Source of the DNA: an uncultured Ignavibacteria bacterium
Lineage (GTDB): Bacteria; Bacteroidota; Ignavibacteria; Kapaibacteriales; Kapaibacteriaceae
Reading direction: 5' to 3'
Length of the DNA stretch: 64,000 bases
NCBI GenBank assembly: GCA_903939735.1
Contig: CAJAIA010000033.1
Span: 1-64,000, forward strand
Shown: in pieces, positions 1 to 64,000 of the stretch
Layout: every line of letters begins with the position of its first letter
Position numbering within the stretch: the first letter of the stretch is position 1
Notes under the pieces: model-generated
The model's database searches: none
Told to the model about the DNA's origin: nothing
What the model saw: only the letters and a program-made list of their open reading frames with translations
Made by a program: the position numbers and the translations under genes

Positions 1-242
1 ACACCGAATTGGATTACTCCAGCTAGGGCTGAGCCGTCGGACACGATCATGATCCATGTGTTGACGGCAACGAGAATCGAGAACGCGCCAAGATCCATAA
101 GCGCAAAGCTGGCGGAACTCGCATCTGGCTGGAGTGCAACCAATTGGTTGACTTGCCATAGCTGAACAAAGCCGTACAGAACGTAGAGGACTTTGTCGGC
201 GAGGGACCAGGAGATCTTGCCGAGATGCGCCGTGAGTTTCAT
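1..242 (-). CDS. Polysaccharide flippase-like membrane protein, N-terminal fragment
   Basis: Reading leftward from an ATG at 242 gives about 80 residues and the frame stays open to the window edge, so only the N-terminus is present. It begins with a short basic segment containing KISWSLADKVLY, followed by hydrophobic helices. That arrangement resembles the start of Wzx/MATE-like flippases, which move lipid-linked saccharide units across the inner membrane. It starts 30 bp after the heparinase-like gene on the same strand and probably shares its transcript. The family call is by resemblance only; another multipass membrane protein of the polysaccharide cluster is possible. Confidence 0.55.
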   Translation of the reverse strand, partial: MKLTAHLGKISWSLADKVLYVLYGFVQLWQVNQLVALQPDASSASFALMDLGAFSILVAVNTWIMIVSDGSALAGVIQFG

Positions 243-272
243 GCGACAAAGATAGGTCGTTCGGAGTCCTGC

Positions 273-1988
273 CTATGCACGACGGTGCAGGCTCCATCGG
301 AGTTCTGCATTCCCGTGAATAGCCAGCCGCTGCGATGCGACGCGATGCCCAAATGCAGGGGCGACGTGTATGGTATCGCGGTTTAACGTCCCGGCATTCC
401 ACGCAAGGTCGCATGCCACACCAGCTCGTTCGAGACGAACACGGTTCTCGCCGACGTCTGTGACTGTCACATCAGGATGCAGCGGGAACCACGCGCAGAC
501 GTCCGACGATCCGCCGTGGCATTCGTCATGCACACTGATGTTGTCGCCATCACATGTGAGGGTGCGTGTATGCGATCGTCCTTGCTGATGCACGACACAT
601 CCGGTGATGGTGTGTGGTGTATCCACAGACACAGAACACCGCACCTTGTCGGCGAGGAGCCAAAAGAGTCCTTCCTCACCCGGCGGTGCATCGAGTTGGT
701 CGACGTCGTTCCACCACATTGTCGCATGCACTCCAACCGAACGTTCATGGTTGCGAAGCGTGGCATCGTGTGTGTACACCGAGCTACCTGGATCCACAAT
801 GAGGGCCATACCATCTGCACTGACCGTCATCGCATTCTGATCCTGATGGGCATGGCCACCCTTCCCGAACTGTCCTACCGGTCCGTTCCGGAGCGTCACT
901 CGCAGTGCATCGTCACCCAGAACATACAACCCGAAGTCTGGCATGCTGTCCAAAACAGGCATCGCAGGAGGAACGAGATCGTAGAGGTATGAACAATCGG
1001 CTTGGAAGCCGGTGAGTTTCATTGCCATGCCGTCGTCGTTATCGCCAATGAGCGGCATGCCAATGCGCTCGAGTGCGGCGCAGCGAGCCACAGCACGGTC
1101 GAGCCGCTCGTTGTCATTCGATGTCCACCCGTAGCGTTCTGTGCGTTGCCCGAGCAGTGCCCGAGCGTGGACGAAGATGTCGACGATCTGGCGATGATAG
1201 CCGGTGCTAGCCTCATCAGTCATTCCGTCATCAAGGATATGCCTGCGCAGCTCGGAGCAGAGTTCACGCGCAGCGAAGGCTTCCCATGTCGGTGATTGCG
1301 GCGCGTCGGGTATGTATCTGGCCACGGCAAGAACACCCAGCAGGTTTGCGGCATAATGGGATGTCGACAACCCGCCTCGTCGCTCGCGGCGCACCCATAC
1401 GCTGGTGGCGTGATCGATGGCCATGGCTGCGACGCGGCGTTCAACCTCAGGATTGCCCCAACCAGTGCGTCGCGCCCAGTCCAACGCAACCAACATCGAA
1501 TGTGCTCGCAGCGCAGTCCCCATCGGGAATGCCCAGTGCGTGCCGCGCTCCGCTGGCCAGGTGGCCGCGAAAGCTGTGATCTCTGCTGCGAGAAGGTCAC
1601 ACCATGCATGTGCATGCTCAGCGTCGATGTGAGCGACAAGTGCGTAGGCACACCAGTGGTGCATGCGGCTGAGCTCGTGGACGCAGCGCACATCGACGTT
1701 TGCTGGATCACGCGAATCCACTCTCCACGCGTCGATACCCGGCACGGCAGGACGTCCATCACGCATCGAACTCGCAAAGCCACGTACGTCCTCGGCGTGG
1801 CGTTGCATCCACGTTGACGACGGGAACGGCGCGACTCCCTGAGCGATAGTTCGATCCACATCAGCTGATGTCGGCAGTGCGCGAAGGCGCACCGCAAGGA
1901 TGCGTTCCCGAAGCGCGTCGATCACCTTTCGCATGAGAAAGGGTCGAAGCGGACCGGTAAGGAGACGGATGTTCCACTGGTGGTTCAC
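273..1988 (-). CDS. Heparinase II/III family protein (polysaccharide lyase-like)
   Basis: The product is 571 aa with no obvious signal peptide. An alpha-helical N-terminal half (STSHYAANLLG near 208, DDGMTDEASTGYHRQ near 253) is followed by a beta-rich C-terminal half with the family signature GGHAHQDQNAMTVSADG (about 377-393) and VDPGSSVYTHD (398-408). Heparinase II/III-like proteins cleave uronic-acid-containing polysaccharides. Cytoplasmic-looking members are common in exopolysaccharide clusters next to asparagine synthetases, as here. The start codon is GTG at 1988, and a near-consensus TAGTTTG lies five bases upstream. It is divergent from asnB with 69 bp between. The substrate cannot be read from the sequence. 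Confidence 0.82.
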   Translation of the reverse strand: MNHQWNIRLLTGPLRPFLMRKVIDALRERILAVRLRALPTSADVDRTIAQGVAPFPSSTWMQRHAEDVRGFASSMRDGRPAVPGIDAWRVDSRDPANVDVRCVHELSRMHHWCAYALVAHIDAEHAHAWCDLLAAEITAFAATWPAERGTHWAFPMGTALRAHSMLVALDWARRTGWGNPEVERRVAAMAIDHATSVWVRRERRGGLSTSHYAANLLGVLAVARYIPDAPQSPTWEAFAARELCSELRRHILDDGMTDEASTGYHRQIVDIFVHARALLGQRTERYGWTSNDNERLDRAVARCAALERIGMPLIGDNDDGMAMKLTGFQADCSYLYDLVPPAMPVLDSMPDFGLYVLGDDALRVTLRNGPVGQFGKGGHAHQDQNAMTVSADGMALIVDPGSSVYTHDATLRNHERSVGVHATMWWNDVDQLDAPPGEEGLFWLLADKVRCSVSVDTPHTITGCVVHQQGRSHTRTLTCDGDNISVHDECHGGSSDVCAWFPLHPDVTVTDVGENRVRLERAGVACDLAWNAGTLNRDTIHVAPAFGHRVASQRLAIHGNAELRWSLHRRA

Positions 1989-2045
1989 GTGCGCAAACTA
2001 CCTCGAGATTTCCAGATTCGTCGAGGGTGGCGTGCTCCCACGCCG

Positions 2046-2053
2046 TAGATTTG
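2046..2053 (+). promoter_or_regulatory. TAnnTTTG -7 promoter element of asnB
   Basis: TAGATTTG ends four bases before the ATG of asnB. This matches the Bacteroidota -7 consensus TAnnTTTG and would place the transcription start at or next to the start codon, giving a leaderless mRNA. No convincing -33 TTTG was seen. Confidence 0.6.
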
Positions 2054-2057
2054 AACC

Positions 2058-3893
2058 ATGTGTGGAATCGCTGGGCTTGTTGATCAACGCCTTCAACAAC
2101 AGGATCTTCTCGACGCCGGATCGCGCATGCTCGAGGTTATGGCTCATCGCGGACCCGATCATCGTGGTACGTGGTGCACGCCCCCTGTCTTCCTCGGACA
2201 TAATCGTCTGAGCATTCTGGACCTCTCGAGCGGCTCGCACCAGCCGATGTCGTCACATGGCCTGACCATCACGTACAATGGCGAAGTCTACAACTACGTT
2301 GAACTTCGCGCAGAACTTGAAGCCCACGGCCATCAGTTCCACACCACGGGCGATACGGAAGTTATCCTCGCTGCGTTTCGTCATTGGGGCGCTGCCTGTG
2401 TTGAACGCTTCATCGGTATGTGGGCATTCGCGATTTGGAATGAGTCGACACAAGAGCTCTTCTGTTCGCGTGATCGCTTTGGCATCAAGCCATTTCACTA
2501 CATCCTTCGTGATGGTCGCCTTCACTTCGCATCGGAGATCAAGGGGCTTCGAACATCCCCATTGGACCGAGGTGGTCTGAATGAATCGCAACTGCTGCGC
2601 GGTCTCTATCTCGGGTGGATGCACCATTGGGACGAAACATCGTTCGTCGACATCAAGAGTTTGCCTGCATCACACAACCTCACGTGGTCACGCGGCGAGG
2701 TTCGCATCTGGCAATACGCCGACATCACAACACAGCCCGATACCTCACGTTCGTTTACCGATAACGTCGAGAGTTTTCGCGAACTCTTTATCGACTCAAT
2801 TCGCCTCACATCTCGCCGTGATGTCGATATGGGAGTGTGCCTAAGCGGCGGACTCGACTCTACGTCGATCGCGAGTGTCCTTGCGTCGTCAACCGGCGAA
2901 CATTCCGTAAAGACCTTCACGGCCTACTACACGGGCACTGGCAATGTCGACGAACGTCCGTACATCGACCACGTTCTGCGTCGCTACCCACAGATCCAAC
3001 AGCAAACGATCTCACCATCCGACACAGATGTTGCGCATGTATTCGATCGCGTCCTTCGCCTTATGGATGCACCAATGCCGTCATCGTCCTACATCTCGCA
3101 GTACTTCGTAATGCAGCTCGCTGCGTCGCACGGCGTCAAAGTGGTTCTTGATGGACAAGGCTCCGACGAGATTATGGGTGGATACATGCACTCGCTGTAT
3201 CGCAGTATTGCCGACTATCTGCGTGCGGGCAAACTTGATGATGCAGCCAAAGAGCTCAACCATCATGCTGCGCGACAGAACTATGGAGTCCGCAGGAAAC
3301 TCGACGTACTGGCAAAGAGCATGCTCGCGGCCGTGCGTGACGAACCAGCACTCTATCGACTTGAGCTCGGGCGTACAGCGCCCTGGATTGCGAAGATGTC
3401 GCCTGCATCGATTCCTCTTCATCTCGAGATGCCATCGGGGACACGACTCAACGCGTTCCTCTACAACTTGATGCGCGTTACGCTTCTGCCGACGCTTCTG
3501 CACACAGAAGACATCAACTCGATGGCCTTCAGTATTGAGTCGCGTGTGCCATTCCTCGATCATCGACTTGTGCAGCTGTGCTTCTCGATGCCGAACGAAC
3601 ACAAGATTTACCGCGGCGAAACAAAGCGCGTACTTCGCGCTGCCATGCGAGGCATGGTGCCCGACGAGGTACTTGATCGCAAGGACAAAACAGGGTTCAT
3701 CACGCCGGGGCACGTGGCGTGGCTGCGCGGGGCACTGTCGCACCTCCTCGAGGGCGACTGGAAGGATCTGGATTGGGCGATTGACCGCACGGCTCTGACG
3801 AATGTGCTGTCAGCCTATACGCGCGGCGATAACAGCAATGCCCTCTTCGTATGGCGGCTTGCCATGCTTCGCGCCTTCATCGCATCGCGCTAG
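2058..3893 (+). CDS. asnB: Asparagine synthetase (glutamine-hydrolysing)
   Basis: The 611-aa product begins MCGIAGLVD, so Cys2 becomes the N-terminal nucleophile of the class II glutamine amidotransferase domain (about 2-215). The synthetase domain carries the ATP-pyrophosphatase loop SGGLDSTS near 263-270. Length and domain order are those of AsnB-type enzymes that transfer glutamine nitrogen to an aspartate-like carboxylate. Paralogues inside polysaccharide clusters often modify sugars or peptides rather than making free asparagine, and the flanking heparinase-like and flippase genes make that plausible. Its TAG stop overlaps the stop of the convergent LytTR gene in a shared CTAG. Confidence 0.9.
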   Translation: MCGIAGLVDQRLQQQDLLDAGSRMLEVMAHRGPDHRGTWCTPPVFLGHNRLSILDLSSGSHQPMSSHGLTITYNGEVYNYVELRAELEAHGHQFHTTGDTEVILAAFRHWGAACVERFIGMWAFAIWNESTQELFCSRDRFGIKPFHYILRDGRLHFASEIKGLRTSPLDRGGLNESQLLRGLYLGWMHHWDETSFVDIKSLPASHNLTWSRGEVRIWQYADITTQPDTSRSFTDNVESFRELFIDSIRLTSRRDVDMGVCLSGGLDSTSIASVLASSTGEHSVKTFTAYYTGTGNVDERPYIDHVLRRYPQIQQQTISPSDTDVAHVFDRVLRLMDAPMPSSSYISQYFVMQLAASHGVKVVLDGQGSDEIMGGYMHSLYRSIADYLRAGKLDDAAKELNHHAARQNYGVRRKLDVLAKSMLAAVRDEPALYRLELGRTAPWIAKMSPASIPLHLEMPSGTRLNAFLYNLMRVTLLPTLLHTEDINSMAFSIESRVPFLDHRLVQLCFSMPNEHKIYRGETKRVLRAAMRGMVPDEVLDRKDKTGFITPGHVAWLRGALSHLLEGDWKDLDWAIDRTALTNVLSAYTRGDNSNALFVWRLAMLRAFIASR

Positions 3894-4648
3894 GACGCAC
3901 GCCTCTCAACCATGCGGATGGCGGCATACAGATTCTCACGATAGGTGTTCGACACATCAACCTCGTCGCCATTGCACATTAATAATCGCGGCGTCTTTCC
4001 GCGAATAATGCGTCGCACATGAACGATGTTCACTAAATGCGAACGGTGCACCCGTAACAACCCTGAGTCCTCGAGCACCGGCGCATAATCGCGAATGGTT
4101 CTCGAGAGGATAATCGCGGGGTCGTTCACGAATACCACGCGCGTGTAATTCCCCTCCCCTTGAATGCGAACGATCGACCGTCGATCGCGGAGTTCGATAC
4201 CGCTCAACACTGGTAATGCGATCACGTCGTGCGAGGGACCAAACGATGCGCCGCGCTCATGCATCATCATCGCAGCCTGGTGCGGCTGTGCCAGCATGCG
4301 ACAGCGATCCAACGCACATTCGAGCTCGCTCACCGCCGCATCGTACGAGAGATAGTGAAGCGCTCCGATCTGGAAGGCCATCAGCGCATATGTGGGATCA
4401 TCCGACACGCAGATCACGCCCGGCAACTGCATTCCTCCTAAACTCCCCTCCGCAAGGAGAGCTCCGGAGTCGAATGCAGGATCGTACAGCACAACGTCGG
4501 GCATCGAACGATCGATCTCACGCACAAGGGTGCGCTGCGACTCATCCACAACCCGAATGTGAAGGGCACTTCCTCGCGAAGTGCGAAGATGGTCAATGAG
4601 GTGAGCGCTGCGATCAGTCGACACAGCACAGAGTATGCGAAGCATCAT
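3890..4648 (-). CDS. LytTR-type DNA-binding response regulator with degenerate receiver
   Basis: The product is 252 aa. Residues 1-125 have a receiver-like layout with Asp56 (VVLYDP) at the phospho-acceptor position. The acidic pair normally at the end of strand 1 is missing (RILCAVSTDR), and the conserved Lys-Pro after strand 5 is replaced by SYD (101-103). A LytTR DNA-binding domain follows from about 150 (IRIQGEGNYTRVVF, LLRVHRSHLVNI). A GGAG lies upstream of the ATG. The divergent AEC transporter may be a target, and no histidine kinase gene lies beside it. The lost residues suggest control without classical phosphorylation. Confidence 0.82.
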   Translation of the reverse strand: MMLRILCAVSTDRSAHLIDHLRTSRGSALHIRVVDESQRTLVREIDRSMPDVVLYDPAFDSGALLAEGSLGGMQLPGVICVSDDPTYALMAFQIGALHYLSYDAAVSELECALDRCRMLAQPHQAAMMMHERGASFGPSHDVIALPVLSGIELRDRRSIVRIQGEGNYTRVVFVNDPAIILSRTIRDYAPVLEDSGLLRVHRSHLVNIVHVRRIIRGKTPRLLMCNGDEVDVSNTYRENLYAAIRMVERRAS

Positions 4649-4743
4649 AACGTCTCCGAATAGCAGTTACCTACTAAGGTATGCCAGTAAATGACATAGT
4701 GACATTACAGGCTCTTTGCCTTCTTACTACGTAGATTGCACCC
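4649..4743. promoter_or_regulatory. Divergent regulatory region between LytTR gene and AEC transporter
   Basis: This 95-bp divergent spacer carries a GACAT direct repeat (4693-4697 and 4701-4705, 8-bp period) and TAGATTG at 4732-4738, four to five bases before the transporter ATG. The repeat could be a regulator site, but it does not clearly match a known LytTR consensus. Confidence 0.35.
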
Positions 4744-5667
4744 ATGCTGAACGTCTTCGCAACCCTCGGTGTACTGCTTGCATGCGGCGTACTCTACCGC
4801 ATGATTCCGGGTGTTCCATCACCGCAAACGGTGCGTTCGGTGATCGGATCGATCGTCCTCAATGTGTTTATTCCCCTCCTTGCATTCGAGGTCCTCGCAA
4901 CTGAACGCATCATGGGCGATGTGTGGACGGTTCCGGTTGTATCGACTGCGACAACACTGATTGGATTCGTCCTCGCCATTGCCGTGTATGGGTACATGCT
5001 GCGCGCACGGTTGTCGCGACCAACCATTGGTGCGATGATCCTGGCAACGACCTGGTGCAATGCGATGTATCTCGGACTGCCCATCACGCTTGCCGTTGTT
5101 GGCGACCCAGGAGATCACGTCCCGATTCTCTTCGACTATGCCGGCATGACGCCCCTGCTATTCACACTCGGCACAGCGGTCTGCGTTGCCTACGGCACAA
5201 CTGATGAGCAACCGTCGATCCGTCAAGGCCTGCTCCAGATCCTTCGTCTTCCGCCATTCATCGCAACAATCGCGGGCATTGCTGTCAACGCGAGTGGACT
5301 GCAGCTTCCATTGTGGTTCATTGCTGCTGCAGAGACAGCAGGCAAGGTGGTCGCACCACTGATGCTCTTCAGCATTGGACTCACATTACGGTGGCCGTCG
5401 ATATCGCGCACGCCACTTCTGCTGCCGGCAGCACTTATCCGCACTGTGCTTGTTCCAGTCCTTGTGTTCCCGCTTGCAACCCTTCTGCATGCAAACGACG
5501 ACATTCTGCGAGCAACAATGCTTGAGGCTGCGATGCCGTCGATGATGCTTCCGCTGGTCTTTGCGGAACGCTACGGACTTGATGTTGAATCGCTTGCCGA
5601 GGCGATTCTTCTGAGTACGCTGATCTCTGTTGCAACACTTCCAATCGTAGCAACATGGCCTCTGTAG
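4744..5667 (+). CDS. AEC family transporter (auxin efflux carrier-like)
   Basis: The 307-aa multipass protein has about ten hydrophobic segments and the two-halves layout of AEC carriers. Family hallmarks are an N-terminal helix pair around SIVLNVFIPLLAFEVL, a central IAGIAVNASGLQLP and a C-terminal LEAAMPSMMLPLVFAERYGLD. AEC proteins are inner-membrane carriers for organic acids, amino acids or related anions; the substrate cannot be read from sequence. Its last 13 bases overlap the next gene. The start follows TAGATTGC by four bases with no Shine-Dalgarno. Confidence 0.85.
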   Translation: MLNVFATLGVLLACGVLYRMIPGVPSPQTVRSVIGSIVLNVFIPLLAFEVLATERIMGDVWTVPVVSTATTLIGFVLAIAVYGYMLRARLSRPTIGAMILATTWCNAMYLGLPITLAVVGDPGDHVPILFDYAGMTPLLFTLGTAVCVAYGTTDEQPSIRQGLLQILRLPPFIATIAGIAVNASGLQLPLWFIAAAETAGKVVAPLMLFSIGLTLRWPSISRTPLLLPAALIRTVLVPVLVFPLATLLHANDDILRATMLEAAMPSMMLPLVFAERYGLDVESLAEAILLSTLISVATLPIVATWPL

Positions 5668-6440
5668 ATCTTCATCTTGCCAGTGGCGACCATCGTGCCG
5701 ACCTTCTCATTCGCTCGGGTCACCAGAATGTGCGCGCGTGGCGTGAGGCATTAGCCGACGGACCCATCGTTACACGACGAGATGATCTCCTCGCACTTCG
5801 CCGAACCTTTGTAACACAGGCCTACAGTTCATCGCCTGATCAGTACGACGAGATGATAACGTCTGTCCTGATCGAACTACGAGAAGGTCCGTTTCAGCAT
5901 GTGATGCTCCACTTCGACGAAGATCTTTTCTGCGTCACCAACGCAGTCTTCTGCATCGCACAGCTCTCACACGTCCCTACGCTCTCGTGGGCAACCTCCT
6001 CGGGCGTTGTGCAACTCACTGCACTCGATAGAGCCTTCGCCAGCTCATGCTGGCGCGCCCTAGCAGATCCCAACCCGCAAGGCATCATCGACCTACGGCC
6101 GCAAACACCGCAACATCTGGCGTTTCTTCGTACCGCGATGAATGCCCACCTTCAGCGCTTCCCCGAGGCGGCAACGGGATTGGGCAAGCCACAAGAGATT
6201 GTTCGCGATCTCCTCGATCGAGGCCTTGAGGAGAACGAGGACATCATTAACGGATTCATCGCGCTTGATGCTAATACCTACGGCTGGGGCGATGCGCAAA
6301 TCCTACGCGAGCTTCGCCTTACACGTGCGCTCTTGCGCGGCGAACATGTTTCGTATGCCGTGGGCGGCGTCACACTCCACGCAGCACATCCCACATGGGT
6401 GTGGGATGCACGTCGATCGACTGTGCGTGCCGTTGAGTAA
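5655..6440 (+). CDS. DUF1835-like protein
   Basis: The product is 261 aa, soluble, with no signal peptide. It opens with VDLHLASGDHRADLL and later has ADGPIVTR, FDEDLFCVTNAVF and YGWGDAQILRELR, the pattern I associate with DUF1835/DUF3658 proteins of unknown function. The ATG overlaps the transporter gene by 13 bases, so translation is likely coupled. Nothing in the sequence indicates a catalytic activity. The family assignment is by recollection of the motif pattern and is moderate. Confidence 0.6.
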   Translation: MASVDLHLASGDHRADLLIRSGHQNVRAWREALADGPIVTRRDDLLALRRTFVTQAYSSSPDQYDEMITSVLIELREGPFQHVMLHFDEDLFCVTNAVFCIAQLSHVPTLSWATSSGVVQLTALDRAFASSCWRALADPNPQGIIDLRPQTPQHLAFLRTAMNAHLQRFPEAATGLGKPQEIVRDLLDRGLEENEDIINGFIALDANTYGWGDAQILRELRLTRALLRGEHVSYAVGGVTLHAAHPTWVWDARRSTVRAVE

Positions 6441-6460
6441 ACGCATCGCGCACGATGGCG

Positions 6461-8590
6461 TTAGCGCGTTACAACCAGCGGGACAGTCACTGTTTGAAGA
6501 CCATCCTGCAGCAACACGGTGTACGCCCCTTGCGCAATCTGATCAATTGGAAGTTCGAGTGTTGCTCGACCAGCAGTAAGAAGCAAACGCATCACGCAGA
6601 CACCTCGGGCATCGATGATGCGGCATTCGCGATCACGCGCCGATACCGCAGATATTTCGACCACCGCGTTGTAGGAAGCAGGCATAGGAACAACGCGCGC
6701 GGTAAAGGACTCGCCGAGAGACTGAGCTTCGTCATCAACCGACACAAGGGTCTCGCAGCCACCGATTTGCAAACCAAGGATCTCATGCGACTGCTGCGCA
6801 AAACCCGTTGCTGCAGTGAACCCGGCATATGTTGCGCCGTCCGGTCCAAGCGAGAGAATCTTCTGGAGATCGATATCTGTTGCGACGACAACCGGGGTAT
6901 TCAGTTCACCGGTGGTATCACAGTATACCGACATCGTTGTACCCTGGAGCACGATACGCGCATGGAACACACGTCCATCGGCAACAAACTGAGGGACACC
7001 CTTCGTTGCAATGGCTTTGAGGTATGGAGGCACGTGCCATGCCCGGAGATACTGTCCATCACCAGCTTGAATAGCAATGTGGCTGCCTGAAGGATCCGAG
7101 AACGCCGCATTCAAGAATGCATCGAACTCGACAGCCAGACCACTCGGGATCTCGTTGTAGCCGATGCCATCACCGACCTTACCAATCACCGTTGGGAAAG
7201 CGTTCTGCAGCACGAAGACAACGCCATCTGCGCCTTCGGGCCCCTTATCAACCTGTCCGTTGTCATTGCCGTTTGCAAGACGGAACATGAAGCGGATATC
7301 CAACCCACGCGACACATTCACTTTCTTCGGCAACCATGCAGCACCGCGCTGATACGTGGCGGATTGCGTCAGCATGATATTCGGCGCAGCGTATGTGGCA
7401 TTGCCGACAAGTTTCATTGATTCCAATGGGAACAGCATCCCCATTGAGTCGCAGGCTACTTGAAGAATCTCGATCGTTTGCGTCACGCCCTCATTAGATA
7501 CGCCACTGATGGCAAACGTTGTACGGTTCTCAAGTCCGTTACCGCCCAGCGTCACAGAACGCGTGTACCTGCGCGAAACATTCAACTTCGGTCCAGGCGT
7601 AATCTTTCCGGTTTCAACATCCCAATACGTGCACTGATCTGTTGACGAAAGGTCAGACAACCAGCCACCCACCGTTAGCACTCGGCGCGGCATGCGCTCT
7701 GTGATGCCCGCATAGATAACGCCATATGGGATGTCGGCAGAGCGTTCGAATGCGCCATTGCGTTCAACAAGGCATTCACCAATGAATACGGCGTTGGGTT
7801 GCTCCTGCGTTGATCCTCCAACGACGACCATACGCCCATCCTCCAAGCGCATACCAAATGGGGCTTCACGTCCCGACGACATATCACTCGTCTTCGTCCA
7901 TGCATCACCTACACCATCGTAGGTGTAGATGCCCGAGATACGGTTCGAATTCGGTCCGCCATCACGTCCGCCGAGAATGACGCCCTTCCCATTCGACATC
8001 AAACCGTACACCGCACCGTTGATTGGTACAGGGAAGGGGCTGATGCTGCGCGATAGACCTGTCGTGAGATTGAAAATCTCTGCGTCGTCCATGGTTTCGA
8101 GATTCGAATGACGTCCGCCAGCAATCAAAATCTCATCCTTCGAATACCGATATGCTGCATGTTGGCGTCGTCCAGTGATCATATCGCCAACCTTCTGCCA
8201 AACCTGCCGTGCGATGCTGTAGATGTACACTGCGCTCGACGTGCGGCCACGGTCGTTAAATCCTCCAACCACCACGAGAGCTGTATCGTCGAGAACAACA
8301 ACCGGCATCTCGGCCAGGCCCTCTGGCAATGATGGCATGCGAGAAATGCGGACGTTAGTACCAGAAACCTCGAAACGGTCGACGTGGCCAACAGCGTCTG
8401 AGAAGACGTTTCCACCATAACCGCCAATGTAAAAGGCGTGGTTCATCCCGACCTTGGCAATCACACCATAGACGTGTGGACGATCAAGCTCGCCAAGGAC
8501 ACGCCAGCGTTCGGCCTCCTGCGCGCTTGTGAAGATTGGCATACAGAGAGTTGCAACAAGTGCAATACCGATTGCGATACTGTTACGCAT
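6461..8590 (-). CDS. Secreted kelch-repeat / L-type lectin protein with T9SS-type C-terminal domain
   Basis: The 709-aa product has a signal peptide (first 23 residues, ending FTSAQ). Kelch-like beta-propeller blades follow (about 40-360), with GG-containing turns such as VVVGGFNDRGRTS and LIAGGRHSN. An L-type (legume-like) lectin domain lies at about 380-610 (DGVVFVLQN, IPSGLAVEFDAF, YAGFTAATGF). The last ~75 residues resemble a type IX secretion sorting domain (QGAYTVLLQDG). It is probably exported to the cell surface and may bind glycans; the ligand is unknown. The start overlaps the upstream membrane gene by 8 bases. Confidence 0.78.
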   Translation of the reverse strand: MRNSIAIGIALVATLCMPIFTSAQEAERWRVLGELDRPHVYGVIAKVGMNHAFYIGGYGGNVFSDAVGHVDRFEVSGTNVRISRMPSLPEGLAEMPVVVLDDTALVVVGGFNDRGRTSSAVYIYSIARQVWQKVGDMITGRRQHAAYRYSKDEILIAGGRHSNLETMDDAEIFNLTTGLSRSISPFPVPINGAVYGLMSNGKGVILGGRDGGPNSNRISGIYTYDGVGDAWTKTSDMSSGREAPFGMRLEDGRMVVVGGSTQEQPNAVFIGECLVERNGAFERSADIPYGVIYAGITERMPRRVLTVGGWLSDLSSTDQCTYWDVETGKITPGPKLNVSRRYTRSVTLGGNGLENRTTFAISGVSNEGVTQTIEILQVACDSMGMLFPLESMKLVGNATYAAPNIMLTQSATYQRGAAWLPKKVNVSRGLDIRFMFRLANGNDNGQVDKGPEGADGVVFVLQNAFPTVIGKVGDGIGYNEIPSGLAVEFDAFLNAAFSDPSGSHIAIQAGDGQYLRAWHVPPYLKAIATKGVPQFVADGRVFHARIVLQGTTMSVYCDTTGELNTPVVVATDIDLQKILSLGPDGATYAGFTAATGFAQQSHEILGLQIGGCETLVSVDDEAQSLGESFTARVVPMPASYNAVVEISAVSARDRECRIIDARGVCVMRLLLTAGRATLELPIDQIAQGAYTVLLQDGLQTVTVPLVVTR

Positions 8591-9755
8591 GATCTAACTC
8601 CTCCGAAACTCGTCGACGATGAAACACATATGCAATCACAAGCGTTGCAAGGACAGCAAGCTGCGCAATGACTGGTGCAGAAACGCGCGAGCCCACTGTG
8701 GTGACGATCAATGAACCACATGCAAGATACACGATGATATTCGTCGCCCATCGCAACTGCGTTTTGCAGAGATGCATCCATCCAATGGCAGCCAAGGCCG
8801 GCCCTGACATCAACACAACACGTTGAATGTTCACGGCCAGGAACACCTGCGCAACGGTAAGCATGCATACCACCAGCAGTGGCACACGTATCGACGGCAG
8901 GTTACGGAAGGCTGCTACGACGAGCAGCAGGACGATGACACCGAAACTATCGCCAGTTAGTGCCCACAGGTCTGTCGGAGCAGGGTGCATGACGCGATCG
9001 TACGCCACGGTCGACAGCAAGTACGAGAGAGAATAGGTGGACGTACCATACTGCACCAAGCGTAACGTATCAGGCAGCGTTGCCAGATAGCTCGGATCGG
9101 CATTCCCGGCGGGAATCGCGAAGCGGACAATCCCAACGAGCAAAACTGCGGGCAGAGACCATACCACGAGTTGTTTCCATGACCGTTGTTCGTCAAGCGC
9201 ATAGACAACTGGCAGCGCGAGTAAGGCCGACTCCTTGACGAGGACGGCACAACACAATGCACATGCCGACACAACCCATGACCCACGGTGACGTATGGCG
9301 ACAGCCGTCATCATGAGTCCACACGCAAGCATGTCAACCGTTGCAGGCGTCCACACCGAGGCTCGCGTAAGCCACCCCATCGCAAGAACGGTTGCACATG
9401 CGCCGATCACATGCGGGATCGACGTCGTTGCATCCCATACAAGCAATGCCACAGCGCTCGTGGTCAAGAGAACGCCAAGCGCTGTGAGAAGCATCATAAC
9501 CATCCACGGATCGCCCCCTATCGCATGGGCTATCGCCGGTGCGCCGATACGCCAACAGAACGGTGCAATGCGAAAGGTTCCTACATCTTGCTGTGCCATC
9601 GCAAGGTACTTGTGATGGTCCATTGGGAGTGCGTACTGTGGGTCAGACCGCATGTCGCCGTGAAGGAGAAGTACAACGACGACCCACACAATCGAGAACA
9701 GTGCAGCGCAGAGTGCTATCTTGCCGCGTATTCCAACTCTGCCAATGATGGACAT
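8583..9755 (-). CDS. Multipass membrane protein, GT-C glycosyltransferase-like
   Basis: The 390-aa product has about ten transmembrane helices. The first loop contains YALPMDHHKYLAMAQQ and a following FRIAPFCWRIGAP, an arrangement seen in uncharacterised GT-C-fold membrane proteins that use lipid-linked sugar donors. No definite catalytic acidic motif was proven. It lies directly upstream of, and overlaps, the secreted kelch/lectin gene, so a role in that protein's glycosylation or surface attachment is possible but inferred. Its ATG is only three bases from the start codon of the divergent methyltransferase. Confidence 0.6.
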   Translation of the reverse strand: MSIIGRVGIRGKIALCAALFSIVWVVVVLLLHGDMRSDPQYALPMDHHKYLAMAQQDVGTFRIAPFCWRIGAPAIAHAIGGDPWMVMMLLTALGVLLTTSAVALLVWDATTSIPHVIGACATVLAMGWLTRASVWTPATVDMLACGLMMTAVAIRHRGSWVVSACALCCAVLVKESALLALPVVYALDEQRSWKQLVVWSLPAVLLVGIVRFAIPAGNADPSYLATLPDTLRLVQYGTSTYSLSYLLSTVAYDRVMHPAPTDLWALTGDSFGVIVLLLVVAAFRNLPSIRVPLLVVCMLTVAQVFLAVNIQRVVLMSGPALAAIGWMHLCKTQLRWATNIIVYLACGSLIVTTVGSRVSAPVIAQLAVLATLVIAYVFHRRRVSEELDHA

Positions 9756-9758
9756 GCG

Positions 9759-10580
9759 ATGAAACTCAATCCAGTGAAAGAAGCATTGCGAAGCGCTCTA
9801 TGGGGTCTGATGTCAATCGGACCTGTGCGCCGTGCATTTCAGGCAATCTATACGGAGTATGAGCTCCATGCCAAACATCGTGTAGAAACAGCTGTTTCGG
9901 CGGCATCACATGGCGCCTTGCAGAAGGGCCCATTTGCGGGGTTGCGATATCCAGACGTACAGCCACGCGGATACATGATCCTTGCGTCGAAGTTCCTCGG
10001 AACCTTCGAAATGGAATTGCACGACGCAGTCGAGCAGGCATGCAAACGACAGTACGCAACGATTCTCAATGTTGGCTCAGCTGATGGCTATTATACCGTG
10101 GGCTTCGCCATGCGCGTTCCTAGCGCGAAGGTGATCGCCTGGGAAATGGATCCCTGGTGGAAGGACATCACACGTCAGGTAGCAGAGCTGAATAAGGTCC
10201 GCGATCGCGTCGAGCTCCGCGATCTCTGCACTGTCGATGAAGTTCGATCGATCCAATCAGCAGGACGCACGTTGGTATTCTCCGACTGCGAAGGATTCGA
10301 GATGGAACTCCTGAAGCCAGAGAACCTAGAGCACCTCGGCACCTATGACATCATTGTCGAGTGCCACGATCTCTTCGTCCCGAATGTAACCTCGACATTG
10401 ATTCAGCGTTTCGCAGCCACACACAACATCGAAAAGATCGATGCGCGTCCACGCCTGCTCGACGACATCGATCAAGATCTTGTCAAGAGCCTTCCGGTGC
10501 GCTGGATTGATCTCAACCGCTCATTCGAAGAACCGCGGTTGTACCGTCAGAGCTGGCTCGTGATCACGGCACGTGGATAA
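9759..10580 (+). CDS. FkbM-like SAM-dependent methyltransferase
   Basis: The 273-aa product starts at ATG 9759 (MKLNPVKEALRS). The frame is open further upstream, but that extension is antisense to the membrane protein and reads as noise. The Rossmann fold shows motif I as ILNVGSADGYYTVGFA, an acidic residue after strand 2 (WEMDPW) and SDCEGFEMELL resembling the FkbM DxEGxE segment. Such enzymes O-methylate sugars or glycolipids. It is coupled to the downstream glycosyltransferase by an 8-base overlap, which supports a glycan-modifying role. Confidence 0.75.
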   Translation: MKLNPVKEALRSALWGLMSIGPVRRAFQAIYTEYELHAKHRVETAVSAASHGALQKGPFAGLRYPDVQPRGYMILASKFLGTFEMELHDAVEQACKRQYATILNVGSADGYYTVGFAMRVPSAKVIAWEMDPWWKDITRQVAELNKVRDRVELRDLCTVDEVRSIQSAGRTLVFSDCEGFEMELLKPENLEHLGTYDIIVECHDLFVPNVTSTLIQRFAATHNIEKIDARPRLLDDIDQDLVKSLPVRWIDLNRSFEEPRLYRQSWLVITARG

Positions 10581-11607
10581 GGTTCGCATTCTCGGCCCGT
10601 TCCCTCCCCCATTCGGAGGCGTGGCACTGCATTGCGTGCGATTGCTTGAAGGACTGCGCACAGCAGGCATCGATGCCCGCGGCGTATCATTGGGTGGAGT
10701 CCCCGACGGAGTGGATCACGTTGAGAAGATGGGAGTAGGGTTCGCCCTCTCGCGCTCGCTTGTGCACTATCATACCGATGAGGGCAATCATCGCTGGATG
10801 CGATTGTTCTCGCGGATCTGGCGCACCACGCGAACGCCATACGTAGTTACCGTGCATTCATTTCGCGACCGTCCGGAGTTTGCCGATGCACGTGTGCGCG
10901 CACAACTTGCTGCAGCGTACACACATGCCGCAGCCGTTATCGGAATTAGCAACGAGGTAATCAGCGATCTCGAGCAACGCCTCGGCGTCTATCACAAACG
11001 AACACGCATCATTCCTTCTGCATTGCCGATGAGCGCGTGGGAGATGAACGCTCCACTGCCAACAGTACTCCCAGCACAGTGGCAACAGGCATCGGTGCGC
11101 ATTCTTGCAAATGCCGGTCGTGTGGTACGCTACAACGGCGAGGATCTTTACGGCATCGACGTACTCATCAAGGCGATGCAGCAGATCCATGATCGCGATA
11201 TTGCTGTGTGCATTGCCGTTGGCGATGTGGTCGACGTTGAGTTGTGGGAGAACCTACAGCACGCTGCAGCTCAGGATTCTCGCGTGACGTTTCTTCAACA
11301 ACCCGCGAGTCCGCTCGCGCCTGTTGTGCGCGACGCACATATCATCGTTCGGCCCACGCGGACCGAAGGCGGCGCGTCGCTTACTGTACAGGAAGCTCTT
11401 GAGCTGGGACGCTGGGCAATTGCGAGTGATGCCGTACCACGTCCAGATGGGACACGGCTGTTCCACAACGCCGATGCAGACCACCTAGCGTCGATCCTCC
11501 AATCGTGCATACACGATGTTCGTCGCGGGAGCATGCCTCCAGCAATGGCTCCACAGAGTGATGCCGTGCAGCGGATCATCAACCTGTACGAACGCGTCTT
11601 AGTGTGA
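10573..11607 (+). CDS. Glycosyltransferase family 4-like protein
   Basis: The 344-aa product starts at GTG 10573, inside the end of the methyltransferase gene. It has the GT-B layout: an N-terminal loop GPFPPPFGGVALHCVRLLEGL, central VTVHSF and VIGISNEV, and a C-terminal nucleotide-sugar-binding domain with RPTRTEGGASLTVQEALELG, the EX7E-type motif of GT4 retaining transferases. It probably adds a sugar to a cell-surface glycan from the cytoplasmic face. Its last nine bases overlap the convergent methyltransferase gene. Confidence 0.82.
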   Translation: MDKVRILGPFPPPFGGVALHCVRLLEGLRTAGIDARGVSLGGVPDGVDHVEKMGVGFALSRSLVHYHTDEGNHRWMRLFSRIWRTTRTPYVVTVHSFRDRPEFADARVRAQLAAAYTHAAAVIGISNEVISDLEQRLGVYHKRTRIIPSALPMSAWEMNAPLPTVLPAQWQQASVRILANAGRVVRYNGEDLYGIDVLIKAMQQIHDRDIAVCIAVGDVVDVELWENLQHAAAQDSRVTFLQQPASPLAPVVRDAHIIVRPTRTEGGASLTVQEALELGRWAIASDAVPRPDGTRLFHNADADHLASILQSCIHDVRRGSMPPAMAPQSDAVQRIINLYERVLV

Positions 11608-12438
11608 CGGCTTCGTGAGCACTGTGCATACACCAGCAGACGTATAGATCTTCATGCCCGGCATCGATACCGGCACGTCACGATAACTGCCGTGCTTGAG
11701 TGCGTGCTTTACCGTCTGCATTTGCAGGAGCGTGCGACCAATCTTCTTTAGACCATGTTGCTCAACGATGCGTTCGTTGAAGAACGGCTCGTCGTAATCA
11801 CCGAAGTACACGCGCTCACGCTCAGTAAGTCCCGATGCAGCTACAATGCGCTCTTTGAACGAGGCAACATCATAGTGGCGCTGGAAGAATACAGGCTTCG
11901 ATGTGTACGACTCACCATAGACGTCTTGCTTGACGAACCAGTCACGCGCATACCCTTCATTGAGCGGCGTCGTGAGCACATAGACGCCCCCTGGCTTCAA
12001 CAGTCGTGCACTCTTGGCCATCGCAACTTCGTCGAGTCGTCCCTCAAAGTGTTCGATCACGCTGATATTCGTAATCACATCGAAGGATTCAGGTTCGAGG
12101 TCGACATCCAAGAAGTCGTGCACAAGCACATGGAATCGTGATGCATCAAGACCAAGCTTCCGCGCATACTCGTGCTGCTTCTCGACCCAGGTAAACTTGT
12201 CAAGACATGTTACGTCCCATTGCGTGCGCTTTGCAATCCATGATGGGAAGATTGACGGACCCGTACCGATGTCGAGATATCGGAGTTGCTTACTGAAGAG
12301 CGGCTGCAGCTTCTCGGCAATCAACGGTAACTCGATCGCGCGTTCGTATCCGAACCCCTTGATGCGATACACAAATCGCAGGCTCTTGGCATGAGCGTCG
12401 ATGTCTTCGAGGAGTTGCTTATTGATCGTTGACTTCAC
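11599..12438 (-). CDS. Class I SAM-dependent methyltransferase
   Basis: The product is 279 aa from GTG 12438; a TTG at 12465 would add nine residues and cannot be excluded. Motif I is YLDIGTGPSIFPSW, the post-strand-2 acidic residue is in CLDKF, and later motifs are FDVITNISVIEHFEG and LLKPGGVYVLTTP, the Methyltransf_11 pattern. The C-terminal part (ARDWFVKQDVYGESYTSKP) is typical of methyltransferases in polysaccharide loci, although the gene is the last of the rng-dxr-rseP-surE series. The substrate is unknown. Confidence 0.78.
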   Translation of the reverse strand: MKSTINKQLLEDIDAHAKSLRFVYRIKGFGYERAIELPLIAEKLQPLFSKQLRYLDIGTGPSIFPSWIAKRTQWDVTCLDKFTWVEKQHEYARKLGLDASRFHVLVHDFLDVDLEPESFDVITNISVIEHFEGRLDEVAMAKSARLLKPGGVYVLTTPLNEGYARDWFVKQDVYGESYTSKPVFFQRHYDVASFKERIVAASGLTERERVYFGDYDEPFFNERIVEQHGLKKIGRTLLQMQTVKHALKHGSYRDVPVSMPGMKIYTSAGVCTVLTKPSH

Positions 12439-12476
12439 AGGTGTCTCGCGTTGGTACTCGTGCAAAGATGTGCATC

Positions 12477-13235
12477 TCAGCGCTCAAAGAGACCTTTGAG
12501 GCGGTTGAGCTCAGCGACATTCGTCAGTTCGTAGTGGATCGGTGTTACGGCAGTCCAACCCTGCTGAACGGCGAAGTCGTCACCGTCTTCCTGCTCGGAC
12601 AACGTCACGAACTCACCCGTGAGCCAGTAGTACGGATGACCCTGAGGATCCTTCCGCACATCGTATCCATCCTTCCAAGCGTTGTGACCCTGACGGGTGA
12701 CCTTAACACCGCGATAGTTCGCACGGTCAATTGGCGGGACATTCACGTTGAGCAGCGTTCCTGCTGGGAGGCTGAGGTCGAGAAGACGTGATGCGATATC
12801 GTAGGCAACCTCAGCTGCGAGCGACATGTCGGCCGAGGAGTTAAACGTTGCCAATGATACCGCCATCGAGGGGATGCCCATCAGCGTACCCTCGGTAGCC
12901 GCACTCACGGTTCCGGAATAGATCGCATTCACACTCGTGTTCGATCCATGATTAATCCCGCTTACGACAATGTCTGGTCGAAACGGCAGGAGCGTACTCA
13001 CGCCAAGCTTTACGCAATCAGCCGGAGTACCGTTGACGGCGTAGGCGATCGATGCGTGCTCAAGCTCCATCGACACCGCGCGCAACGGACTGGCAACGGT
13101 GAGCGCGTGTCCTACAGCGCTCTGTTGTCGGTCGGGCGCAACCACCATGACCTCGCCCAGACGTGCCATGGCTGCCGTAAGCGCTTGAATTCCGCGTGAT
13201 GTAATTCCATCGTCATTCGTGACGAGAATGCGCAT
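12477..13235 (-). CDS. surE: 5'/3'-nucleotidase SurE
   Basis: The 252-aa product has the SurE start MRILVTNDDGITSRGIQAL with the metal-binding Asp pair at 8-9, then VVAPDRQQSAVGHALT and VSGINHGSNTSVNAIYSGTVSAATEG. SurE dephosphorylates nucleoside 5' and 3' monophosphates in the cytoplasm using divalent metal. The length is normal. It lies 12 bp after rseP and just before the methyltransferase on one minus-strand transcript. Confidence 0.95.
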   Translation of the reverse strand: MRILVTNDDGITSRGIQALTAAMARLGEVMVVAPDRQQSAVGHALTVASPLRAVSMELEHASIAYAVNGTPADCVKLGVSTLLPFRPDIVVSGINHGSNTSVNAIYSGTVSAATEGTLMGIPSMAVSLATFNSSADMSLAAEVAYDIASRLLDLSLPAGTLLNVNVPPIDRANYRGVKVTRQGHNAWKDGYDVRKDPQGHPYYWLTGEFVTLSEQEDGDDFAVQQGWTAVTPIHYELTNVAELNRLKGLFER

Positions 13236-13247
13236 AGCGTCCCCTTC

Positions 13248-14615
13248 TTAGCGCGTGAGATCGAGATAGAACACAAAGACCATGAGAAGCAGCAACAAGG
13301 CAATGCCCACTTGTTGAAAGCGCATCTTCACATTTGTCGGAATCTCGCGGCGGATAATCGATTCAATACCAACGAACACAAGGTGTCCACCATCGAGCCC
13401 AGGCAGTGGCAGGAGATTCATCACACCAAGCGAGATCGAGATCAGCGCCATAAATGCAATGAAGTCGCGAGCACCACGCTCACTGCTCTGTCCGGCCATT
13501 TCCGCAATACGGATAGGTCCGCCAAAGCTCTCACGCACACCAACAGAACCATTGACGATGTGTGCAACCGAGGTACCAATCATCACGATGGTCGTACCTG
13601 TTTGCTCAACGCCGCGTGTAATTGCATCGATCGGACCATACGTTAGGCGTTGCTCGGGTCCGACATACTCTCCGCGCAGCTCGACCATAATCTTACCATC
13701 CGCATTCACAGCAACATCGAGTGGACGTGGCTGTCCGTCGCGCTCGACATGCATGCGGATCGTCTTGCCTGCATGCGCCTTGATGTACGATTGGAACTGC
13801 GGCAGCGCACGCACCGGCGTTGAATCAACAGCCAATACAACATCACCCATCACAACACCAGCGCTTCCGGCCGGACCCAGCGTGATGACATTTCCAATGA
13901 TCACGCGGACGTCCGACGGAGACAGTCCAAGCCCCTTCTTATCCGTAATCGCGCGCATCACATCACCTGCGGCAAACGGCAACGTCATGCGTTCGCCATT
14001 GCGCTCGACAATCATGAATCGCTGACCAGTTGCCGACGACAATGTGATGTTGCGCTCAACATCCTGCCATGTCCCGACGGCAGCCGTATCAATAGCTACG
14101 ACACGATCGCCCGATTGTACACCAACGGATGCCATTACCGACGTTGGCTCGACATACGCAACGCGCGTGGTGTTCCACGTCAACTCGCCGTCGACGAGGT
14201 AGAATGCTGTGAACACCGTGATCGCAAGCAGGAAGTTCATGATCACACCGGCGCTGAGCACGAGTGCCTTCTGCCAGTTCTTCTTTGAGCGAAACTCGTA
14301 CGGCTGCGGCGGCTGACCTGCGAAGTCGGTATCCATCGACTCATCGACCATGCCGAGAATCTTCACGTATCCACCGATTGGGAGCGCACACAGGCGGTAG
14401 TCCGTGTGTTCGCCGAGCTCAAGATCCTCAGGAAGCTTTCCGAACGAGAACCCTGTAAGACGGTTCCAACCGATCACTCGCGGACCCATACCAAGAGCGA
14501 AGACATCGGCACGCATGCCCGTCCATAACGCCGCGAGGAAATGCCCCAGCTCGTGAACAAACACCAACACACCGATGACGACGATGAAGGCTAAGGTTGA
14601 CTGTAGAATTTCCAT
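13248..14615 (-). CDS. rseP: RIP metalloprotease RseP (site-2 protease)
   Basis: The 455-aa integral membrane protein has HELGH in the first helix (about 21-25) and NLLPLPGLDGGHLVF in a C-terminal helix, which together supply the zinc ligands. Two PDZ-like regions lie between (VMASVGVQSGDRVVAIDT; AGSAGVVMGDVVLAVDS). RseP cleaves anti-sigma factors or signal peptide remnants within the inner membrane during envelope stress. It sits 5 bp after dxr, a common arrangement in many bacteria. Confidence 0.95.
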   Translation of the reverse strand: MEILQSTLAFIVVIGVLVFVHELGHFLAALWTGMRADVFALGMGPRVIGWNRLTGFSFGKLPEDLELGEHTDYRLCALPIGGYVKILGMVDESMDTDFAGQPPQPYEFRSKKNWQKALVLSAGVIMNFLLAITVFTAFYLVDGELTWNTTRVAYVEPTSVMASVGVQSGDRVVAIDTAAVGTWQDVERNITLSSATGQRFMIVERNGERMTLPFAAGDVMRAITDKKGLGLSPSDVRVIIGNVITLGPAGSAGVVMGDVVLAVDSTPVRALPQFQSYIKAHAGKTIRMHVERDGQPRPLDVAVNADGKIMVELRGEYVGPEQRLTYGPIDAITRGVEQTGTTIVMIGTSVAHIVNGSVGVRESFGGPIRIAEMAGQSSERGARDFIAFMALISISLGVMNLLPLPGLDGGHLVFVGIESIIRREIPTNVKMRFQQVGIALLLLLMVFVFYLDLTR

Positions 14616-14620
14616 GTTCG

Positions 14621-15802
14621 CTATGAGCGTAGTGTACGTGCGGTGAATTCATGCGCCATGCGACGAGCTTCCTCGTCGACGGCAACGATCTGGTCCAATG
14701 ACGGATGATCGAGGTGTTCCATGTGCTCCAATGTGTGCGCAATCGTGCGCGGAATGTCGAGAAATCCGATGCGCTCATCGAGGAACGCTGCCACAGCGAC
14801 TTCGTTCGCTGCGTTCAACACAGCTCCCGCCGAGCCACCGGCACGCATTGCATCATAGGCCATCTGCAAGCACGGGAATCTCTCCAGATCAGGAGCTTCA
14901 AACGTGAGCTGACCAATCTTCGCGAGGTCCATTCGAGGAATGTCAAGGGGCGCGCGATGCGGATATGTGAGCGCATAATGAATCGGAAGCAACATCGTGG
15001 GCATTCCCATCTGCGCCTTCACCGAACCATCGACAAACTCGACCATGGAGTGAATGATTGACTGCGGATGGATAACAACGTCGATCGCATCGCCTGTCAT
15101 ATCAAACAACCAACGTGCTTCGATCACCTCGAATCCCTTATTCATGAGCGTCGCGGAATCGATCGTGATCTTTGCTCCCATCGACCAGTTCGGATGGCGC
15201 AGCGCCATGGCCGGCGTGACATCACGCATGGCCTCCTGCGAAAACGTGCGGAACGGACCGCCCGAGGCCGTGATGATAAGGCGAGCAACGTCGCTGGCGC
15301 GTTCACCAACAACGCACTGAAGAATTGCACTGTGTTCGGAGTCGACAGCAATGAGCTTCGCTGCATGTGCTGCAAGTGCAGGAACGAGCACACTACCTGC
15401 GCTCACCAGTGACTCCTTGTTCGCAAGCCCGATGATGTGTCCCGCGCGAATCGCGGCCATCGTTGGCAAGACACCGCTGAAGCCCACCATTGCCGAGAGG
15501 ACGACGTCGTTTTCAACGTCGGCAGCCGCCTCGCAGATCCCCTCGTCGCCACAGAGAATAGGTCCGCTGAACTCTGGGCATGCCTCGCGGAACGCCTTCC
15601 AAGCGGCTTCATCGCGGATGGCTACGCCATATGGCGCATAGCGCCGAACCTGCTCGGCGATGTCTTCCCATCGCGTGTTACACGTGATCCAGCGAAGGCG
15701 CAGTAGATCTGGTGTGCGCGAGAGAATGTCGAGCGCCTGACTCCCAATGGAGCCCGTCGACCCGAGGATCGTTACGGTACGTGGTTGCGTGTGCTGCGTC
15801 AC
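14621..15802 (-). CDS. dxr: 1-deoxy-D-xylulose 5-phosphate reductoisomerase
   Basis: The 393-aa product carries the NADPH-binding ILGSTGSIGSQALDIL at the N-terminus, then GLANKESLVSAG and VDSEHSAILQC, which hold the metal and substrate ligands of DXR. It makes 2-C-methyl-D-erythritol 4-phosphate, the committed step of the MEP isoprenoid pathway. The same isoprenoid supply feeds the menaquinone prenyltransferase near 23 kb. The ATG overlaps the rng stop as ATGA. Confidence 0.96.
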   Translation of the reverse strand: MTQHTQPRTVTILGSTGSIGSQALDILSRTPDLLRLRWITCNTRWEDIAEQVRRYAPYGVAIRDEAAWKAFREACPEFSGPILCGDEGICEAAADVENDVVLSAMVGFSGVLPTMAAIRAGHIIGLANKESLVSAGSVLVPALAAHAAKLIAVDSEHSAILQCVVGERASDVARLIITASGGPFRTFSQEAMRDVTPAMALRHPNWSMGAKITIDSATLMNKGFEVIEARWLFDMTGDAIDVVIHPQSIIHSMVEFVDGSVKAQMGMPTMLLPIHYALTYPHRAPLDIPRMDLAKIGQLTFEAPDLERFPCLQMAYDAMRAGGSAGAVLNAANEVAVAAFLDERIGFLDIPRTIAHTLEHMEHLDHPSLDQIVAVDEEARRMAHEFTARTLRS

Positions 15803-17394
15803 TGATACTGCCGTGTAATGTCCTTTGTGCTCGAGCCAGCATAACAGCGGAACTCGCCCGCTTCGATGCGCTCGTCTTCACGAAGTGTGACAGAGATGAA
15901 GTATGATCGCAGCCATTTGCGCAAGGTTTGCGCCTTGTTGCGTTCGATGTAATGTATGATGTACGGATGCGTGGCAATCGTCACACGCATACCCCATGCG
16001 CGAGCACGGTAATTGCGCAACCATCGATCGATACCAGCAACAGTACTTGCTGCCGAAATCACACGTCCCGTACCCATGCAGAATGGACACTCTTCGCTGG
16101 TACGCTCAGCCATGCTTTGGCGAATGCGCTGACGCGTGATCTGCATGATGCCGAGTTGTGTAATCGGATACACAATCGTTTTCGCACGATCGCGCGAAAG
16201 CTCCTTTTTCATTTCGGCATACAGCTTACGGCGGTTCTCTTCTTGCTGCATGTCGATGAAATCGACCAGCACCATACCGCCGATATCACGCAGACGAAGC
16301 TGCTTCGCGACTTCGCGCATCGCCTCGAAATTGCTCTTTACGGCGTTGCCTTCTTGCGAACCCTGGTTCGATGCACGACCAGAGTTGACGTCTACCACAA
16401 CCATCGCTTCGGTATGATCGATAATCAGATAGCCACCGCTCTGCAGCGGGACTCGCCGCGAGTGCGTAAGGTGCACGTCTCGCTCGATACCGTAGACATC
16501 GAACATCGGACGTGTGTCGGCAAAGAACTCCAGCTTCGCGTCAAGATGTGGCGCCGTACGCTGCACATAGGCCTTGAGCTCACGGAACACTTTGCGATCG
16601 TCAATCACAACCTGATCAACATCGTCCTTGAAGAGATCGCGCAGCACGCTGTAAGCAACATTCTCTTCCTGCTTGAGCAGGATCGGCCCCTTCGCATTGC
16701 GGATTTCTGCTTCCATCTCGCGCCAATCCTCGAGCAACGTCGAGAAGTCGCGATGAACGTCGTCCGACGGCAGACCAGATGCGGCCGTGCGAATGATACA
16801 GCCCATGCCTTCAGGAAGAACTTCACGCGCAATCGCTCGGAGGCGCTTGCGTTCGCGCACAGATTGGATCTTCCGTGAGATGCCGGTGTTCTCTTCGAAT
16901 GGAAGCAGCACCACATTCCGTCCGGTCAGACCGACCTTCGTTGTGATGCGCACACCCTTGGACTGGTATGCTTCGCGCGTAACCTGGACCACCACCATTT
17001 GCTTTGCCTGCAAATTGATCGTGATCTGTCCGCTTCGCTTCGTTGAAAACGTTGGGAGCTTTTTCGCAGTTGACGTCTTTGATGTGCGGAGGGCTACATC
17101 TGCCGTATCGACCGATGTCGATCGCGGACGATCGTCGTCTTCCTCGTCGGTAGACACGTCTTCCATCGTCGAGTCGACATCGCTAAAGTGCAGAAACCCG
17201 TCCTGCTCCAGTCCGATGTCGACGAACGCAGCGTTCATGCCCTGCACAATCTTGGTTACACGGCCGAGATAGATGTTCCCGACGTGATGCGCTGTGTCTG
17301 GTGTTTCCGTAAACAGCTCAACGAGCTTCCCGTCTTCCGTGATCGCAATCCGGAATTGAGAACCCGAGGCGTTAATGAGGATTCGACGAACCAT
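15799..17394 (-). CDS. rng: Ribonuclease G/E family endoribonuclease
   Basis: The product is 531 aa from ATG 17394 (MVRRILINASGSQFRIAI). The frame runs on to 17514, but that stretch is the SRP RNA and should not be translated. An N-terminal S1 domain is interrupted by an acidic Ser/Thr-rich insert (about 85-130). Catalytic aspartates sit in EAMVVVDVNSGRAS and GGMVLVDFIDM, and the zinc-link CPFCMGTGR is near the end of the nuclease core. It processes rRNA and mRNA. No long degradosome scaffold is present, so it is RNase G-like. It heads the rng-dxr-rseP-surE operon. Confidence 0.92.
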   Translation of the reverse strand: MVRRILINASGSQFRIAITEDGKLVELFTETPDTAHHVGNIYLGRVTKIVQGMNAAFVDIGLEQDGFLHFSDVDSTMEDVSTDEEDDDRPRSTSVDTADVALRTSKTSTAKKLPTFSTKRSGQITINLQAKQMVVVQVTREAYQSKGVRITTKVGLTGRNVVLLPFEENTGISRKIQSVRERKRLRAIAREVLPEGMGCIIRTAASGLPSDDVHRDFSTLLEDWREMEAEIRNAKGPILLKQEENVAYSVLRDLFKDDVDQVVIDDRKVFRELKAYVQRTAPHLDAKLEFFADTRPMFDVYGIERDVHLTHSRRVPLQSGGYLIIDHTEAMVVVDVNSGRASNQGSQEGNAVKSNFEAMREVAKQLRLRDIGGMVLVDFIDMQQEENRRKLYAEMKKELSRDRAKTIVYPITQLGIMQITRQRIRQSMAERTSEECPFCMGTGRVISAASTVAGIDRWLRNYRARAWGMRVTIATHPYIIHYIERNKAQTLRKWLRSYFISVTLREDERIEAGEFRCYAGSSTKDITRQYQ

Positions 17395-17401
17395 GGGAAA
17401 T

Positions 17402-17503
17402 AAAAAAGGCCAAGTTGACCGTGGCGCCTTGTACACATGCTGACCGTTGCTTCCTTCCGGACCTGGCGGGGTTGGGCCTAGTACAATCGCACGGGACTTG
17501 GCC
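17402..17503 (-). ncRNA. ffs: Small bacterial SRP RNA (4.5S RNA)
   Basis: On the minus strand, 17503-17408 folds as a hairpin of about 96 nt. The 5' end GGCCAAGU pairs with the 3' ACUUGGCC, and the apical part holds the conserved SRP domain IV signature (CCAGGUCCGGAAGGAAGCA followed by GGUCAGC). Six U residues follow at 17407-17402 as a terminator. It lacks an Alu domain, so it is the short bacterial form that binds Ffh. It lies directly upstream of rng and 33 bp after hmgA. Confidence 0.95.
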
Positions 17504-17527
17504 GTGGAAATCACATTTGTAAGACAG

Positions 17528-17535
17528 CAAAGATA
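17528..17535 (-). promoter_or_regulatory. TAnnTTTG -7 promoter element upstream of SRP RNA
   Basis: TATCTTTG on the minus strand begins immediately after the hmgA stop. A start a few bases downstream would give a precursor with a leader of about 15-20 nt before the mature SRP RNA 5' end. Confidence 0.6.
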
Positions 17536-18819
17536 CTATGGTTTTTTGAATTCAGGCACTAAACCCTGCCAGCATTCCCAATAATCGTGCTGCAACTCAC
17601 CAGACGACATCGCAAACGCAGTTGGACGACAAACGAAACGCGTTTCGAACATGAAGGCCATGGTGTTCTCGATCTTCGTCGGCTTGAGATCCGCCTTTGT
17701 CATCTTCGCATACGTATCAGCGTCCGGACCGTGTCCGCTCATGCAGTTGTGGAGCGACGAGCCCCCTGGCACGAATCCTCCGCCTTCCTTTGCATCGTAC
17801 ACACCTTCGATGAGGCCCATGTACTCGTTCATGAAGTTGCGGTGGAACCATGGTGGACGGAATGTGTCTTCTGCCACCACCCACCGTGGCGGGAAGATCA
17901 CAAAGTCGATGTTTGCCGTACCCGGCGTATCGCTCGGCGACGTGAGCACAGTATAGATCGACGGATCTGGATGATCGAACGTAACCGTATTAATGCATTG
18001 GAACTTACGCAGGTCGTACTTGTACGGCGCATAGTTGCCATGCCACGCAACAACATTGAGCGGAGAATGATTGTAGACGCCCTTCCAGAGATTGCCCTGG
18101 AACTTTGCGATCACGTCAACCATCTCGCTGCGCTCTTCATACCACGCTTCCGGAATCAGAAAATCGCGTGGATACGCTAGGCCATTCGCACCGATTGGTC
18201 CAAGGTCGGGCAGACGAAACGGGGTGCCATAGTTTTCGCAGATATAGCCACGCACCGGACCGCTGACTTCGACACGGAACTTTACACCGCGCGGAATCAC
18301 ACAAATCTCCTGCGGTTCCACGTCGATGATGCCCATTTCCGTGAAGATCCGCAACGAGCCCAGCTGAGGCACAATCAGCATCTCACCATCGGCGTTGTAG
18401 AAGAACGTCGAGGTCATCGACGTGTTGGCCGCATACACGTGAATCGCCGACCCAATGTGCGTTGTCAAGTCCCCATTGCCGGCCATCGTAGCGATGCCCT
18501 CAATAAAGGTCGTCGGCTTCTCTGGAATTGGCAAGGGGCTCCAACGAAGCTGATTCGGCGTCGTTTCAACCTCGGTAAACGGCGTCGATCTGATGAGGCC
18601 ATTGTCGATGCGCTCATAGGGGCGGTGCACAACTGATGGACGAATGCGATACATCCACGACCGCTTGTTTGCGCCTCGGGGTGCAGTGAATGCCGTACCG
18701 TTGATTTGCTCAACGTACAGTCCAAACGCCGGCTGTTGTGGCGAATTCCGTCCATCCGGGAGCGCACCCTTGATGGCTTCGGTGGCAACATCATTGCCAA
18801 ATCCACTCATGTAGCCCAT
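17536..18819 (-). CDS. hmgA: Homogentisate 1,2-dioxygenase
   Basis: The 427-aa product has a family start ([18 protein letters not shown]) and the iron ligands His326 and Glu332 ([12 protein letters not shown]) and His363 (NCMSGHGPD), equivalent to the known His-Glu-His triad. It opens the homogentisate ring to maleylacetoacetate in tyrosine and phenylalanine catabolism, in the cytoplasm. No other gene of that pathway is in the window. It starts 31 bp after tRNA-Arg on the same strand, with no clear promoter between them. Confidence 0.96.
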
Positions 18820-18850
18820 GATCGACCTCGGGAAAGTCTGTAAAACCGCG

Positions 18851-18924
18851 CGCGCCCAGCAGGAATCGAACCTGCGACCCGCAGCTTAGAAGGCTGCTGC
18901 TCTATCCAACTGAGCTATGGGCGC
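18851..18924 (-). tRNA. tRNA-Arg (anticodon UCU)
   Basis: The minus strand gives a full cloverleaf: acceptor GCGCCCA paired with TGGGCGC, D-arm AGCTCAGTTGGATAGAGC, anticodon stem GCAGC/GCTGC with loop CTTCTAA (anticodon TCT, reading AGA/AGG), and T-arm GCAGG-TTCGATT-CCTGC. The discriminator is G and no CCA is encoded. A TAACTTTC element (18933-18940) lies about eight bases upstream and is probably its promoter. Confidence 0.96.
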
Positions 18925-18964
18925 GTAGGGCCGAAAGTTACGGAGGAAGTGCGTTCCGTATCGA

Positions 18965-19213
18965 CTAGCTTGGGACAATCTCGAATGCGGTTAGGGCTTC
19001 GTCAATAACGAGCCGGACCGGACCGTGGGAGGTCGGAATGACAGCCAGATCTCCCGCCTCCTCGCCCGACAGAGCTGAGGATTCACGCCGGATATCGGAC
19101 AACCACGCGTATAGCTGGGGCGAAACCGCAACCTCGTGCGGTGGCGCGCCATGCTCGTCGACATATCGGTCGATGGAGGTCATCAGCTCCTCAAAGGCAT
19201 CGAACCATTCCAT
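18965..19213 (-). CDS. Small protein of unknown function
   Basis: The product is 82 aa from ATG 19213 (MEWFDAFEELMTSIDRYVDEHG). The longer frame to 19255 adds an unlikely cysteine- and histidine-rich N-terminus. It looks like a small soluble alpha/beta protein with an acidic helical start and a strand-rich end (GPVRLVIDEALTAFEIV). No family was recognised. A TAACTTTG element upstream and the divergent position to rpsA support it being real. It is followed by tRNA-Arg on the same strand. Confidence 0.62.
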   Translation of the reverse strand: MEWFDAFEELMTSIDRYVDEHGAPPHEVAVSPQLYAWLSDIRRESSALSGEEAGDLAVIPTSHGPVRLVIDEALTAFEIVPS

Positions 19214-19265
19214 GTGGCTTCCCTGGTGTGGTGTGGTGGTACATGGAGAACACAAAATTCCTTCC

Positions 19266-19273
19266 CAAAGTTA
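19266..19273 (-). promoter_or_regulatory. TAnnTTTG -7 element of the small protein gene
   Basis: TAACTTTG on the minus strand lies 52 bases upstream of ATG 19213, divergent from the rpsA promoter about 40 bp away. Confidence 0.5.
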
Positions 19274-19309
19274 CAGCGCAGCCGGCACCGTATCGACACG
19301 GTTTTTCCC

Positions 19310-19317
19310 TATCTTTG
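19310..19317 (+). promoter_or_regulatory. TAnnTTTG -7 element of rpsA, with long leader
   Basis: TATCTTTG lies 95 bases before ATG 19413. The resulting leader of about 90 nt is long for this window and could hold the S1 autoregulatory site known from other bacteria. No specific RNA fold was identified. Confidence 0.55.
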
Positions 19318-19412
19318 CCGTTCTCTTTTGGCCCGATCATTTGTTGAACTATCCCTAGTGGTTCACGCGCAACGACAGGGCCACGTTGTCGCCTGAACAA
19401 GGAGTTTTTTGT

Positions 19413-21257
19413 ATGTCGGAACAGACACCCGAAGCAACAAAGGACGTCACCATGGAGACCGTCGCAGCAGCTTCGGCCCAACCATCGGTAGCGCCTGAAA
19501 ACACAGCGAAGCGTTCAGTGATCGCAGCTCTCTTGAGCGGCGAACTTGACGGCTCCGCGATGAACGACGATGCATTCTTGCAGTTGTTCGACACGAAGGT
19601 TTCAACACTCAAGGCAGACGACATGGTGCACGGCACCGTGGTGTCGGTCACGAAGGATGAGATTCTGGTCGATATTGGATTCAAGTCGCTTGGCGTCGTG
19701 CCGCGCGCTGAATTCGTTGGCGCAGAACTTCTCGCTCCAGGCGAAGTCGTTGACGTGTTCGTTGAGAAGATCGAGGACGGCGAAGGCCGCCTGATGCTCA
19801 GCCGCCGTCGCGCTGACTTCATGAAGACATGGGAAGAAATTCTCAAGCTTGCTGAAACACAGACAGTCACACAGGTTCGCATCCTCCGCCGCATCAAGGG
19901 TGGTATGGTTGTCGACCTTCTGGGTATCGAAGCGTTCCTTCCTGGTTCGCAGATCGATGTTCGCCCGGTACGCGACTTCGACGCATGGGTTGGCCGCACG
20001 ATCGACGTTCGCGTTGTCAAGGTCAATCACCCGAGCGAAAACGTTGTTGTATCGCACAAGGTTCTTCTCGAAGAGCAACTCGCGGAACAACGCGGCAAGA
20101 TTCTCGAGATGCTCGAGAAGGGTCTCGTTCTCGAAGGAACTGTCAAGGCGATCTCCGACTTCGGCGTGTTCGTCGATCTTGGTGGCGTCGACGGTCTCGT
20201 GCACATCACAGACCTCTCGTGGGGTCGCGTTGCACACCCGAGCGAAATCGTCACACTCGATCAGCAAGTCAAGGTTGTTGTGCTCGACTTCGACGAGAAC
20301 CGCAAGCGCATCTCGTTGGGCATGAAGCAACTCACGTCGCACCCATGGGATCAGATCGGCGAGAAGTACGAGCCAGGAACAAAGGTTCGTGGCAAGGTCG
20401 TATCGCTCACAGATTACGGCGCCTTCATCGAAATCGAGAAGGGTGTCGAGGGTCTCATCCACATCAGCGAAATGTCGTGGACACAGCACGTCAAGCACCC
20501 ATCACAAGTGGTATCGCTTGGTCAAATGGTCGACGCTGTTGTCTTGAACATCGACAAGGGTGAGCGCAAGCTTGCACTTGGTATGAAGCAACTCGAGCCA
20601 GATCCATGGAATGATCTGATGGCGAAGTATCCAATCGGTTCGGTGCACAAGGGTGCAGTTCGCAACCTCACGAACTTCGGCGTCTTCATTGAACTCGAGC
20701 CAGGTGTTGACGGCCTCGTACACATCTCCGACCTGTCATGGACGAAGAAGATCCGTCATCCGGGTGAATTCGTGAAGAAGGGCGACGAGATCGATGTTGT
20801 TGTTCTCGCCGTTGACAACGAGCACCGTCGTATCTCATTGGGTCACAAGCAGATCAGCGAAAACCCATGGGACATCTTCGAAGGTGAGTTCGGTGTTGGT
20901 ACAGAAACTGAAGGCAAGATCGTTCGCTTGATCGATAAGGGCGTCATCGTTGAAATGCCACAAGGCGTTGACGGTTTCGTTCCAGTATCGCAGCTTTCGT
21001 TTGCACCAGTTCGCAACATCGCAGACTTCTTCAATGCCGGCGACAACCTTCCACTCAAGGTTGTTGAGTTCGACAAGGAACAGAAGAAGATCGTCCTCTC
21101 CGTTGTTGAATTCCTGCGCACTCGCTCAGCTGAAGAAGTGGCGACATACAACGCCAACCACCCAGTCCCGAACGCAGACAAGTACAACGCTGATGGTTCA
21201 GCGTCGTCAGCAACAACGATCGAAGATCTCGAGGATAGCGAGCCAATCGCTGAATAA
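19413..21257 (+). CDS. rpsA: 30S ribosomal protein S1
   Basis: The product is 614 aa from ATG 19413, chosen because AAGGAG lies eight bases upstream; a TTG at 19386 is an alternative. After an acidic N-terminal tail there are six S1 domains. Domains 3-5 are the most canonical (e.g. SDFGVFVDLGGVDGLVHITDLSW, TDYGAFIEIEKGVEGLIHISEMSW). S1 binds mRNA on the small subunit and aids initiation on structured leaders. The clear Shine-Dalgarno contrasts with most genes here. A strong terminator follows. Confidence 0.96.
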   Translation: MSEQTPEATKDVTMETVAAASAQPSVAPENTAKRSVIAALLSGELDGSAMNDDAFLQLFDTKVSTLKADDMVHGTVVSVTKDEILVDIGFKSLGVVPRAEFVGAELLAPGEVVDVFVEKIEDGEGRLMLSRRRADFMKTWEEILKLAETQTVTQVRILRRIKGGMVVDLLGIEAFLPGSQIDVRPVRDFDAWVGRTIDVRVVKVNHPSENVVVSHKVLLEEQLAEQRGKILEMLEKGLVLEGTVKAISDFGVFVDLGGVDGLVHITDLSWGRVAHPSEIVTLDQQVKVVVLDFDENRKRISLGMKQLTSHPWDQIGEKYEPGTKVRGKVVSLTDYGAFIEIEKGVEGLIHISEMSWTQHVKHPSQVVSLGQMVDAVVLNIDKGERKLALGMKQLEPDPWNDLMAKYPIGSVHKGAVRNLTNFGVFIELEPGVDGLVHISDLSWTKKIRHPGEFVKKGDEIDVVVLAVDNEHRRISLGHKQISENPWDIFEGEFGVGTETEGKIVRLIDKGVIVEMPQGVDGFVPVSQLSFAPVRNIADFFNAGDNLPLKVVEFDKEQKKIVLSVVEFLRTRSAEEVATYNANHPVPNADKYNADGSASSATTIEDLEDSEPIAE

Positions 21258-21282
21258 TCCTTGATCAACCTTTGAGTTCTCT

Positions 21283-21314
21283 CAACGGCCCGCTTCGGCG
21301 GGCCGTTGTCGTTT
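21283..21314 (+). terminator. Rho-independent terminator after rpsA
   Basis: CAACGGCCCGC-TTCG-GCGGGCCGTTG forms an 11-bp GC-rich stem with a stable UUCG loop, followed by a short T-containing run (TCGTTTA), 25 bp after the rpsA stop. Confidence 0.85.
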
Positions 21315-21324
21315 ATACCCCTCG

Positions 21325-21332
21325 TAACTTGC
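21325..21332 (+). promoter_or_regulatory. TAnnTTGC promoter-like element at the folC start
   Basis: TAACTTGC ends four bases before the folC ATG. It is a weaker form of the TAnnTTTG element, at the same spacing as in asnB and purH. Confidence 0.4.
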
Positions 21333-21336
21333 AGCT

Positions 21337-22617
21337 ATGAAGCTCGAGAAGATTCTTGACGACTTGTTTGCGATGACGTACCACGCTGGTATCAAGCCGG
21401 GATTGGAACGCATCACCACCTTATGCGCATCGATCGGCGATCCCCATGCACGACTTCCAGTGATTCACGTTGCTGGCACCAATGGGAAGGGATCAACATG
21501 TTCGATGATCGCGTCGATTCTGACGCATGCGGGGTATCGCACCGGACTCTACACGTCGCCACATGTCCGGCATTTCCGTGAACGTATCCGCATCGACGGC
21601 GTGACCATCAGCGATGAGGACATCGCACGTCTCGCCGTTCCGTTGATGGCGACAGCACGCGATATTGGCGGGACATTTTTCGAAGTCACAACAGCCATGG
21701 CTCTGCAATACTTTGCCGAGCGTCGTGTTGACGTCGTGGTTCTGGAGACGGGGCTAGGCGGACGCCTGGATGCAACGAACATCGTACAGCCGTTGATGTC
21801 GATCATCACGCAGATCGACATGGATCACATGGAATACTTGGGTACGACACTGACTGCAATTGCGGGTGAGAAGGCTGGCATTATCAAGCATGCAACGCCC
21901 GTGGTTGTGGGACACCACGGAGCTGATGTGCGTCCGGTGTTTGAGCGCAAAGCCGAACGCGAGCGCGCACCAATTGTGTTCGCCGATGACATCGTCGACG
22001 TACAGTGCGACCGCATCTTCCCGGATCTTCAGATGTCGGTAGCCGTCACCTCGATCGACGATCGTCGCTATATGATGACGGACCTTCCCGGAGTCCATCA
22101 AACTCGAAACATCGCAACAGTGCTTGCAGCGCTCCCAACGCTTCAATCGATTTATCACATCGAAGACACACACGTCGAGCAGGGTCTGCGCCGCGTACGT
22201 GCAACCGCTGGCTTGAGCGCACGTTGCGAACTGGTCCAGATGCAGCCGCCCGTGGTGCACGATGTGTCTCACAATCCCGGGGGAATTCGAGCGCTCGTCG
22301 ACACACTACGGAATGCTGGATACCCTGAACGCTCCTTCCAGGTTGTGTTCGGTGCAATGTCGGATAAAGATGTTGACGGAATGCTCGATGCGTTGCTGCC
22401 GATCGCACACACGGTACACCTATGCTCGCCCCATATCCCTCGGAGTATGCCTGTGCATGAGCTTACGAAGAGAGCGATTGCCATCGGCCATCAATCATTC
22501 ACTACGTCAGACTCTGTCGGCGATGCCTACCGAAGGGCATTAACGACAGAAGCTCCCACAGTTGCCTGCGGGAGCTTCCACGTGATCGACGAAGTGCGAG
22601 CGTTATCCGAGCAGTAA
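21337..22617 (+). CDS. folC: Folylpolyglutamate synthase / dihydrofolate synthase
   Basis: The 426-aa Mur-ligase-fold protein has the ATP-binding HVAGTNGKGSTCSMIASIL (about 46-64), VLETGLGGRLDATN, DMDHMEYLGTTLTAIAGEKAGI and the C-terminal HDVSHNPGG. It adds glutamate to dihydropteroate and then to folates in the cytoplasm. The length is normal. Its end overlaps the convergent PAS-prenyltransferase gene by 15 bases, and the 3' end of the gene holds an inverted repeat that could terminate that gene. Confidence 0.95.
   Translation: MKLEKILDDLFAMTYHAGIKPGLERITTLCASIGDPHARLPVIHVAGTNGKGSTCSMIASILTHAGYRTGLYTSPHVRHFRERIRIDGVTISDEDIARLAVPLMATARDIGGTFFEVTTAMALQYFAERRVDVVVLETGLGGRLDATNIVQPLMSIITQIDMDHMEYLGTTLTAIAGEKAGIIKHATPVVVGHHGADVRPVFERKAERERAPIVFADDIVDVQCDRIFPDLQMSVAVTSIDDRRYMMTDLPGVHQTRNIATVLAALPTLQSIYHIEDTHVEQGLRRVRATAGLSARCELVQMQPPVVHDVSHNPGGIRALVDTLRNAGYPERSFQVVFGAMSDKDVDGMLDALLPIAHTVHLCSPHIPRSMPVHELTKRAIAIGHQSFTTSDSVGDAYRRALTTEAPTVACGSFHVIDEVRALSEQ
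22549..22578 (-). terminator. Inverted repeat inside folC, possible terminator for the PAS-prenyltransferase gene
   Basis: GAAGCTCCC (22549-22557) and GGGAGCTTC (22570-22578) form a perfect 9-bp stem with a 12-nt loop. It lies in folC coding sequence and about 24 bases after the stop of the convergent gene. On the minus strand it is followed only by TGTCGTT, so termination is uncertain. Confidence 0.4.
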
Positions 22618-23886
22618 GGCAACGATGAAGAGGATCGAGAAACCGATCTGGAATTGAATCGTTGCAACGTTGCCCTTGACGAGCGTACGTGCGTAGAGAT
22701 GCTTCCGCATGTAGGAGATGATCCATGCTGCGAAGAATGTTGTGATTCCCGCAACAGCATACAGGTATGGATTGTTGAGCGCCGAGCCGAGGTAGGCCGT
22801 TACGCCGATCGCACCGCCAATGAAGAGCGCATAGAACCATACAGCCGCACGATATCCGAACGTCACTACAAGGTGCGCCTTCCCTGTCGCAGCATCACCC
22901 TCAGTGTCAGGGATCTGATTGATCAACAGAATGTTCGACGTGAGGAGTCCTGCTGGAACACCAACGATGAAGGCCATTGTTGCGAATGACGACCACAACT
23001 CTGGAGCAGACATTGCTGTTGCGACGTAGAACACACCCAGTGTGATCAGTGGACCAAACGCGAGTCCGATAACGACTTCACCAAGACCATGACGCGCCAC
23101 AAGGCGCAGCGGCGGTGCCGTGTAGAAATAGCCGAGCGCAAGACCAGCAAAGCCAATCGCAAGCACGCCCGTACCTACTGCATATGTGAGGTACACACCA
23201 ATCAGGAACGCACACAGCGCAAGAACATTTGCGACGCGTAGCGTTCCCTTAAGATCGATCAGACCCAAGAAGATCGAACGTGATCCGCCTGAATACTGCG
23301 TGAAGTACTTGGTGTTCGCTTGATCTGTTCCGCTCTTGTAGTCGAAGTAGTCGTTGTACACGTTGCTCGCCAAGTGAAGCAAAGCCACACCCACACATGC
23401 GAGCGTCGCATGCAGCCAGTTCACACTGTGGTCGAGCACACCCGACACATACGCAAGCGCAATGAAGCATGGTGTAAGTGCTGCGGTGAGGAACGGTGCA
23501 CGCGTAACGACAAGCCACTTCACAACCTTTGTCGATCCCTTGATCGGCACATCAACCGGCTGATCAAGCTCTTCGGTCACACCGCAGAATCCGATCTGTA
23601 CGCCGTTCTTAAATGTTGGGGTGATACGGATCTGCGCGCCGAACAAGTCACCATTCTTCCGACGGAAGTTGGTTTGCCCGACCCACTCGCCTTCCTTCAC
23701 CGCAGTTGCTAGCCAACCGCCGAGGTTCTGCAGAACGATCTCGCCTGGCGAAAAATCGCTCACCCGAACCTTGCCGATTGTCTCTTCGCGCGAATAACCG
23801 AACATCACTTGCGCCCCGTCGCTGAAGGTTTCAACGATACCTTCCATGTCGCAGGTGATGACAGACTTATCAAGTGCTGTTGCCAC
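22603..23886 (-). CDS. PAS domain - UbiA/MenA prenyltransferase fusion
   Basis: The product is 427 aa from GTG 23886 (GGAG lies eight bases upstream). Residues about 5-108 form a PAS/PAC domain (VITCDMEGIVETFSDGAQVMFGYSREE, then WVGQTNFRRKNGDLFGAQI). Residues about 120-427 form a UbiA integral-membrane prenyltransferase with the two Asp motifs NDYFDYKSGTD (178-188) and DTEGD (327-331), plus about nine helices. The enzyme part resembles MenA, which prenylates 1,4-dihydroxy-2-naphthoate in menaquinone synthesis. The PAS sensor may tune quinone synthesis to redox, oxygen or ligand. No LOV-type cysteine motif is visible. No other men gene lies nearby. Confidence 0.85.
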   Translation of the reverse strand: MATALDKSVITCDMEGIVETFSDGAQVMFGYSREETIGKVRVSDFSPGEIVLQNLGGWLATAVKEGEWVGQTNFRRKNGDLFGAQIRITPTFKNGVQIGFCGVTEELDQPVDVPIKGSTKVVKWLVVTRAPFLTAALTPCFIALAYVSGVLDHSVNWLHATLACVGVALLHLASNVYNDYFDYKSGTDQANTKYFTQYSGGSRSIFLGLIDLKGTLRVANVLALCAFLIGVYLTYAVGTGVLAIGFAGLALGYFYTAPPLRLVARHGLGEVVIGLAFGPLITLGVFYVATAMSAPELWSSFATMAFIVGVPAGLLTSNILLINQIPDTEGDAATGKAHLVVTFGYRAAVWFYALFIGGAIGVTAYLGSALNNPYLYAVAGITTFFAAWIISYMRKHLYARTLVKGNVATIQFQIGFSILFIVALLLG

Positions 23887-23936
23887 GAGGTCTCCAAAAA
23901 CATTGGTAGTTGAACGAGATTATGCACAAACATACG

Positions 23937-23944
23937 ATGACCGA
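23937..23944 (-). promoter_or_regulatory. TAnnTTTG -7 element of the PAS-prenyltransferase gene
   Basis: TATGTTTG on the minus strand lies 50 bases upstream of GTG 23886, in the 94-bp divergent spacer shared with purH. Confidence 0.5.
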
Positions 23945-23967
23945 CCCATCGGTCGAAATCGATGCGG

Positions 23968-23975
23968 TATCTTTG
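23968..23975 (+). promoter_or_regulatory. TAnnTTTG -7 element of purH
   Basis: TATCTTTG ends five bases before ATG 23981. This both supports that start codon over the upstream in-frame one and predicts a leaderless mRNA. Confidence 0.65.
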
Positions 23976-23980
23976 TTGTC

Positions 23981-25504
23981 ATGAACGCACTCATCTCCGT
24001 CTCCGACAAAACCGGTGTTGTTGAATTTGCCCGCGAACTGCATGCTCTCGGCGTCAAATGTGTTTCCACGGGTGGCACAGCAAAGGCTCTGGCCGAGGCC
24101 GGCATCCCTGTAACAAAGGTCTCGGACCTGACGGGATTCCCGGAAATCATGGATGGACGGGTAAAGACGCTGCATCCGCGGATCCACGGGGGGCTCCTGG
24201 CCGTCATGGACAACCCTGAGCACGTCGCACAGATGAAGGAGCATGGCATTGAGAAGATCGACATCGTAGTCGTGAATCTCTATCCATTCGAGCAGACGGT
24301 TGCTCGCAAGGGGGCTACCCCTGCCGAGATCATCGAGCAGATTGACATTGGCGGACCTGCCATGGTGCGGGCGTCGGCGAAGAATCACGCTCATACCACG
24401 ATTATCGTCAATCCAACCCGCTACGCAGATGTGCTTGCCGAGCTTCGCACCACCGGCACAACGTCATTGTCGCTGCGCACCGAGCTTGCCATGGAAGCGT
24501 TCGCACACACAGCACAGTACGATGCGCGTATCACGCAGTGGTTTGCCGAACAGGGATCGCACGGATTCCTCAACGAAACAGCACTGCCCCTTCGCCGCGA
24601 TCAGTCGCTTCGCTATGGCGAGAATCCTCACCAGAACGCGATGCTGTACGGCACCTTCACGTCGATCATGCATCAGGTGCACGGCAAGGAACTCTCCTAC
24701 AACAACATCCTCGACATCGATGCAGCGATGGGCTTGTGCATGGAGTTCGACGAACCGACTGTGGTGATCGTCAAGCACAACAACCCATGCGGCGTTGGTT
24801 CGGGATCGACACTTGTTGAAGCGTACGCAAAGGCCTTTGCGACCGACACGGTAAGTCCGTTTGGCGGCATCATTGCGATGAACCGTGAAGTCGACAGTAC
24901 GATGGCACAGGAGATTCACTCGCTCTTCGCCGAAGTATTGATCGCTCCGTCGTACACCGACGAAGCACTCGCACAACTCATGAAGAAGAAGGACCGTCGC
25001 TTGATGACTGTCGACATGCAGGCATTCCGCGATGCATCACGCGTGAGCGTGCGTTCTGTAGCCGGTGGCTTTCTCGTGCAAGATGGCGACACGACACTGT
25101 TCAACGAGGCAGACCTCCGCGTTGTCACCACAACTCAACCGACACCAGATCAACACAAGGCCATGCTCTTCGCATGGAAGATTGCAAAGCATGTGAAGAG
25201 CAATGCAATCGTATACGCAGCAGCTGATCGCACACTCGCCATCGGCGCTGGACAGATGTCACGCATCGACTCCGCCCGCATCGCTGTGCGCAAGGCACTC
25301 GACGCAGGAATCGATCTTGCCGGATGCGCTGTTGCTTCGGATGCGTTCTTCCCATTTGCTGATGGTCTGCTCCAAGCAGCCGAAGCAGGTGCGTCGTGTG
25401 TGATTCAGCCGGGCGGATCAGTTCGCGATGAAGAGGTCATTGCTGCAGCCGACGAAAAGGGGCTTGCGATGATCTTCACCGGAACACGTCACTTCCGTCA
25501 CTAA
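23981..25504 (+). CDS. purH: Bifunctional AICAR formyltransferase / IMP cyclohydrolase
   Basis: The product is 507 aa from ATG 23981 (MNALISVSDKTGVVEFARELHALG). The N-terminal cyclohydrolase domain has STGGTAKALAEAGIPVTKVSDLTGFPEIMDGRVKTLHP. The C-terminal formyltransferase domain has LRYGENPHQNA and VKHNNPCGVG with the catalytic Lys-His. It catalyses the last two steps of purine synthesis in the cytoplasm. A 45-residue in-frame extension upstream runs through the promoter and is not expected to be translated. Confidence 0.97.
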   Translation: MNALISVSDKTGVVEFARELHALGVKCVSTGGTAKALAEAGIPVTKVSDLTGFPEIMDGRVKTLHPRIHGGLLAVMDNPEHVAQMKEHGIEKIDIVVVNLYPFEQTVARKGATPAEIIEQIDIGGPAMVRASAKNHAHTTIIVNPTRYADVLAELRTTGTTSLSLRTELAMEAFAHTAQYDARITQWFAEQGSHGFLNETALPLRRDQSLRYGENPHQNAMLYGTFTSIMHQVHGKELSYNNILDIDAAMGLCMEFDEPTVVIVKHNNPCGVGSGSTLVEAYAKAFATDTVSPFGGIIAMNREVDSTMAQEIHSLFAEVLIAPSYTDEALAQLMKKKDRRLMTVDMQAFRDASRVSVRSVAGGFLVQDGDTTLFNEADLRVVTTTQPTPDQHKAMLFAWKIAKHVKSNAIVYAAADRTLAIGAGQMSRIDSARIAVRKALDAGIDLAGCAVASDAFFPFADGLLQAAEAGASCVIQPGGSVRDEEVIAAADEKGLAMIFTGTRHFRH

Positions 25505-25509
25505 GCACG

Positions 25510-27939
25510 CTACTTCGTGCGCGATGCCTCGTGCAGCACATCGAGATTGTGTTGCACCTTGCCGAACACCGTACCGTCTGGGAAACGTCCGTCTTTCCGG
25601 ACCTTCCCTGCTGGCACTCCCATCATCAGCTCAACGGCTTCTTCAACACGCTCGATGGGATAGATGTTGAACTTCTTTGATCGCACGGCCTCGACGATTT
25701 CGTCGTTGAGCATAAGATCATTCACATTCTGAATCGGCAGCACAACGCCCTGCGTTCCTGTAAGCCCCTTGTCCTTGCAGACTTCAAAGAAGCCAGTGAT
25801 TTTCTCGTTCACGCCGCCAACGGCCTGAATGTCACCTTTCTGATTGATACTCCCAGTCAGCCCCAAGTCCTGCCGGATCGGGATATTGGAGATCGCACTA
25901 AGAAGAGCAATCATCTCGGCAGCAGACGCACTATCGCCATCAACGCCTCCATAGTTCTGCTCGAACGCAATGCTGGAGGTAAACGACATCGGTTGTTTCC
26001 GCGAGAATAGCGTTCGGAGCAAACCAGAGAGAATCAGCACGCCCTTAGAGTGGATCGAGCCACTCATGGCAACTTCACGTTCAATGTTGATGATGCCAGC
26101 ATTACCTGCACTCACGGTGGCGGTAATCCGCGCAGGTTTGCCGAACGACACAATGCCGCTGCTATACACCGTGAGGCCGTTAATCTGTCCAACACGAGCG
26201 CCCTTTGTGTCGATTAAGAGCATGCCCTTCGTAATGTTTTCACGTATGCTCTCATCGGCACGACTACTGCGACGATGCCGCATAGCGATGGCATGGCGAA
26301 CATGCTCTTCGCGGACAACGCGCGCTTTCTTGAGCGATGCAAAGTGCGATGCTTCTCGCAGCAAATCGGCTGCATAGGCAAACTGTAGACTGATCTTGGT
26401 GTTCGTCTCGGTAAAGGCGACAGCCCATTCAATGATCGCGGCAGCTCCACCACGATCGCAGTGCAGGAGCGACTCCTCGGTGGCGATCTGCGAGATGAAA
26501 CCGCAGTAGTGACGGATCATATCGCGCGAACGAGGCACTTCGGCATCGAATTCAGCGTGCACCTTAAACATCTTGTGGAAGTCTTCATCGGCAGCCCAGA
26601 GCGCGAGGTACACCGCTGGGTCGCCAAGGAGAATGACCTTTACATCAAGGCGAATGAACTCTGGCTTGATCGTATTCAACTGAAACTGCGCGTCGAGAGG
26701 CTGAATGTCGAGTCGGCCATAGAGCATTACACGTTTCAGGGCAGCCCAGACGTTCGCATCAGAGAGCACGTCCATCGCGTTCAAGATGATGTATCCGCCG
26801 TTAGCACGGAGAATCGAACCGGCACGTATGTGTGACACATCGCTGAGGGTAAATCCTCTGGCATCAACACGACGCTCGATTGTGCCGAACAGTGACCCAT
26901 AGGTTGGCGATGTCTCAACGATGATCGGGGCCGTTGCGCAATCGTAATTGTCGAGAACGAGATTCACCACAGACACACGTTCCAGCTGGCGACCTTGCTC
27001 TTCCGTGGCCTCATCTACCACGCCGGCATGCTTCGCTGAATAGACACGCACGTAATCTTCGACGTGCTCAAGAATGAACGTTGTAAGACCATCCAAGAAG
27101 TCCGTTATGCGATCTCGCGGAAAACTCGAACGCAGATCTTCGAAGATCCCTTTGAGTAGAATCCCTACTGCAACCCGATCATGCTTCGAGAGCTCCTTAC
27201 GGAAGTCCACCATGACGCGCATTGACCGACGTCCGATATCACTGAGCTCTTCGCGGTATGTCTCGTACAACCCATGCAGCGCCGTTGCCTGCTCGATCGT
27301 CAGCTTCTTCGCCTCAACCAATTCATCCAGTTCGTCAATCGCAACGGGCTTGCCATCAACGACGGGAAACACTTCAGTGCGACCAGTACCATCTTCTTCC
27401 TGGAGCGTACCAACGACGAATCCAGAAGGACGAATCTTTGCGTCGAACTCTGCGAGGAGTGTCTGCTCCAGCTGCTGGAATCGCTGACTAATAGTCTTAC
27501 GATCCGTCTGAAAATGCTCGTCTTCGAACAACTGCGGAATTCGCCGACGCACGACGTTCATCGCCTCATCCATCATTCGAGCAAAGACACGTCCCTCACC
27601 TGCCTCAAAACGCAACAGCACCGGTTGGTCCGGTGCTTTGAAGTTGTTTACATAGGCGAAGTCGTGCAGCTGCACGCGCTCATCCTTGCGATGATCGAGG
27701 ATCTGACGAATAGTCGTCATACGCCCGGTTCCCACAACGCCAGACGTCCAGATGTTGTAGCCTTGACTCCGAATACCGGCACCAAGCTCAATGGCCTCAA
27801 TCGCACGGTCTTGTCCAACAATCCGGTTAAGCGGCTTCATCTGCTTAGTCGTTGTCGTAAACGGCAGATGTGCGTGCGGACATGTCCAACGCAGTTCAGC
27901 GGGTGCGAGTGCGCGTGCTGACTTAACCTTCTTCGTCAT
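25510..27939 (-). CDS. Lon-family ATP-dependent protease, AAA_32 type
   Basis: The product is 809 aa from ATG 27939 (MTKKVKSARALAPAELRW). The ATPase part is of the divergent AAA_32 type, with a P-loop-like SGVVGTGRMTTIRQIL that lacks the usual GKT, YIILNAMDVL and a coiled linker. The C-terminal Lon peptidase domain shows the Ser nucleophile in GGVDGDSASAAEM and Lys in NEKITGFFEVC. This group is distinct from LonA, is soluble, and its substrates are unknown. It overlaps the end of the upstream nuclease gene by 17 bases, so the pair is probably co-expressed. Confidence 0.88.
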   Translation of the reverse strand: MTKKVKSARALAPAELRWTCPHAHLPFTTTTKQMKPLNRIVGQDRAIEAIELGAGIRSQGYNIWTSGVVGTGRMTTIRQILDHRKDERVQLHDFAYVNNFKAPDQPVLLRFEAGEGRVFARMMDEAMNVVRRRIPQLFEDEHFQTDRKTISQRFQQLEQTLLAEFDAKIRPSGFVVGTLQEEDGTGRTEVFPVVDGKPVAIDELDELVEAKKLTIEQATALHGLYETYREELSDIGRRSMRVMVDFRKELSKHDRVAVGILLKGIFEDLRSSFPRDRITDFLDGLTTFILEHVEDYVRVYSAKHAGVVDEATEEQGRQLERVSVVNLVLDNYDCATAPIIVETSPTYGSLFGTIERRVDARGFTLSDVSHIRAGSILRANGGYIILNAMDVLSDANVWAALKRVMLYGRLDIQPLDAQFQLNTIKPEFIRLDVKVILLGDPAVYLALWAADEDFHKMFKVHAEFDAEVPRSRDMIRHYCGFISQIATEESLLHCDRGGAAAIIEWAVAFTETNTKISLQFAYAADLLREASHFASLKKARVVREEHVRHAIAMRHRRSSRADESIRENITKGMLLIDTKGARVGQINGLTVYSSGIVSFGKPARITATVSAGNAGIINIEREVAMSGSIHSKGVLILSGLLRTLFSRKQPMSFTSSIAFEQNYGGVDGDSASAAEMIALLSAISNIPIRQDLGLTGSINQKGDIQAVGGVNEKITGFFEVCKDKGLTGTQGVVLPIQNVNDLMLNDEIVEAVRSKKFNIYPIERVEEAVELMMGVPAGKVRKDGRFPDGTVFGKVQHNLDVLHEASRTK

Positions 27940-30900
27940 GATGAGTTTCCTCTTCAGTGGTGGAGACGAGCATGCCCCAGTGATCCTTGCGGCACACCGA
28001 TGATACACGACACATCGTACAAACGTCCTTCAGGGGACGAACAGGGTACGTACCGGATTGTATCTGCGCTACACCCGGATACAACAACGCGAGTACGTCC
28101 TCGAGTGTTTCGGAAAGGGCCGTACGCACGGGTGTTTCCCGCAACTTCCCAAGCGATGCCATCGGTGATCCAACGTCAGCAAGCACAACGCGGCGATCGA
28201 GTTTGGATGGCGATTGCAGCGACGATCCAAATGCACGGTAGACAGCCGCCTCGGGCAAGACGTCGACTCCGTGCTGTGCAAACCATGCCCGTACGGCCGC
28301 GAGATACAACGGCATTTGTGATGCTCTCCCCTTCTGGACCTTTGTCTTCGTGAAGGAGTCAGACAGCGAGCTTTTGTAATCCACAACAGCGACATGCAGC
28401 ACGCCATCAACTTCCCGCAGGTCGATACGATCGATTCGCGTCTTGACGGGCACCGAAACAACGCCATCATTCAACGTGATATCGATAGAGATCTCGATTT
28501 CCTGCTCAAAGAGCACGGGCATAAAACCGGATGTACGCTGGTCTTCACGCTCCAGCGCAAGCCACCGCTTGAGCAGACCCGGACGGAGGTCGTCGCCGAG
28601 GAGGGCGCGACGCTCAACGGGGGCGAATGCATGCACATGCGACTGTTCCGCGAGAACGTCGTCGACGGTGCGTTGCAAGAGCGACCACTGCTCGTCGAAT
28701 GGTGTCGCCTGAAGATCCACACGCGCTGCACGCAGACCTGCGGGTGACATCTCGACGGACGAATCACCACGCATGCGTTGATACCAGCGATCAACAACAT
28801 CATGGAGCAATGTGCCACGCTCCAGAGGTGTGAGTCGCACATCATCATAGTCGATGTCGTCGAGACGAACAATGTACTGTGCGAAGAATCGATACGGACA
28901 TTGGATTGCCACATCGAGTCGCGACGGACTTATAGGACGAGAGAGATCTTCTTCGAGGATACGCTGCGCTTCGTCATGCATGAGTAATCCCACACGGCCG
29001 TGTTGCGACACATCCATAACAGGCGCATCATCATACGCCACACGCTGATCACGGGGATGCACAACACAGGCGATCGCAGAATCGGCACTCCGCCACCGTG
29101 AACGATGTGTAATCCCATCCCCAAACGCATCGAGTGTTGTCGATGCAAGGACAGGCGAACCATCCAGGATCGATGGATAGGTAAACACCATCGTGCCGCC
29201 GGGCGCAACAGCAAATGCGATATCTGCCATCGACTCCCATGCGAGATGCTTCTGAACGTCGGGCACGACATCCTCGTCGAGTTGATGCGTTGTTGTTCGA
29301 GGGAACTCGCCTTCAAGACATCCAACAACGACAACAAGATCGATCGCGTCGCCACGAAGCTCGGCAGGTCGCACCACTCGCACACCCGAGCGGGTTGGCG
29401 AGGCTGTCGTGATCATCGTAGACCGCACGATGGTCCACCAGCGGTGCAAATGCATAGTGAACGACCATGCCGGCAGATCGTGATCGCGATGCAAGGCCAT
29501 GTAGGCGGAGCATGCGTCGCGAAGCGCCGCAAACGCACGTGGTTCATGCTCCATACAGCGTCGCTCAAGATCGATTGCCCCTGCTAAGCGTGTGAGCAAG
29601 ATCGACGTAAACCGTTCTACATCAAGCGCACCGTGCACCTGCACATCGAGAAGCGATCGCAGTTCGCGAAGCGTACGGAGTGCGTACTCATAGCGACGTA
29701 CATTTCGTTCAGCGTGTTCATCATCATCGTCATTGCGTTCAGCAATCGCCTGCATGTCCGCGCGACGTTGCTCGAGTCGGTCGATCCACTCCTGTGCTCC
29801 GTTCCCTCCTACGATACGTTCCTCACGTGCAATCAACAGCAAGGCGGGTCCGTTGTGTACGAGGTCGCGAAGCAATGGCTCACGAAGCACGCGCTCGACA
29901 TCGGCACGCACCCATGCGCCAGCAACGACACGACAACATGCATGGAGGAGCGAGGCCGTATGCGTTTGAGCAAGCGACTGCTCGGATGTTGTTCGAAGTG
30001 GGAGTCCGGATTCCACGCATGCTTGTCGAAGGCGTTCAACGTAGAGCTGATCTCCCGGAACACAGATTGCCATCGCGTTGAGCGACACACCATCTGCCGC
30101 GGCCTCCTTGCAGAGCGCTACAGCACGACGAACCTCGTCGGATCGACTCGTGCATGCTACAAGAGTTCGCTCAGCTTCGGGGAGTCCTGCCTCGTAGCGT
30201 CCTCCTTCATGCCAGCCATGCGCAACGAACCACTGCACATCACGTTCGGTGCGTGAGGCAAGAGCCTCTTCGCGTTGCGGCATCTCGGGTGCAAACTGCA
30301 GTGCAATGTCCCATCCACGCTCTGCGAGTGCATGGAGGAATTCCGCATCAACTCCCGTTACGCCATGAGTGTCGACAACCAGACATCGTGTGATCGCATC
30401 ACCAGACGGTGTTGTGAGGACGATTGATGGACGCGATCGGATCTGTTCGACAACGCGCCGACTGAAGGTTCCCCGATCTGCTGCACGCGAACCAAGCACA
30501 TCTTCATACGCCTCCCAGATACGAGCTGCTGTGGCGAGCTGTCGTGCCGCACGTTGCGAGGGATGACGCAGGGCAGCATCTCGCAACCATGCCGGCGACC
30601 GCAGCTCCTGCGCCCAGCGCACAATACGTGATGCGCGCAGACGAATGGATCCCGGTGGCAGTTCGCATGCCTCTGCTGCATATGCAAGCAAGACATCAAC
30701 CGAACTATCGGGGAGAATGCGCGGGATCTGCTCCAGCACCTGCGGTGCAAGCGCTCGATACAACGCAGCCATCGTGAGCACCGTTGGAGGTTCGCCACGT
30801 CCATTTGATCTCGCCCACTGCATCAGCACATCATCGCGCTGACGTGATGTTGGAACCACAATCACAACGGGTTCATGCGGAAGGAACGCAAAGCGTGGCG

Positions 30901-30967
30901 TTGAAGCCGACGCACGGCAGACATCGCGGAAGACTGTATCAGGAGTCGAAGAAATCCAGGATGTCAT
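27923..30967 (-). CDS. AddB-like PD-(D/E)XK nuclease / inactive helicase subunit
   Basis: The product is 1014 aa from ATG 30967 (MTSWISSTPDTVFRDVCR). The N-terminal helicase-like region (VVIVVPTSRQRDDVLMQW) has no canonical Walker A. The C-terminal nuclease has RGTLLHDVVDRWY and VAVVDYKSS, typical of the RecB/AddB PD-(D/E)XK core. Cysteines in IQCPYRFF and DVCTMCRVSSVC match the four-Cys Fe-S cluster of AddB-type nucleases. It would process double-strand DNA ends for recombination. The expected helicase partner AddA is not adjacent; a Lon-like protease gene follows instead. Confidence 0.8.
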   Translation of the reverse strand: MTSWISSTPDTVFRDVCRASASTPRFAFLPHEPVVIVVPTSRQRDDVLMQWARSNGRGEPPTVLTMAALYRALAPQVLEQIPRILPDSSVDVLLAYAAEACELPPGSIRLRASRIVRWAQELRSPAWLRDAALRHPSQRAARQLATAARIWEAYEDVLGSRAADRGTFSRRVVEQIRSRPSIVLTTPSGDAITRCLVVDTHGVTGVDAEFLHALAERGWDIALQFAPEMPQREEALASRTERDVQWFVAHGWHEGGRYEAGLPEAERTLVACTSRSDEVRRAVALCKEAAADGVSLNAMAICVPGDQLYVERLRQACVESGLPLRTTSEQSLAQTHTASLLHACCRVVAGAWVRADVERVLREPLLRDLVHNGPALLLIAREERIVGGNGAQEWIDRLEQRRADMQAIAERNDDDDEHAERNVRRYEYALRTLRELRSLLDVQVHGALDVERFTSILLTRLAGAIDLERRCMEHEPRAFAALRDACSAYMALHRDHDLPAWSFTMHLHRWWTIVRSTMITTASPTRSGVRVVRPAELRGDAIDLVVVVGCLEGEFPRTTTHQLDEDVVPDVQKHLAWESMADIAFAVAPGGTMVFTYPSILDGSPVLASTTLDAFGDGITHRSRWRSADSAIACVVHPRDQRVAYDDAPVMDVSQHGRVGLLMHDEAQRILEEDLSRPISPSRLDVAIQCPYRFFAQYIVRLDDIDYDDVRLTPLERGTLLHDVVDRWYQRMRGDSSVEMSPAGLRAARVDLQATPFDEQWSLLQRTVDDVLAEQSHVHAFAPVERRALLGDDLRPGLLKRWLALEREDQRTSGFMPVLFEQEIEISIDITLNDGVVSVPVKTRIDRIDLREVDGVLHVAVVDYKSSLSDSFTKTKVQKGRASQMPLYLAAVRAWFAQHGVDVLPEAAVYRAFGSSLQSPSKLDRRVVLADVGSPMASLGKLRETPVRTALSETLEDVLALLYPGVAQIQSGTYPVRPLKDVCTMCRVSSVCRKDHWGMLVSTTEEETHHDEEG

Positions 30968-30992
30968 AGTGAAGTTGCCGAATGGGCGGACG

Positions 30993-31000
30993 TATCTTTG
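30993..31000 (+). promoter_or_regulatory. TAnnTTTG -7 element upstream of the lipoprotein gene
   Basis: TATCTTTG lies 15 bases before ATG 31016, in the 48-bp divergent gap with the AddB-like gene. Confidence 0.6.
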
Positions 31001-31015
31001 TGCGGTATAACGACA

Positions 31016-31696
31016 ATGAGGTTCAATATGATTGCATACACGCATTCATCCAAATGCTGGATCGCAATATATGTCGTCGCGGCATCATGGGTGCTCTTCG
31101 GCTGTGGAGCAACGCAGCCGATTCGCGTGCTCCCAGCAGCTTCGACAGCGATCACAGCATCCCTGGGCGGACCCGTCGTCCCGGGTAAGTCGCCTGTTGT
31201 GATCACCCCCTACATCACCACCGGCGTGCTTCATGGCATCTCCGACGATGTTACACTGCATGGCAACCTACACCTGCTAATGACTGCCTTCGCTGTTGGT
31301 GGCATCGACGTCGGCGCTTCTGCACGCCTCCTGCGTGGCGACGGATGGACGCCAGAGATTACCGGCGGTGTGCGCGCATATGGATTCATGCAGTTCTCCG
31401 ACCAACCGAAGCCTCGACTATACCCTTCGCTTTCGGCAAACGCCTCGTGGAGCGTACGTGAGCAGGATCTCATTTACGTGGGCAGCCACGCTACAGCCCA
31501 ATGGACCCCTGGCGCGGTGTACGTGAGTCCATTCATCGGCTATAGCTTCGCAGCAACCGATGCATGTTCACTCCAGCTCGAATGCATTTGGCAGGCTTCT
31601 AATCACGACACACGGAGCGGCATTCTCGAAGGCATCTCCTCGATCAGTGGCCAAGGTTCTTTCGGGATCTTTCTTGCGGGAGCAGTACGACTATGA
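31016..31696 (+). CDS. Outer-membrane-type lipoprotein of unknown function
   Basis: The product is 226 aa from ATG 31016. A hydrophobic leader ends in a lipobox-like WVLFGC (Cys at about 30), so it is probably a lipoprotein. The rest is strand-rich with alternating hydrophobic and aromatic residues (GGVRAYGFMQFSDQP, YVGSHATAQWTPGAVYVSPFIGYSF) and a short hydrophobic C-terminus ending GAVRL, resembling a small beta-barrel. No family was recognised. It overlaps the next gene by four bases (ATGA) and so belongs with the hydrolase and ribE. Confidence 0.68.
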   Translation: MRFNMIAYTHSSKCWIAIYVVAASWVLFGCGATQPIRVLPAASTAITASLGGPVVPGKSPVVITPYITTGVLHGISDDVTLHGNLHLLMTAFAVGGIDVGASARLLRGDGWTPEITGGVRAYGFMQFSDQPKPRLYPSLSANASWSVREQDLIYVGSHATAQWTPGAVYVSPFIGYSFAATDACSLQLECIWQASNHDTRSGILEGISSISGQGSFGIFLAGAVRL

Positions 31697-32517
31697 GACA
31701 CGTCCTCACAACACTCACCGCACTTGCTCTCCTGACATCCTGCACGATGGATGGCTTTCTGTTCAACTCGAAGCCACTCGACACATATACGCTCGCAGAC
31801 TCGGTGATCCCGACGTCACGCCGTGAAGCCTTTCAGCTCGCCTCGGGCGACGCAACGATCTACGGCTACTACGCAAAGCAACCCGACTCTTTACGCGTGG
31901 AACCACACCCAGTGATCATCTACCATCACGGCAACTATGGTCACCTGCAGTATTACTGGGATCGCGTCGAGCTTCTGTACAAGACCGGCGCTGATGTGCT
32001 TGTGTACGACTATCGCGGCTTCGGACGAAGCACGGGGACAAGCTCCGAAGCATCGATGACTGAGGACGCCACAGCGATTCTCGCCTACGTGAGATCACGT
32101 CCCGACGTCGACACAAACCAGATCTTCCACTATGGCTTTTCGTTGGGGGGCTTCCCCGCTGTCTACTCAGCAGCTCGTCTGCATACGCCTCGCGGCCTGA
32201 TAACGGAATCCATCTTCGCTTCCGGCGAAACACTGATACAAACAGGAACATTGTTGAACATTCCTGGCTCATACCTCCTGAAGGGCGAGTACAACAACAC
32301 GCTTCACGCACAGGAACGAACATGTCCACTCTTGATGTTGCATGGCACGGGTGACACGTTCATTCCTATCAATGTGCACGCAGAGAAGATCTTCGCCGCT
32401 GCTCGACAGCCAAAGACGTTGATCAAGGTTGAGGGCGCAGAGCACGAGGGAGTTCCATCAACGTACGGATACGACACGTACATCACGCGCATTCGCGCAT
32501 TCATTCGCGGGAACTGA
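31693..32517 (+). CDS. Alpha/beta-hydrolase lipoprotein
   Basis: The 274-aa product starts with a leader ending LALLTSC, a good lipobox, so it should be membrane-anchored and outside the cytoplasm. The hydrolase fold shows an oxyanion region YHHGNYGHLQYYW, the nucleophile elbow GFSLGG, a later MLHGTGDTFIP with the Asp, and EGAEHEG with the catalytic His. It resembles the 'alpha/beta hydrolase, BAAT/dipeptidyl-peptidase-like' group, probably an esterase or thioesterase. The substrate is unknown. Confidence 0.82.
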   Translation: MRHVLTTLTALALLTSCTMDGFLFNSKPLDTYTLADSVIPTSRREAFQLASGDATIYGYYAKQPDSLRVEPHPVIIYHHGNYGHLQYYWDRVELLYKTGADVLVYDYRGFGRSTGTSSEASMTEDATAILAYVRSRPDVDTNQIFHYGFSLGGFPAVYSAARLHTPRGLITESIFASGETLIQTGTLLNIPGSYLLKGEYNNTLHAQERTCPLLMLHGTGDTFIPINVHAEKIFAAARQPKTLIKVEGAEHEGVPSTYGYDTYITRIRAFIRGN

Positions 32518-32519
32518 TC

Positions 32520-33107
32520 ATGTTTACGGGTTTGGTGGAAGAAACGGGCACAATCACATCATGCACGCCGCACAATGGCGGTCTGCGGCTCCGGTGTTCG
32601 GCGCAGCGCATCATGGATGATCTTGCAATCGATCACAGCGTCGCAGTTCAGGGCGTGTGCCTTACGGTGGTTGAACGCGACGACACGTCGTTCGCTGTTG
32701 ACGTGATTGCGGAGACACTCACCAAGACAACGATTGGAACACTGCATGACGGTTCGCATGTGAACCTAGAACGGGCCGTGCGGATGGCCGACCGTTTGGG
32801 AGGCCACCTCGTTCAGGGACACGTTGACACGACAGGGACCGTGCGCGAGATCATCACGACCGACGGACGCTGGGAGATTTGGATCGAGTTTCCGCCAGCA
32901 TTCCGCAGGTGGCTCATCCCTGTTGGCTCGGTCTGCGTCAACGGTGTATCACTAACCGTTGCCGAACTCACCGAGGCAGCATTCAAGGTTGCTATCATTC
33001 CGCATACACTCGAGGTTACGACACTGCGCGATCTTGCTGCAGGAGATCACGTGAATCTCGAGTTCGATCTGCTCGCGAAGTACATCGAACAACTGATGCC
33101 GCGTTAA
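32520..33107 (+). CDS. ribE: Riboflavin synthase, alpha chain
   Basis: The 195-aa product starts MFTGLVEETGTI and contains two lumazine-binding repeats (about 1-96 and 97-190), with the internal VNLERAVRMADRLGGHLVQGHVDTTG and VNLEFDLLAKYIEQL. It dismutates two 6,7-dimethyl-8-ribityllumazine molecules to riboflavin. It starts two bases after the hydrolase stop. Its stop TTAA overlaps that of the convergent peptidase gene. Confidence 0.95.
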   Translation: MFTGLVEETGTITSCTPHNGGLRLRCSAQRIMDDLAIDHSVAVQGVCLTVVERDDTSFAVDVIAETLTKTTIGTLHDGSHVNLERAVRMADRLGGHLVQGHVDTTGTVREIITTDGRWEIWIEFPPAFRRWLIPVGSVCVNGVSLTVAELTEAAFKVAIIPHTLEVTTLRDLAAGDHVNLEFDLLAKYIEQLMPR

Positions 33108-34651
33108 CGCTCGAAACCGCCCGGTACATATCGTGTGCGCGGACGTTGCGTTACACGCCATGTGACGCGCGTTGCCAGACGTGCGATGTTGCTCAGGTCG
33201 TCGAGATTGATCTTCTCGATGTGATCACCAAGCTTATGGTAGTCAGCGTGCTCACCTGTGAAGAAGAAAATCACAGGGATGCGTCGGCGTGCGAATGAGG
33301 CCTGGTCGCTTCGGAAGAAGTACTTCTCGATGTCGTAGGCCAATGTCATCGGCCGTTCGAGCAACGCGTTCTCTTCTTCATTGATGGTCACCATATCCGG
33401 ACAGCGCTCGTTGCCGCCGATCGAGAGCTTGTTGTTCTCGCAGCGGCCAATCATATCCATGTTCATCATGGCAACACAGGAATCCAGTGGAAGTGGCGAC
33501 GCATCAACATATGCGCGCGATCCATAGAGGCCTTTCTCTTCGCCCGAAAACGCAACAAACACAACACTGCGATCGGGACGTTGCGACGATGTTGCAAGCG
33601 CCTCTGCAGCAAGCAGCAGACCTGTTGTGCCGGACGCGTTGTCGTCGGCGCCATTGAATACCGTATCACCATCATCACCCGCCTTGCCAACGCCGATATG
33701 ATCGTAGTGAGCACCGACAACGGCGTACTCGTGAGGGACGGTAGCGCCTGGAAGTCGAGCGTGCACATTGCGCACAGGAACCTTCTCGCGTGCGATGCGC
33801 ACGGAACACGACAACCGCGCGCCTGCAATAACGCGCGATGCTGGAGTAAGTGTTGAGTCTAGCTGCAGCGTAAGAGCATTAACCGCACCCAACGAGTCGA
33901 ACAAGAAGGTGGCAACACGCTCGCCGACATGAAGGCATGGGATCGAGCGCGTTGTATCGGGAAGTTGGAGCGGACGTGTGTCGCGTTTCGCATTCTTTGC
34001 AACGGAGGCCCATGGGAACCCCGTCACGAAGGGCTTGCGCGGGGTGCGCAGCGCGTCGATCAGCATAATGCCGACTGCACCATGCTTGCGCGCATTCTCG
34101 ATTTTCGATCGCAGTGTGCTGTACCACGTGAATTGACGTCCACGGAATTTTGACGTGTCGGCATTCTCCGGCTCGCCGCGTAGGATCATCACAACAGCGC
34201 CCTTCGTATCGATCGACGCGTAATCGTCGTAGGAATATTCAGGCGCAGTGATTCCAAAACCGGCAAACACAATAGGTGCCTGCGAGATTGATCCATCACC
34301 TGTTTCTTCGAACGGCATAAAGTCGGTCTTAATCACCGCTTCGAGTGTCTGCCCGCCACGCGAGAGCGTTACCGTACAGGGCAGCTGAAGATCCAGTCGC
34401 TCCAAGTTGTACTGTTGGAAATACGAGCCGTTGATCGGTTCGAGACCGAACTGACGGAATCGTGCTGCAATGTACTCGGCGGATATCTCAAGCTCACGCG
34501 AAGGGGTGTCGCGCCCCTTCATCGAATCGGCAGCAAGAACACCAAGGTGGTCGAGTGCGCGCTTCGGTGTGAATCGCGCATCAACGTCGGCTGGGAACGG
34601 ACGTGGTTCGCCGGTTCCAAGAAGTGCAAGCGCACAGAGCAATAGAATCAT
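33104..34651 (-). CDS. M28 family zinc aminopeptidase, secreted
   Basis: The 515-aa product has a signal peptide (LLLCALALLGTGEP). A PA-type insert (about 110-220, GAVVMILRGEPENADTS) precedes the M28 domain with zinc ligands in GAHYDHIG, GADDNASGT, GEEKGLYGS, NMDMIGR and a late YHKLGDHIEKI. It should hydrolyse N-terminal residues of peptides in the periplasm or outside. It is last in a minus-strand series and overlaps the anti-sigma kinase gene as ATGA. Confidence 0.9.
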   Translation of the reverse strand: MILLLCALALLGTGEPRPFPADVDARFTPKRALDHLGVLAADSMKGRDTPSRELEISAEYIAARFRQFGLEPINGSYFQQYNLERLDLQLPCTVTLSRGGQTLEAVIKTDFMPFEETGDGSISQAPIVFAGFGITAPEYSYDDYASIDTKGAVVMILRGEPENADTSKFRGRQFTWYSTLRSKIENARKHGAVGIMLIDALRTPRKPFVTGFPWASVAKNAKRDTRPLQLPDTTRSIPCLHVGERVATFLFDSLGAVNALTLQLDSTLTPASRVIAGARLSCSVRIAREKVPVRNVHARLPGATVPHEYAVVGAHYDHIGVGKAGDDGDTVFNGADDNASGTTGLLLAAEALATSSQRPDRSVVFVAFSGEEKGLYGSRAYVDASPLPLDSCVAMMNMDMIGRCENNKLSIGGNERCPDMVTINEEENALLERPMTLAYDIEKYFFRSDQASFARRRIPVIFFFTGEHADYHKLGDHIEKINLDDLSNIARLATRVTWRVTQRPRTRYVPGGFER

Positions 34652-35067
34652 GTTGGCAGGTTGTATGTGATCATAACATGCATACCCGGGTCGCCCGGAC
34701 GGAACTCAACAGTATCAGCAAGATGTCGAATCAGGAACACTCCACGTCCACCCTCGCGCAGAACGTTTTCGGGAAGACGAGGATCGGGCACTGCATCGGG
34801 ATCGAAACCACTGCCGTAATCACGCACAACGATGATCACATCATGATCGGATGTCTGCACATCGATATCTACCGAATAGTCTGCTTGGCAACCATGCGCA
34901 TGAATGATAGCGTTGTTGACGGCCTCGGTGATTGCCACATGCAGGTCATGGAGGCGGAGCGGCCCTAAGCGCACGAGCTCCTGGATGGAGTCAAGGAAGG
35001 GGCCAACTGCGGTGATGTTCTGTCGCTCGCTCGGCAAACGAAGTGAGTATGTGCGAACGGTGGTCAT
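34648..35067 (-). CDS. RsbW-type serine kinase / anti-sigma ATPase domain protein
   Basis: The 139-aa single HATPase_c domain has N-box EAVNNAIIHAH, G1 DYGSGFD and G2 GGRGVFLIRHL, as in RsbW/SpoIIAB and stand-alone HATPase proteins. Such proteins bind a sigma factor or phosphorylate an STAS antagonist. No sigma factor, STAS protein or PP2C phosphatase lies nearby, so its partners must be elsewhere. It starts three bases after the outer-membrane protein gene and overlaps the peptidase gene. Confidence 0.85.
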   Translation of the reverse strand: MTTVRTYSLRLPSERQNITAVGPFLDSIQELVRLGPLRLHDLHVAITEAVNNAIIHAHGCQADYSVDIDVQTSDHDVIIVVRDYGSGFDPDAVPDPRLPENVLREGGRGVFLIRHLADTVEFRPGDPGMHVMITYNLPT

Positions 35068-35070
35068 AGG

Positions 35071-36975
35071 TTAGAGACGAACAACCGTTCGAAGCAAAAG
35101 ATTCGGAAGCTCACGTCGTTGAGTGACATTAATCGTTTGGAACTCGTACCAACCAGAAACTGTGAGTGTCGATCCCCCGCGCGCAACATAGCGGAGCGCC
35201 ATCTCGGGTCCGACCGATGACGTCGAACCATTGAGGCCTCCCGGAAGCAGTGATTGTTGACTCAGTGTGTACAGACGTATGCCTGCGCCCACGCTCCACG
35301 CATCCGACGGGGCCGAAAAAATAAGGACTTTCGCCAGGTACTCAAGATTGCCTGTTTCTGGGCGTTCAGCGAAGCTGGACCAGACAAGCGTTGCGCGCTC
35401 GAAGTAGCGGAAGAGGAGCGGAGCTTCTACACGTATGTTCTGCGTGAGCTGCACTCGTATTGAGTCGCGATACGACAACTGTCGGAATGAGAAAGATCGG
35501 ACAGACGACGCACTGCCCTCGTAATCGTAGACCGTGTAGTTGGCAAGAATCTCGAGCTGCGGCTGCAGACGGACATGCGATGTGGTGTAGATGAAGGACG
35601 GCGAGAACCGCAACACCCGGTTGACGTTATTCAACGCACTGCGAGATGCCTTGAGAAACACCAGATGCAGGTATTGTCCAGACAAACTGAGGTTCATCGA
35701 GAAGGATGGACTAAGCGATGCTCCATAGGAGAGCGTTGCGACAGTTGCCAACTCATCACGGTCGTCGTCATTGGCCGAACTCGGCGTGTCGTATCGCACC
35801 AACCATCCGGTCACATCCAATCGTACCGTATCACGCGATGATATCCGCCACAGACCCGAACCGTAGATCCGCGTGCGGAGCGTTTGATTGTCTCGCTGAA
35901 ACTCCTGCAACCGCACCGATTGCAGATCCGCATCCGACGCACCATGGATGTTCTGTACACCATTGAGTTCGCTCCGCTGATAGATCGAACCTCCTCCTGT
36001 AACCGTACCTCGAGCGCCCGAGAGCGTTGCATAACCCTCGACATCCACAATCAGCTCGCGGAGCTGACGCTCGACGAAACTCAATGGAAGTTGGGCAACC
36101 GGTGAGGCGTATGAGCGATCGACAGCTCCCGATGTAATCGATGATCGGAGATTCACTGAGAGCGCATCAGTGACGGAATACACGATGTCTGCCGTTGCCG
36201 TGAGCCGTCGCTCTGAGCGTTGTTCCACATCAAGAAGCGACTGCTGCGTGAGCGTTGTAAAGAACTCGCGTCCAAGATTTACCGACTCAACCGAAAGACG
36301 TAAGGTTGACCCTTCGGAGAGCGCGCGGGCAATGCTCGAGCGGAATTCGACATCAGCATTGCGACGCTGTGCGTCGAGCCGTTGCCAATCGGCGATCCCA
36401 TCGGCAGTGATCAGCCACTGATCAAGATCAAGATTGTCGACCCTTCCAATAAGCCCCACAAGTGGTCCGAACGCCGTAACACCGAGCTGCGATGAGCGTT
36501 CAGCGCCGGCCAGCATCTCCAGGGAGACTTCCTCACGAGGTACGTAACGCACTCCTGCGGCCATGTTCAGTCGTTCCAGTGAATTCAGTCCAACGCTCCG
36601 CGAGTCGCGGGAAACGATCCATCCTTGCCGGACAACTGCCTGAAGAACGGACGACAATGGATGTAACCACGAGCCCTGCCAGACTTGATCATCGCGCGTC
36701 GCAAGCGTACTTGTGCGAAATGCTGAGGATCGATACTGGTTAACAAATCGAAGAAATCCGACGTCGGTTTGGACCCCAATATCAGCGTTGCCAATCCACA
36801 CAAACGTGTTGGTAATCTTGTCGACACCGAACTCAATGCCACGACCGAATGAGGCCTCGCGAGGCTCTAGCAAAGGGGATATCTGCTGTGCGTTGCAATA
36901 CGAAGACACGATCAATGCAGCAATGCAGAGAAGCAGAGAGGCAATATGATAGTTGTCCCGACGCATGCGCAACAT
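35071..36975 (-). CDS. Outer-membrane beta-barrel protein of unknown function
   Basis: The 634-aa product has a signal peptide (IASLLLCIAALIVSSYCNAQQ). The mature part is dominated by alternating-hydrophobicity strands, with many Arg/Ser/Thr-rich turns, and ends in a barrel-like LLLRTVVRL. It looks like a 16-or-more-stranded porin- or receptor-type barrel, but no TonB box or plug was recognised. It is transcribed with pcrA upstream and the RsbW-like and peptidase genes downstream. The strand count is by eye. Confidence 0.7.
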   Translation of the reverse strand: MLRMRRDNYHIASLLLCIAALIVSSYCNAQQISPLLEPREASFGRGIEFGVDKITNTFVWIGNADIGVQTDVGFLRFVNQYRSSAFRTSTLATRDDQVWQGSWLHPLSSVLQAVVRQGWIVSRDSRSVGLNSLERLNMAAGVRYVPREEVSLEMLAGAERSSQLGVTAFGPLVGLIGRVDNLDLDQWLITADGIADWQRLDAQRRNADVEFRSSIARALSEGSTLRLSVESVNLGREFFTTLTQQSLLDVEQRSERRLTATADIVYSVTDALSVNLRSSITSGAVDRSYASPVAQLPLSFVERQLRELIVDVEGYATLSGARGTVTGGGSIYQRSELNGVQNIHGASDADLQSVRLQEFQRDNQTLRTRIYGSGLWRISSRDTVRLDVTGWLVRYDTPSSANDDDRDELATVATLSYGASLSPSFSMNLSLSGQYLHLVFLKASRSALNNVNRVLRFSPSFIYTTSHVRLQPQLEILANYTVYDYEGSASSVRSFSFRQLSYRDSIRVQLTQNIRVEAPLLFRYFERATLVWSSFAERPETGNLEYLAKVLIFSAPSDAWSVGAGIRLYTLSQQSLLPGGLNGSTSSVGPEMALRYVARGGSTLTVSGWYEFQTINVTQRRELPNLLLRTVVRL

Positions 36976-37062
36976 CTGAAATTGTCGTTACTCGTTCATG
37001 ATAGCCAAAAGCTGCACATCAGAGAACAACTCATCGCAAGAGTATTGGCTTACGAGCATTTA

Positions 37063-39393
37063 TCAGAGTTTCTCGAGTCGAGCGAACGCCACCATGAGCT
37101 GCTTCCGCTGTCCGTTATCGAACAAGACGGTCGCCTTTTCGGATTGGCCTGTGCCGCTCACGGCACTGACTGTTCCGCTGCCAAACATGGGGTGCTTCAC
37201 ACGCTGTCCGACCTTCAGTGTGGTCGGACCGCTTGGGGCCGGACCCTGCACACCGCGGCGCGTTGGTTGCGAAGCGCTCGTGTACCGCTTTGGCATTGGG
37301 AGCTGCGAATACGATGATCCGCTCGACTCCTGGGAATACGGACTCTGCCGTTGTTGCGGCGCTCCACTCCCGGCGCTACCACTTCGCTGCTGACCCTGCG
37401 ACGGCGAAGATCCCGCCATGCTACGTGCCGATGGTGCGAGTGTTTCCTTATCGATCTCACCGAGAAACATCGATGGCCGTGAGAAGACAAGTTCTCCGAA
37501 TCGATAGCGACGTTCGGCATAGGCAAGGATCAGCTGTTCACGCGCGCGAGTGATGCCCACATAGAGCAAGCGTCGTTCTTCTTCCTGCTCGGCCATATCG
37601 GTCTCGGCCTTTGCGAGCGGGAATAGCCCTTGCTCAAGTCCAGCAATAACGACCAACGGGAATTCAAGCCCCTTCGCAGCATGCATCGTCATCATCGAGA
37701 TACGCTCGGTGCCGAGTTGTGGATCGTCGGCATCACTGAGAAGCGAAATCTGCTCGAGATAGGTAACCAACGTCATCTGATCGTCAAGCTCTTGCTGTTC
37801 AGCAACGTGGTCGAGCAAACGCTCGATGTTGTTCCATCGATCGAGCGCTTCTTCCGACTGTTGCGACCGATACATCTGTGGCAATCCTGTTGCTTCGATG
37901 TATGCCTGTGCAAGCGATGCCGGTGCTAGCTCGTTGAGCATGTCCTGATAGCGCTTGATAATGCCCACGAAGTCCTGCACTGCCTTGATCGTGCGCGCCT
38001 GCATCATTGGCACGGATTCGATCGATGACAATACCTCGAAGATTGGCGTCGATGTGCGAATTGCGAACTCCTGCACGCGCTCGAGCGTCGTTGCGCCGAT
38101 ACCTCGCGTTGGTTCGTTAATGATCCGCAGGATGCTCTCGGTGTCGTTAGGGTTAACCAAGAGTCGCAGATACGCCAAGGCATCCTTGACTTCTTTGCGC
38201 TTGTAGAAGCTCACGCCGCTCACGATGTGATACGGTGTGTTGGAGCGACGAAGCGCATCTTCCAGCGCTTGCGACTGTGCATTCGTGCGATACAAGATCG
38301 CCACATCCTTGTGCGAGTAGCCATACTTCGCAACGCGTGCAGCGATGGCGCGCGCTATCATATCGGCTTCTTCACGGTCGTCACGACACGCCAGCACGGT
38401 GATCTTCTCACCCTCTGGATTGTCGGTAAACAGCGTCTTCTTCAGCTGCGTTGTGTTGCGCTTGATAACACTATCGGCTGCAGCAAGGATCGTCTTCGTC
38501 GAGCGATAATTCTGTTCGAGCCGTACGACAGTTGCTTCAGTATAGTCACGCCCGAAGTCGAGGATGTTGCGGATATCCGCTCCACGCCATCGGTAAATGC
38601 TCTGTGCGTCGTCGCCCACAACGCAGATGTTGCGGTACTTCTGTGCGAGCATACGCACCACATGGTACTGCGCCCTATTGGTGTCCTGATACTCGTCGAC
38701 CATCAAATAGCGGAATCGATCCTGGAGAAGCTCCAGTACGTCGGGATGATGTTCGAGCAGCTTGATGGTGTTCAGGAGCAAGTCGTCGAAGTCCATCGCA
38801 TTTGCTTGCGTGAGGCGCTTCTCGTACTCCTCGAAGATCTGTCCTGTTTGCTTCTCGGCGATTGAGTCTGCGTTACGCGCATACTCCTGCCATGAGATCA
38901 TCGAGTTCTTTGCGCCGGAGATGCGCGACTTCACACCATTCGGCGGGAGTACTTGCTGCGATACGCCGAGCTGATTCATCACCGCCTTGATGGCCGCCGT
39001 TTGATCGTCGGTATCGTAGATGGTGAACGACGAAGTATAGCCGATACGGTCTGCGTACTGACGTAGAATGCGTGCAAACATCGAGTGGAACGTGCCAGCC
39101 CAGATTCCACGTGCTGTGCCCGATCCAACGAGGTGCGCGATGCGCTCCTTCATCTCCTGTGCGGCCTTGTTGGTAAACGTCAGCGCAAGGACATGGTTAG
39201 GATTAACGCCAGAGCGAAGCAGATAGGCGATGCGGAATGTGAGCACGCGCGTCTTACCGCTACCAGCGCCCGCGATGATCAGCACCGGACCTTCTGTTGT
39301 GCGTACTGCTTCAGCTTGGGATGGGTTGAGTCCGTTGAGGAGTTCACCTGCAGGTGACGAACCATCACCCATAGGCATCAAGGAAAGGGTCAT
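37063..39393 (-). CDS. pcrA: UvrD/PcrA-type 3'-5' DNA helicase
   Basis: The 776-aa SF1A helicase has Walker A AGAGSGKTRVL (about 41-51), Walker B MVDEYQDTN, and motifs QNYRST, YRTNAQSQALE, MTMHAAKGLEF and LLYVGITRARE. After a Ser/Gln/Gly-rich linker, the C-terminus carries the Tudor-like module VGQRVKHPMFGSGTV, known to contact RNA polymerase in PcrA/UvrD. It acts in nucleotide excision repair and replication conflict resolution. Its ATG overlaps the fmdB-like stop by four bases. Confidence 0.95.
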   Translation of the reverse strand: MTLSLMPMGDGSSPAGELLNGLNPSQAEAVRTTEGPVLIIAGAGSGKTRVLTFRIAYLLRSGVNPNHVLALTFTNKAAQEMKERIAHLVGSGTARGIWAGTFHSMFARILRQYADRIGYTSSFTIYDTDDQTAAIKAVMNQLGVSQQVLPPNGVKSRISGAKNSMISWQEYARNADSIAEKQTGQIFEEYEKRLTQANAMDFDDLLLNTIKLLEHHPDVLELLQDRFRYLMVDEYQDTNRAQYHVVRMLAQKYRNICVVGDDAQSIYRWRGADIRNILDFGRDYTEATVVRLEQNYRSTKTILAAADSVIKRNTTQLKKTLFTDNPEGEKITVLACRDDREEADMIARAIAARVAKYGYSHKDVAILYRTNAQSQALEDALRRSNTPYHIVSGVSFYKRKEVKDALAYLRLLVNPNDTESILRIINEPTRGIGATTLERVQEFAIRTSTPIFEVLSSIESVPMMQARTIKAVQDFVGIIKRYQDMLNELAPASLAQAYIEATGLPQMYRSQQSEEALDRWNNIERLLDHVAEQQELDDQMTLVTYLEQISLLSDADDPQLGTERISMMTMHAAKGLEFPLVVIAGLEQGLFPLAKAETDMAEQEEERRLLYVGITRAREQLILAYAERRYRFGELVFSRPSMFLGEIDKETLAPSARSMAGSSPSQGQQRSGSAGSGAPQQRQSPYSQESSGSSYSQLPMPKRYTSASQPTRRGVQGPAPSGPTTLKVGQRVKHPMFGSGTVSAVSGTGQSEKATVLFDNGQRKQLMVAFARLEKL

Positions 39394-39623
39394 TCGCCCT
39401 CTCCACCGGATCCATACTTCTTGACGTAGTCCGTGAGGTAGAAACCGCCACCCCGATAGAGCACACCACCGCCACCGCTGATACGGCGTTCGACTGTGCC
39501 ATGGCCGGGTTCGGCCTGCGTGCAGACATCAACCGGGCATGTTGTGAGAGTGTCGTCTTTCATTGCCTGAAACACTTCAAAGGTTGCACCACATGTGGTG
39601 CAGACGTAGTCATAGGTTGGCAT
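39390..39623 (-). CDS. FmdB family zinc-ribbon protein
   Basis: The 77-aa product starts MPTYDYVCTTCGATFEVFQAM, the FmdB/CxxC zinc-ribbon signature, with a second cysteine pair in TCPVDVC. It has a Gly-rich tail (ISGGGGVLYRGGGFYLTDY) as in other family members. It is probably a small putative regulatory protein; the function is not established. It lies 14 bp after trpS and is coupled to pcrA. Confidence 0.88.
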   Translation of the reverse strand: MPTYDYVCTTCGATFEVFQAMKDDTLTTCPVDVCTQAEPGHGTVERRISGGGGVLYRGGGFYLTDYVKKYGSGGEGE

Positions 39624-39637
39624 CGTTGAGCGATTCC

Positions 39638-40648
39638 TTACAATTCAACGAATCCGGTTTTCTTGTACACCTTGCGGAGGGTCTTGCGTGCGCGGTCACG
39701 CGCATGCTCGCCACCACGGCGAAGGGTTGCTTTGAGCGTGTCTTCATCTGCGCGGAGTGCTTCATAGCGTGAGCGTACTGGTGCGATGAACGCAACGATG
39801 GCCTCACCTACTGCCTCTTTAAACTCCGCATAGCCGAGTCCGACGAACTCTTGTTCGATCTCTGCGATCGATGCACCGGTTGTAATGTGATAGAGCGTCA
39901 TCAAATTCGCCACGCCATGGCGTCGCTCGGCGTCGAACCGAATATCCGTGCCGCTGTCAGTTACCGCACGTTTGATCTTTGACCGAATCTCTGCATCCGA
40001 ATCGGTGAGGAAGATGGTGGCCTTTTCATTGGCATCCGACTTCGACATTTTCTTTTCGGGTTCTTGCAGCGACATAATCTTGGCCCCAACCTTTGGGATG
40101 TAGGGCTCTGGCACGGTAAATGTCGGCGAGTAATGGAAGTTGAAGCGCTCGGCAAGATTGCGTGTGAGTTCCAAGTGTTGGCGTTGGTCTTCACCAACCG
40201 GCACGAGGTCTGCATTGTACAACAGGATGTCGGCGGCCATGAGCACCGGATACGTAAACAAGCCGACGTTCACGTTGTCGGCATGCTGCGCGCTTTTGTC
40301 CTTGAACTGCGTCATGCGTGAAACTTCACCGAAACCGGCAAGGCATTCCAGAACCCATGCGAGCTGTGTATGCTCGGGTACGGAAGATTGCACGAAGAGC
40401 GTCGATACGTCGGGATCGATACCAGCAGCCATGTACATCGCAGCAACGTCGAGCGTGCGCTTGCGCAGTTTCGCTGGTTCCTGACGCACCGTAATCGCAT
40501 GCTGATCCACAACGCAGAACAACGAGTCGTACTGATGCTGCAGCTCCACCCAATTGCGAAGCGCCCCACAGTACTGTCCGATGGTGAGGTTGTTTGTCGG
40601 CTGCATGCCCGACAGGATAATCTTGCGAGGTTGTTGGGTTGGTTCCAT
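39638..40648 (-). CDS. trpS: Tryptophanyl-tRNA synthetase
   Basis: The product is 336 aa from ATG 40648 (MEPTQQPRKIILSGMQPTNNLTIGQYCGAL). The longer frame to 40774 runs through the promoter. Class I signatures are present: the HIGH-equivalent TNNLTIGQY and the KMSKS motif KKMSKSDAN. It charges tRNA-Trp in the cytoplasm. The length is typical for bacteria. It heads the trpS-fmdB-pcrA-OMP-RsbW-M28 series. Confidence 0.95.
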   Translation of the reverse strand: MEPTQQPRKIILSGMQPTNNLTIGQYCGALRNWVELQHQYDSLFCVVDQHAITVRQEPAKLRKRTLDVAAMYMAAGIDPDVSTLFVQSSVPEHTQLAWVLECLAGFGEVSRMTQFKDKSAQHADNVNVGLFTYPVLMAADILLYNADLVPVGEDQRQHLELTRNLAERFNFHYSPTFTVPEPYIPKVGAKIMSLQEPEKKMSKSDANEKATIFLTDSDAEIRSKIKRAVTDSGTDIRFDAERRHGVANLMTLYHITTGASIAEIEQEFVGLGYAEFKEAVGEAIVAFIAPVRSRYEALRADEDTLKATLRRGGEHARDRARKTLRKVYKKTGFVEL

Positions 40649-40657
40649 ACGTAACGG

Positions 40658-40665
40658 CAAAAATA
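40658..40665 (-). promoter_or_regulatory. TAnnTTTG -7 element of trpS
   Basis: TATTTTTG on the minus strand ends nine bases before ATG 40648, supporting that start and predicting a very short leader. Confidence 0.6.
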
Positions 40666-40699
40666 CCGCGTGCATCGCGGAATGACGCATTTTTGCAGG

Positions 40700-41260
40700 A
40701 TGATGTTGATACTTCGTTGGATTCTTTGCCTCGCCACGGTCGTCGTGCTGTTTGCACCAGCGATCCAGGCCCAAGACGAACTCGATGGCACCGGCGGTCC
40801 ATCAAGTAGCTTTACAACGCTGTCGATTATGCGAACCTGGACACCTCAGGAGCGCGACTTCCCGAATGGCGGCTTTAATCTGATGTCGAGCTTCGCCACC
40901 GATGACGATCGGCGCTGGTGGTTCGGTATGGGATTTCGTGCAATGGGTGTGTGGGAGCGTGACGTGCTGGCGATTACACTGGGTCCGACCTGGTGGTTCG
41001 CAGGCGATCAACGCCTTGGTGCCTTCGCATTTGTGCAGGCCGGACTTGGCATGGGCTCGACACGCGGCATCACAGGATTCGACGTGTTCTCTGATCCAAC
41101 ACTCACCTTCGGTCTTGCCTCGGTAGCTGGCATTGCGGGCACATGGCAGGTTGCACGTTGGGTGAACCTTCATGGTATGATTATTGGTTCGCATTACTCC
41201 AACGAGGGCGGCCGCACGCCCTATGGCGTATTGGTTGGCCTTACGTTTGGCGGACGGTAA
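40700..41260 (+). CDS. Small outer-membrane/exported protein of unknown function
   Basis: The product is 186 aa from ATG 40700 (ATG 40703 is equally possible). A signal peptide (LILRWILCLATVVVLFAPAIQAQ) is followed by a strand-rich, Gly/aromatic domain (RRWWFGMGFRAMGVWERDVLAITLGPTWWF) ending in LVGLTFGGR, as in small eight-stranded barrels. No family was recognised. The 51-bp gap to the divergent trpS start holds CATTTTTG three to four bases before the first ATG, a variant of the promoter element. Confidence 0.65.
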   Translation: MMLILRWILCLATVVVLFAPAIQAQDELDGTGGPSSSFTTLSIMRTWTPQERDFPNGGFNLMSSFATDDDRRWWFGMGFRAMGVWERDVLAITLGPTWWFAGDQRLGAFAFVQAGLGMGSTRGITGFDVFSDPTLTFGLASVAGIAGTWQVARWVNLHGMIIGSHYSNEGGRTPYGVLVGLTFGGR

Positions 41261-41297
41261 ACAGGTTCGGCGAAGTCAGATACTCTCACGGTGCTCT

Positions 41298-41954
41298 ATG
41301 ATTCAACTTGCCCCTTCCCTCCTTTCGAGCGATCTCCTCAACATGGGTGACGCGATTCGCGCATGCGAGCAGGGTGGCGCGGATCTACTGCATTACGATG
41401 TGATGGACGGACATTTCGTTCCACCGATTACGTATGGTCCGGACTTTGTCCGTGCAATCAAACGCACGAGCACGCTACCGGTTGATGTGCATTTGATGGT
41501 GACGAATCCCGATCATCAAGTAGAGCAGTTTGCCGTTGCTGGTGCTGATTGGATTAGCGTGCACGCAGAAGCAACGCCGCATGCGCATCGCACGCTGCAT
41601 CGTATCAAGGCTCTGGGCAAGCGCGCGGGATTTGTCTTGAATCCAGCAACACCGCTCGAATACGCATTTGAGGTTGCAGGCGATGCAGACTTCATTCTGC
41701 TCATGAGCGTGAACCCGGGATACGGCGGACAGTCCTTCATCGAGTCGTTCCTGCCTCGATGTGAACGCCTTCGCACATGGCTCGATACACGTGGGTTTTC
41801 GGACGTTGAGATCGAAGTCGATGGTGGCATCAAGATTGACAATGCACGCCGTGCTGCTGATGCCGGTGCGTCGATCCTTGTATCAGGTAGCGGAATCTTC
41901 TCTGGCTCGATCGGCGACAATCTCGCGGCGATGCGCACAGCGGTAGGTCGCTAA
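41298..41954 (+). CDS. rpe: Ribulose-phosphate 3-epimerase
   Basis: The product is 218 aa from ATG 41298 (MIQLAPSLLSSDLLNMGD). The TIM barrel carries HYDVMDGHFVPPITYGP, VDVHLMVTNP, LMSVNPGYGGQSF and EVDGGIKIDNA, which provide the metal ligands and the catalytic Asp pair. It interconverts ribulose and xylulose 5-phosphate in the pentose phosphate pathway. Its stop overlaps that of the convergent DUF2520 gene in CTAA. Confidence 0.96.
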   Translation: MIQLAPSLLSSDLLNMGDAIRACEQGGADLLHYDVMDGHFVPPITYGPDFVRAIKRTSTLPVDVHLMVTNPDHQVEQFAVAGADWISVHAEATPHAHRTLHRIKALGKRAGFVLNPATPLEYAFEVAGDADFILLMSVNPGYGGQSFIESFLPRCERLRTWLDTRGFSDVEIEVDGGIKIDNARRAADAGASILVSGSGIFSGSIGDNLAAMRTAVGR

Positions 41955-42766
41955 GCCCCGAGCACGCGCTCCATTGCAGTGCGCAGCTCCGGATCCCAGG
42001 TTTCTGAGACCACGTCAAGCAATGCACGCGAGAGGTGGCAATAGAGCGGACGCTCCTCTGACGGGATGGCTTCAAGTTGCCGTTCTACGGCTTCAACATC
42101 GCCCCGCATAAGAGGTCCGGTTATCGCAAACGGTGCACCTGCATGCATCGCCGATGCAGCATTTTGAACTGTCCGTTCCATAATCGGAACAAGAAACACA
42201 TCAGTCGGTATGTCAGCAGCGCCAGCAAGTCGACGCGCGAGTTCGTATGCGGCATAGGTAAAGTTCGATGCCGCAACTGCAGCCGCGTGATAGCGGCGCT
42301 TGCGATCATCCGACATCTCCGTGAACCGCCATGGAACACCGCCAAGCGATGTAATCAGTTCCTGCACAATGCTCCACGCTGCATCATCAGATTCAACGCC
42401 CCATCCAATCCCGTCGAGCGCCGATGGATCTGGCGACCCAAACGTTTGGAACGGGTGCGCGGCCGCACAGAATGCACCGAGCTGCCGCATCGGTTCCAAT
42501 ACGTCCGTCCCGAGCGAGCCATTAACATGCACCGCCACAACACCGCGCACCTGATCAGCTCGCGCGCTGGCTATCGCCTCCACAACGTTCGGAAGCACAT
42601 CGTCTTTTGTCGCAATCACAACAACATCACCAAGCGACGCATCACTGGTACACCACAGCGCAAACGCATCACGTCCGATCGCGTTTACGCGATAGCCTAC
42701 AGCTGTTGCGCGTTGCTCAAGCGCCCCGCCCACACGACCACGTCCGATGATGGTGATTGAGCGCAT
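41951..42766 (-). CDS. Rossmann-like / DUF2520 domain protein
   Basis: The 271-aa product has an N-terminal NAD(P)-binding Rossmann fold (ITIIGRGRVGGALEQRA) and a helical C-terminal DUF2520 domain (AHPFQTFGSP, then RYHAAAVAASNFTYAAYELA). The family resembles 6-phosphogluconate and pyrroline-carboxylate type dehydrogenases, but its substrate is not established. It is coupled to cysS by a TAATG overlap. Members are often annotated as a putative F420-dependent NADP oxidoreductase, which the sequence does not prove. Confidence 0.82.
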   Translation of the reverse strand: MRSITIIGRGRVGGALEQRATAVGYRVNAIGRDAFALWCTSDASLGDVVVIATKDDVLPNVVEAIASARADQVRGVVAVHVNGSLGTDVLEPMRQLGAFCAAAHPFQTFGSPDPSALDGIGWGVESDDAAWSIVQELITSLGGVPWRFTEMSDDRKRRYHAAAVAASNFTYAAYELARRLAGAADIPTDVFLVPIMERTVQNAASAMHAGAPFAITGPLMRGDVEAVERQLEAIPSEERPLYCHLSRALLDVVSETWDPELRTAMERVLGA

Positions 42767-44226
42767 TAGTCGACGGGCTCGAGCGTGTAGGTGTCCTTGC
42801 CATCCTTCATCGTCCAGCCACGTGATGTAAGAACGTCGCGCAAGCGATCACTCTCCGCCCAGTTCTTTGCTGTGCGTGCAGCCCAGCGTTCGTCGGCAAG
42901 CACACGAATATCGTCTGGTATGATCTGTTCAGGACGTTGTTCGATGGCGACAATCACGAACACATCATTTAATCTGCGCAGAGCATCGACGATCGATGCG
43001 GCATCATGCGGTGTAAGCGTGCGTGGTGCATGGTCGCTGATAAACACGAAGAGCGCAGCGAGCGCACGCGGCGTATGGATGTCATCGGCCAAGGCCTGGC
43101 CGACACTATCCATCAGGCGCTGCCCAGCACCATCTTCAGCAGCCGCATGGTGGTCACCAGCGACGGCAATCACATCGTAGACGTAGTCCTGCACCTTGGC
43201 GCGCGCGGTACGTGCTGCTGCTACACCATCGAAGGTGAAGTTGAACACGGCACGGTAGTGTGCTTGCAACATCGCGAAGCGGACATCGAGTGGATGGATG
43301 CCACGGTTGACGAGATCGCGCATGGTGTAGAAGTTGCCGAGCGACTTCGACATCTTCTTGCCCTCGACTTCGAGGAATTCATTGTGCATCCAGAACGCGG
43401 CTTGATCGTGCACATGATATCCCGCCGTGCACTGTGCGAGCTCATCTTCATGATGCGGGAAGCGCAAGTCAACACCGCCCGTATGAATGTCGAACGGCAG
43501 TCCGAGGAGATCATGCGACATCGCCGAACACTCGATGTGCCATCCCGGACGGCCCGGCAACTGATGTCCGTCGATTGCGAAGTCCCACGCCGGCTCGCCT
43601 TCCTTACGCCCCTTCCAGAGCACGAAGTCGCTCACAGATTCACGATCGTATTCATCGGCATCGATGCGAACACCCTCGCGGAAGTTCTGCGTATCGATTG
43701 CGAAGAGCCTACCGTATGCATGCGTGGCTGAGTATGCTGCAACGTTGAAATACACCGAGCCATCACTGATGTAGCCGTAGCCCGCAACAAGAATGTCGCG
43801 AATCAGATCCTGCATTTGCGCGATATAGTCGGTTGCGAGTGGATTTGCCACGCGCTCAACATCAATACCGAAGGTGCGAAGGTCTGCGAGAAACTCAGCT
43901 GCGAAGAACGTTGTAAAGCGTCGCAGATTCTCGAGCGGATCTGTGGTCTGTTCGCCCATTTCAGAGCGCCATCGTGGCGATCCAACGGCACTGTCGCGGA
44001 TCGTCTTATCATCGATGTCGGTGATGTTCATCACCCAGCGTACTGGGTAGCCCCCTATCACGCGGAGTGTTCGCTGCAAGACATCGGGGAAGAGGAATGC
44101 ACGCATGTTGCCGATATGCGCTACATCATACACGGTGGGTCCGCATGAATACATGCGTACGCCATCATCGCGCAGTGGCTCAAACGGATCGACCGACTTG
44201 GTGAGGGTATTGTACAGACGAATCAT
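42766..44226 (-). CDS. cysS: Cysteinyl-tRNA synthetase
   Basis: The product is 486 aa from ATG 44226 (MIRLYNTLTKSVDPFEPL). Class I hallmarks are the zinc-site MYSCGPTVYDVAHIGNMRAF, GWHIECSAMSHDLLG, GVDLRFPHHEDELAQ and the KMSKS loop KKMSKSLGNF. It charges tRNA-Cys. The start choice rests on a promoter element three bases upstream; a longer frame to 44241 would cross it. It follows hutI by 27 bp. Confidence 0.95.
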   Translation of the reverse strand: MIRLYNTLTKSVDPFEPLRDDGVRMYSCGPTVYDVAHIGNMRAFLFPDVLQRTLRVIGGYPVRWVMNITDIDDKTIRDSAVGSPRWRSEMGEQTTDPLENLRRFTTFFAAEFLADLRTFGIDVERVANPLATDYIAQMQDLIRDILVAGYGYISDGSVYFNVAAYSATHAYGRLFAIDTQNFREGVRIDADEYDRESVSDFVLWKGRKEGEPAWDFAIDGHQLPGRPGWHIECSAMSHDLLGLPFDIHTGGVDLRFPHHEDELAQCTAGYHVHDQAAFWMHNEFLEVEGKKMSKSLGNFYTMRDLVNRGIHPLDVRFAMLQAHYRAVFNFTFDGVAAARTARAKVQDYVYDVIAVAGDHHAAAEDGAGQRLMDSVGQALADDIHTPRALAALFVFISDHAPRTLTPHDAASIVDALRRLNDVFVIVAIEQRPEQIIPDDIRVLADERWAARTAKNWAESDRLRDVLTSRGWTMKDGKDTYTLEPVD

Positions 44227-44229
44227 GTA

Positions 44230-44237
44230 CAAAAGTA
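44230..44237 (-). promoter_or_regulatory. TAnnTTTG -7 element of cysS
   Basis: TACTTTTG on the minus strand ends three bases before the cysS ATG, inside the 27-bp gap after hutI. It could give a leaderless cysS mRNA independent of the upstream operon. Confidence 0.55.
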
Positions 44238-44253
44238 CCACGGTTGACGGCTA

Positions 44254-45492
44254 TCAGACTACTTCGTTACCACCAACCCAGACGCTCCAAACGTGATTGA
44301 CGCCGAAGTGGTAGACGACGTCCTTGTACGACGGCACGTCATAGACAACAAGGTCGGCCCACTTGCCAACTTCAAGCGACCCCAAATGGGCCGCAAGGTT
44401 GAGTGCTCGTGCACCATGCAGCGTGGCAGCCACCAGTGCCTCTTCGATGCTCATCTTCATGTTCATGCACGCAAGCGAGAGCATCAGTTGCATGTTCTCA
44501 GAGAACGACGAGCCCGGGTTGCAATCAGTCGCCAAACACACGATAGCATTGTTGTCGATCATCGTACGCGCATCGGGGAACGGCAAGCCAAGTGTGTACG
44601 CCGTGCCCGGCAACAGCGTGCACACAACGCCCGCATCACGCAGCGCCGTAATCTCTGCGAGCGTGCTGTGCTCGAGATGGTCTGCGCTGATCGCACCAAC
44701 GCGTGCGGCCATCTGCGAAGCACCCACGAGCGCGATTTCATCAGCGTGAATCTTCGGACGCAGTCCGTGTGCAATACCCGCGCGGAGAACACGCTCGCCT
44801 TGCTCTGCGGTGAAGAATCCTGCATCGACGAAGACATCGCAGAAGGTTGCTATGCCCTGCTCTGCGACACGTGGGAGTATGTCGTTGATCACGCAGTTCA
44901 CGTATCCCTCAGGATCATGTTTCCATTCAGGGGGCACGGCATGTGCACCCAGGAACGTACCGAGGACGCGTGCTTCATGTCCGCGCTGCAGCTCACCGAT
45001 TGCTTCGAGCAACCGCAGTTCACTTGCTGTGTCGAGTCCGTACCCGCTTTTGATTTCTGCAGTGGTTGTTCCGTGATTCAGCGCAGACGTCAGCAACGCA
45101 TCGCCCACATCGAGCAGCGACTCGACATCTGCATCACGTACGGCACGCATGGTTGTGAGAATGCCACCACCTTCGGCAGCGATCTCCGCATAGGTCGCTC
45201 CGGCCAGACGACGTGCGAACTCATGTGAGCGCGATCCAGCAAACACCATGTGGGTGTGTGAGTCGACGAACCCCGGCATCACCGTCTTGCCCGAACAATC
45301 AACCAACTCTGTATCGGCATCAAGGTATGCGTCTACCTCGCTCGACGGACCAATCCAACGGATCACATCGTCGAACACGATTGCGCCATTGCGGATCTCA
45401 CCTACGTCGCGCATCGCTGCACCGATCTTCTCATGCGCGCCCTGTGCGTTGATGGTCACAAGCGAATCAATGTTGACGAAGGCAGTCTTCAT
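44254..45492 (-). CDS. hutI: Imidazolonepropionase
   Basis: The 412-aa amidohydrolase has metal ligands in VDSHTHMVFAG, HADEIALVGAS, SADHLEH and LATDCNPGS. HutI hydrolyses 4-imidazolone-5-propanoate to N-formimino-glutamate in histidine degradation, in the cytoplasm. No other hut gene is in the window; it sits between a small unknown gene and cysS. It overlaps the small gene as ATGA. Confidence 0.93.
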   Translation of the reverse strand: MKTAFVNIDSLVTINAQGAHEKIGAAMRDVGEIRNGAIVFDDVIRWIGPSSEVDAYLDADTELVDCSGKTVMPGFVDSHTHMVFAGSRSHEFARRLAGATYAEIAAEGGGILTTMRAVRDADVESLLDVGDALLTSALNHGTTTAEIKSGYGLDTASELRLLEAIGELQRGHEARVLGTFLGAHAVPPEWKHDPEGYVNCVINDILPRVAEQGIATFCDVFVDAGFFTAEQGERVLRAGIAHGLRPKIHADEIALVGASQMAARVGAISADHLEHSTLAEITALRDAGVVCTLLPGTAYTLGLPFPDARTMIDNNAIVCLATDCNPGSSFSENMQLMLSLACMNMKMSIEEALVAATLHGARALNLAAHLGSLEVGKWADLVVYDVPSYKDVVYHFGVNHVWSVWVGGNEVV

Positions 45493-45842
45493 GCGTGGGC
45501 ATCTCCGTGTTCGTCATGCGTATCATTCTGTGCGGCACGCGTGTGTTCCGCGCGTGTGCGAGCTTTCGCCATCTGACGTTCCATGACGAGATCGGCTAGC
45601 TGATCCGGTACATCGGGCGGCAGCGCGGTGTCGAAGATCGTCGACACAGCAGACTCAGGAACATCAATGCGGTAGAGAATCGCCATGAGTTTCTCGGGAT
45701 TGCGCGTCAGCAATTCGATGATGCGATTGAGCACCTGTTCACGAATTCGCTTATAGGCATCGTGTTCTTCGACGTCGAGATCAAACGCACGCGCGATGAT
45801 CGCTGACGCACTTCGTTGGATATCGTCCTCAGAGGATGTCAT
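45489..45842 (-). CDS. Small conserved-looking protein of unknown function
   Basis: The 117-aa mainly helical protein contains RIIELLTRNPEKLMAILYRIDVPE, which resembles a short conserved protein I have seen in Bacteroidota/Chlorobiota genomes, and ends in a charged, His/Asp-rich tail. It has no signal or membrane segment. It overlaps manC upstream by 14 bases and hutI downstream by four, so it is firmly in this operon. No function can be assigned. Confidence 0.75.
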   Translation of the reverse strand: MTSSEDDIQRSASAIIARAFDLDVEEHDAYKRIREQVLNRIIELLTRNPEKLMAILYRIDVPESAVSTIFDTALPPDVPDQLADLVMERQMAKARTRAEHTRAAQNDTHDEHGDAHA

Positions 45843-46908
45843 GTCGATCCTTTGTACGGAGTTCAGTTACGATACGCTTTACGTCTTGCGCCCGATCCTT
45901 CGGACACACCATGGTGGCATCTGGCGTGACAACCACCACCGTATCGCGCAGACCAACCGTTGTTACCGTGTGTGCACTTCCGTGTGCGTTGACAATGATC
46001 GAACCCTCGGTATCGACAACTGTAACGACGCCGTCGACAACATTCTGTGTTGCATCAAGCGGACGCATGCGCTCGAGTGCATCCCAGGAGCCGACGTCAT
46101 CCCATGGGAATGTTGCTGGCACAACGTGCACATTGTGTGAGCGCTCCATCACGCCGTAGTCGATCGAGATGTCGGGCAGCGCATGAAACACCGCGGACAT
46201 ATGCTGCGCGTTCTGCGTTGCGAGATCATCGGTGAGTCCGTCAATGGCATTGCCAACTTCCGGAAGCACGCTCATCATTGCGGCGCGCAGTGCTTCTGTT
46301 CGCCAGAAGAACATTCCACTGTTCCACACATACCGACCGCTGCGCACGTAGTCGAGCGCCGTTGCGACGTCGGGCTTTTCCTTGAACTCAACAACATGCG
46401 ACACACCAGGTACAACCGTTGGCTCGCCAACATGGATATATCCGTACCCCGTCTCTGGTCGTGTCGGCGGAATGCCAATCGTCACCAGCGCGTCATACGT
46501 TGATGCGAAGGTCAACGCGCGCGACACATCAGCGCGAAACGCATCGGCATTCCCGATGAAATGGTCTGCCGTAAGCACTGCCATCAGTGCATCGTTGCCG
46601 GCTTCGCGCGCGCGAATCACGCTGCATGCGAGCGCTAGGCACGGTGCAGTATTTCGCTTTGCAGGTTCAGCAATCACATTCTCGGACGGAATTCCTGGCA
46701 GCGCGTCAATCAATGGCTGTTGGAGAACTTCGCTTGTGATGATCAGGATTCGCTCATGCGGGATCAGCGGCGAGATACGATCAATCGCTTCCTCAATCAT
46801 CATCGACGATGATGTAAGCGCGAGAAGTTGCTTCGGTTTGCGCATGCGGGACAAAGGCCAGAATCGCTCACCGGAGCCGCCCGCCATAATCACGACGTAG
46901 GAGTTCAT
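45829..46908 (-). CDS. manC: Mannose-1-phosphate guanylyltransferase
   Basis: The 359-aa nucleotidyltransferase has the signature MAGGSGERFWPLSRMRKPKQLL at 9-30, then AVLTADHFIG and EFKEKPD. It makes GDP-mannose from mannose 1-phosphate and GTP, a donor for exopolysaccharide and glycoprotein glycans. It lacks the C-terminal isomerase domain of bifunctional enzymes. It overlaps asd upstream as ATGA. Confidence 0.93.
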   Translation of the reverse strand: MNSYVVIMAGGSGERFWPLSRMRKPKQLLALTSSSMMIEEAIDRISPLIPHERILIITSEVLQQPLIDALPGIPSENVIAEPAKRNTAPCLALACSVIRAREAGNDALMAVLTADHFIGNADAFRADVSRALTFASTYDALVTIGIPPTRPETGYGYIHVGEPTVVPGVSHVVEFKEKPDVATALDYVRSGRYVWNSGMFFWRTEALRAAMMSVLPEVGNAIDGLTDDLATQNAQHMSAVFHALPDISIDYGVMERSHNVHVVPATFPWDDVGSWDALERMRPLDATQNVVDGVVTVVDTEGSIIVNAHGSAHTVTTVGLRDTVVVVTPDATMVCPKDRAQDVKRIVTELRTKDRHDIL

Positions 46909-47891
46909 GTTGTGTGTTGAAGGAGTTCAAGAATCTGCACAGCATTGGTTGCTGCGCCCTTGCGAAGATTGTCGGCAACGATCCACAGCAGCAGACCATG
47001 CTCGACGCTTTCGTCGCGACGGATACGTCCGACGTAGACCGGATCAGTGCCATCGGCTTCGACCGGTGTTGGGTACACATTACGCTGTGGTTCGTCGCGC
47101 ACCACCACGCCAGGTGATTCGGCAAGCAGCGCGCGCGCTTCGTCGGGCGTGCACGGCTGCTCGGTCTCGATCGCGATCGACTCGCCGTGTCCACCCACAA
47201 CCGGAACACGCACGCACGTTACGGCCATGCGCAGCTCTGGCATATGGAGGATGCGGCGTGTTTCGCGCATCATCTTCTGCTCTTCTTCCGAGGCATCGTT
47301 GATCGCATTGATCGTGTGGAACACCGTGTTCCCAGCCAGACGATGCGACGTGATACGACGCTCCGGCTCACGTCCGGCCACTTCCGCCGTAAGCTGGTCC
47401 ATCCCCTGCTGTCCGGCACCGGTCGGCGACTGGTACGTACTCACCACCAAGCGGCGACATCCCCATCGTTGAATGATTGGCTGTAGGGCAACAACAAGTT
47501 CGATCGTACTGCAGTTTGGGTTGGCGATGATGCCGTTGTGCGTGTATGCATCTGCTGGATTAACCTCCGGCACAACAAGTGGCACATCAGGATGCATCCG
47601 CCATGCGCTGGAGTTGTCAATCACCACGCAGCCTGCAGCTGCAGCGATCGGCGCATACTGCGTGCTGAGCGTTCCGCCGCAGCTGAAGAGTGCAACGTCG
47701 ATTCCGGCAAAGCTCTCAGCTGTAAGCTCACCAACCGTGAGTGTCTCGCCGCGAAACGTCATCTGTGTACCAGCACTACGTGCCGATGCCAGCAATGTGA
47801 GCGAGGCAAGTGGAGTAGCGCGCTCTTCGAGCACGCGGAGCATGGTGCGGCCAACAAGGCCCGTGGCACCGACAATGGCAACATTTATCAC
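46905..47891 (-). CDS. asd: Aspartate-semialdehyde dehydrogenase
   Basis: The product is 328 aa from GTG 47891 (VINVAIVGATGLVGRTML). NADP binding is in AIVGATGLVG, the catalytic Cys is in NPNCSTIEL and the substrate His in GGHGESIAIE. It forms aspartate semialdehyde for lysine/diaminopimelate, threonine and methionine synthesis. TATTTTCG (47902-47895) ends three bases before the GTG, so the mRNA may be leaderless. It is divergent from the PAP2 gene. Confidence 0.94.
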   Translation of the reverse strand: MINVAIVGATGLVGRTMLRVLEERATPLASLTLLASARSAGTQMTFRGETLTVGELTAESFAGIDVALFSCGGTLSTQYAPIAAAAGCVVIDNSSAWRMHPDVPLVVPEVNPADAYTHNGIIANPNCSTIELVVALQPIIQRWGCRRLVVSTYQSPTGAGQQGMDQLTAEVAGREPERRITSHRLAGNTVFHTINAINDASEEEQKMMRETRRILHMPELRMAVTCVRVPVVGGHGESIAIETEQPCTPDEARALLAESPGVVVRDEPQRNVYPTPVEADGTDPVYVGRIRRDESVEHGLLLWIVADNLRKGAATNAVQILELLQHTT

Positions 47892-47912
47892 GTGCGAAAA
47901 TACGTCGCACCA

Positions 47913-47920
47913 TACATTTG
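47913..47920 (+). promoter_or_regulatory. TAnnTTTG -7 element of the PAP2 gene
   Basis: TACATTTG ends five bases before ATG 47926 in a 34-bp divergent gap with asd, again predicting a leaderless mRNA. Confidence 0.6.
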
Positions 47921-47925
47921 CGTGC

Positions 47926-48645
47926 ATGAAGACACTCCTCATCAGCCTCTGTGCTCTTGCATCCATCACCGCGTCGGCGCAATCGATCGACCCATTTAGC
48001 TGGGAAGGTCGCATCGGTTACGATCTCAACAAGATCGAATCAACGAAGAATTCATCGCGATTTGTCTCAGATGCTGCTATGCCTGCATACGTGGCGATCC
48101 CATCTGCGATGTATGTCTATGGTGTTGCCGCATCGCTCATCGATGCTCCATCGCCCGACCGACGCTATATGGCAGAGACAGGTCTGCAGCAATTTGTCGC
48201 GCTTGGCATCACCTATGGCGCTGTGATCGGACTCAAGATGGCGATCGACCGGGAGCGTCCGTACCAGAAGTATGCAGGCATGATTGTAAACGGGGAAGAA
48301 GGCAACGACAAATACTTCAGCTCCATGCCATCAGGTCATGCCGCCGGTGCTGCGGCCTTTGCAACAACCATGAGTTTGCGCTATCCGAACTGGTATGTGA
48401 TCGTTCCAACTGTTGGATGGGCTCTCTGGACGGGTTACGCTCGCATGAATCTCGGCGTGCACTTCCTTACCGACGTCCTCGCTGGATACGCACTTGGGGC
48501 AGGAATTGCCTACGGTGTGCACATGCTGAGCAGTCACATCTTCAACCTTGCCGACCCAATTCTGCCGTCAGCCGGTAACAGCACTGCACTCGGACTCAGC
48601 GGTACACCATACACGCCGATCTTCAGTTTCACGACAACCTTCTGA
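47926..48645 (+). CDS. PAP2 family phosphatase
   Basis: The product is 239 aa from ATG 47926. It has a signal peptide (LLISLCALASITASAQS) and the three phosphatase motifs: KMAIDRERPYQK, SMPSGHAAGA and RMNLGVHFLTDVLAG (catalytic His residues). PAP2 enzymes dephosphorylate undecaprenyl pyrophosphate, phosphatidylglycerophosphate or lipid A-type substrates at the outer face of the membrane; which one is unclear. A longer frame to 47473 is antisense to asd and is not used. The stop overlaps the next ATG (TGATG). Confidence 0.9.
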   Translation: MKTLLISLCALASITASAQSIDPFSWEGRIGYDLNKIESTKNSSRFVSDAAMPAYVAIPSAMYVYGVAASLIDAPSPDRRYMAETGLQQFVALGITYGAVIGLKMAIDRERPYQKYAGMIVNGEEGNDKYFSSMPSGHAAGAAAFATTMSLRYPNWYVIVPTVGWALWTGYARMNLGVHFLTDVLAGYALGAGIAYGVHMLSSHIFNLADPILPSAGNSTALGLSGTPYTPIFSFTTTF

Positions 48646-49445
48646 TGCGCGTCGCCTGCGTCCAGTTCGCACCAACGTTTGGCAACCTCGATGCCAACAC
48701 GGAGCGTATTGTTGAGCACATTGCAGCAATCGACGCCGATGTTATCGTGTTTCCCGAACTCGCCACATGCGGGTACTTCCATCTCGGCGTTGATGAAGTG
48801 TCGCGCATTGCAGAGCCAGTTCACGCGCCCGACACAGGGATCCACAATCAGCGCATCATTGATGCCGCCACCACGCACAACAAGGTCGTCGTATGCGGCA
48901 TCGCCGAGCGCGACGGCTCACAGCTCTATAACGCAGCTCTCATCGCCGGCAAGGGCATTCCAACTCCGCTGGTCTATCGCAAGACCCACCTGTTTTACAA
49001 GGAGACCCTCGGGTTCGCTCCCGGCAACAGTGGCTTCTTCACCCACTACATCGAGCATCTCGACTGCACCATCGGCACCATGATCTGCTACGATTGGCGC
49101 TTCCCTGAGAGCGCGCGAGCACTCGCCCTCGACGGTGCCGACCTCATCGTATGTCCGTCGAACCTCGTCACGCACATCTGGCGCATGGCCATGCCCGTGC
49201 GCGCATTCGAGAACAAGGTCTACTTGGCTGTCGCCAACCGTACCGGCTCGGAACACAACGCCGGCGAGGACGTGTCGTTTAACGGTCAGACGGCCATCTA
49301 TGGGTACAATGGAAACGTACTCGCCGACGCCTCGGCCGAGGCCGACGCCGTCGTGATCGCCGAGATTCATCCAGAGCAGACGCGAGACAAGTCGTTCAAT
49401 AGCATCAACGACATTTTCGCTGATCGACGCGAGGAAATGTACTAA
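48645..49445 (+). CDS. Carbon-nitrogen hydrolase (nitrilase superfamily)
   Basis: The 266-aa product has the Glu-Lys-Cys triad in VFPELATCGY, YRKTHLFYKE and GTMICYDWRFPE. The closest-looking branch is the aliphatic/omega-amidase-like amidases, so it probably hydrolyses small amides or N-carbamoyl compounds in the cytoplasm. It is coupled to the PAP2 gene by a one-base stop/start overlap, although the two functions are not obviously linked. Confidence 0.88.
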   Translation: MRVACVQFAPTFGNLDANTERIVEHIAAIDADVIVFPELATCGYFHLGVDEVSRIAEPVHAPDTGIHNQRIIDAATTHNKVVVCGIAERDGSQLYNAALIAGKGIPTPLVYRKTHLFYKETLGFAPGNSGFFTHYIEHLDCTIGTMICYDWRFPESARALALDGADLIVCPSNLVTHIWRMAMPVRAFENKVYLAVANRTGSEHNAGEDVSFNGQTAIYGYNGNVLADASAEADAVVIAEIHPEQTRDKSFNSINDIFADRREEMY

Positions 49446-49454
49446 CATTGTTCG

Positions 49455-49462
49455 TACATTTG
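49455..49462 (+). promoter_or_regulatory. TAnnTTTG -7 element of the mazEF pair
   Basis: TACATTTG lies 34 bases before the antitoxin ATG and about 10 bases after the nitrilase stop, giving the pair its own promoter and room for operator binding. Confidence 0.5.
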
Positions 49463-49496
49463 ACCCTTCCCCACACACAGCGTCACGTTACCCCCT

Positions 49497-49730
49497 ATGA
49501 AAACCTCCTTACGAAAGATCGGCAACAGCCGTGGCGTGCTTATTCCAGCATCGTTCCTGAAGGAGTGCAACATGACCGACACCGTAGAGATCGACATCGT
49601 CGATGATCGTATCATCATCAGCGCCGTGCAGGATGTCCGTAAGGGATGGTTCGACGCCGTCGTGCCCGATGCAGCCGAGTTCGAGAGCATTCGCGTCGAC
49701 GATGGCATCACCGATTGGGAGTGGGAATGA
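49497..49730 (+). CDS. MazE-like AbrB-fold antitoxin
   Basis: The 77-aa product has an N-terminal swapped-hairpin AbrB/MazE domain (SLRKIGNSRGVLIPASFLKECNM). It is followed by an acidic C-terminal tail (FDAVVPDAAEFESIRVDDGITDWEWE) of the kind that wraps and blocks MazF. It would bind its own promoter with the toxin. The last four bases overlap the toxin gene. Confidence 0.9.
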   Translation: MKTSLRKIGNSRGVLIPASFLKECNMTDTVEIDIVDDRIIISAVQDVRKGWFDAVVPDAAEFESIRVDDGITDWEWE

Positions 49731-50053
49731 AGTCGCCGAAGCCCTCGCACCGCAGAGGTGAGGTGTGGTGGGTGAACCTTGATCCAACGGTCGGCACTGA
49801 GGTCCGCAAGACACGTCCAGCCATCATTGTCTCCCCCAGCGACATGAATGCCGCGCTACCCCGCGTGATTATCGCTCCGCTCACATCGAAGTCTCACCCC
49901 TTGGGGTGTCGTCCACGGGTCACCTTCGAGAAAACAGACGGATTCATCCTGCTCGATCAGCTTCGCTCGGTGGACAAACAGCGACTTGTTCGCCCCATGG
50001 GATCCATTCCCGAGGACCATTGGCTGCCTGTGCTTTTAGAGATGCTGAGTTAG
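49727..50053 (+). CDS. MazF-like endoribonuclease toxin
   Basis: The product is 108 aa from ATG 49727, overlapping the antitoxin stop as ATGA. It has the MazF/PemK core RRGEVWWVNLDPTVGTEVRKTRPAIIVS, PRVIIAPLTSK and LLDQLRSVDKQRLV, with the conserved Arg and Thr/Ser positions for RNA cleavage. It should cut mRNA at short sequence motifs when the antitoxin is degraded. The pair appears intact. Confidence 0.92.
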   Translation: MKSPKPSHRRGEVWWVNLDPTVGTEVRKTRPAIIVSPSDMNAALPRVIIAPLTSKSHPLGCRPRVTFEKTDGFILLDQLRSVDKQRLVRPMGSIPEDHWLPVLLEMLS

Positions 50054-50074
50054 TCCGCTACCGTAACTTCGCCC

Positions 50075-51445
50075 ATGGTCTTCTCTTCTGTACGACACAT
50101 TCACTTCGTTGGTATCGGCGGCATTGGCATGAGTGGCATCGCCGAGATCCTGTTATCGCAGGGCTTCAGCGTGAGTGGGTCGGATCTGCACCGCACGGAT
50201 GTTACCGATCACCTTGCATCGCTTGGTGCGCGCATTTGCGTGGGGCATAGTGCCGACCATCTGGGCGACGCTGAAGTGGTGGTGTATTCCAGCGCTGTGC
50301 GCCCGGATGCCAATCCGGAGACGCGCGCCGCACTCGAGCGTAAGATCCCGATCATTCGCCGCGCAGAAATGCTCAGCGAAGTGTCGCGCCTGAAATACTG
50401 TCTGGCCATTGCCGGCACGCACGGCAAGACCACCACCACATCCATGTGTGGACTTGTGATGATGAAGGCCGGGATGGATCCAACGGTCATCGTCGGCGGC
50501 AAGCTCAAGGGGTTAGGGGGCTCGAACGCCCGACTCGGTCATGGCGACTGGATCGTGCTCGAGGCGGATGAATACGATCGCTCCTTCCTCCAGCTGCTTC
50601 CGACCATCGCCATCATCACCAACGTCGAAGCCGACCACCTCGACATCTACAGCGACCTCGACGACATTAAGGAAGCGTTCTGCGAGTTCACCAACAAGGT
50701 GCCGTTCTATGGCACGGCATGCGTCTGTATTGACGACGAAGGCGTGCGTGACATTCTCCCGTCAATCACACGCGTTGTTGTCACGTTCGGCACCTCGGCC
50801 GATGCTGCCGTTCGTGCAACCAACATTCGCTATACGGAGCGCACGACCATCTTCATGCTCACCGTAAACGGCGTAGATCGTGGCGAGATCATGCTTCACG
50901 TGCCGGGCGAGCACAACGTGCGAAACGCCCTTGCGGCATGTGCCATGGCGCTTCGATGTGGCATCAGCGTGGAGTCTATACGCGACGGACTGGCTGATTT
51001 TGGCGGCGTGTACCGTCGTTTCGAGCATCGCGGCGAACGCGACGGCGTGCTGGTGATCGACGACTATGCGCACCACCCAACCGAGATTCGCGCCACAATC
51101 GATGCCGTTCGGAGCGGCTGGCCCGGTCGACGCGTGGTTGCCGTATTCCAGCCCCATACCTACACCCGCACCCGCGACTTCGTGGACGACTTTGCCAGCG
51201 CCTGTGCCATGGCAGACGTGGTCGTTCTGACCGATGTCTATGCCGCCCGGGAGCAGCCCATACCGGGCGTCACTGGGAAGCTCCTTGCCGATGCTGCTAT
51301 TGCCCTCGGACATACCAACGTGCATTACGTTCCGGACGTTGTGAACGTGGCCCCAGAGCTCTCCCCCCTGCTTTGTTCCGGGGACGTCGTACTTACGATG
51401 GGTGCCGGCGATATTCATAAGGTAGCCACCGCACTTGTCGGCTAA
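50075..51445 (+). CDS. murC: UDP-N-acetylmuramate--L-alanine ligase
   Basis: The 456-aa product has the N-terminal IHFVGIGGIGMSGIAEILL, the ATP loop IAGTHGKTTTTSMCG, EADEYDRSFLQLLP and the C-terminal DDYAHHPTEIRATI. It adds L-alanine to UDP-MurNAc in peptidoglycan synthesis. It is not in a dcw cluster here; it stands between mazEF and the parvulin genes. TAACTTCG (50064-50071) ends three bases before the ATG. Confidence 0.96.
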   Translation: MVFSSVRHIHFVGIGGIGMSGIAEILLSQGFSVSGSDLHRTDVTDHLASLGARICVGHSADHLGDAEVVVYSSAVRPDANPETRAALERKIPIIRRAEMLSEVSRLKYCLAIAGTHGKTTTTSMCGLVMMKAGMDPTVIVGGKLKGLGGSNARLGHGDWIVLEADEYDRSFLQLLPTIAIITNVEADHLDIYSDLDDIKEAFCEFTNKVPFYGTACVCIDDEGVRDILPSITRVVVTFGTSADAAVRATNIRYTERTTIFMLTVNGVDRGEIMLHVPGEHNVRNALAACAMALRCGISVESIRDGLADFGGVYRRFEHRGERDGVLVIDDYAHHPTEIRATIDAVRSGWPGRRVVAVFQPHTYTRTRDFVDDFASACAMADVVVLTDVYAAREQPIPGVTGKLLADAAIALGHTNVHYVPDVVNVAPELSPLLCSGDVVLTMGAGDIHKVATALVG

Positions 51446-51446
51446 C

Positions 51447-51454
51447 TAAATTTG
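51447..51454 (+). promoter_or_regulatory. TAnnTTTG -7 element of the parvulin gene pair
   Basis: TAAATTTG lies just after the murC stop and about 57 bases before the likely ATG of the large parvulin gene. Confidence 0.5.
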
Positions 51455-51510
51455 CCGTTCGGGCGTCTTCGACGTCTGCTTTCCATCACTTCTAGATCGT
51501 GTACCATTTC

Positions 51511-53643
51511 ATGACGAAGTCCGCCATGACGACGATTCGTGTAGTAACGCTCGCAATGAGCGTCCTCATCCTCACCTCCGGCGCATCAGCGCAGAAGGCG
51601 AAGAAGAATGCACCGCGTACAATCGCCCCCTCAACAGTTCTCGCCACCGTCGGCTCCGAGTCGATAACACTTGGTGATGTTGAGCGTGCCTTCCAGAAGA
51701 ACCTCACGCGTCGCGAGACACCGTTCGTATCGATACCCCGCGACACGGCGATGGAATTCCTCCGACTCTACACCAACTACCGTCTGAAGGTAGCCGACGC
51801 GAAAGACCGCGGCATCCACAAGGACTCGGCAGTGAAGGTTGATCTTGCCAACAATCGCCGCTTGCTGTCGGAGACCTTCTTTTACGACAAGGCAGTTGTC
51901 GACAAGCGTGTCGAGCAGCTTGCGCAGCGTCGCCTAAAGGAGCTCAAGATCGGCATCATTCTGTCAGCCATTCCCGACCACGTCAATCGTCAGTGGGACA
52001 CAACGGGGAGTCGGCTTAAGGCTGAGCGTTTTATCGCAGCCCTCAATGCTGGTGCGGATTTCGAGAAGCTTGCACGCGACTCATCCGACGACAAGGAAAC
52101 ATCCAAGGATGGTGGCATGCTTCCGTGGATTTCCGGTGGCACCATCATCAAGGCCGTTGAAGACGAAGCCTACGCGCTCAAGCCTGGGCAGGTATCTCCA
52201 AAGCCAGTTGCATCACGCTTCGGCTACTTTATCGTGAAGCTCTTCCGTGAAGAGCCCCGCGAGCAAGTGAAGTTCCGCCACATCCTGCTGCAAGCCAAGG
52301 ATGGGCGCGACAGTTTGGCGACTGATCGGTTCGCCGATTCGCTGTTGCAGATCTTCGCCATGAAGCCTGCGCAGCAGCAAGCTGCACTCAATGCACGTCG
52401 CGTCACCAGCACAGGCGACGTGTTTGCTGATCTTGCGCAAGCATACTCCGACGATAAAGCATCCGCTGCAAAGGGTGGCTTCCTTGGGAGCACGTATTCG
52501 CGTTCAGGGGGCATGGAAGCAAACGGACAACGCCTTGTTCCGGCATTCGAAGAAGCGATTTATCAGCTCAAGGACGGACAACTCTCGACCAAGGTCAAGA
52601 CGCTGTTCGGCATACACATCATCATTCGCGACTCCACCAAGCGTCCGGATGCATCCGTCGAACGCGATGCAGCAAAGCGCACGTATCGTCGCCTCTACTT
52701 CGAAGAAGACAAGCGCGTTGTGCTCGACTCAGTAAAGAACGACCTCGGATATCGCTGGGTGCCGGAAGCACTTGCGATGTTCCTCGAGGCAATTGATTCC
52801 ACCAAGAACACACAGGACACCACCTGGGCTCGCAAGGTCACACCGTTTATGTCTGACAAGGTGATCTACACCATGCCGCGCGGACCGATCACGGTTGGAC
52901 AGTTCACTGACTCGCTGCGCTTGCGCATTGATATGCGTGGCTTTACGCTCAACCGCGCTGGGCTTGATCGTGCGATCAACAAAATCAGCGATCCACTTGC
53001 GCTCGAGCAGGCAACGAAGGATCTCGAAGTACGCTATCCGGACTTCGCATCACTGATGCAAGAATTCAACGACGGCATCCTGCTCTTCAAGGTTGAAGAA
53101 AAGGAAGTATGGAGCAAGCTTCGCTTTGACACTGTTGATGCACGTGCGTACTACGACACAACACGCACACGCTGGATGACCGAAGCCAAGGTCAATCTCA
53201 CCGAGTGCTACCTCCTGAACGACTCACTTGCGAAGGCTATTGCCGAGCGTGCACGTAAGGGTGAGAATCTCGGAACACTTGCCGCAGAGTACACACAGCG
53301 CGAGGGTGCGCGTGATCGCAAGGGCACGCTGTTGGCACAATCACCGAAGTCGTCAAAGCTCGCACAGAAGGTTACCGCCACAACAAAGGTTGGCGACATC
53401 ATTGGTCCATTCCCTATCGATGCTGGCTGGAGCGTTATCCGTTACGACGGACCAGTTGCACCACAGCAGCGGTCGTTCGATGAAGCGCTCGCTGAGCTTG
53501 CACCGGCGTACCAAGACGCATTGCAAAAGCGTCTTACGGAATCATGGCTCTCAGGTGTACGCGTCAAGCACCCGGTTGTGTACAGCACCAAGGTTCTTGA
53601 TGGCATCTGGGGTGCAACAAAGACTTCACGTTCGAAGAACTAA
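51511..53643 (+). CDS. Large multi-domain parvulin peptidyl-prolyl isomerase, SurA/PpiD-like
   Basis: The product is 710 aa from ATG 51511 (MTKSAMTTIRVVTLAMSVL; ATG 51526 is an alternative). After a signal peptide ending GASAQ come a helical chaperone region and at least two rotamase-like domains: one near DGGMLPWISGGTI, one near GGFLGSTYSRSGGME with HIIIRDS. A divergent third lies near GPFPIDAGWSVIRYDG. It is presumably a periplasmic chaperone for outer-membrane or T9SS proteins. The next gene encodes a second parvulin, 14 bp downstream. Confidence 0.86.
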   Translation: MTKSAMTTIRVVTLAMSVLILTSGASAQKAKKNAPRTIAPSTVLATVGSESITLGDVERAFQKNLTRRETPFVSIPRDTAMEFLRLYTNYRLKVADAKDRGIHKDSAVKVDLANNRRLLSETFFYDKAVVDKRVEQLAQRRLKELKIGIILSAIPDHVNRQWDTTGSRLKAERFIAALNAGADFEKLARDSSDDKETSKDGGMLPWISGGTIIKAVEDEAYALKPGQVSPKPVASRFGYFIVKLFREEPREQVKFRHILLQAKDGRDSLATDRFADSLLQIFAMKPAQQQAALNARRVTSTGDVFADLAQAYSDDKASAAKGGFLGSTYSRSGGMEANGQRLVPAFEEAIYQLKDGQLSTKVKTLFGIHIIIRDSTKRPDASVERDAAKRTYRRLYFEEDKRVVLDSVKNDLGYRWVPEALAMFLEAIDSTKNTQDTTWARKVTPFMSDKVIYTMPRGPITVGQFTDSLRLRIDMRGFTLNRAGLDRAINKISDPLALEQATKDLEVRYPDFASLMQEFNDGILLFKVEEKEVWSKLRFDTVDARAYYDTTRTRWMTEAKVNLTECYLLNDSLAKAIAERARKGENLGTLAAEYTQREGARDRKGTLLAQSPKSSKLAQKVTATTKVGDIIGPFPIDAGWSVIRYDGPVAPQQRSFDEALAELAPAYQDALQKRLTESWLSGVRVKHPVVYSTKVLDGIWGATKTSRSKN

Positions 53644-53657
53644 TACGTCAGCCTACC

Positions 53658-54938
53658 ATGCGCACACCACTAAGCATCGTCACAATCGTCCTCCTCAGCT
53701 TGCTCGCCGTGCGTGGGCATGCGCAGGATTCCATGGAGGGTATCGTTGCGATTGTGGGACGTGAGATCGTGCTCAAGTCGGACGTGGACGGACAGATGGA
53801 GATCATGGCGCAGCGCGATCCAAAGGTCAACCGTAAGGATCCCGTGTTACGTCAGGCTGTACTCGATCAGCTCATCAACGAGCGATTGATGATGACCAAG
53901 GCGATCGAGGATAGCGTCGAGGTAACCGAAGACGAAATCACGCAGCGCATGGAGTATCAGCTTCAGTCGTTGATTCAGCAGTTTGGATCGGAGAAGCGCA
54001 TCGAAGACATGTACGGCATGAGCATGGCGCGTATTCGCCGTGAGTTTCGCGATGAGATTCGCAAGCGCTTGCTCGTAGAGAAGATGCAGCAGAAGCAGTT
54101 TGCCGACATCAAAGCCACGCGCGCCGATGTTGAGGGATTTTACGAGCGGTATCGTGACTCGCTTCCATCGATTCCTGAGCGCGTTGACCTCTACCACATC
54201 GTCAAGTATGTCAAGCCTTCAGCGGAGAAGAACAAGGAAGCGCAATCGCTCGCATTGCGCATTCGCGACTCCGTCGTCAAGGGCGGCTCGTTTAGCGAGT
54301 TTGCACGCAGGCATTCAGCCGATCCAATCAGTGCCGCTAATGGTGGCGACTTGGGTACGGTGGAGAAAGGCAAGTTTGTGCCGGCCTTCGAAGCAGCGGC
54401 CTTCGCACTCAGTCCGAACGAAATTTCGGCTCCAGTCGAATCACCCTTCGGATGGCACGTTATCCAATTGATCTCCAAGACCAGCACGACGATGACCACG
54501 CGACACATTCTGATCCGTGTCAGTCAGAGCGAAGAGGATCGCGACTCAGCGAAGGCAACGCTCGTGCGCATGAAGAAGGCCGTTGAAGCTGGCGATAGCT
54601 TTGAGAGCATCGCGCGTGAGTACAGCGACGAGCGTGAAACACAAGGCTTTGGCGGCGCGATGGGTCAGATCGAACTCTTACGTTTGCCCGAAGACATGCG
54701 CAGTGCAATCGCAGCGCTCGCAGACGGCAGCGTGTCTGACCCCATGCCGTACGCAGCCGACCCTACCAAGCCTGGTTATCACATCCTCTACCGCAAGCGC
54801 CTCATTCCAGCGCACAAACCATCGGTTGATGACGACTACAAGCAGCTCGAACAAATGGCTTCCTTCGAAAAGAAGCAACGCCTCGAGCAAGAGTGGATCC
54901 TCAAGCTCCGCCGCGAGCTGTATTGGGAAGTAAAGTAG
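53658..54938 (+). CDS. surA: SurA-like peptidyl-prolyl isomerase
   Basis: The 426-aa product has a signal peptide (IVTIVLLSLLAVRGHAQ), a SurA-type N-terminal helical domain (about 22-170, IVAIVGREIVLKSDV) and two parvulin domains: VDLYHIVKYVKP...NGGDLGTVEKGKFVPAFEAAAF, then TTRHILIRVSQSEEDR...GFGGAMGQIELLRLPEDM. SurA escorts unfolded outer-membrane proteins to BamA in the periplasm; BamD is encoded 3 kb downstream. Its stop lies within a bidirectional hairpin. Confidence 0.9.
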   Translation: MRTPLSIVTIVLLSLLAVRGHAQDSMEGIVAIVGREIVLKSDVDGQMEIMAQRDPKVNRKDPVLRQAVLDQLINERLMMTKAIEDSVEVTEDEITQRMEYQLQSLIQQFGSEKRIEDMYGMSMARIRREFRDEIRKRLLVEKMQQKQFADIKATRADVEGFYERYRDSLPSIPERVDLYHIVKYVKPSAEKNKEAQSLALRIRDSVVKGGSFSEFARRHSADPISAANGGDLGTVEKGKFVPAFEAAAFALSPNEISAPVESPFGWHVIQLISKTSTTMTTRHILIRVSQSEEDRDSAKATLVRMKKAVEAGDSFESIAREYSDERETQGFGGAMGQIELLRLPEDMRSAIAALADGSVSDPMPYAADPTKPGYHILYRKRLIPAHKPSVDDDYKQLEQMASFEKKQRLEQEWILKLRRELYWEVK

Positions 54939-54963
54939 GGGCGAGACCCTGTCTCGCCCCTAC
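54935..54963. terminator. Bidirectional palindromic terminator shared by surA and merR genes
   Basis: GTAGGGGCGAGAC and GTCTCGCCCCTAC form a perfect 13-bp stem around a CCT loop. The surA TAG stop (54936-54938) and the stop of the convergent MerR gene (54960-54962) are both in the stem. No long T-run follows on either side. Confidence 0.7.
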
Positions 54964-55307
54964 AGTTCATCGATACAATCCCGTATCTGCTTCTTCATCT
55001 CACGTAGGTCACGAATCTTCGCATCGAGTGCCTCGATCTTGTGTTCGAGGATCGCGATCTTCTGCTTCCTCGTGTAGATGTTACCATACCACGCGTCGAT
55101 GATCTCTGCGATCTCCGCGAGCGTAAATCCCACTGACTTTGCTTCGAGAATTAGCTCGAGTCGTTCAACACACGCTTCGTCGTAGTGGAAGTAGTTATTC
55201 GACGTCACGTGTGGATCGCGCTGACCTGCGATCAGACCTGACCGTTCGTAGAAACGAATTGTGTGCACGCTCACACCGACACGCTTTGCCAGTTCATTGA
55301 TCAGCAT
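54960..55307 (-). CDS. MerR family transcriptional regulator
   Basis: The product is 115 aa from ATG 55307 (MLINELAKRVGVSVHTIRFYERSGLI). It has the winged-helix MerR domain at 1-70 and a C-terminal dimerising coiled coil (KIAILEHKIEALDAKIRDLREMKKQIRDCI). One cysteine (in IRDCI) is close to the end and no metal-binding Cys cluster is present, so it probably senses a small organic or redox signal. It is divergent from the SDR gene, its likely target. The longer frame to 55427 crosses the operator region. Confidence 0.88.
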   Translation of the reverse strand: MLINELAKRVGVSVHTIRFYERSGLIAGQRDPHVTSNNYFHYDEACVERLELILEAKSVGFTLAEIAEIIDAWYGNIYTRKQKIAILEHKIEALDAKIRDLREMKKQIRDCIDEL

Positions 55308-55349
55308 AGAGTGGACGCACCCGCAGTGTGGAAAACTAAAGATCAACCA

Positions 55350-55363
55350 TAGACTATACTCTA
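55350..55363. promoter_or_regulatory. Palindromic operator candidate between merR and SDR genes
   Basis: TAGACTATACTCTA is a near-perfect dyad (TAGA-n-TATA-n-TCTA) located 43 bp before merR and 80 bp before the SDR gene. Its position and symmetry suit a MerR-type regulator that remodels a divergent promoter. Confidence 0.5.
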
Positions 55364-55443
55364 CTGTTGATACCCTTGCAATATCGCAATAGTTTCGATC
55401 GCATAACGCATCACCATCATCGAACAACTGCGAGGTACATCAC

Positions 55444-56262
55444 ATGGCAACATCAACCGTGCTCATTACGGGCGCTAACAGTGGCATTGGTCGGGCATGT
55501 GCGCAGGCCTTTGCATCCAAGGGATGGAATGTTGCAGCAACCATGCGATCATTTGAGAACGCGCAAGCACTATCGAACATCCCAAATGTTCGCACCTATC
55601 AGCTCGACGTCACAGATGCTGCGTCGGTATCGCGTGCATTCTCCGACGTCGAACAGGCGCACGGACGCATCGATGTTGTCGTCAACAACGCTGGCTACGG
55701 CTTGATGGGCGTCTTCGAGCTCATGACAGATGAGCAATTGCGCGATCAGATGGAGACCAACGTCCTTGGTCTGATGCGTGTCACACGAGAGGCAATCCGT
55801 CGCATGCGACCACATGGCGCAGGACGTATCATTCAGATCTCGAGCATGGGCGGACGCATGACGTTTCCGCTGTATGCCCCCTACCACGCTACCAAGTGGG
55901 CTGTCGAGGGCTTTACTGAATCCCTGCACTACGAACTGCGCGACCTCGGCATTGCCGTCAAACTCGTCGAACCGGGACTGATCAAGACTGATTTCGCCGG
56001 ACGCAGCGGCGTTGCGGTGCTGCCGGAAGGGGCATCACCGTACGGCGCATTTGTTGCAAAGTTTGGTGCCGCCGCCACCAAGGCCCTCGCCGACGCCGTG
56101 AGCCCTACCATCGTCGCTGACACCGTTCTTCAGGCTGCCACGGACTCCTCGGAGAAGATGCGCTACCCTGTTGGCAAGCCGGCACCAATGCTCCTACGCT
56201 TGCGCAAGCTCTTGTCTGACAAGGCCTTCTTTTCGGCCATCCGTAAAGCGTACAAGATTTGA
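55444..56262 (+). CDS. Short-chain dehydrogenase/reductase
   Basis: The 272-aa classical SDR has cofactor loop TGANSGIGRACAQAFASKGW, NNAGYG, the catalytic Ser in IIQISSMGG and the Tyr/Lys pair in YAPYHATKWAVEG. It reduces or oxidises an unknown carbonyl or alcohol with NAD(P)H in the cytoplasm. Its divergent position to a MerR regulator and shared operator suggest inducible expression, perhaps to handle a reactive carbonyl; this is inferred. Confidence 0.88.
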   Translation: MATSTVLITGANSGIGRACAQAFASKGWNVAATMRSFENAQALSNIPNVRTYQLDVTDAASVSRAFSDVEQAHGRIDVVVNNAGYGLMGVFELMTDEQLRDQMETNVLGLMRVTREAIRRMRPHGAGRIIQISSMGGRMTFPLYAPYHATKWAVEGFTESLHYELRDLGIAVKLVEPGLIKTDFAGRSGVAVLPEGASPYGAFVAKFGAAATKALADAVSPTIVADTVLQAATDSSEKMRYPVGKPAPMLLRLRKLLSDKAFFSAIRKAYKI

Positions 56263-56283
56263 TGTACCCCCGTATCTTGCGGC

Positions 56284-56835
56284 ATGCAGGTTTCTACGCG
56301 GTGGTTTAAATTGTTCGTTACGCTGTTCGCGCTAGGTGGCGTTGTGTGGTTTGGCACAAGCATCACGCGGATGGTGGTTGGCTTTGATGTGTTCGTCCCC
56401 GGGACGCTGGAACTGAAGCCGACGCACTCAGAAGAGATACGTCTCCATACGATTTGGCTGTTTACCCTGTTGGGTGGGTGGACAGGTTGGGCGTTCGGTG
56501 TTGCCACGGTTGGTGGTATTGGTACGGCATTTCTCCTGCGCTCGCTCTATCGTACCCATGGGTACTTGATGATGGCGACAGTCCTCTTCGCACTCCTTCT
56601 GCCCGTACAAGCCTACGTTGCATGGCAGGACTATACACTTTGGACGTTGTTTGATCGTACATCGGGGATGCCGCTGGCACAGCCCGCGGAGATTCTTCGC
56701 GTGTTCCTGTATCGCTACACCACAACGGCGGTGAATGTGATGATCGGTATGTCGATGCTTGCCGCACTGACAATCCTCCTGGTGCTCACACTCCGTCCGC
56801 TTGTTCGACCTCAATTACCGAAATCAAGCTCATGA
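56284..56835 (+). CDS. Inner-membrane protein of unknown function
   Basis: The 183-aa product has four predicted membrane segments (about 8-30, 58-80, 92-110, 143-168). A loop (DVFVPGTLELKPTHSEEIRLHT) probably faces the periplasm, and a second includes WQDYTLWTLFDRTSGMPL. No family was recognised. TATCTTGC lies three bases before the ATG. It overlaps the next small gene as ATGA, and that gene overlaps era, so these genes form one operon. Confidence 0.7.
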   Translation: MQVSTRWFKLFVTLFALGGVVWFGTSITRMVVGFDVFVPGTLELKPTHSEEIRLHTIWLFTLLGGWTGWAFGVATVGGIGTAFLLRSLYRTHGYLMMATVLFALLLPVQAYVAWQDYTLWTLFDRTSGMPLAQPAEILRVFLYRYTTTAVNVMIGMSMLAALTILLVLTLRPLVRPQLPKSSS

Positions 56836-57143
56836 AGGCAGATAAACTGTTCGAAGAATTGATGGGTCTGGCAAAGTCGCTGGATTATACGGTGCGCCGC
56901 GAATCTGGCACCTTCCGCGGTGGCGCATGCGTGGTCCATGAACAACGCGTGATCCTCATCAACCGGTCGATGCCAATCGAAGCAGCAGCGGTAATTCTTG
57001 CCCGCGCACTTGCACGCTTTGTGCCAGACGATCAGTTTATGAAGCCAGCCGTGCGCGATCTGATCGATCGTGAACAGGCATACCTCGCAGCGCATCCAGA
57101 CGTAACGTTTGCGCCTCACCAACCAACGGAAGAAGCTGCGTGA
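56832..57143 (+). CDS. Small conserved-looking protein upstream of era
   Basis: The 103-aa soluble product starts MKADKLFEELMGLAKSLDYTVRRESGTFRGGACVVHEQRVILINR. The segment FRGGACVVHEQRVI reads like a strand-turn-strand, followed by helices. A similar short protein occurs, to my recollection, in other Bacteroidota/Chlorobiota genomes, but no function is known to me. It is coupled by four-base overlaps to the membrane gene before it and to era after it. Confidence 0.72.
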   Translation: MKADKLFEELMGLAKSLDYTVRRESGTFRGGACVVHEQRVILINRSMPIEAAAVILARALARFVPDDQFMKPAVRDLIDREQAYLAAHPDVTFAPHQPTEEAA

Positions 57144-58030
57144 CGCGCTGTGCAACAGTAGCCATTATCGGACGCCCGAATGCGGGCAAGTCCACCCTCC
57201 TGAATGCCATCCTCGGCATGCACCTGAGCATCGTGACGTCGAAGCCGCAAACAACACGCAAACGCGTGATGGGCATCCACACACACGGCGATACCCAGCT
57301 GGTATTCCTCGATACGCCTGGCATGCTTGCACCGCGATACTCCCTGCAGCGCCACATGATGGGCTACGTCGATGAATCGCTGGATGCGGCAGATATCGTG
57401 GTTGTTGTGGTCGATGCAAACATGGCTGTGGAACGAGGCTCGGTGCTCGACCCAATGTGGCTGCCACAGTTGGAGCGTCGGAAGCGTCCGACAATCCTGG
57501 TTCTCAACAAGATGGATTCCCTGCCCGTGCGCAAGGAAGCCCTCCCACTGATGGAACAAGCCCGCCTGAGCGGCCTGTTCGTGAAGGCGATCGCCATCAG
57601 CGCACGTGATAACACCTACGTTGAAGATCTTACGGCAATGCTCTTCGAACTGGCCCCAGAAGCCCCCTTCATCTACCCAGATGACGTGGTGTCGGATCAG
57701 CCAGAACGGTTCTTCGTTGCAGAGTTTATCCGCGAAGCGATCTTTGCCAAGTTCGCCGAAGAAGTCCCGTACGCCACCGAGGTGATGATCACCGAGTTCA
57801 AGGAGCGTGAAGGGGGCAAGTGGTACATCGCGGCCGATATCATCGTTGAGCGCGATAATCAGAAGGCCATCCTCATCGGCGCAAAGGGCTCGGCACTGAA
57901 ACAGGTGGGCGAGACGGCGCGCGCAACAATCGAAGAACACCTCGGACAACCAATCTTTCTCGAGTTGTACGTCAAGGTTCGCAACGACTGGCGGAACGAC
58001 CGCGCTCAGTTGCTCTCGATGGGTTATTAA
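57140..58030 (+). CDS. era: GTPase Era
   Basis: The product is 296 aa from GTG 57140. The G domain has G1 GRPNAGKSTLLNA, G3 DTPG and G4 NKMD. The C-terminal KH domain holds GGKWYIAADIIVERDNQKAILIGAKGSALKQVG. Era binds 16S rRNA near its 3' end and helps 30S assembly. The GTG overlaps the upstream stop. The era stop codon forms part of the promoter element of the next gene. Confidence 0.96.
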   Translation: MTRCATVAIIGRPNAGKSTLLNAILGMHLSIVTSKPQTTRKRVMGIHTHGDTQLVFLDTPGMLAPRYSLQRHMMGYVDESLDAADIVVVVVDANMAVERGSVLDPMWLPQLERRKRPTILVLNKMDSLPVRKEALPLMEQARLSGLFVKAIAISARDNTYVEDLTAMLFELAPEAPFIYPDDVVSDQPERFFVAEFIREAIFAKFAEEVPYATEVMITEFKEREGGKWYIAADIIVERDNQKAILIGAKGSALKQVGETARATIEEHLGQPIFLELYVKVRNDWRNDRAQLLSMGY

Positions 58031-58035
58031 CTTTG
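58028..58035 (+). promoter_or_regulatory. TAnnTTTG -7 element of bamD
   Basis: TAACTTTG begins at the era stop codon and ends five bases before the bamD ATG, giving bamD a possible leaderless transcript of its own. Confidence 0.6.
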
Positions 58036-58040
58036 CGCCC

Positions 58041-58796
58041 ATGAATCGCTTCTCGATTGCCACATTGATCGCGTTGACAGCTGCATTGCAGCTCGTTATT
58101 GGGTGCTCGTCATCCGAATCTGTGACGAAACAGAAAACCGTCGACGATGTCTTCGGCGAAGCAAAGAAGGCGTACGATAATGGCGAGTGGCTTGAAGCTC
58201 AATCGAAATTTGAAGTGATTAAGCTGCAATACCCTGCGTCGCAGTTCGCAGATGATGCGCAGTACTACCTCGCCGAGATCAACTTCGAACGCGGTGAATA
58301 CATCATGGCTGCGTTCAACTACAATCTGGTGCGCCGCTCGTATCCGTCGAGTGAGTTCGTACAGCGCGCGATGTTTAAGACGGGCGTGTGCTACGATAAG
58401 ATCTCTCTCCCGGCAGACCGCGATCAAGAGAACACTATTAAGGCGATTCAGGCGTTTTCCGAGTTTCAAACGATGTACGGACGTGACTCGCTGGCGCGCG
58501 AAGCGTCGGTGCGTATTCATGAACTCCGTAACCGTCTCGCAGAGAAGTACTGGCTTATTGCCGAACACTACATGAACACGAAGATCCGTCGCGCAGCGCT
58601 GATTCATCTGGATGCGATCATCGATGAATACGCCGATACGAAGTGGCTGGAACCAGCACTGGTCGAGAAACTTCGCATCCTGATCGACCAAGAAAAGGTC
58701 GATGACGCACGTGCCGCCGTGTCGACGTATCGCCGCTTGGTTCGCGAACCACAAATGAGTGCAGATGTTGACGCACTGGAACAACAACTACCATGA
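58041..58796 (+). CDS. bamD: Outer-membrane assembly lipoprotein BamD
   Basis: The 251-aa product has a lipoprotein leader ending LQLVIGC (lipobox) and TPR-type helical repeats (AYDNGEWLEAQSKFEVIKLQYPASQFADDAQYYLAEINFERGEY, then NTIKAIQAFSEFQTMYGRDSLAREA). BamD is the essential lipoprotein of the BAM complex that folds outer-membrane barrels, acting with BamA and SurA. It overlaps the thioesterase gene downstream by four bases. The length fits the family. Confidence 0.88.
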   Translation: MNRFSIATLIALTAALQLVIGCSSSESVTKQKTVDDVFGEAKKAYDNGEWLEAQSKFEVIKLQYPASQFADDAQYYLAEINFERGEYIMAAFNYNLVRRSYPSSEFVQRAMFKTGVCYDKISLPADRDQENTIKAIQAFSEFQTMYGRDSLAREASVRIHELRNRLAEKYWLIAEHYMNTKIRRAALIHLDAIIDEYADTKWLEPALVEKLRILIDQEKVDDARAAVSTYRRLVREPQMSADVDALEQQLP

Positions 58797-59272
58797 AGAC
58801 TCCATCCCAAAGCTTGGTCGTGATGACGGAGCTGGTCCTCCCGAATGACACGAACTACCTCGGCAATCTCCTCGGCGGACGTTTGATGCACTGGATCGAT
58901 ATTGCCGCAGCTCTAAGCGCGCAACGTCACTCGGGTAAGGTGTGCGTCACGGCGTCAGTGGATGAAATCAGCTTTAACGAGCCAATCAAGCTTGGTCACG
59001 TGGTGCACATTCGGTCGCTGCTCACACGCGCCTTTACAACGTCCATGGAAGTGTACGTGGAAGTGTGGCGCGAGGATCCGCTCAATGGCACACAGACACG
59101 CACGTCAGAAGCTTTCCTGACGTTTGTCGCGATTGATCAGTACGGTAAGCCGCTGCCCGCACCACCTGTAGTTCCGGAAACCGAAGACGAACGTCACCGC
59201 TTCGACGACGCAGCAATGCGACGCGAAAATCGCCTTAAGGCGCGCGAGACGATGAAGGTCCGTCGGGGATGA
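58793..59272 (+). CDS. Acyl-CoA thioesterase, hotdog fold
   Basis: The 159-aa product has the hotdog signature TNYLGNLLGGRLMHWIDIAAALSAQRH with the catalytic Asp, VTASVDEISFNEPIKLGHVVHI and a basic C-terminus. It resembles YciA/BACH-type acyl-CoA thioesterases, which hydrolyse fatty acyl-CoA in the cytoplasm. It is coupled by ATGA-type overlaps on both sides, to bamD and to the T9SS plug gene. Confidence 0.9.
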   Translation: MKTPSQSLVVMTELVLPNDTNYLGNLLGGRLMHWIDIAAALSAQRHSGKVCVTASVDEISFNEPIKLGHVVHIRSLLTRAFTTSMEVYVEVWREDPLNGTQTRTSEAFLTFVAIDQYGKPLPAPPVVPETEDERHRFDDAAMRRENRLKARETMKVRRG

Positions 59273-60552
59273 TACGTCAGGCCATCGTGGTGATGGCGCT
59301 CGTCGCGCAGACGCTTGTTGCGCAGGACGAGGCACCATGGATTCGCATGATTCGTGCCTATGGTGGCACCAACGAACAACTTCCACCTGTGGTGATGATG
59401 AATGCCTCGGGCACATCATCGCTGGGGAGCCCCTTTGCAACGATTGAGTTCGACGTGGCATCGACATCGATCCCGAATGTCTATGCGCGCCTTACGCATT
59501 GCAGGGCCGACTGGACGCCGGATGAGAATGGGTTTCTGACGGACGTGACGTTGCGCACAAGTTTGGTCGACTGGGCACTGGCACCTGAGCGATCACAGTA
59601 CTACCGCTATCGTGGATCGATGCAGATCCCTAACGCACAAACAACGCTGCGCTTCAGTGGCAACTGGCTTGTCACATTGCACGATGCACAAACCGATGCG
59701 AAGCTGGCCGAGACACGCATCTTCGTCGTCGATCAACGTGCATCGATGGCGATGAACTTCATGACGGATTTCTACGAGCCCCGCAAGCGCGTGAGTTCGA
59801 TTGCGTACACGATCGAAGCACTGCTGCGAGATCCAACGAACACATTGCTCTCGAATAACCTGCACACCGTGACGTTCTATCGCAATCATCGGTGGTCGGA
59901 GCCGATGCTGGTAACGCAGCAAGCGGATGCAACAATGATGCTCCGCGCCGACGGACAGAACGCTGTGGTCGGCATGCTGCAGGCAGGGAAGGTGTTTCGC
60001 TTGGCGCGCATCCCAGCGCAGAACGAGTATCGCGTGTTGGATCTCACAGACCTTAGCCGGTACCCGTCAACAGGTGAACCCGTGCGCATGCCGCTGAGCG
60101 ATCTGCGTCGCAACGGCATGTTCCTCGAGCGCGCAGACGATGGCGCGATGATCACAAGGGGCATCGCAACACGCAATGACGAGTACATCCCGGTCGAGAT
60201 CCTGCTCGACCCCGCACCGGGCGGACCAAGCGAGGACGACGTGGTGGTGGTTGGTTCATTCAACCAATGGAAGCCTGATCGATCGTGGATGATGTACTAC
60301 GACGAGGATCTACGTCTGTATCGCTGTCGCAACTGGATCCGCCGCGGACGTCACAACTACCTCTACGCCAACGGACGCCTCGACGCTGATACAGAGCAGA
60401 TTACGGACATCTCCTACGAGGAATTCGAAGGCAACACCGCCTCGGCCTCAAACAGCTTTGTCGCCTTCGCCTACTACCGCGAATTGGATTACGGCGGCTA
60501 CGACGGCATCGTCGCTGTTGGGGCCTCCAACATGTACAGTGGCGGACGGTAA
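59269..60552 (+). CDS. Type IX secretion plug-domain protein (DUF5103)
   Basis: The 427-aa product has a signal peptide (MIRQAIVVMALVAQTLVAQ). It shows the DUF5103 pattern: an N-terminal beta domain (SLGSPFATIEFDVAS, YARLTHCRADWTPD, YRYRGSMQIPN, GNWLVTL) and a C-terminal YDEDLRLYRCRNWIRRGRHNYLYANG...ISYEEFEGN...FVAFAYYRELDYGGYDGIVAVG. In Bacteroidota this protein plugs the SprA translocon of the type IX secretion system. It supports the view that the organism secretes proteins by T9SS. It is last in the era/bamD series. Confidence 0.85.
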   Translation: MIRQAIVVMALVAQTLVAQDEAPWIRMIRAYGGTNEQLPPVVMMNASGTSSLGSPFATIEFDVASTSIPNVYARLTHCRADWTPDENGFLTDVTLRTSLVDWALAPERSQYYRYRGSMQIPNAQTTLRFSGNWLVTLHDAQTDAKLAETRIFVVDQRASMAMNFMTDFYEPRKRVSSIAYTIEALLRDPTNTLLSNNLHTVTFYRNHRWSEPMLVTQQADATMMLRADGQNAVVGMLQAGKVFRLARIPAQNEYRVLDLTDLSRYPSTGEPVRMPLSDLRRNGMFLERADDGAMITRGIATRNDEYIPVEILLDPAPGGPSEDDVVVVGSFNQWKPDRSWMMYYDEDLRLYRCRNWIRRGRHNYLYANGRLDADTEQITDISYEEFEGNTASASNSFVAFAYYRELDYGGYDGIVAVGASNMYSGGR

Positions 60553-60654
60553 GGTCTGTATCTTCGGCGAGGTTCTGGCGCTGAGGAAACAGCGAGGCAA
60601 AAGGATGCCAACGTATCAACGATTAGCCACTTAAGATCGAGAAACCCCATTCGG

Positions 60655-62895
60655 TCACTCCCCTACTACGCGCAGAGGGCTCCCCAGCTGTTCATTCTGG
60701 GCGGTAATGACTACAACGTATAAACCTGGCAAGGCTGGCGACGGAATAATTATCAGGCTGCTGCCGCCGTCCTCGATGATGTCGACGCTCCCGAGCGACA
60801 CTTGCTGTCCCACAAGGTCGTAGACCGATACAGACGCGATGTGATGCCGTTCCATGTTCAACCGCATGCGCACACGCTCACCCACACCTGCAGGAGAGGG
60901 CCACAAATGTGGGCGCTGCGTTGTATCTATGCCATCATACGAACCGACTGACGTAGGTGAGTCGAGCACGATCAGACCTTGGTCTCGCGTAGCGATAAGG
61001 ATTTTCTCATCCAATGCCGATACGAGCACATTTAATCCGCTGCGAAGCTCCGTTCTTTTTGTGAGTGATGCATTCACTGTCCAGACTGCGCCGTGCGCAG
61101 TTAGCCAGATTGGGCAGCCCTTCCCGGCCGCCGAAGTAGTAATGTAGGGAACACTGCTGAGTGAGTCGCTTACCACGGAGCACCAAGGCTTGCCCTCGCG
61201 AAGCGAAAGAACCCGCGAGTCGCTGACTCTTCCGTTCAGAAAGTAGTGCAGCGTGATCACTGCGCTACTGCTGTCGTTGGTGATGTCAACGAGCGATCCG
61301 TCCTCCGGCAAATCTGTGATCTCCACCTTTGCCCAACCGCCATCATACTGATACAGTCCGGCCTCGGTTGGCATCTGCACGCCCCCTGGGTTAAACCACG
61401 CATAGAGTCTCGACCCCACTCGGAAGACGGCGACGGAGGTTGCTACTCTTGTGTCACCACCAGAGACTGAGACTCTCGGTATACCGGTGGTGTCGTACGT
61501 GCGCCACGTGCCACTTTCGGGGCTGAAGGCGATGAGTCCAACTTCACGGGTTGCGGCGAGTACTTCATTACTGGATAAGCGGACGGAGCTCAGGAGCGTT
61601 GTATCGCTCTCGATCGTGACCACGTTGGAAAAGCCCGTGGTCGTTACGCTGAAGATCGATGATGGGCGTGTGACGAGGAGCCCACCGCGTTCGCTGCGGA
61701 CGTAGATGGACGACGGCGACATGATCCCATTCAGTGTGGCATCATACGTTGTCTCGAGATCAGACGTCAACCGATACCACCCATGATTGTTTACCCTCAC
61801 CACTGCCCAGCTACCAGCACTCGAAACCGCCGAGACGCTTGGCAGTTGCACAGACGAGCTGATCGAGGCCACGTGTTCGCCACGGGCGTCTAGCAACCGA
61901 TTATCTCCTGCGCCAAGAAGGACGATCCGACACAGTCCTTCAGGCGTGCATGCCGTTGCGTACCGCAGCTGTTCTCGTGTATCGGGTACGATCGTCAGTG
62001 GTATGGTCCTGACAACCGCCGTTCCTACAACGAGGTTGAGTACAGGTGATGCGCCATCACCTTGGCGGTCGTAGAAGAGCGCAACGGTATCGCCATCCCA
62101 TACGTCGGCATACGAACCAGGTGCTCCTGCTTTGGCGAGAGGCGATGCGGTGTTCAACAGGTCTACAACCATGACACTTCCCGTAGCGCTTACACTGTAC
62201 AAGTAGCGTCCGCCTTCCACAAGCTGACCATCAAGGTTGCTTACGCGCCTCCACGACGTAGCTTGTCTTTGAAGATAGATACCCGGTTCCGCCCTACCTG
62301 CCTTGCGCACACATGAGATTGCAAGAGGTCCGGTATCTGTGCGCTTAATGCTCGTTACCCCCGCGATGGCCAGTCCACTCGAGTCCTGAAACTCAATCGG
62401 AGTCCACTCATCGCCATTGTTCATAGACTGATACAAGCCGCGCGCATCATTGGCAGAACTTGCCGGCGATCCTCCTGTCCCAATGGTGACGATGCCATTG
62501 TCGTCGACATAGAGAGCAGACACATCACTGCCCGCACTTGGGGGTGTGATCGTACGCCACTGCCTCACCTGCCGATCATACCGATACAGCCCATCCGTTC
62601 CAGCAACGGCTGCAAAACAGTAGCGGCCATCTTTCGATAGCGCTATTGCAGTCACCGCCCACGTAGCAACTCCGAACATGCTTGCGGGCACGGTCACGCA
62701 TTCAGGTGTGTCGGTGAACGATCTTCCAAAGCAGATCGACGTCTCTGTTGCGAGACACACAGCACTCTCGTTCGAAGCAACACGGATGTAACTCGATGGC
62801 AGGAGAATGACGGGCTGAGCCAGAGATCGGATTACTGCGAGCAGCATGCACGCACTCAGGAAGGCAGTCCGCGAAATCGGATTCAGTGTTTTCAT
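60655..62895 (-). CDS. Secreted beta-propeller-like protein with T9SS-type C-terminal domain
   Basis: The 746-aa product has a signal peptide (AFLSACMLLAVIRSLAQ) and a long strand-rich region with repeated VYxDDNGIVTIGTGG- and RYCFAAVAGTDGLYRYDR-like blades, consistent with a beta-propeller. The last ~80 residues (ASVSVYDLVGQQVSLGSVDIIEDGGSSLIIIPSPALPGLYVVVI) match the type IX sorting domain. It is probably a surface or secreted protein. It faces away from a 616-bp non-coding region and is convergent with the T9SS plug gene. Confidence 0.8.
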   Translation of the reverse strand: MKTLNPISRTAFLSACMLLAVIRSLAQPVILLPSSYIRVASNESAVCLATETSICFGRSFTDTPECVTVPASMFGVATWAVTAIALSKDGRYCFAAVAGTDGLYRYDRQVRQWRTITPPSAGSDVSALYVDDNGIVTIGTGGSPASSANDARGLYQSMNNGDEWTPIEFQDSSGLAIAGVTSIKRTDTGPLAISCVRKAGRAEPGIYLQRQATSWRRVSNLDGQLVEGGRYLYSVSATGSVMVVDLLNTASPLAKAGAPGSYADVWDGDTVALFYDRQGDGASPVLNLVVGTAVVRTIPLTIVPDTREQLRYATACTPEGLCRIVLLGAGDNRLLDARGEHVASISSSVQLPSVSAVSSAGSWAVVRVNNHGWYRLTSDLETTYDATLNGIMSPSSIYVRSERGGLLVTRPSSIFSVTTTGFSNVVTIESDTTLLSSVRLSSNEVLAATREVGLIAFSPESGTWRTYDTTGIPRVSVSGGDTRVATSVAVFRVGSRLYAWFNPGGVQMPTEAGLYQYDGGWAKVEITDLPEDGSLVDITNDSSSAVITLHYFLNGRVSDSRVLSLREGKPWCSVVSDSLSSVPYITTSAAGKGCPIWLTAHGAVWTVNASLTKRTELRSGLNVLVSALDEKILIATRDQGLIVLDSPTSVGSYDGIDTTQRPHLWPSPAGVGERVRMRLNMERHHIASVSVYDLVGQQVSLGSVDIIEDGGSSLIIIPSPALPGLYVVVITAQNEQLGSPLRVVGE

Positions 62896-63167
62896 GATAG
62901 TTACCAGGTCTTACCCGGGAGATGTTACACCGTTCCGTCATACACGTTGCACCTCCAACGCACAACGGGCGCTCCATGAACAGCCATACACACCTCCGTG
63001 TAAACAACCATGTAAACAACTGTAATGTGCAATGATCGAAAACAATGATGTCAATACCAGCGGTGTGTAGTCGCACTCCGACCTTAACCTAACCAACATC
63101 TGTCACAAATCTGGTACAAGTAGAAACACGAAACCCCACTGGACCGTTAGTTCAGAGGGGCTTACGT

Positions 63168-63191
63168 CAGCGTAGCGGGATTTGAACCCAC
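63168..63191 (-). pseudogene. tRNA 3'-end relic (T-arm plus acceptor strand)
   Basis: Read on the minus strand, GTGGG-TTCAAAT-CCCGC is a standard tRNA T-arm, followed by TACGCTG as a seven-base acceptor strand. No matching CAGCGTA acceptor half, D-arm or anticodon arm could be found upstream. It looks like the 3' end of a broken tRNA or an attachment-site remnant. It could also be chance or part of an unrecognised RNA. Confidence 0.4.
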
Positions 63192-63413
63192 GCGACAACG
63201 CGCAATCTAGGAACATCAATCGCACCAGATTTGGTCCACTGCCAATGCCGGCACTCTTGAACAACACTGACAAAAATCATTGTTTGAACCACAAACAAGT
63301 ATGTAGGTTCATGGTGTACGTTTATGATGTCGGTCCGTGTCGTCGTCTCGGTTAGTGGCTTTGTGGTATTAGCATACCTGAATAGAGTTGACGACATTAG
63401 TTGCCACATAGGT

Positions 63414-63438
63414 CAGTAGGACGGGGAGGCCCCTACTG
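63414..63438. repeat. Hairpin with 7-bp stem upstream of the last gene
   Basis: CAGTAGG and CCTACTG form a perfect stem around an 11-base G-rich loop, 74 bp before ATG 63512. No T-run follows, so it is not an obvious terminator. Its role is unknown. Confidence 0.45.
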
Positions 63439-63511
63439 TAAAGGTTTTGTATAGGTGTTTCGTGATAGGCACGGCCATACGTTGCAGTGCATCTCATAAC
63501 TAGAGGATTCT

Positions 63512-64000
63512 ATGAAAACAACAACGCATACTGTTGCATGCAGACGAGCACTCTTGTCCTACGTCTTGCTGACTATCACGCTATTCTCATTCGGCGCTCT
63601 GCAAGCGCAGACCCTGCCCGTGGTAGGAAGGGTGCTGTGGCGGGTGCCCTTCAACCCAACCGGAGCAATTGCCTACGCTCCTTCGGTTGACCTTGTGTTC
63701 GCCGGTGTATACGGCGGCATGATCGTGGTCGTGAAAGGTTCTAGCGGAGAACCTCAGGACACAATTCTTACCGACACTTGGAGGCTATCACCAGACGGGG
63801 ATCCGCTAAGTGTTTCTACCGACCTCTCCTGCTCGCGCGATGGCCGCGTGATCGCCGTCACCGTTCGAAATGACGACGTAAGCAAGGTTGTGGTACTCGA
63901 GTACCCTTCCAAACGTATCCTGCTGGACAACCTGTACATCAGTGCCCTGAGCAGTGAGTATATCACCTATCGGATTACTGTATCTCCCTCTGGTCGGTAT
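63512..64000 (+). CDS. Secreted repeat-containing protein, N-terminal part
   Basis: The frame starts at ATG 63512 and is open to the window end (163 codons), so the gene is cut. It has a signal peptide (LLSYVLLTITLFSFGALQAQ), then strand-rich sequence with blade-like pieces (GAIAYAPSVDLVFAGVYGGMIVVV; DLSCSRDGRVIAVTVRNDDVSKVVVLEYPSKRILL), suggesting a WD40/YVTN-like beta-propeller. By analogy with the neighbour at 60.7-62.9 kb it may carry a T9SS sorting domain at its missing end, which cannot be seen here. Confidence 0.7.
   Translation, partial: MKTTTHTVACRRALLSYVLLTITLFSFGALQAQTLPVVGRVLWRVPFNPTGAIAYAPSVDLVFAGVYGGMIVVVKGSSGEPQDTILTDTWRLSPDGDPLSVSTDLSCSRDGRVIAVTVRNDDVSKVVVLEYPSKRILLDNLYISALSSEYITYRITVSPSGRY

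Follow-up and report, generated by a model that had tools for sequence, protein, structure and literature searches.

A single open reading frame in the window (the whole stretch of DNA analysed, 64,000 nucleotides) encodes a PAS domain followed by a membrane prenyltransferase of the UbiA superfamily. This PAS-UbiA architecture is real, conserved and apparently undescribed, and nothing relevant to such a fusion was found in the open-access literature. With moderate confidence, we read the protein as a PAS-gated, MenA-type quinone prenyltransferase whose PAS domain responds to a small-molecule or redox signal. The membrane UbiA part, of a MenA-like branch, would move a polyprenyl chain onto the aromatic head group of a quinone, most likely a ring of the 1,4-dihydroxy-naphthoate type, and the cytosolic N-terminal PAS domain would read the signal and gate the enzyme. 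We infer quinone prenylation, the identity of the ring and PAS gating, the last being assumed from the domain architecture.

Control of quinone synthesis is usually ascribed to gene regulation or to feedback acting on early enzymes, one example of the latter being the inhibition of MenD by DHNA (PMC9835592). The conservation of the fusion, together with carriers that lack the known menaquinone-ring markers, suggests a direct and undescribed control of quinone production. If this is true, a sensor fused to the prenylation step would act as a direct switch on the electron-carrier pool, with ligand or redox control placed inside the quinone-forming enzyme itself. Among the genomes tested, the fusion is limited to organisms without MenB, MenD and MqnC, which raises the question of where these respiring bacteria obtain their quinone ring.

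Architecture and conservation of the fusion

The fusion gene and its parts map to the window as follows.

22603..23886, minus strand: PAS-UbiA fusion gene, 427 aa, GTG at 23884-23886 and stop at 22603-22605, with fused orthologs
23892..23895, minus strand: GGAG ribosome-binding site, 5 nt before the GTG, from the sequence
23887..23980, strandless: divergent intergenic region between the fusion and purH (purH start ATG 23981)
23563..23883, minus strand: PAS domain, aa 2-108, predicted cytosolic (Pfam PAS_9, AlphaFold, fold matches)
23539..23562, minus strand: short linker from PAS to the first UbiA helix, aa 109-116 (alignment and model)
22606..23538, minus strand: UbiA prenyltransferase domain, aa 117-427, multi-helical, membrane (Pfam UbiA, structure matches)
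23323..23355, minus strand: Asp-rich motif 1, NDYFDYKSGTD, aa 178-188, key residues invariant
22894..22908, minus strand: Asp-rich motif 2, DTEGD, aa 327-331, D327 and D331 invariant

The original prediction had placed the gene at 22603-23886 without naming a strand; the coordinates are right, and the strand is minus. From GTG to stop, the window sequence is a single open frame with no internal stop or frameshift. The start had been put at a GTG with a GGAG ahead of the PAS domain, and this too holds: the start is kept in relatives, which carry a GGAG-like motif ahead of an ATG or GTG at the equivalent place. The gene overlaps the end of the convergent folC by 15 bases, and a search of the intergenic region shared with purH found no sigma-70-type promoter match.

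Both halves are recognized by curated profiles. Pfam PAS_9 matches aa 8-100 (32 bits against a cut-off of 27, E 1.5e-7), the NCBIfam sensory_box model also matches the PAS part (28.4 against 22.9), and Pfam UbiA matches aa 137-395 (104 bits against 34.2, E 9.9e-30). Mean pLDDT is 85.8 in the AlphaFold model of the full-length protein and 91.9 in that of the PAS domain alone, whose strands span aa 7-13, 17-21, 68-75, 81-93 and 96-106. In structure comparisons, the N-terminus matches PAS structures at Z 14-17.6; the best is 3lyx (Z 17.6), and NifL, Aer and MmoS come next at Z about 14.5-15.5. The N-terminal 110 residues are thus predicted to fold as a PAS domain, and profile score and alpha/beta fold together place them in the PAS family. 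The membrane part aligns with UBIAD1, the human menaquinone-4 synthase, over 269 residues (Z 25.6, rmsd 2.9) and with A. pernix UbiA at Z 22.7. By profile, Asp motifs and multi-helical fold, it is a member of the UbiA prenyltransferase superfamily. Both Asp-rich motifs lie where they had been predicted, and N178, D179, D182, G186, D188, D327 and D331 are invariant across 35 orthologs. The linker is a few residues longer in the orthologs from Chloroflexota, Gemmatimonadota and Gammaproteobacteria.

Judged from the sequences, the fusion is far beyond chance: PAS_9 and UbiA profiles both match in 35 of 35 aligned orthologs, and dN/dS, measured against the 96%-identical nearest relative, is about 0.05 in the PAS and UbiA parts alike. 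The PAS domain is under strong purifying selection. It is also the more conserved half of the protein, with a mean pairwise identity of 0.65 (UbiA part, 0.51); this favours a ligand or function that is specific and has not changed.

Distribution and origin

Within the window's family, 19 of 23 genomes (its own and 22 relatives) carry the fusion, at 61-96% identity and in six genera; in three of the 19 the gene is split or cut by contig ends. One further genome of the family has a C-terminal piece only, at a contig end. Two short peptide patterns, run against about 85,000 species genomes, returned 38 fusion loci, a number that is a lower bound because of the patterns used. These loci fall in Kapabacteria/Ignavibacteria, marine Flavobacteriales, Anaerolineales and other Chloroflexota, a gemmatimonadete and a gammaproteobacterium, and one fusion-bearing assembly labelled Bradyrhizobiaceae groups with the Kapabacteria. 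The fusion is therefore conserved in at least four bacterial phyla, and the proposed search for PAS plus UbiA architecture across genomes has found it recurring well beyond the window.

Trees built from the UbiA columns alone place the fusions in one clade; a quick 60-row tree gives it an SH-aLRT of 95, and a careful 44-row tree a support of 93/92. This grouping makes a single origin likely, and the fusion probably arose once. Separate PAS and UbiA genes in close relatives would have pointed to an assembly join; they were sought among relatives, and none was found. That an assembly or annotation artefact joins two neighbouring genes can be dismissed as vanishingly improbable, since the frame is intact, 19 of 23 family genomes and 38 loci across the species genomes carry the fusion, and an identical junction recurs in dozens of independent assemblies from several phyla.

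Relationship to MenA

MenA models are the best NCBIfam matches of the UbiA part, every one of them below its equivalog cut-off. The fusion scores 47 bits against a cut-off of 102 for TIGR00751 and 109 against 264 for PRK06080.1-3; the stand-alone true MenA of the window's family reaches 195 and 328, well over both. Genuine MenA also falls elsewhere in the UbiA tree, and the fusion clade is separate. Like MenA (TIGR00751, PRK06080), the fusion has the UbiA fold and both Asp motifs, and MenA is its best-scoring profile family; it differs in its N-terminal PAS domain, its sub-cut-off scores, its own clade, and carriers without MenB, MenD and MqnC. Neither cut-offs nor tree grouping make it a canonical MenA. 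The prediction of a MenA/UbiA prenyltransferase bearing a PAS domain therefore stands in part: sequence, structure and phylogeny bear out a conserved PAS domain on a MenA-type enzyme, but the enzyme is not MenA by curated cut-offs. The direct control of menaquinone synthesis that it proposed is a reasonable hypothesis.

The window's genome encodes three UbiA proteins: the fusion, plus a heme O synthase and a PRK08238 protein that each score over their cut-off. Complex I (NuoH) is present as well, as is a MenG over cut-off. We looked for a menA beside menG, including one lost at a contig edge, and found none there. If the organism makes its own quinone, these two other UbiA proteins leave the fusion as the sole candidate to carry out prenylation in this genome. 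Eight or more genomes of the family have a true MenA adjacent to MenG as well as the fusion, which may serve a different purpose in them; in relatives with both, the two genes are redundant or specialised. We further note a CrtD/carotenoid-desaturase-like FAD protein directly upstream of menG in the window's own genome (L114:1425-2990, G000:C12) and in another genome of the family (L116).

Ring supply and genome context

No MenB over cut-off and no MqnC were found in any fusion genome tested, and no MenD over cut-off was found in 35 fusion genomes, where two weak matches reach about 75 bits against 244. MenB is present in twelve genomes of the same order, along with MenD in the four of these tested, and none of the twelve carries the fusion, a pattern that is phylogenetically clustered and compared without matched controls. 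MenB-like matches of about 140-165 bits in the window's family are taken as enoyl-CoA hydratase paralogs, since they fall short of the 342.7 cut-off and true MenB of the same order scores 366-485. Similarly, PF02621 (MqnA/MqnD) matches of at most 36 bits in the family are taken as unrelated binding proteins because MqnC is absent. The MenG of the window's genome scores 204 bits against a cut-off of 335 for MpqE, the NCBIfam model of the methyl-plastoquinone methyltransferase, so a methyl-plastoquinone pathway is not indicated. Sampled genomes of five other families of the order (f2, f3, f5, f6 and f9) are also without MenB and MqnC over cut-off.

NuoH is found in 29 of 35 carriers and MenG over cut-off in 26 of 35; MenG was not found in eight carriers outside the family, several of which are small or draft genomes. 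With no MenB, MenD or MqnC, the carriers may take up the ring or build it by a route that these markers miss. The missed MenA cut-offs and the missing ring genes together mean that the product may be another quinone, or a menaquinone whose ring is imported. A precedent for import is L. plantarum, which is without most menaquinone genes and uses exogenous DHNA (PMC10746273).

In the gammaproteobacterium, the fusion lies between nqrF and nqrA, the latter one of the nqrABCD genes of the Na+-translocating NADH:quinone reductase (L067:2849-12674), and a V4R-domain protein lies beside it at the same locus. Six marine flavobacterial genomes have a MenI/EntH-like hotdog thioesterase, below equivalog cut-offs, directly upstream of the fusion (L058:5508-5933; equivalents in L059, L060, L061, L069 and L071), and NuoH was not found in these six. 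SnoaL-like proteins, 41% identical to each other, lie beside the fusion in two distant genomes (L048:7397-7750 and L067:5622-5948).

The PAS pocket and its possible signal

Three invariant PAS residues bear on the signal, and a motif, RVSxFSPG, is invariant or nearly so in the PAS alignment.

23851..23853, minus strand: C12, first PAS strand, invariant in 34-35 orthologs across phyla
23584..23586, minus strand: C101, last PAS strand, invariant in the PAS alignment of 34 rows
23665..23667, minus strand: F74, invariant, aligned with the flavin-contacting Asn of Aer and LOV PAS domains

The signal would most likely be a quinoid or aromatic compound bound in the PAS pocket, either a ring precursor or the quinone, because all carriers tested are without the marker genes of known ring synthesis and would need rings from outside or from an unusual source. 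Since free naphthoquinols are redox-toxic, it would be useful to the cell to match prenylation to the supply of rings. PAS folds are known to take such ligands, and this, together with ring supply being the odd feature of these genomes, favours a quinoid or aromatic ligand; DHNA, for example, acts on AhR, a PAS-type receptor (PMC7312509). A wider proposal, which we consider possible though doubtful, is that PAS-UbiA marks a quinone system of several phyla in which the ring comes by an undescribed route or by obligate scavenging, with the PAS domain sensing ring or quinone and gating prenylation.

The main rival to a quinoid or aromatic ligand is a thiol-redox gate, in which C12 and/or C101 would be oxidised by quinones or oxygen and the quinone pool would feed back on its own synthesis. 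Both cysteines are invariant across phyla, the redox sensors Aer, NifL and MmoS are among the structural relatives of the PAS domain, and ArcB and EvgS sense quinone redox state through PAS cysteines (PMC8174306). The ArcB and EvgS domains, which belong to histidine kinases, offer a possible parallel, and their Cys positions and mechanism may differ from those of the fusion. Conserved Cys can also be structural, and alignment to LOV and Aer predicts a pocket-facing C12 and an outward-facing C101, which does not readily suggest an intramolecular pair. We regard a thiol gate as somewhat unlikely.

A target of prenylation other than a respiratory quinone, such as a carotenoid, pigment or other aromatic, is unlikely. 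The sub-cut-off scores and separate clade of the UbiA part, the absent ring pathways and the co-occurrence of true MenA in some genomes would all fit such a substrate. Against it, the window's genome has no other candidate for supplying the quinone of complex I, unless quinone is taken up whole, and the fusion has Nqr and MenI-like neighbours elsewhere.

PAS domains commonly dimerise, and the domain might merely dimerise the enzyme or dock a partner, with no sensing. UBIAD1, the best structural match and itself a regulated UbiA enzyme, acts together with a partner protein (HMGCR complex 8djk) in place of a fused PAS domain; it is about 20% identical to the fusion. The strongest invariants of the fusion include pocket-type core residues, and the PAS domain is better conserved across phyla than the enzyme domain, which makes a structural role decidedly unlikely.

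Sensing of oxygen, light or redox through a flavin or heme cofactor is very unlikely. The nearest PAS folds do bind FAD (NifL, Aer, MmoS), FMN (LOV) or heme (FixL), and Aer, NifL and MmoS, which are linked to redox sensing, share with the fusion a cytosolic PAS domain; the fusion has Phe in place of their flavin Asn, and an enzyme rather than a signalling domain forms its output. We compared positions that we take to be the flavin and heme contacts of the Aer, LOV and FixL-type families, ignoring a match to 7rdr, a repeat protein with low per-domain scores. In the alignment to Aer and a LOV protein, the adduct-forming Cys of LOV is absent and F74 stands in place of the flavin Asn, and no invariant His that could serve as the axial ligand of a FixL-type heme occurs in the PAS alignment. 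A LOV photosensor and a FixL-type heme PAS are both unlikely on these grounds, and the light and oxygen control suggested in the original prediction finds no support, in these two forms, among the pocket residues. An aromatic or quinone ligand, or thiol redox, appears likelier from the aligned residues than LOV light sensing or FixL-type heme oxygen sensing.

Neighbouring genes and a second fusion

A homogentisate 1,2-dioxygenase-like gene lies at 17536-18819 on the minus strand of the window, about 4 kb from the fusion, and a gene of this kind is near the fusion in eight loci of the family, the window included. Homogentisate is a quinone precursor in other organisms. Functional linkage of the fusion to this dioxygenase, purH or folC is probably absent, the linkage being conserved inside the window's family only.

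A sister family contains a second sensor-like fusion on the same class of MenA-like UbiA enzyme (L024, L026 and L028). These proteins resemble PAS-UbiA in that a soluble domain precedes a MenA-like UbiA part, and their genomes, too, have neither MenB nor MqnC. Their N-terminal domain, however, is an unrelated split barrel, PNPOx-like and below the Pfam gathering cut-off, and they occupy a separate place in the UbiA tree.
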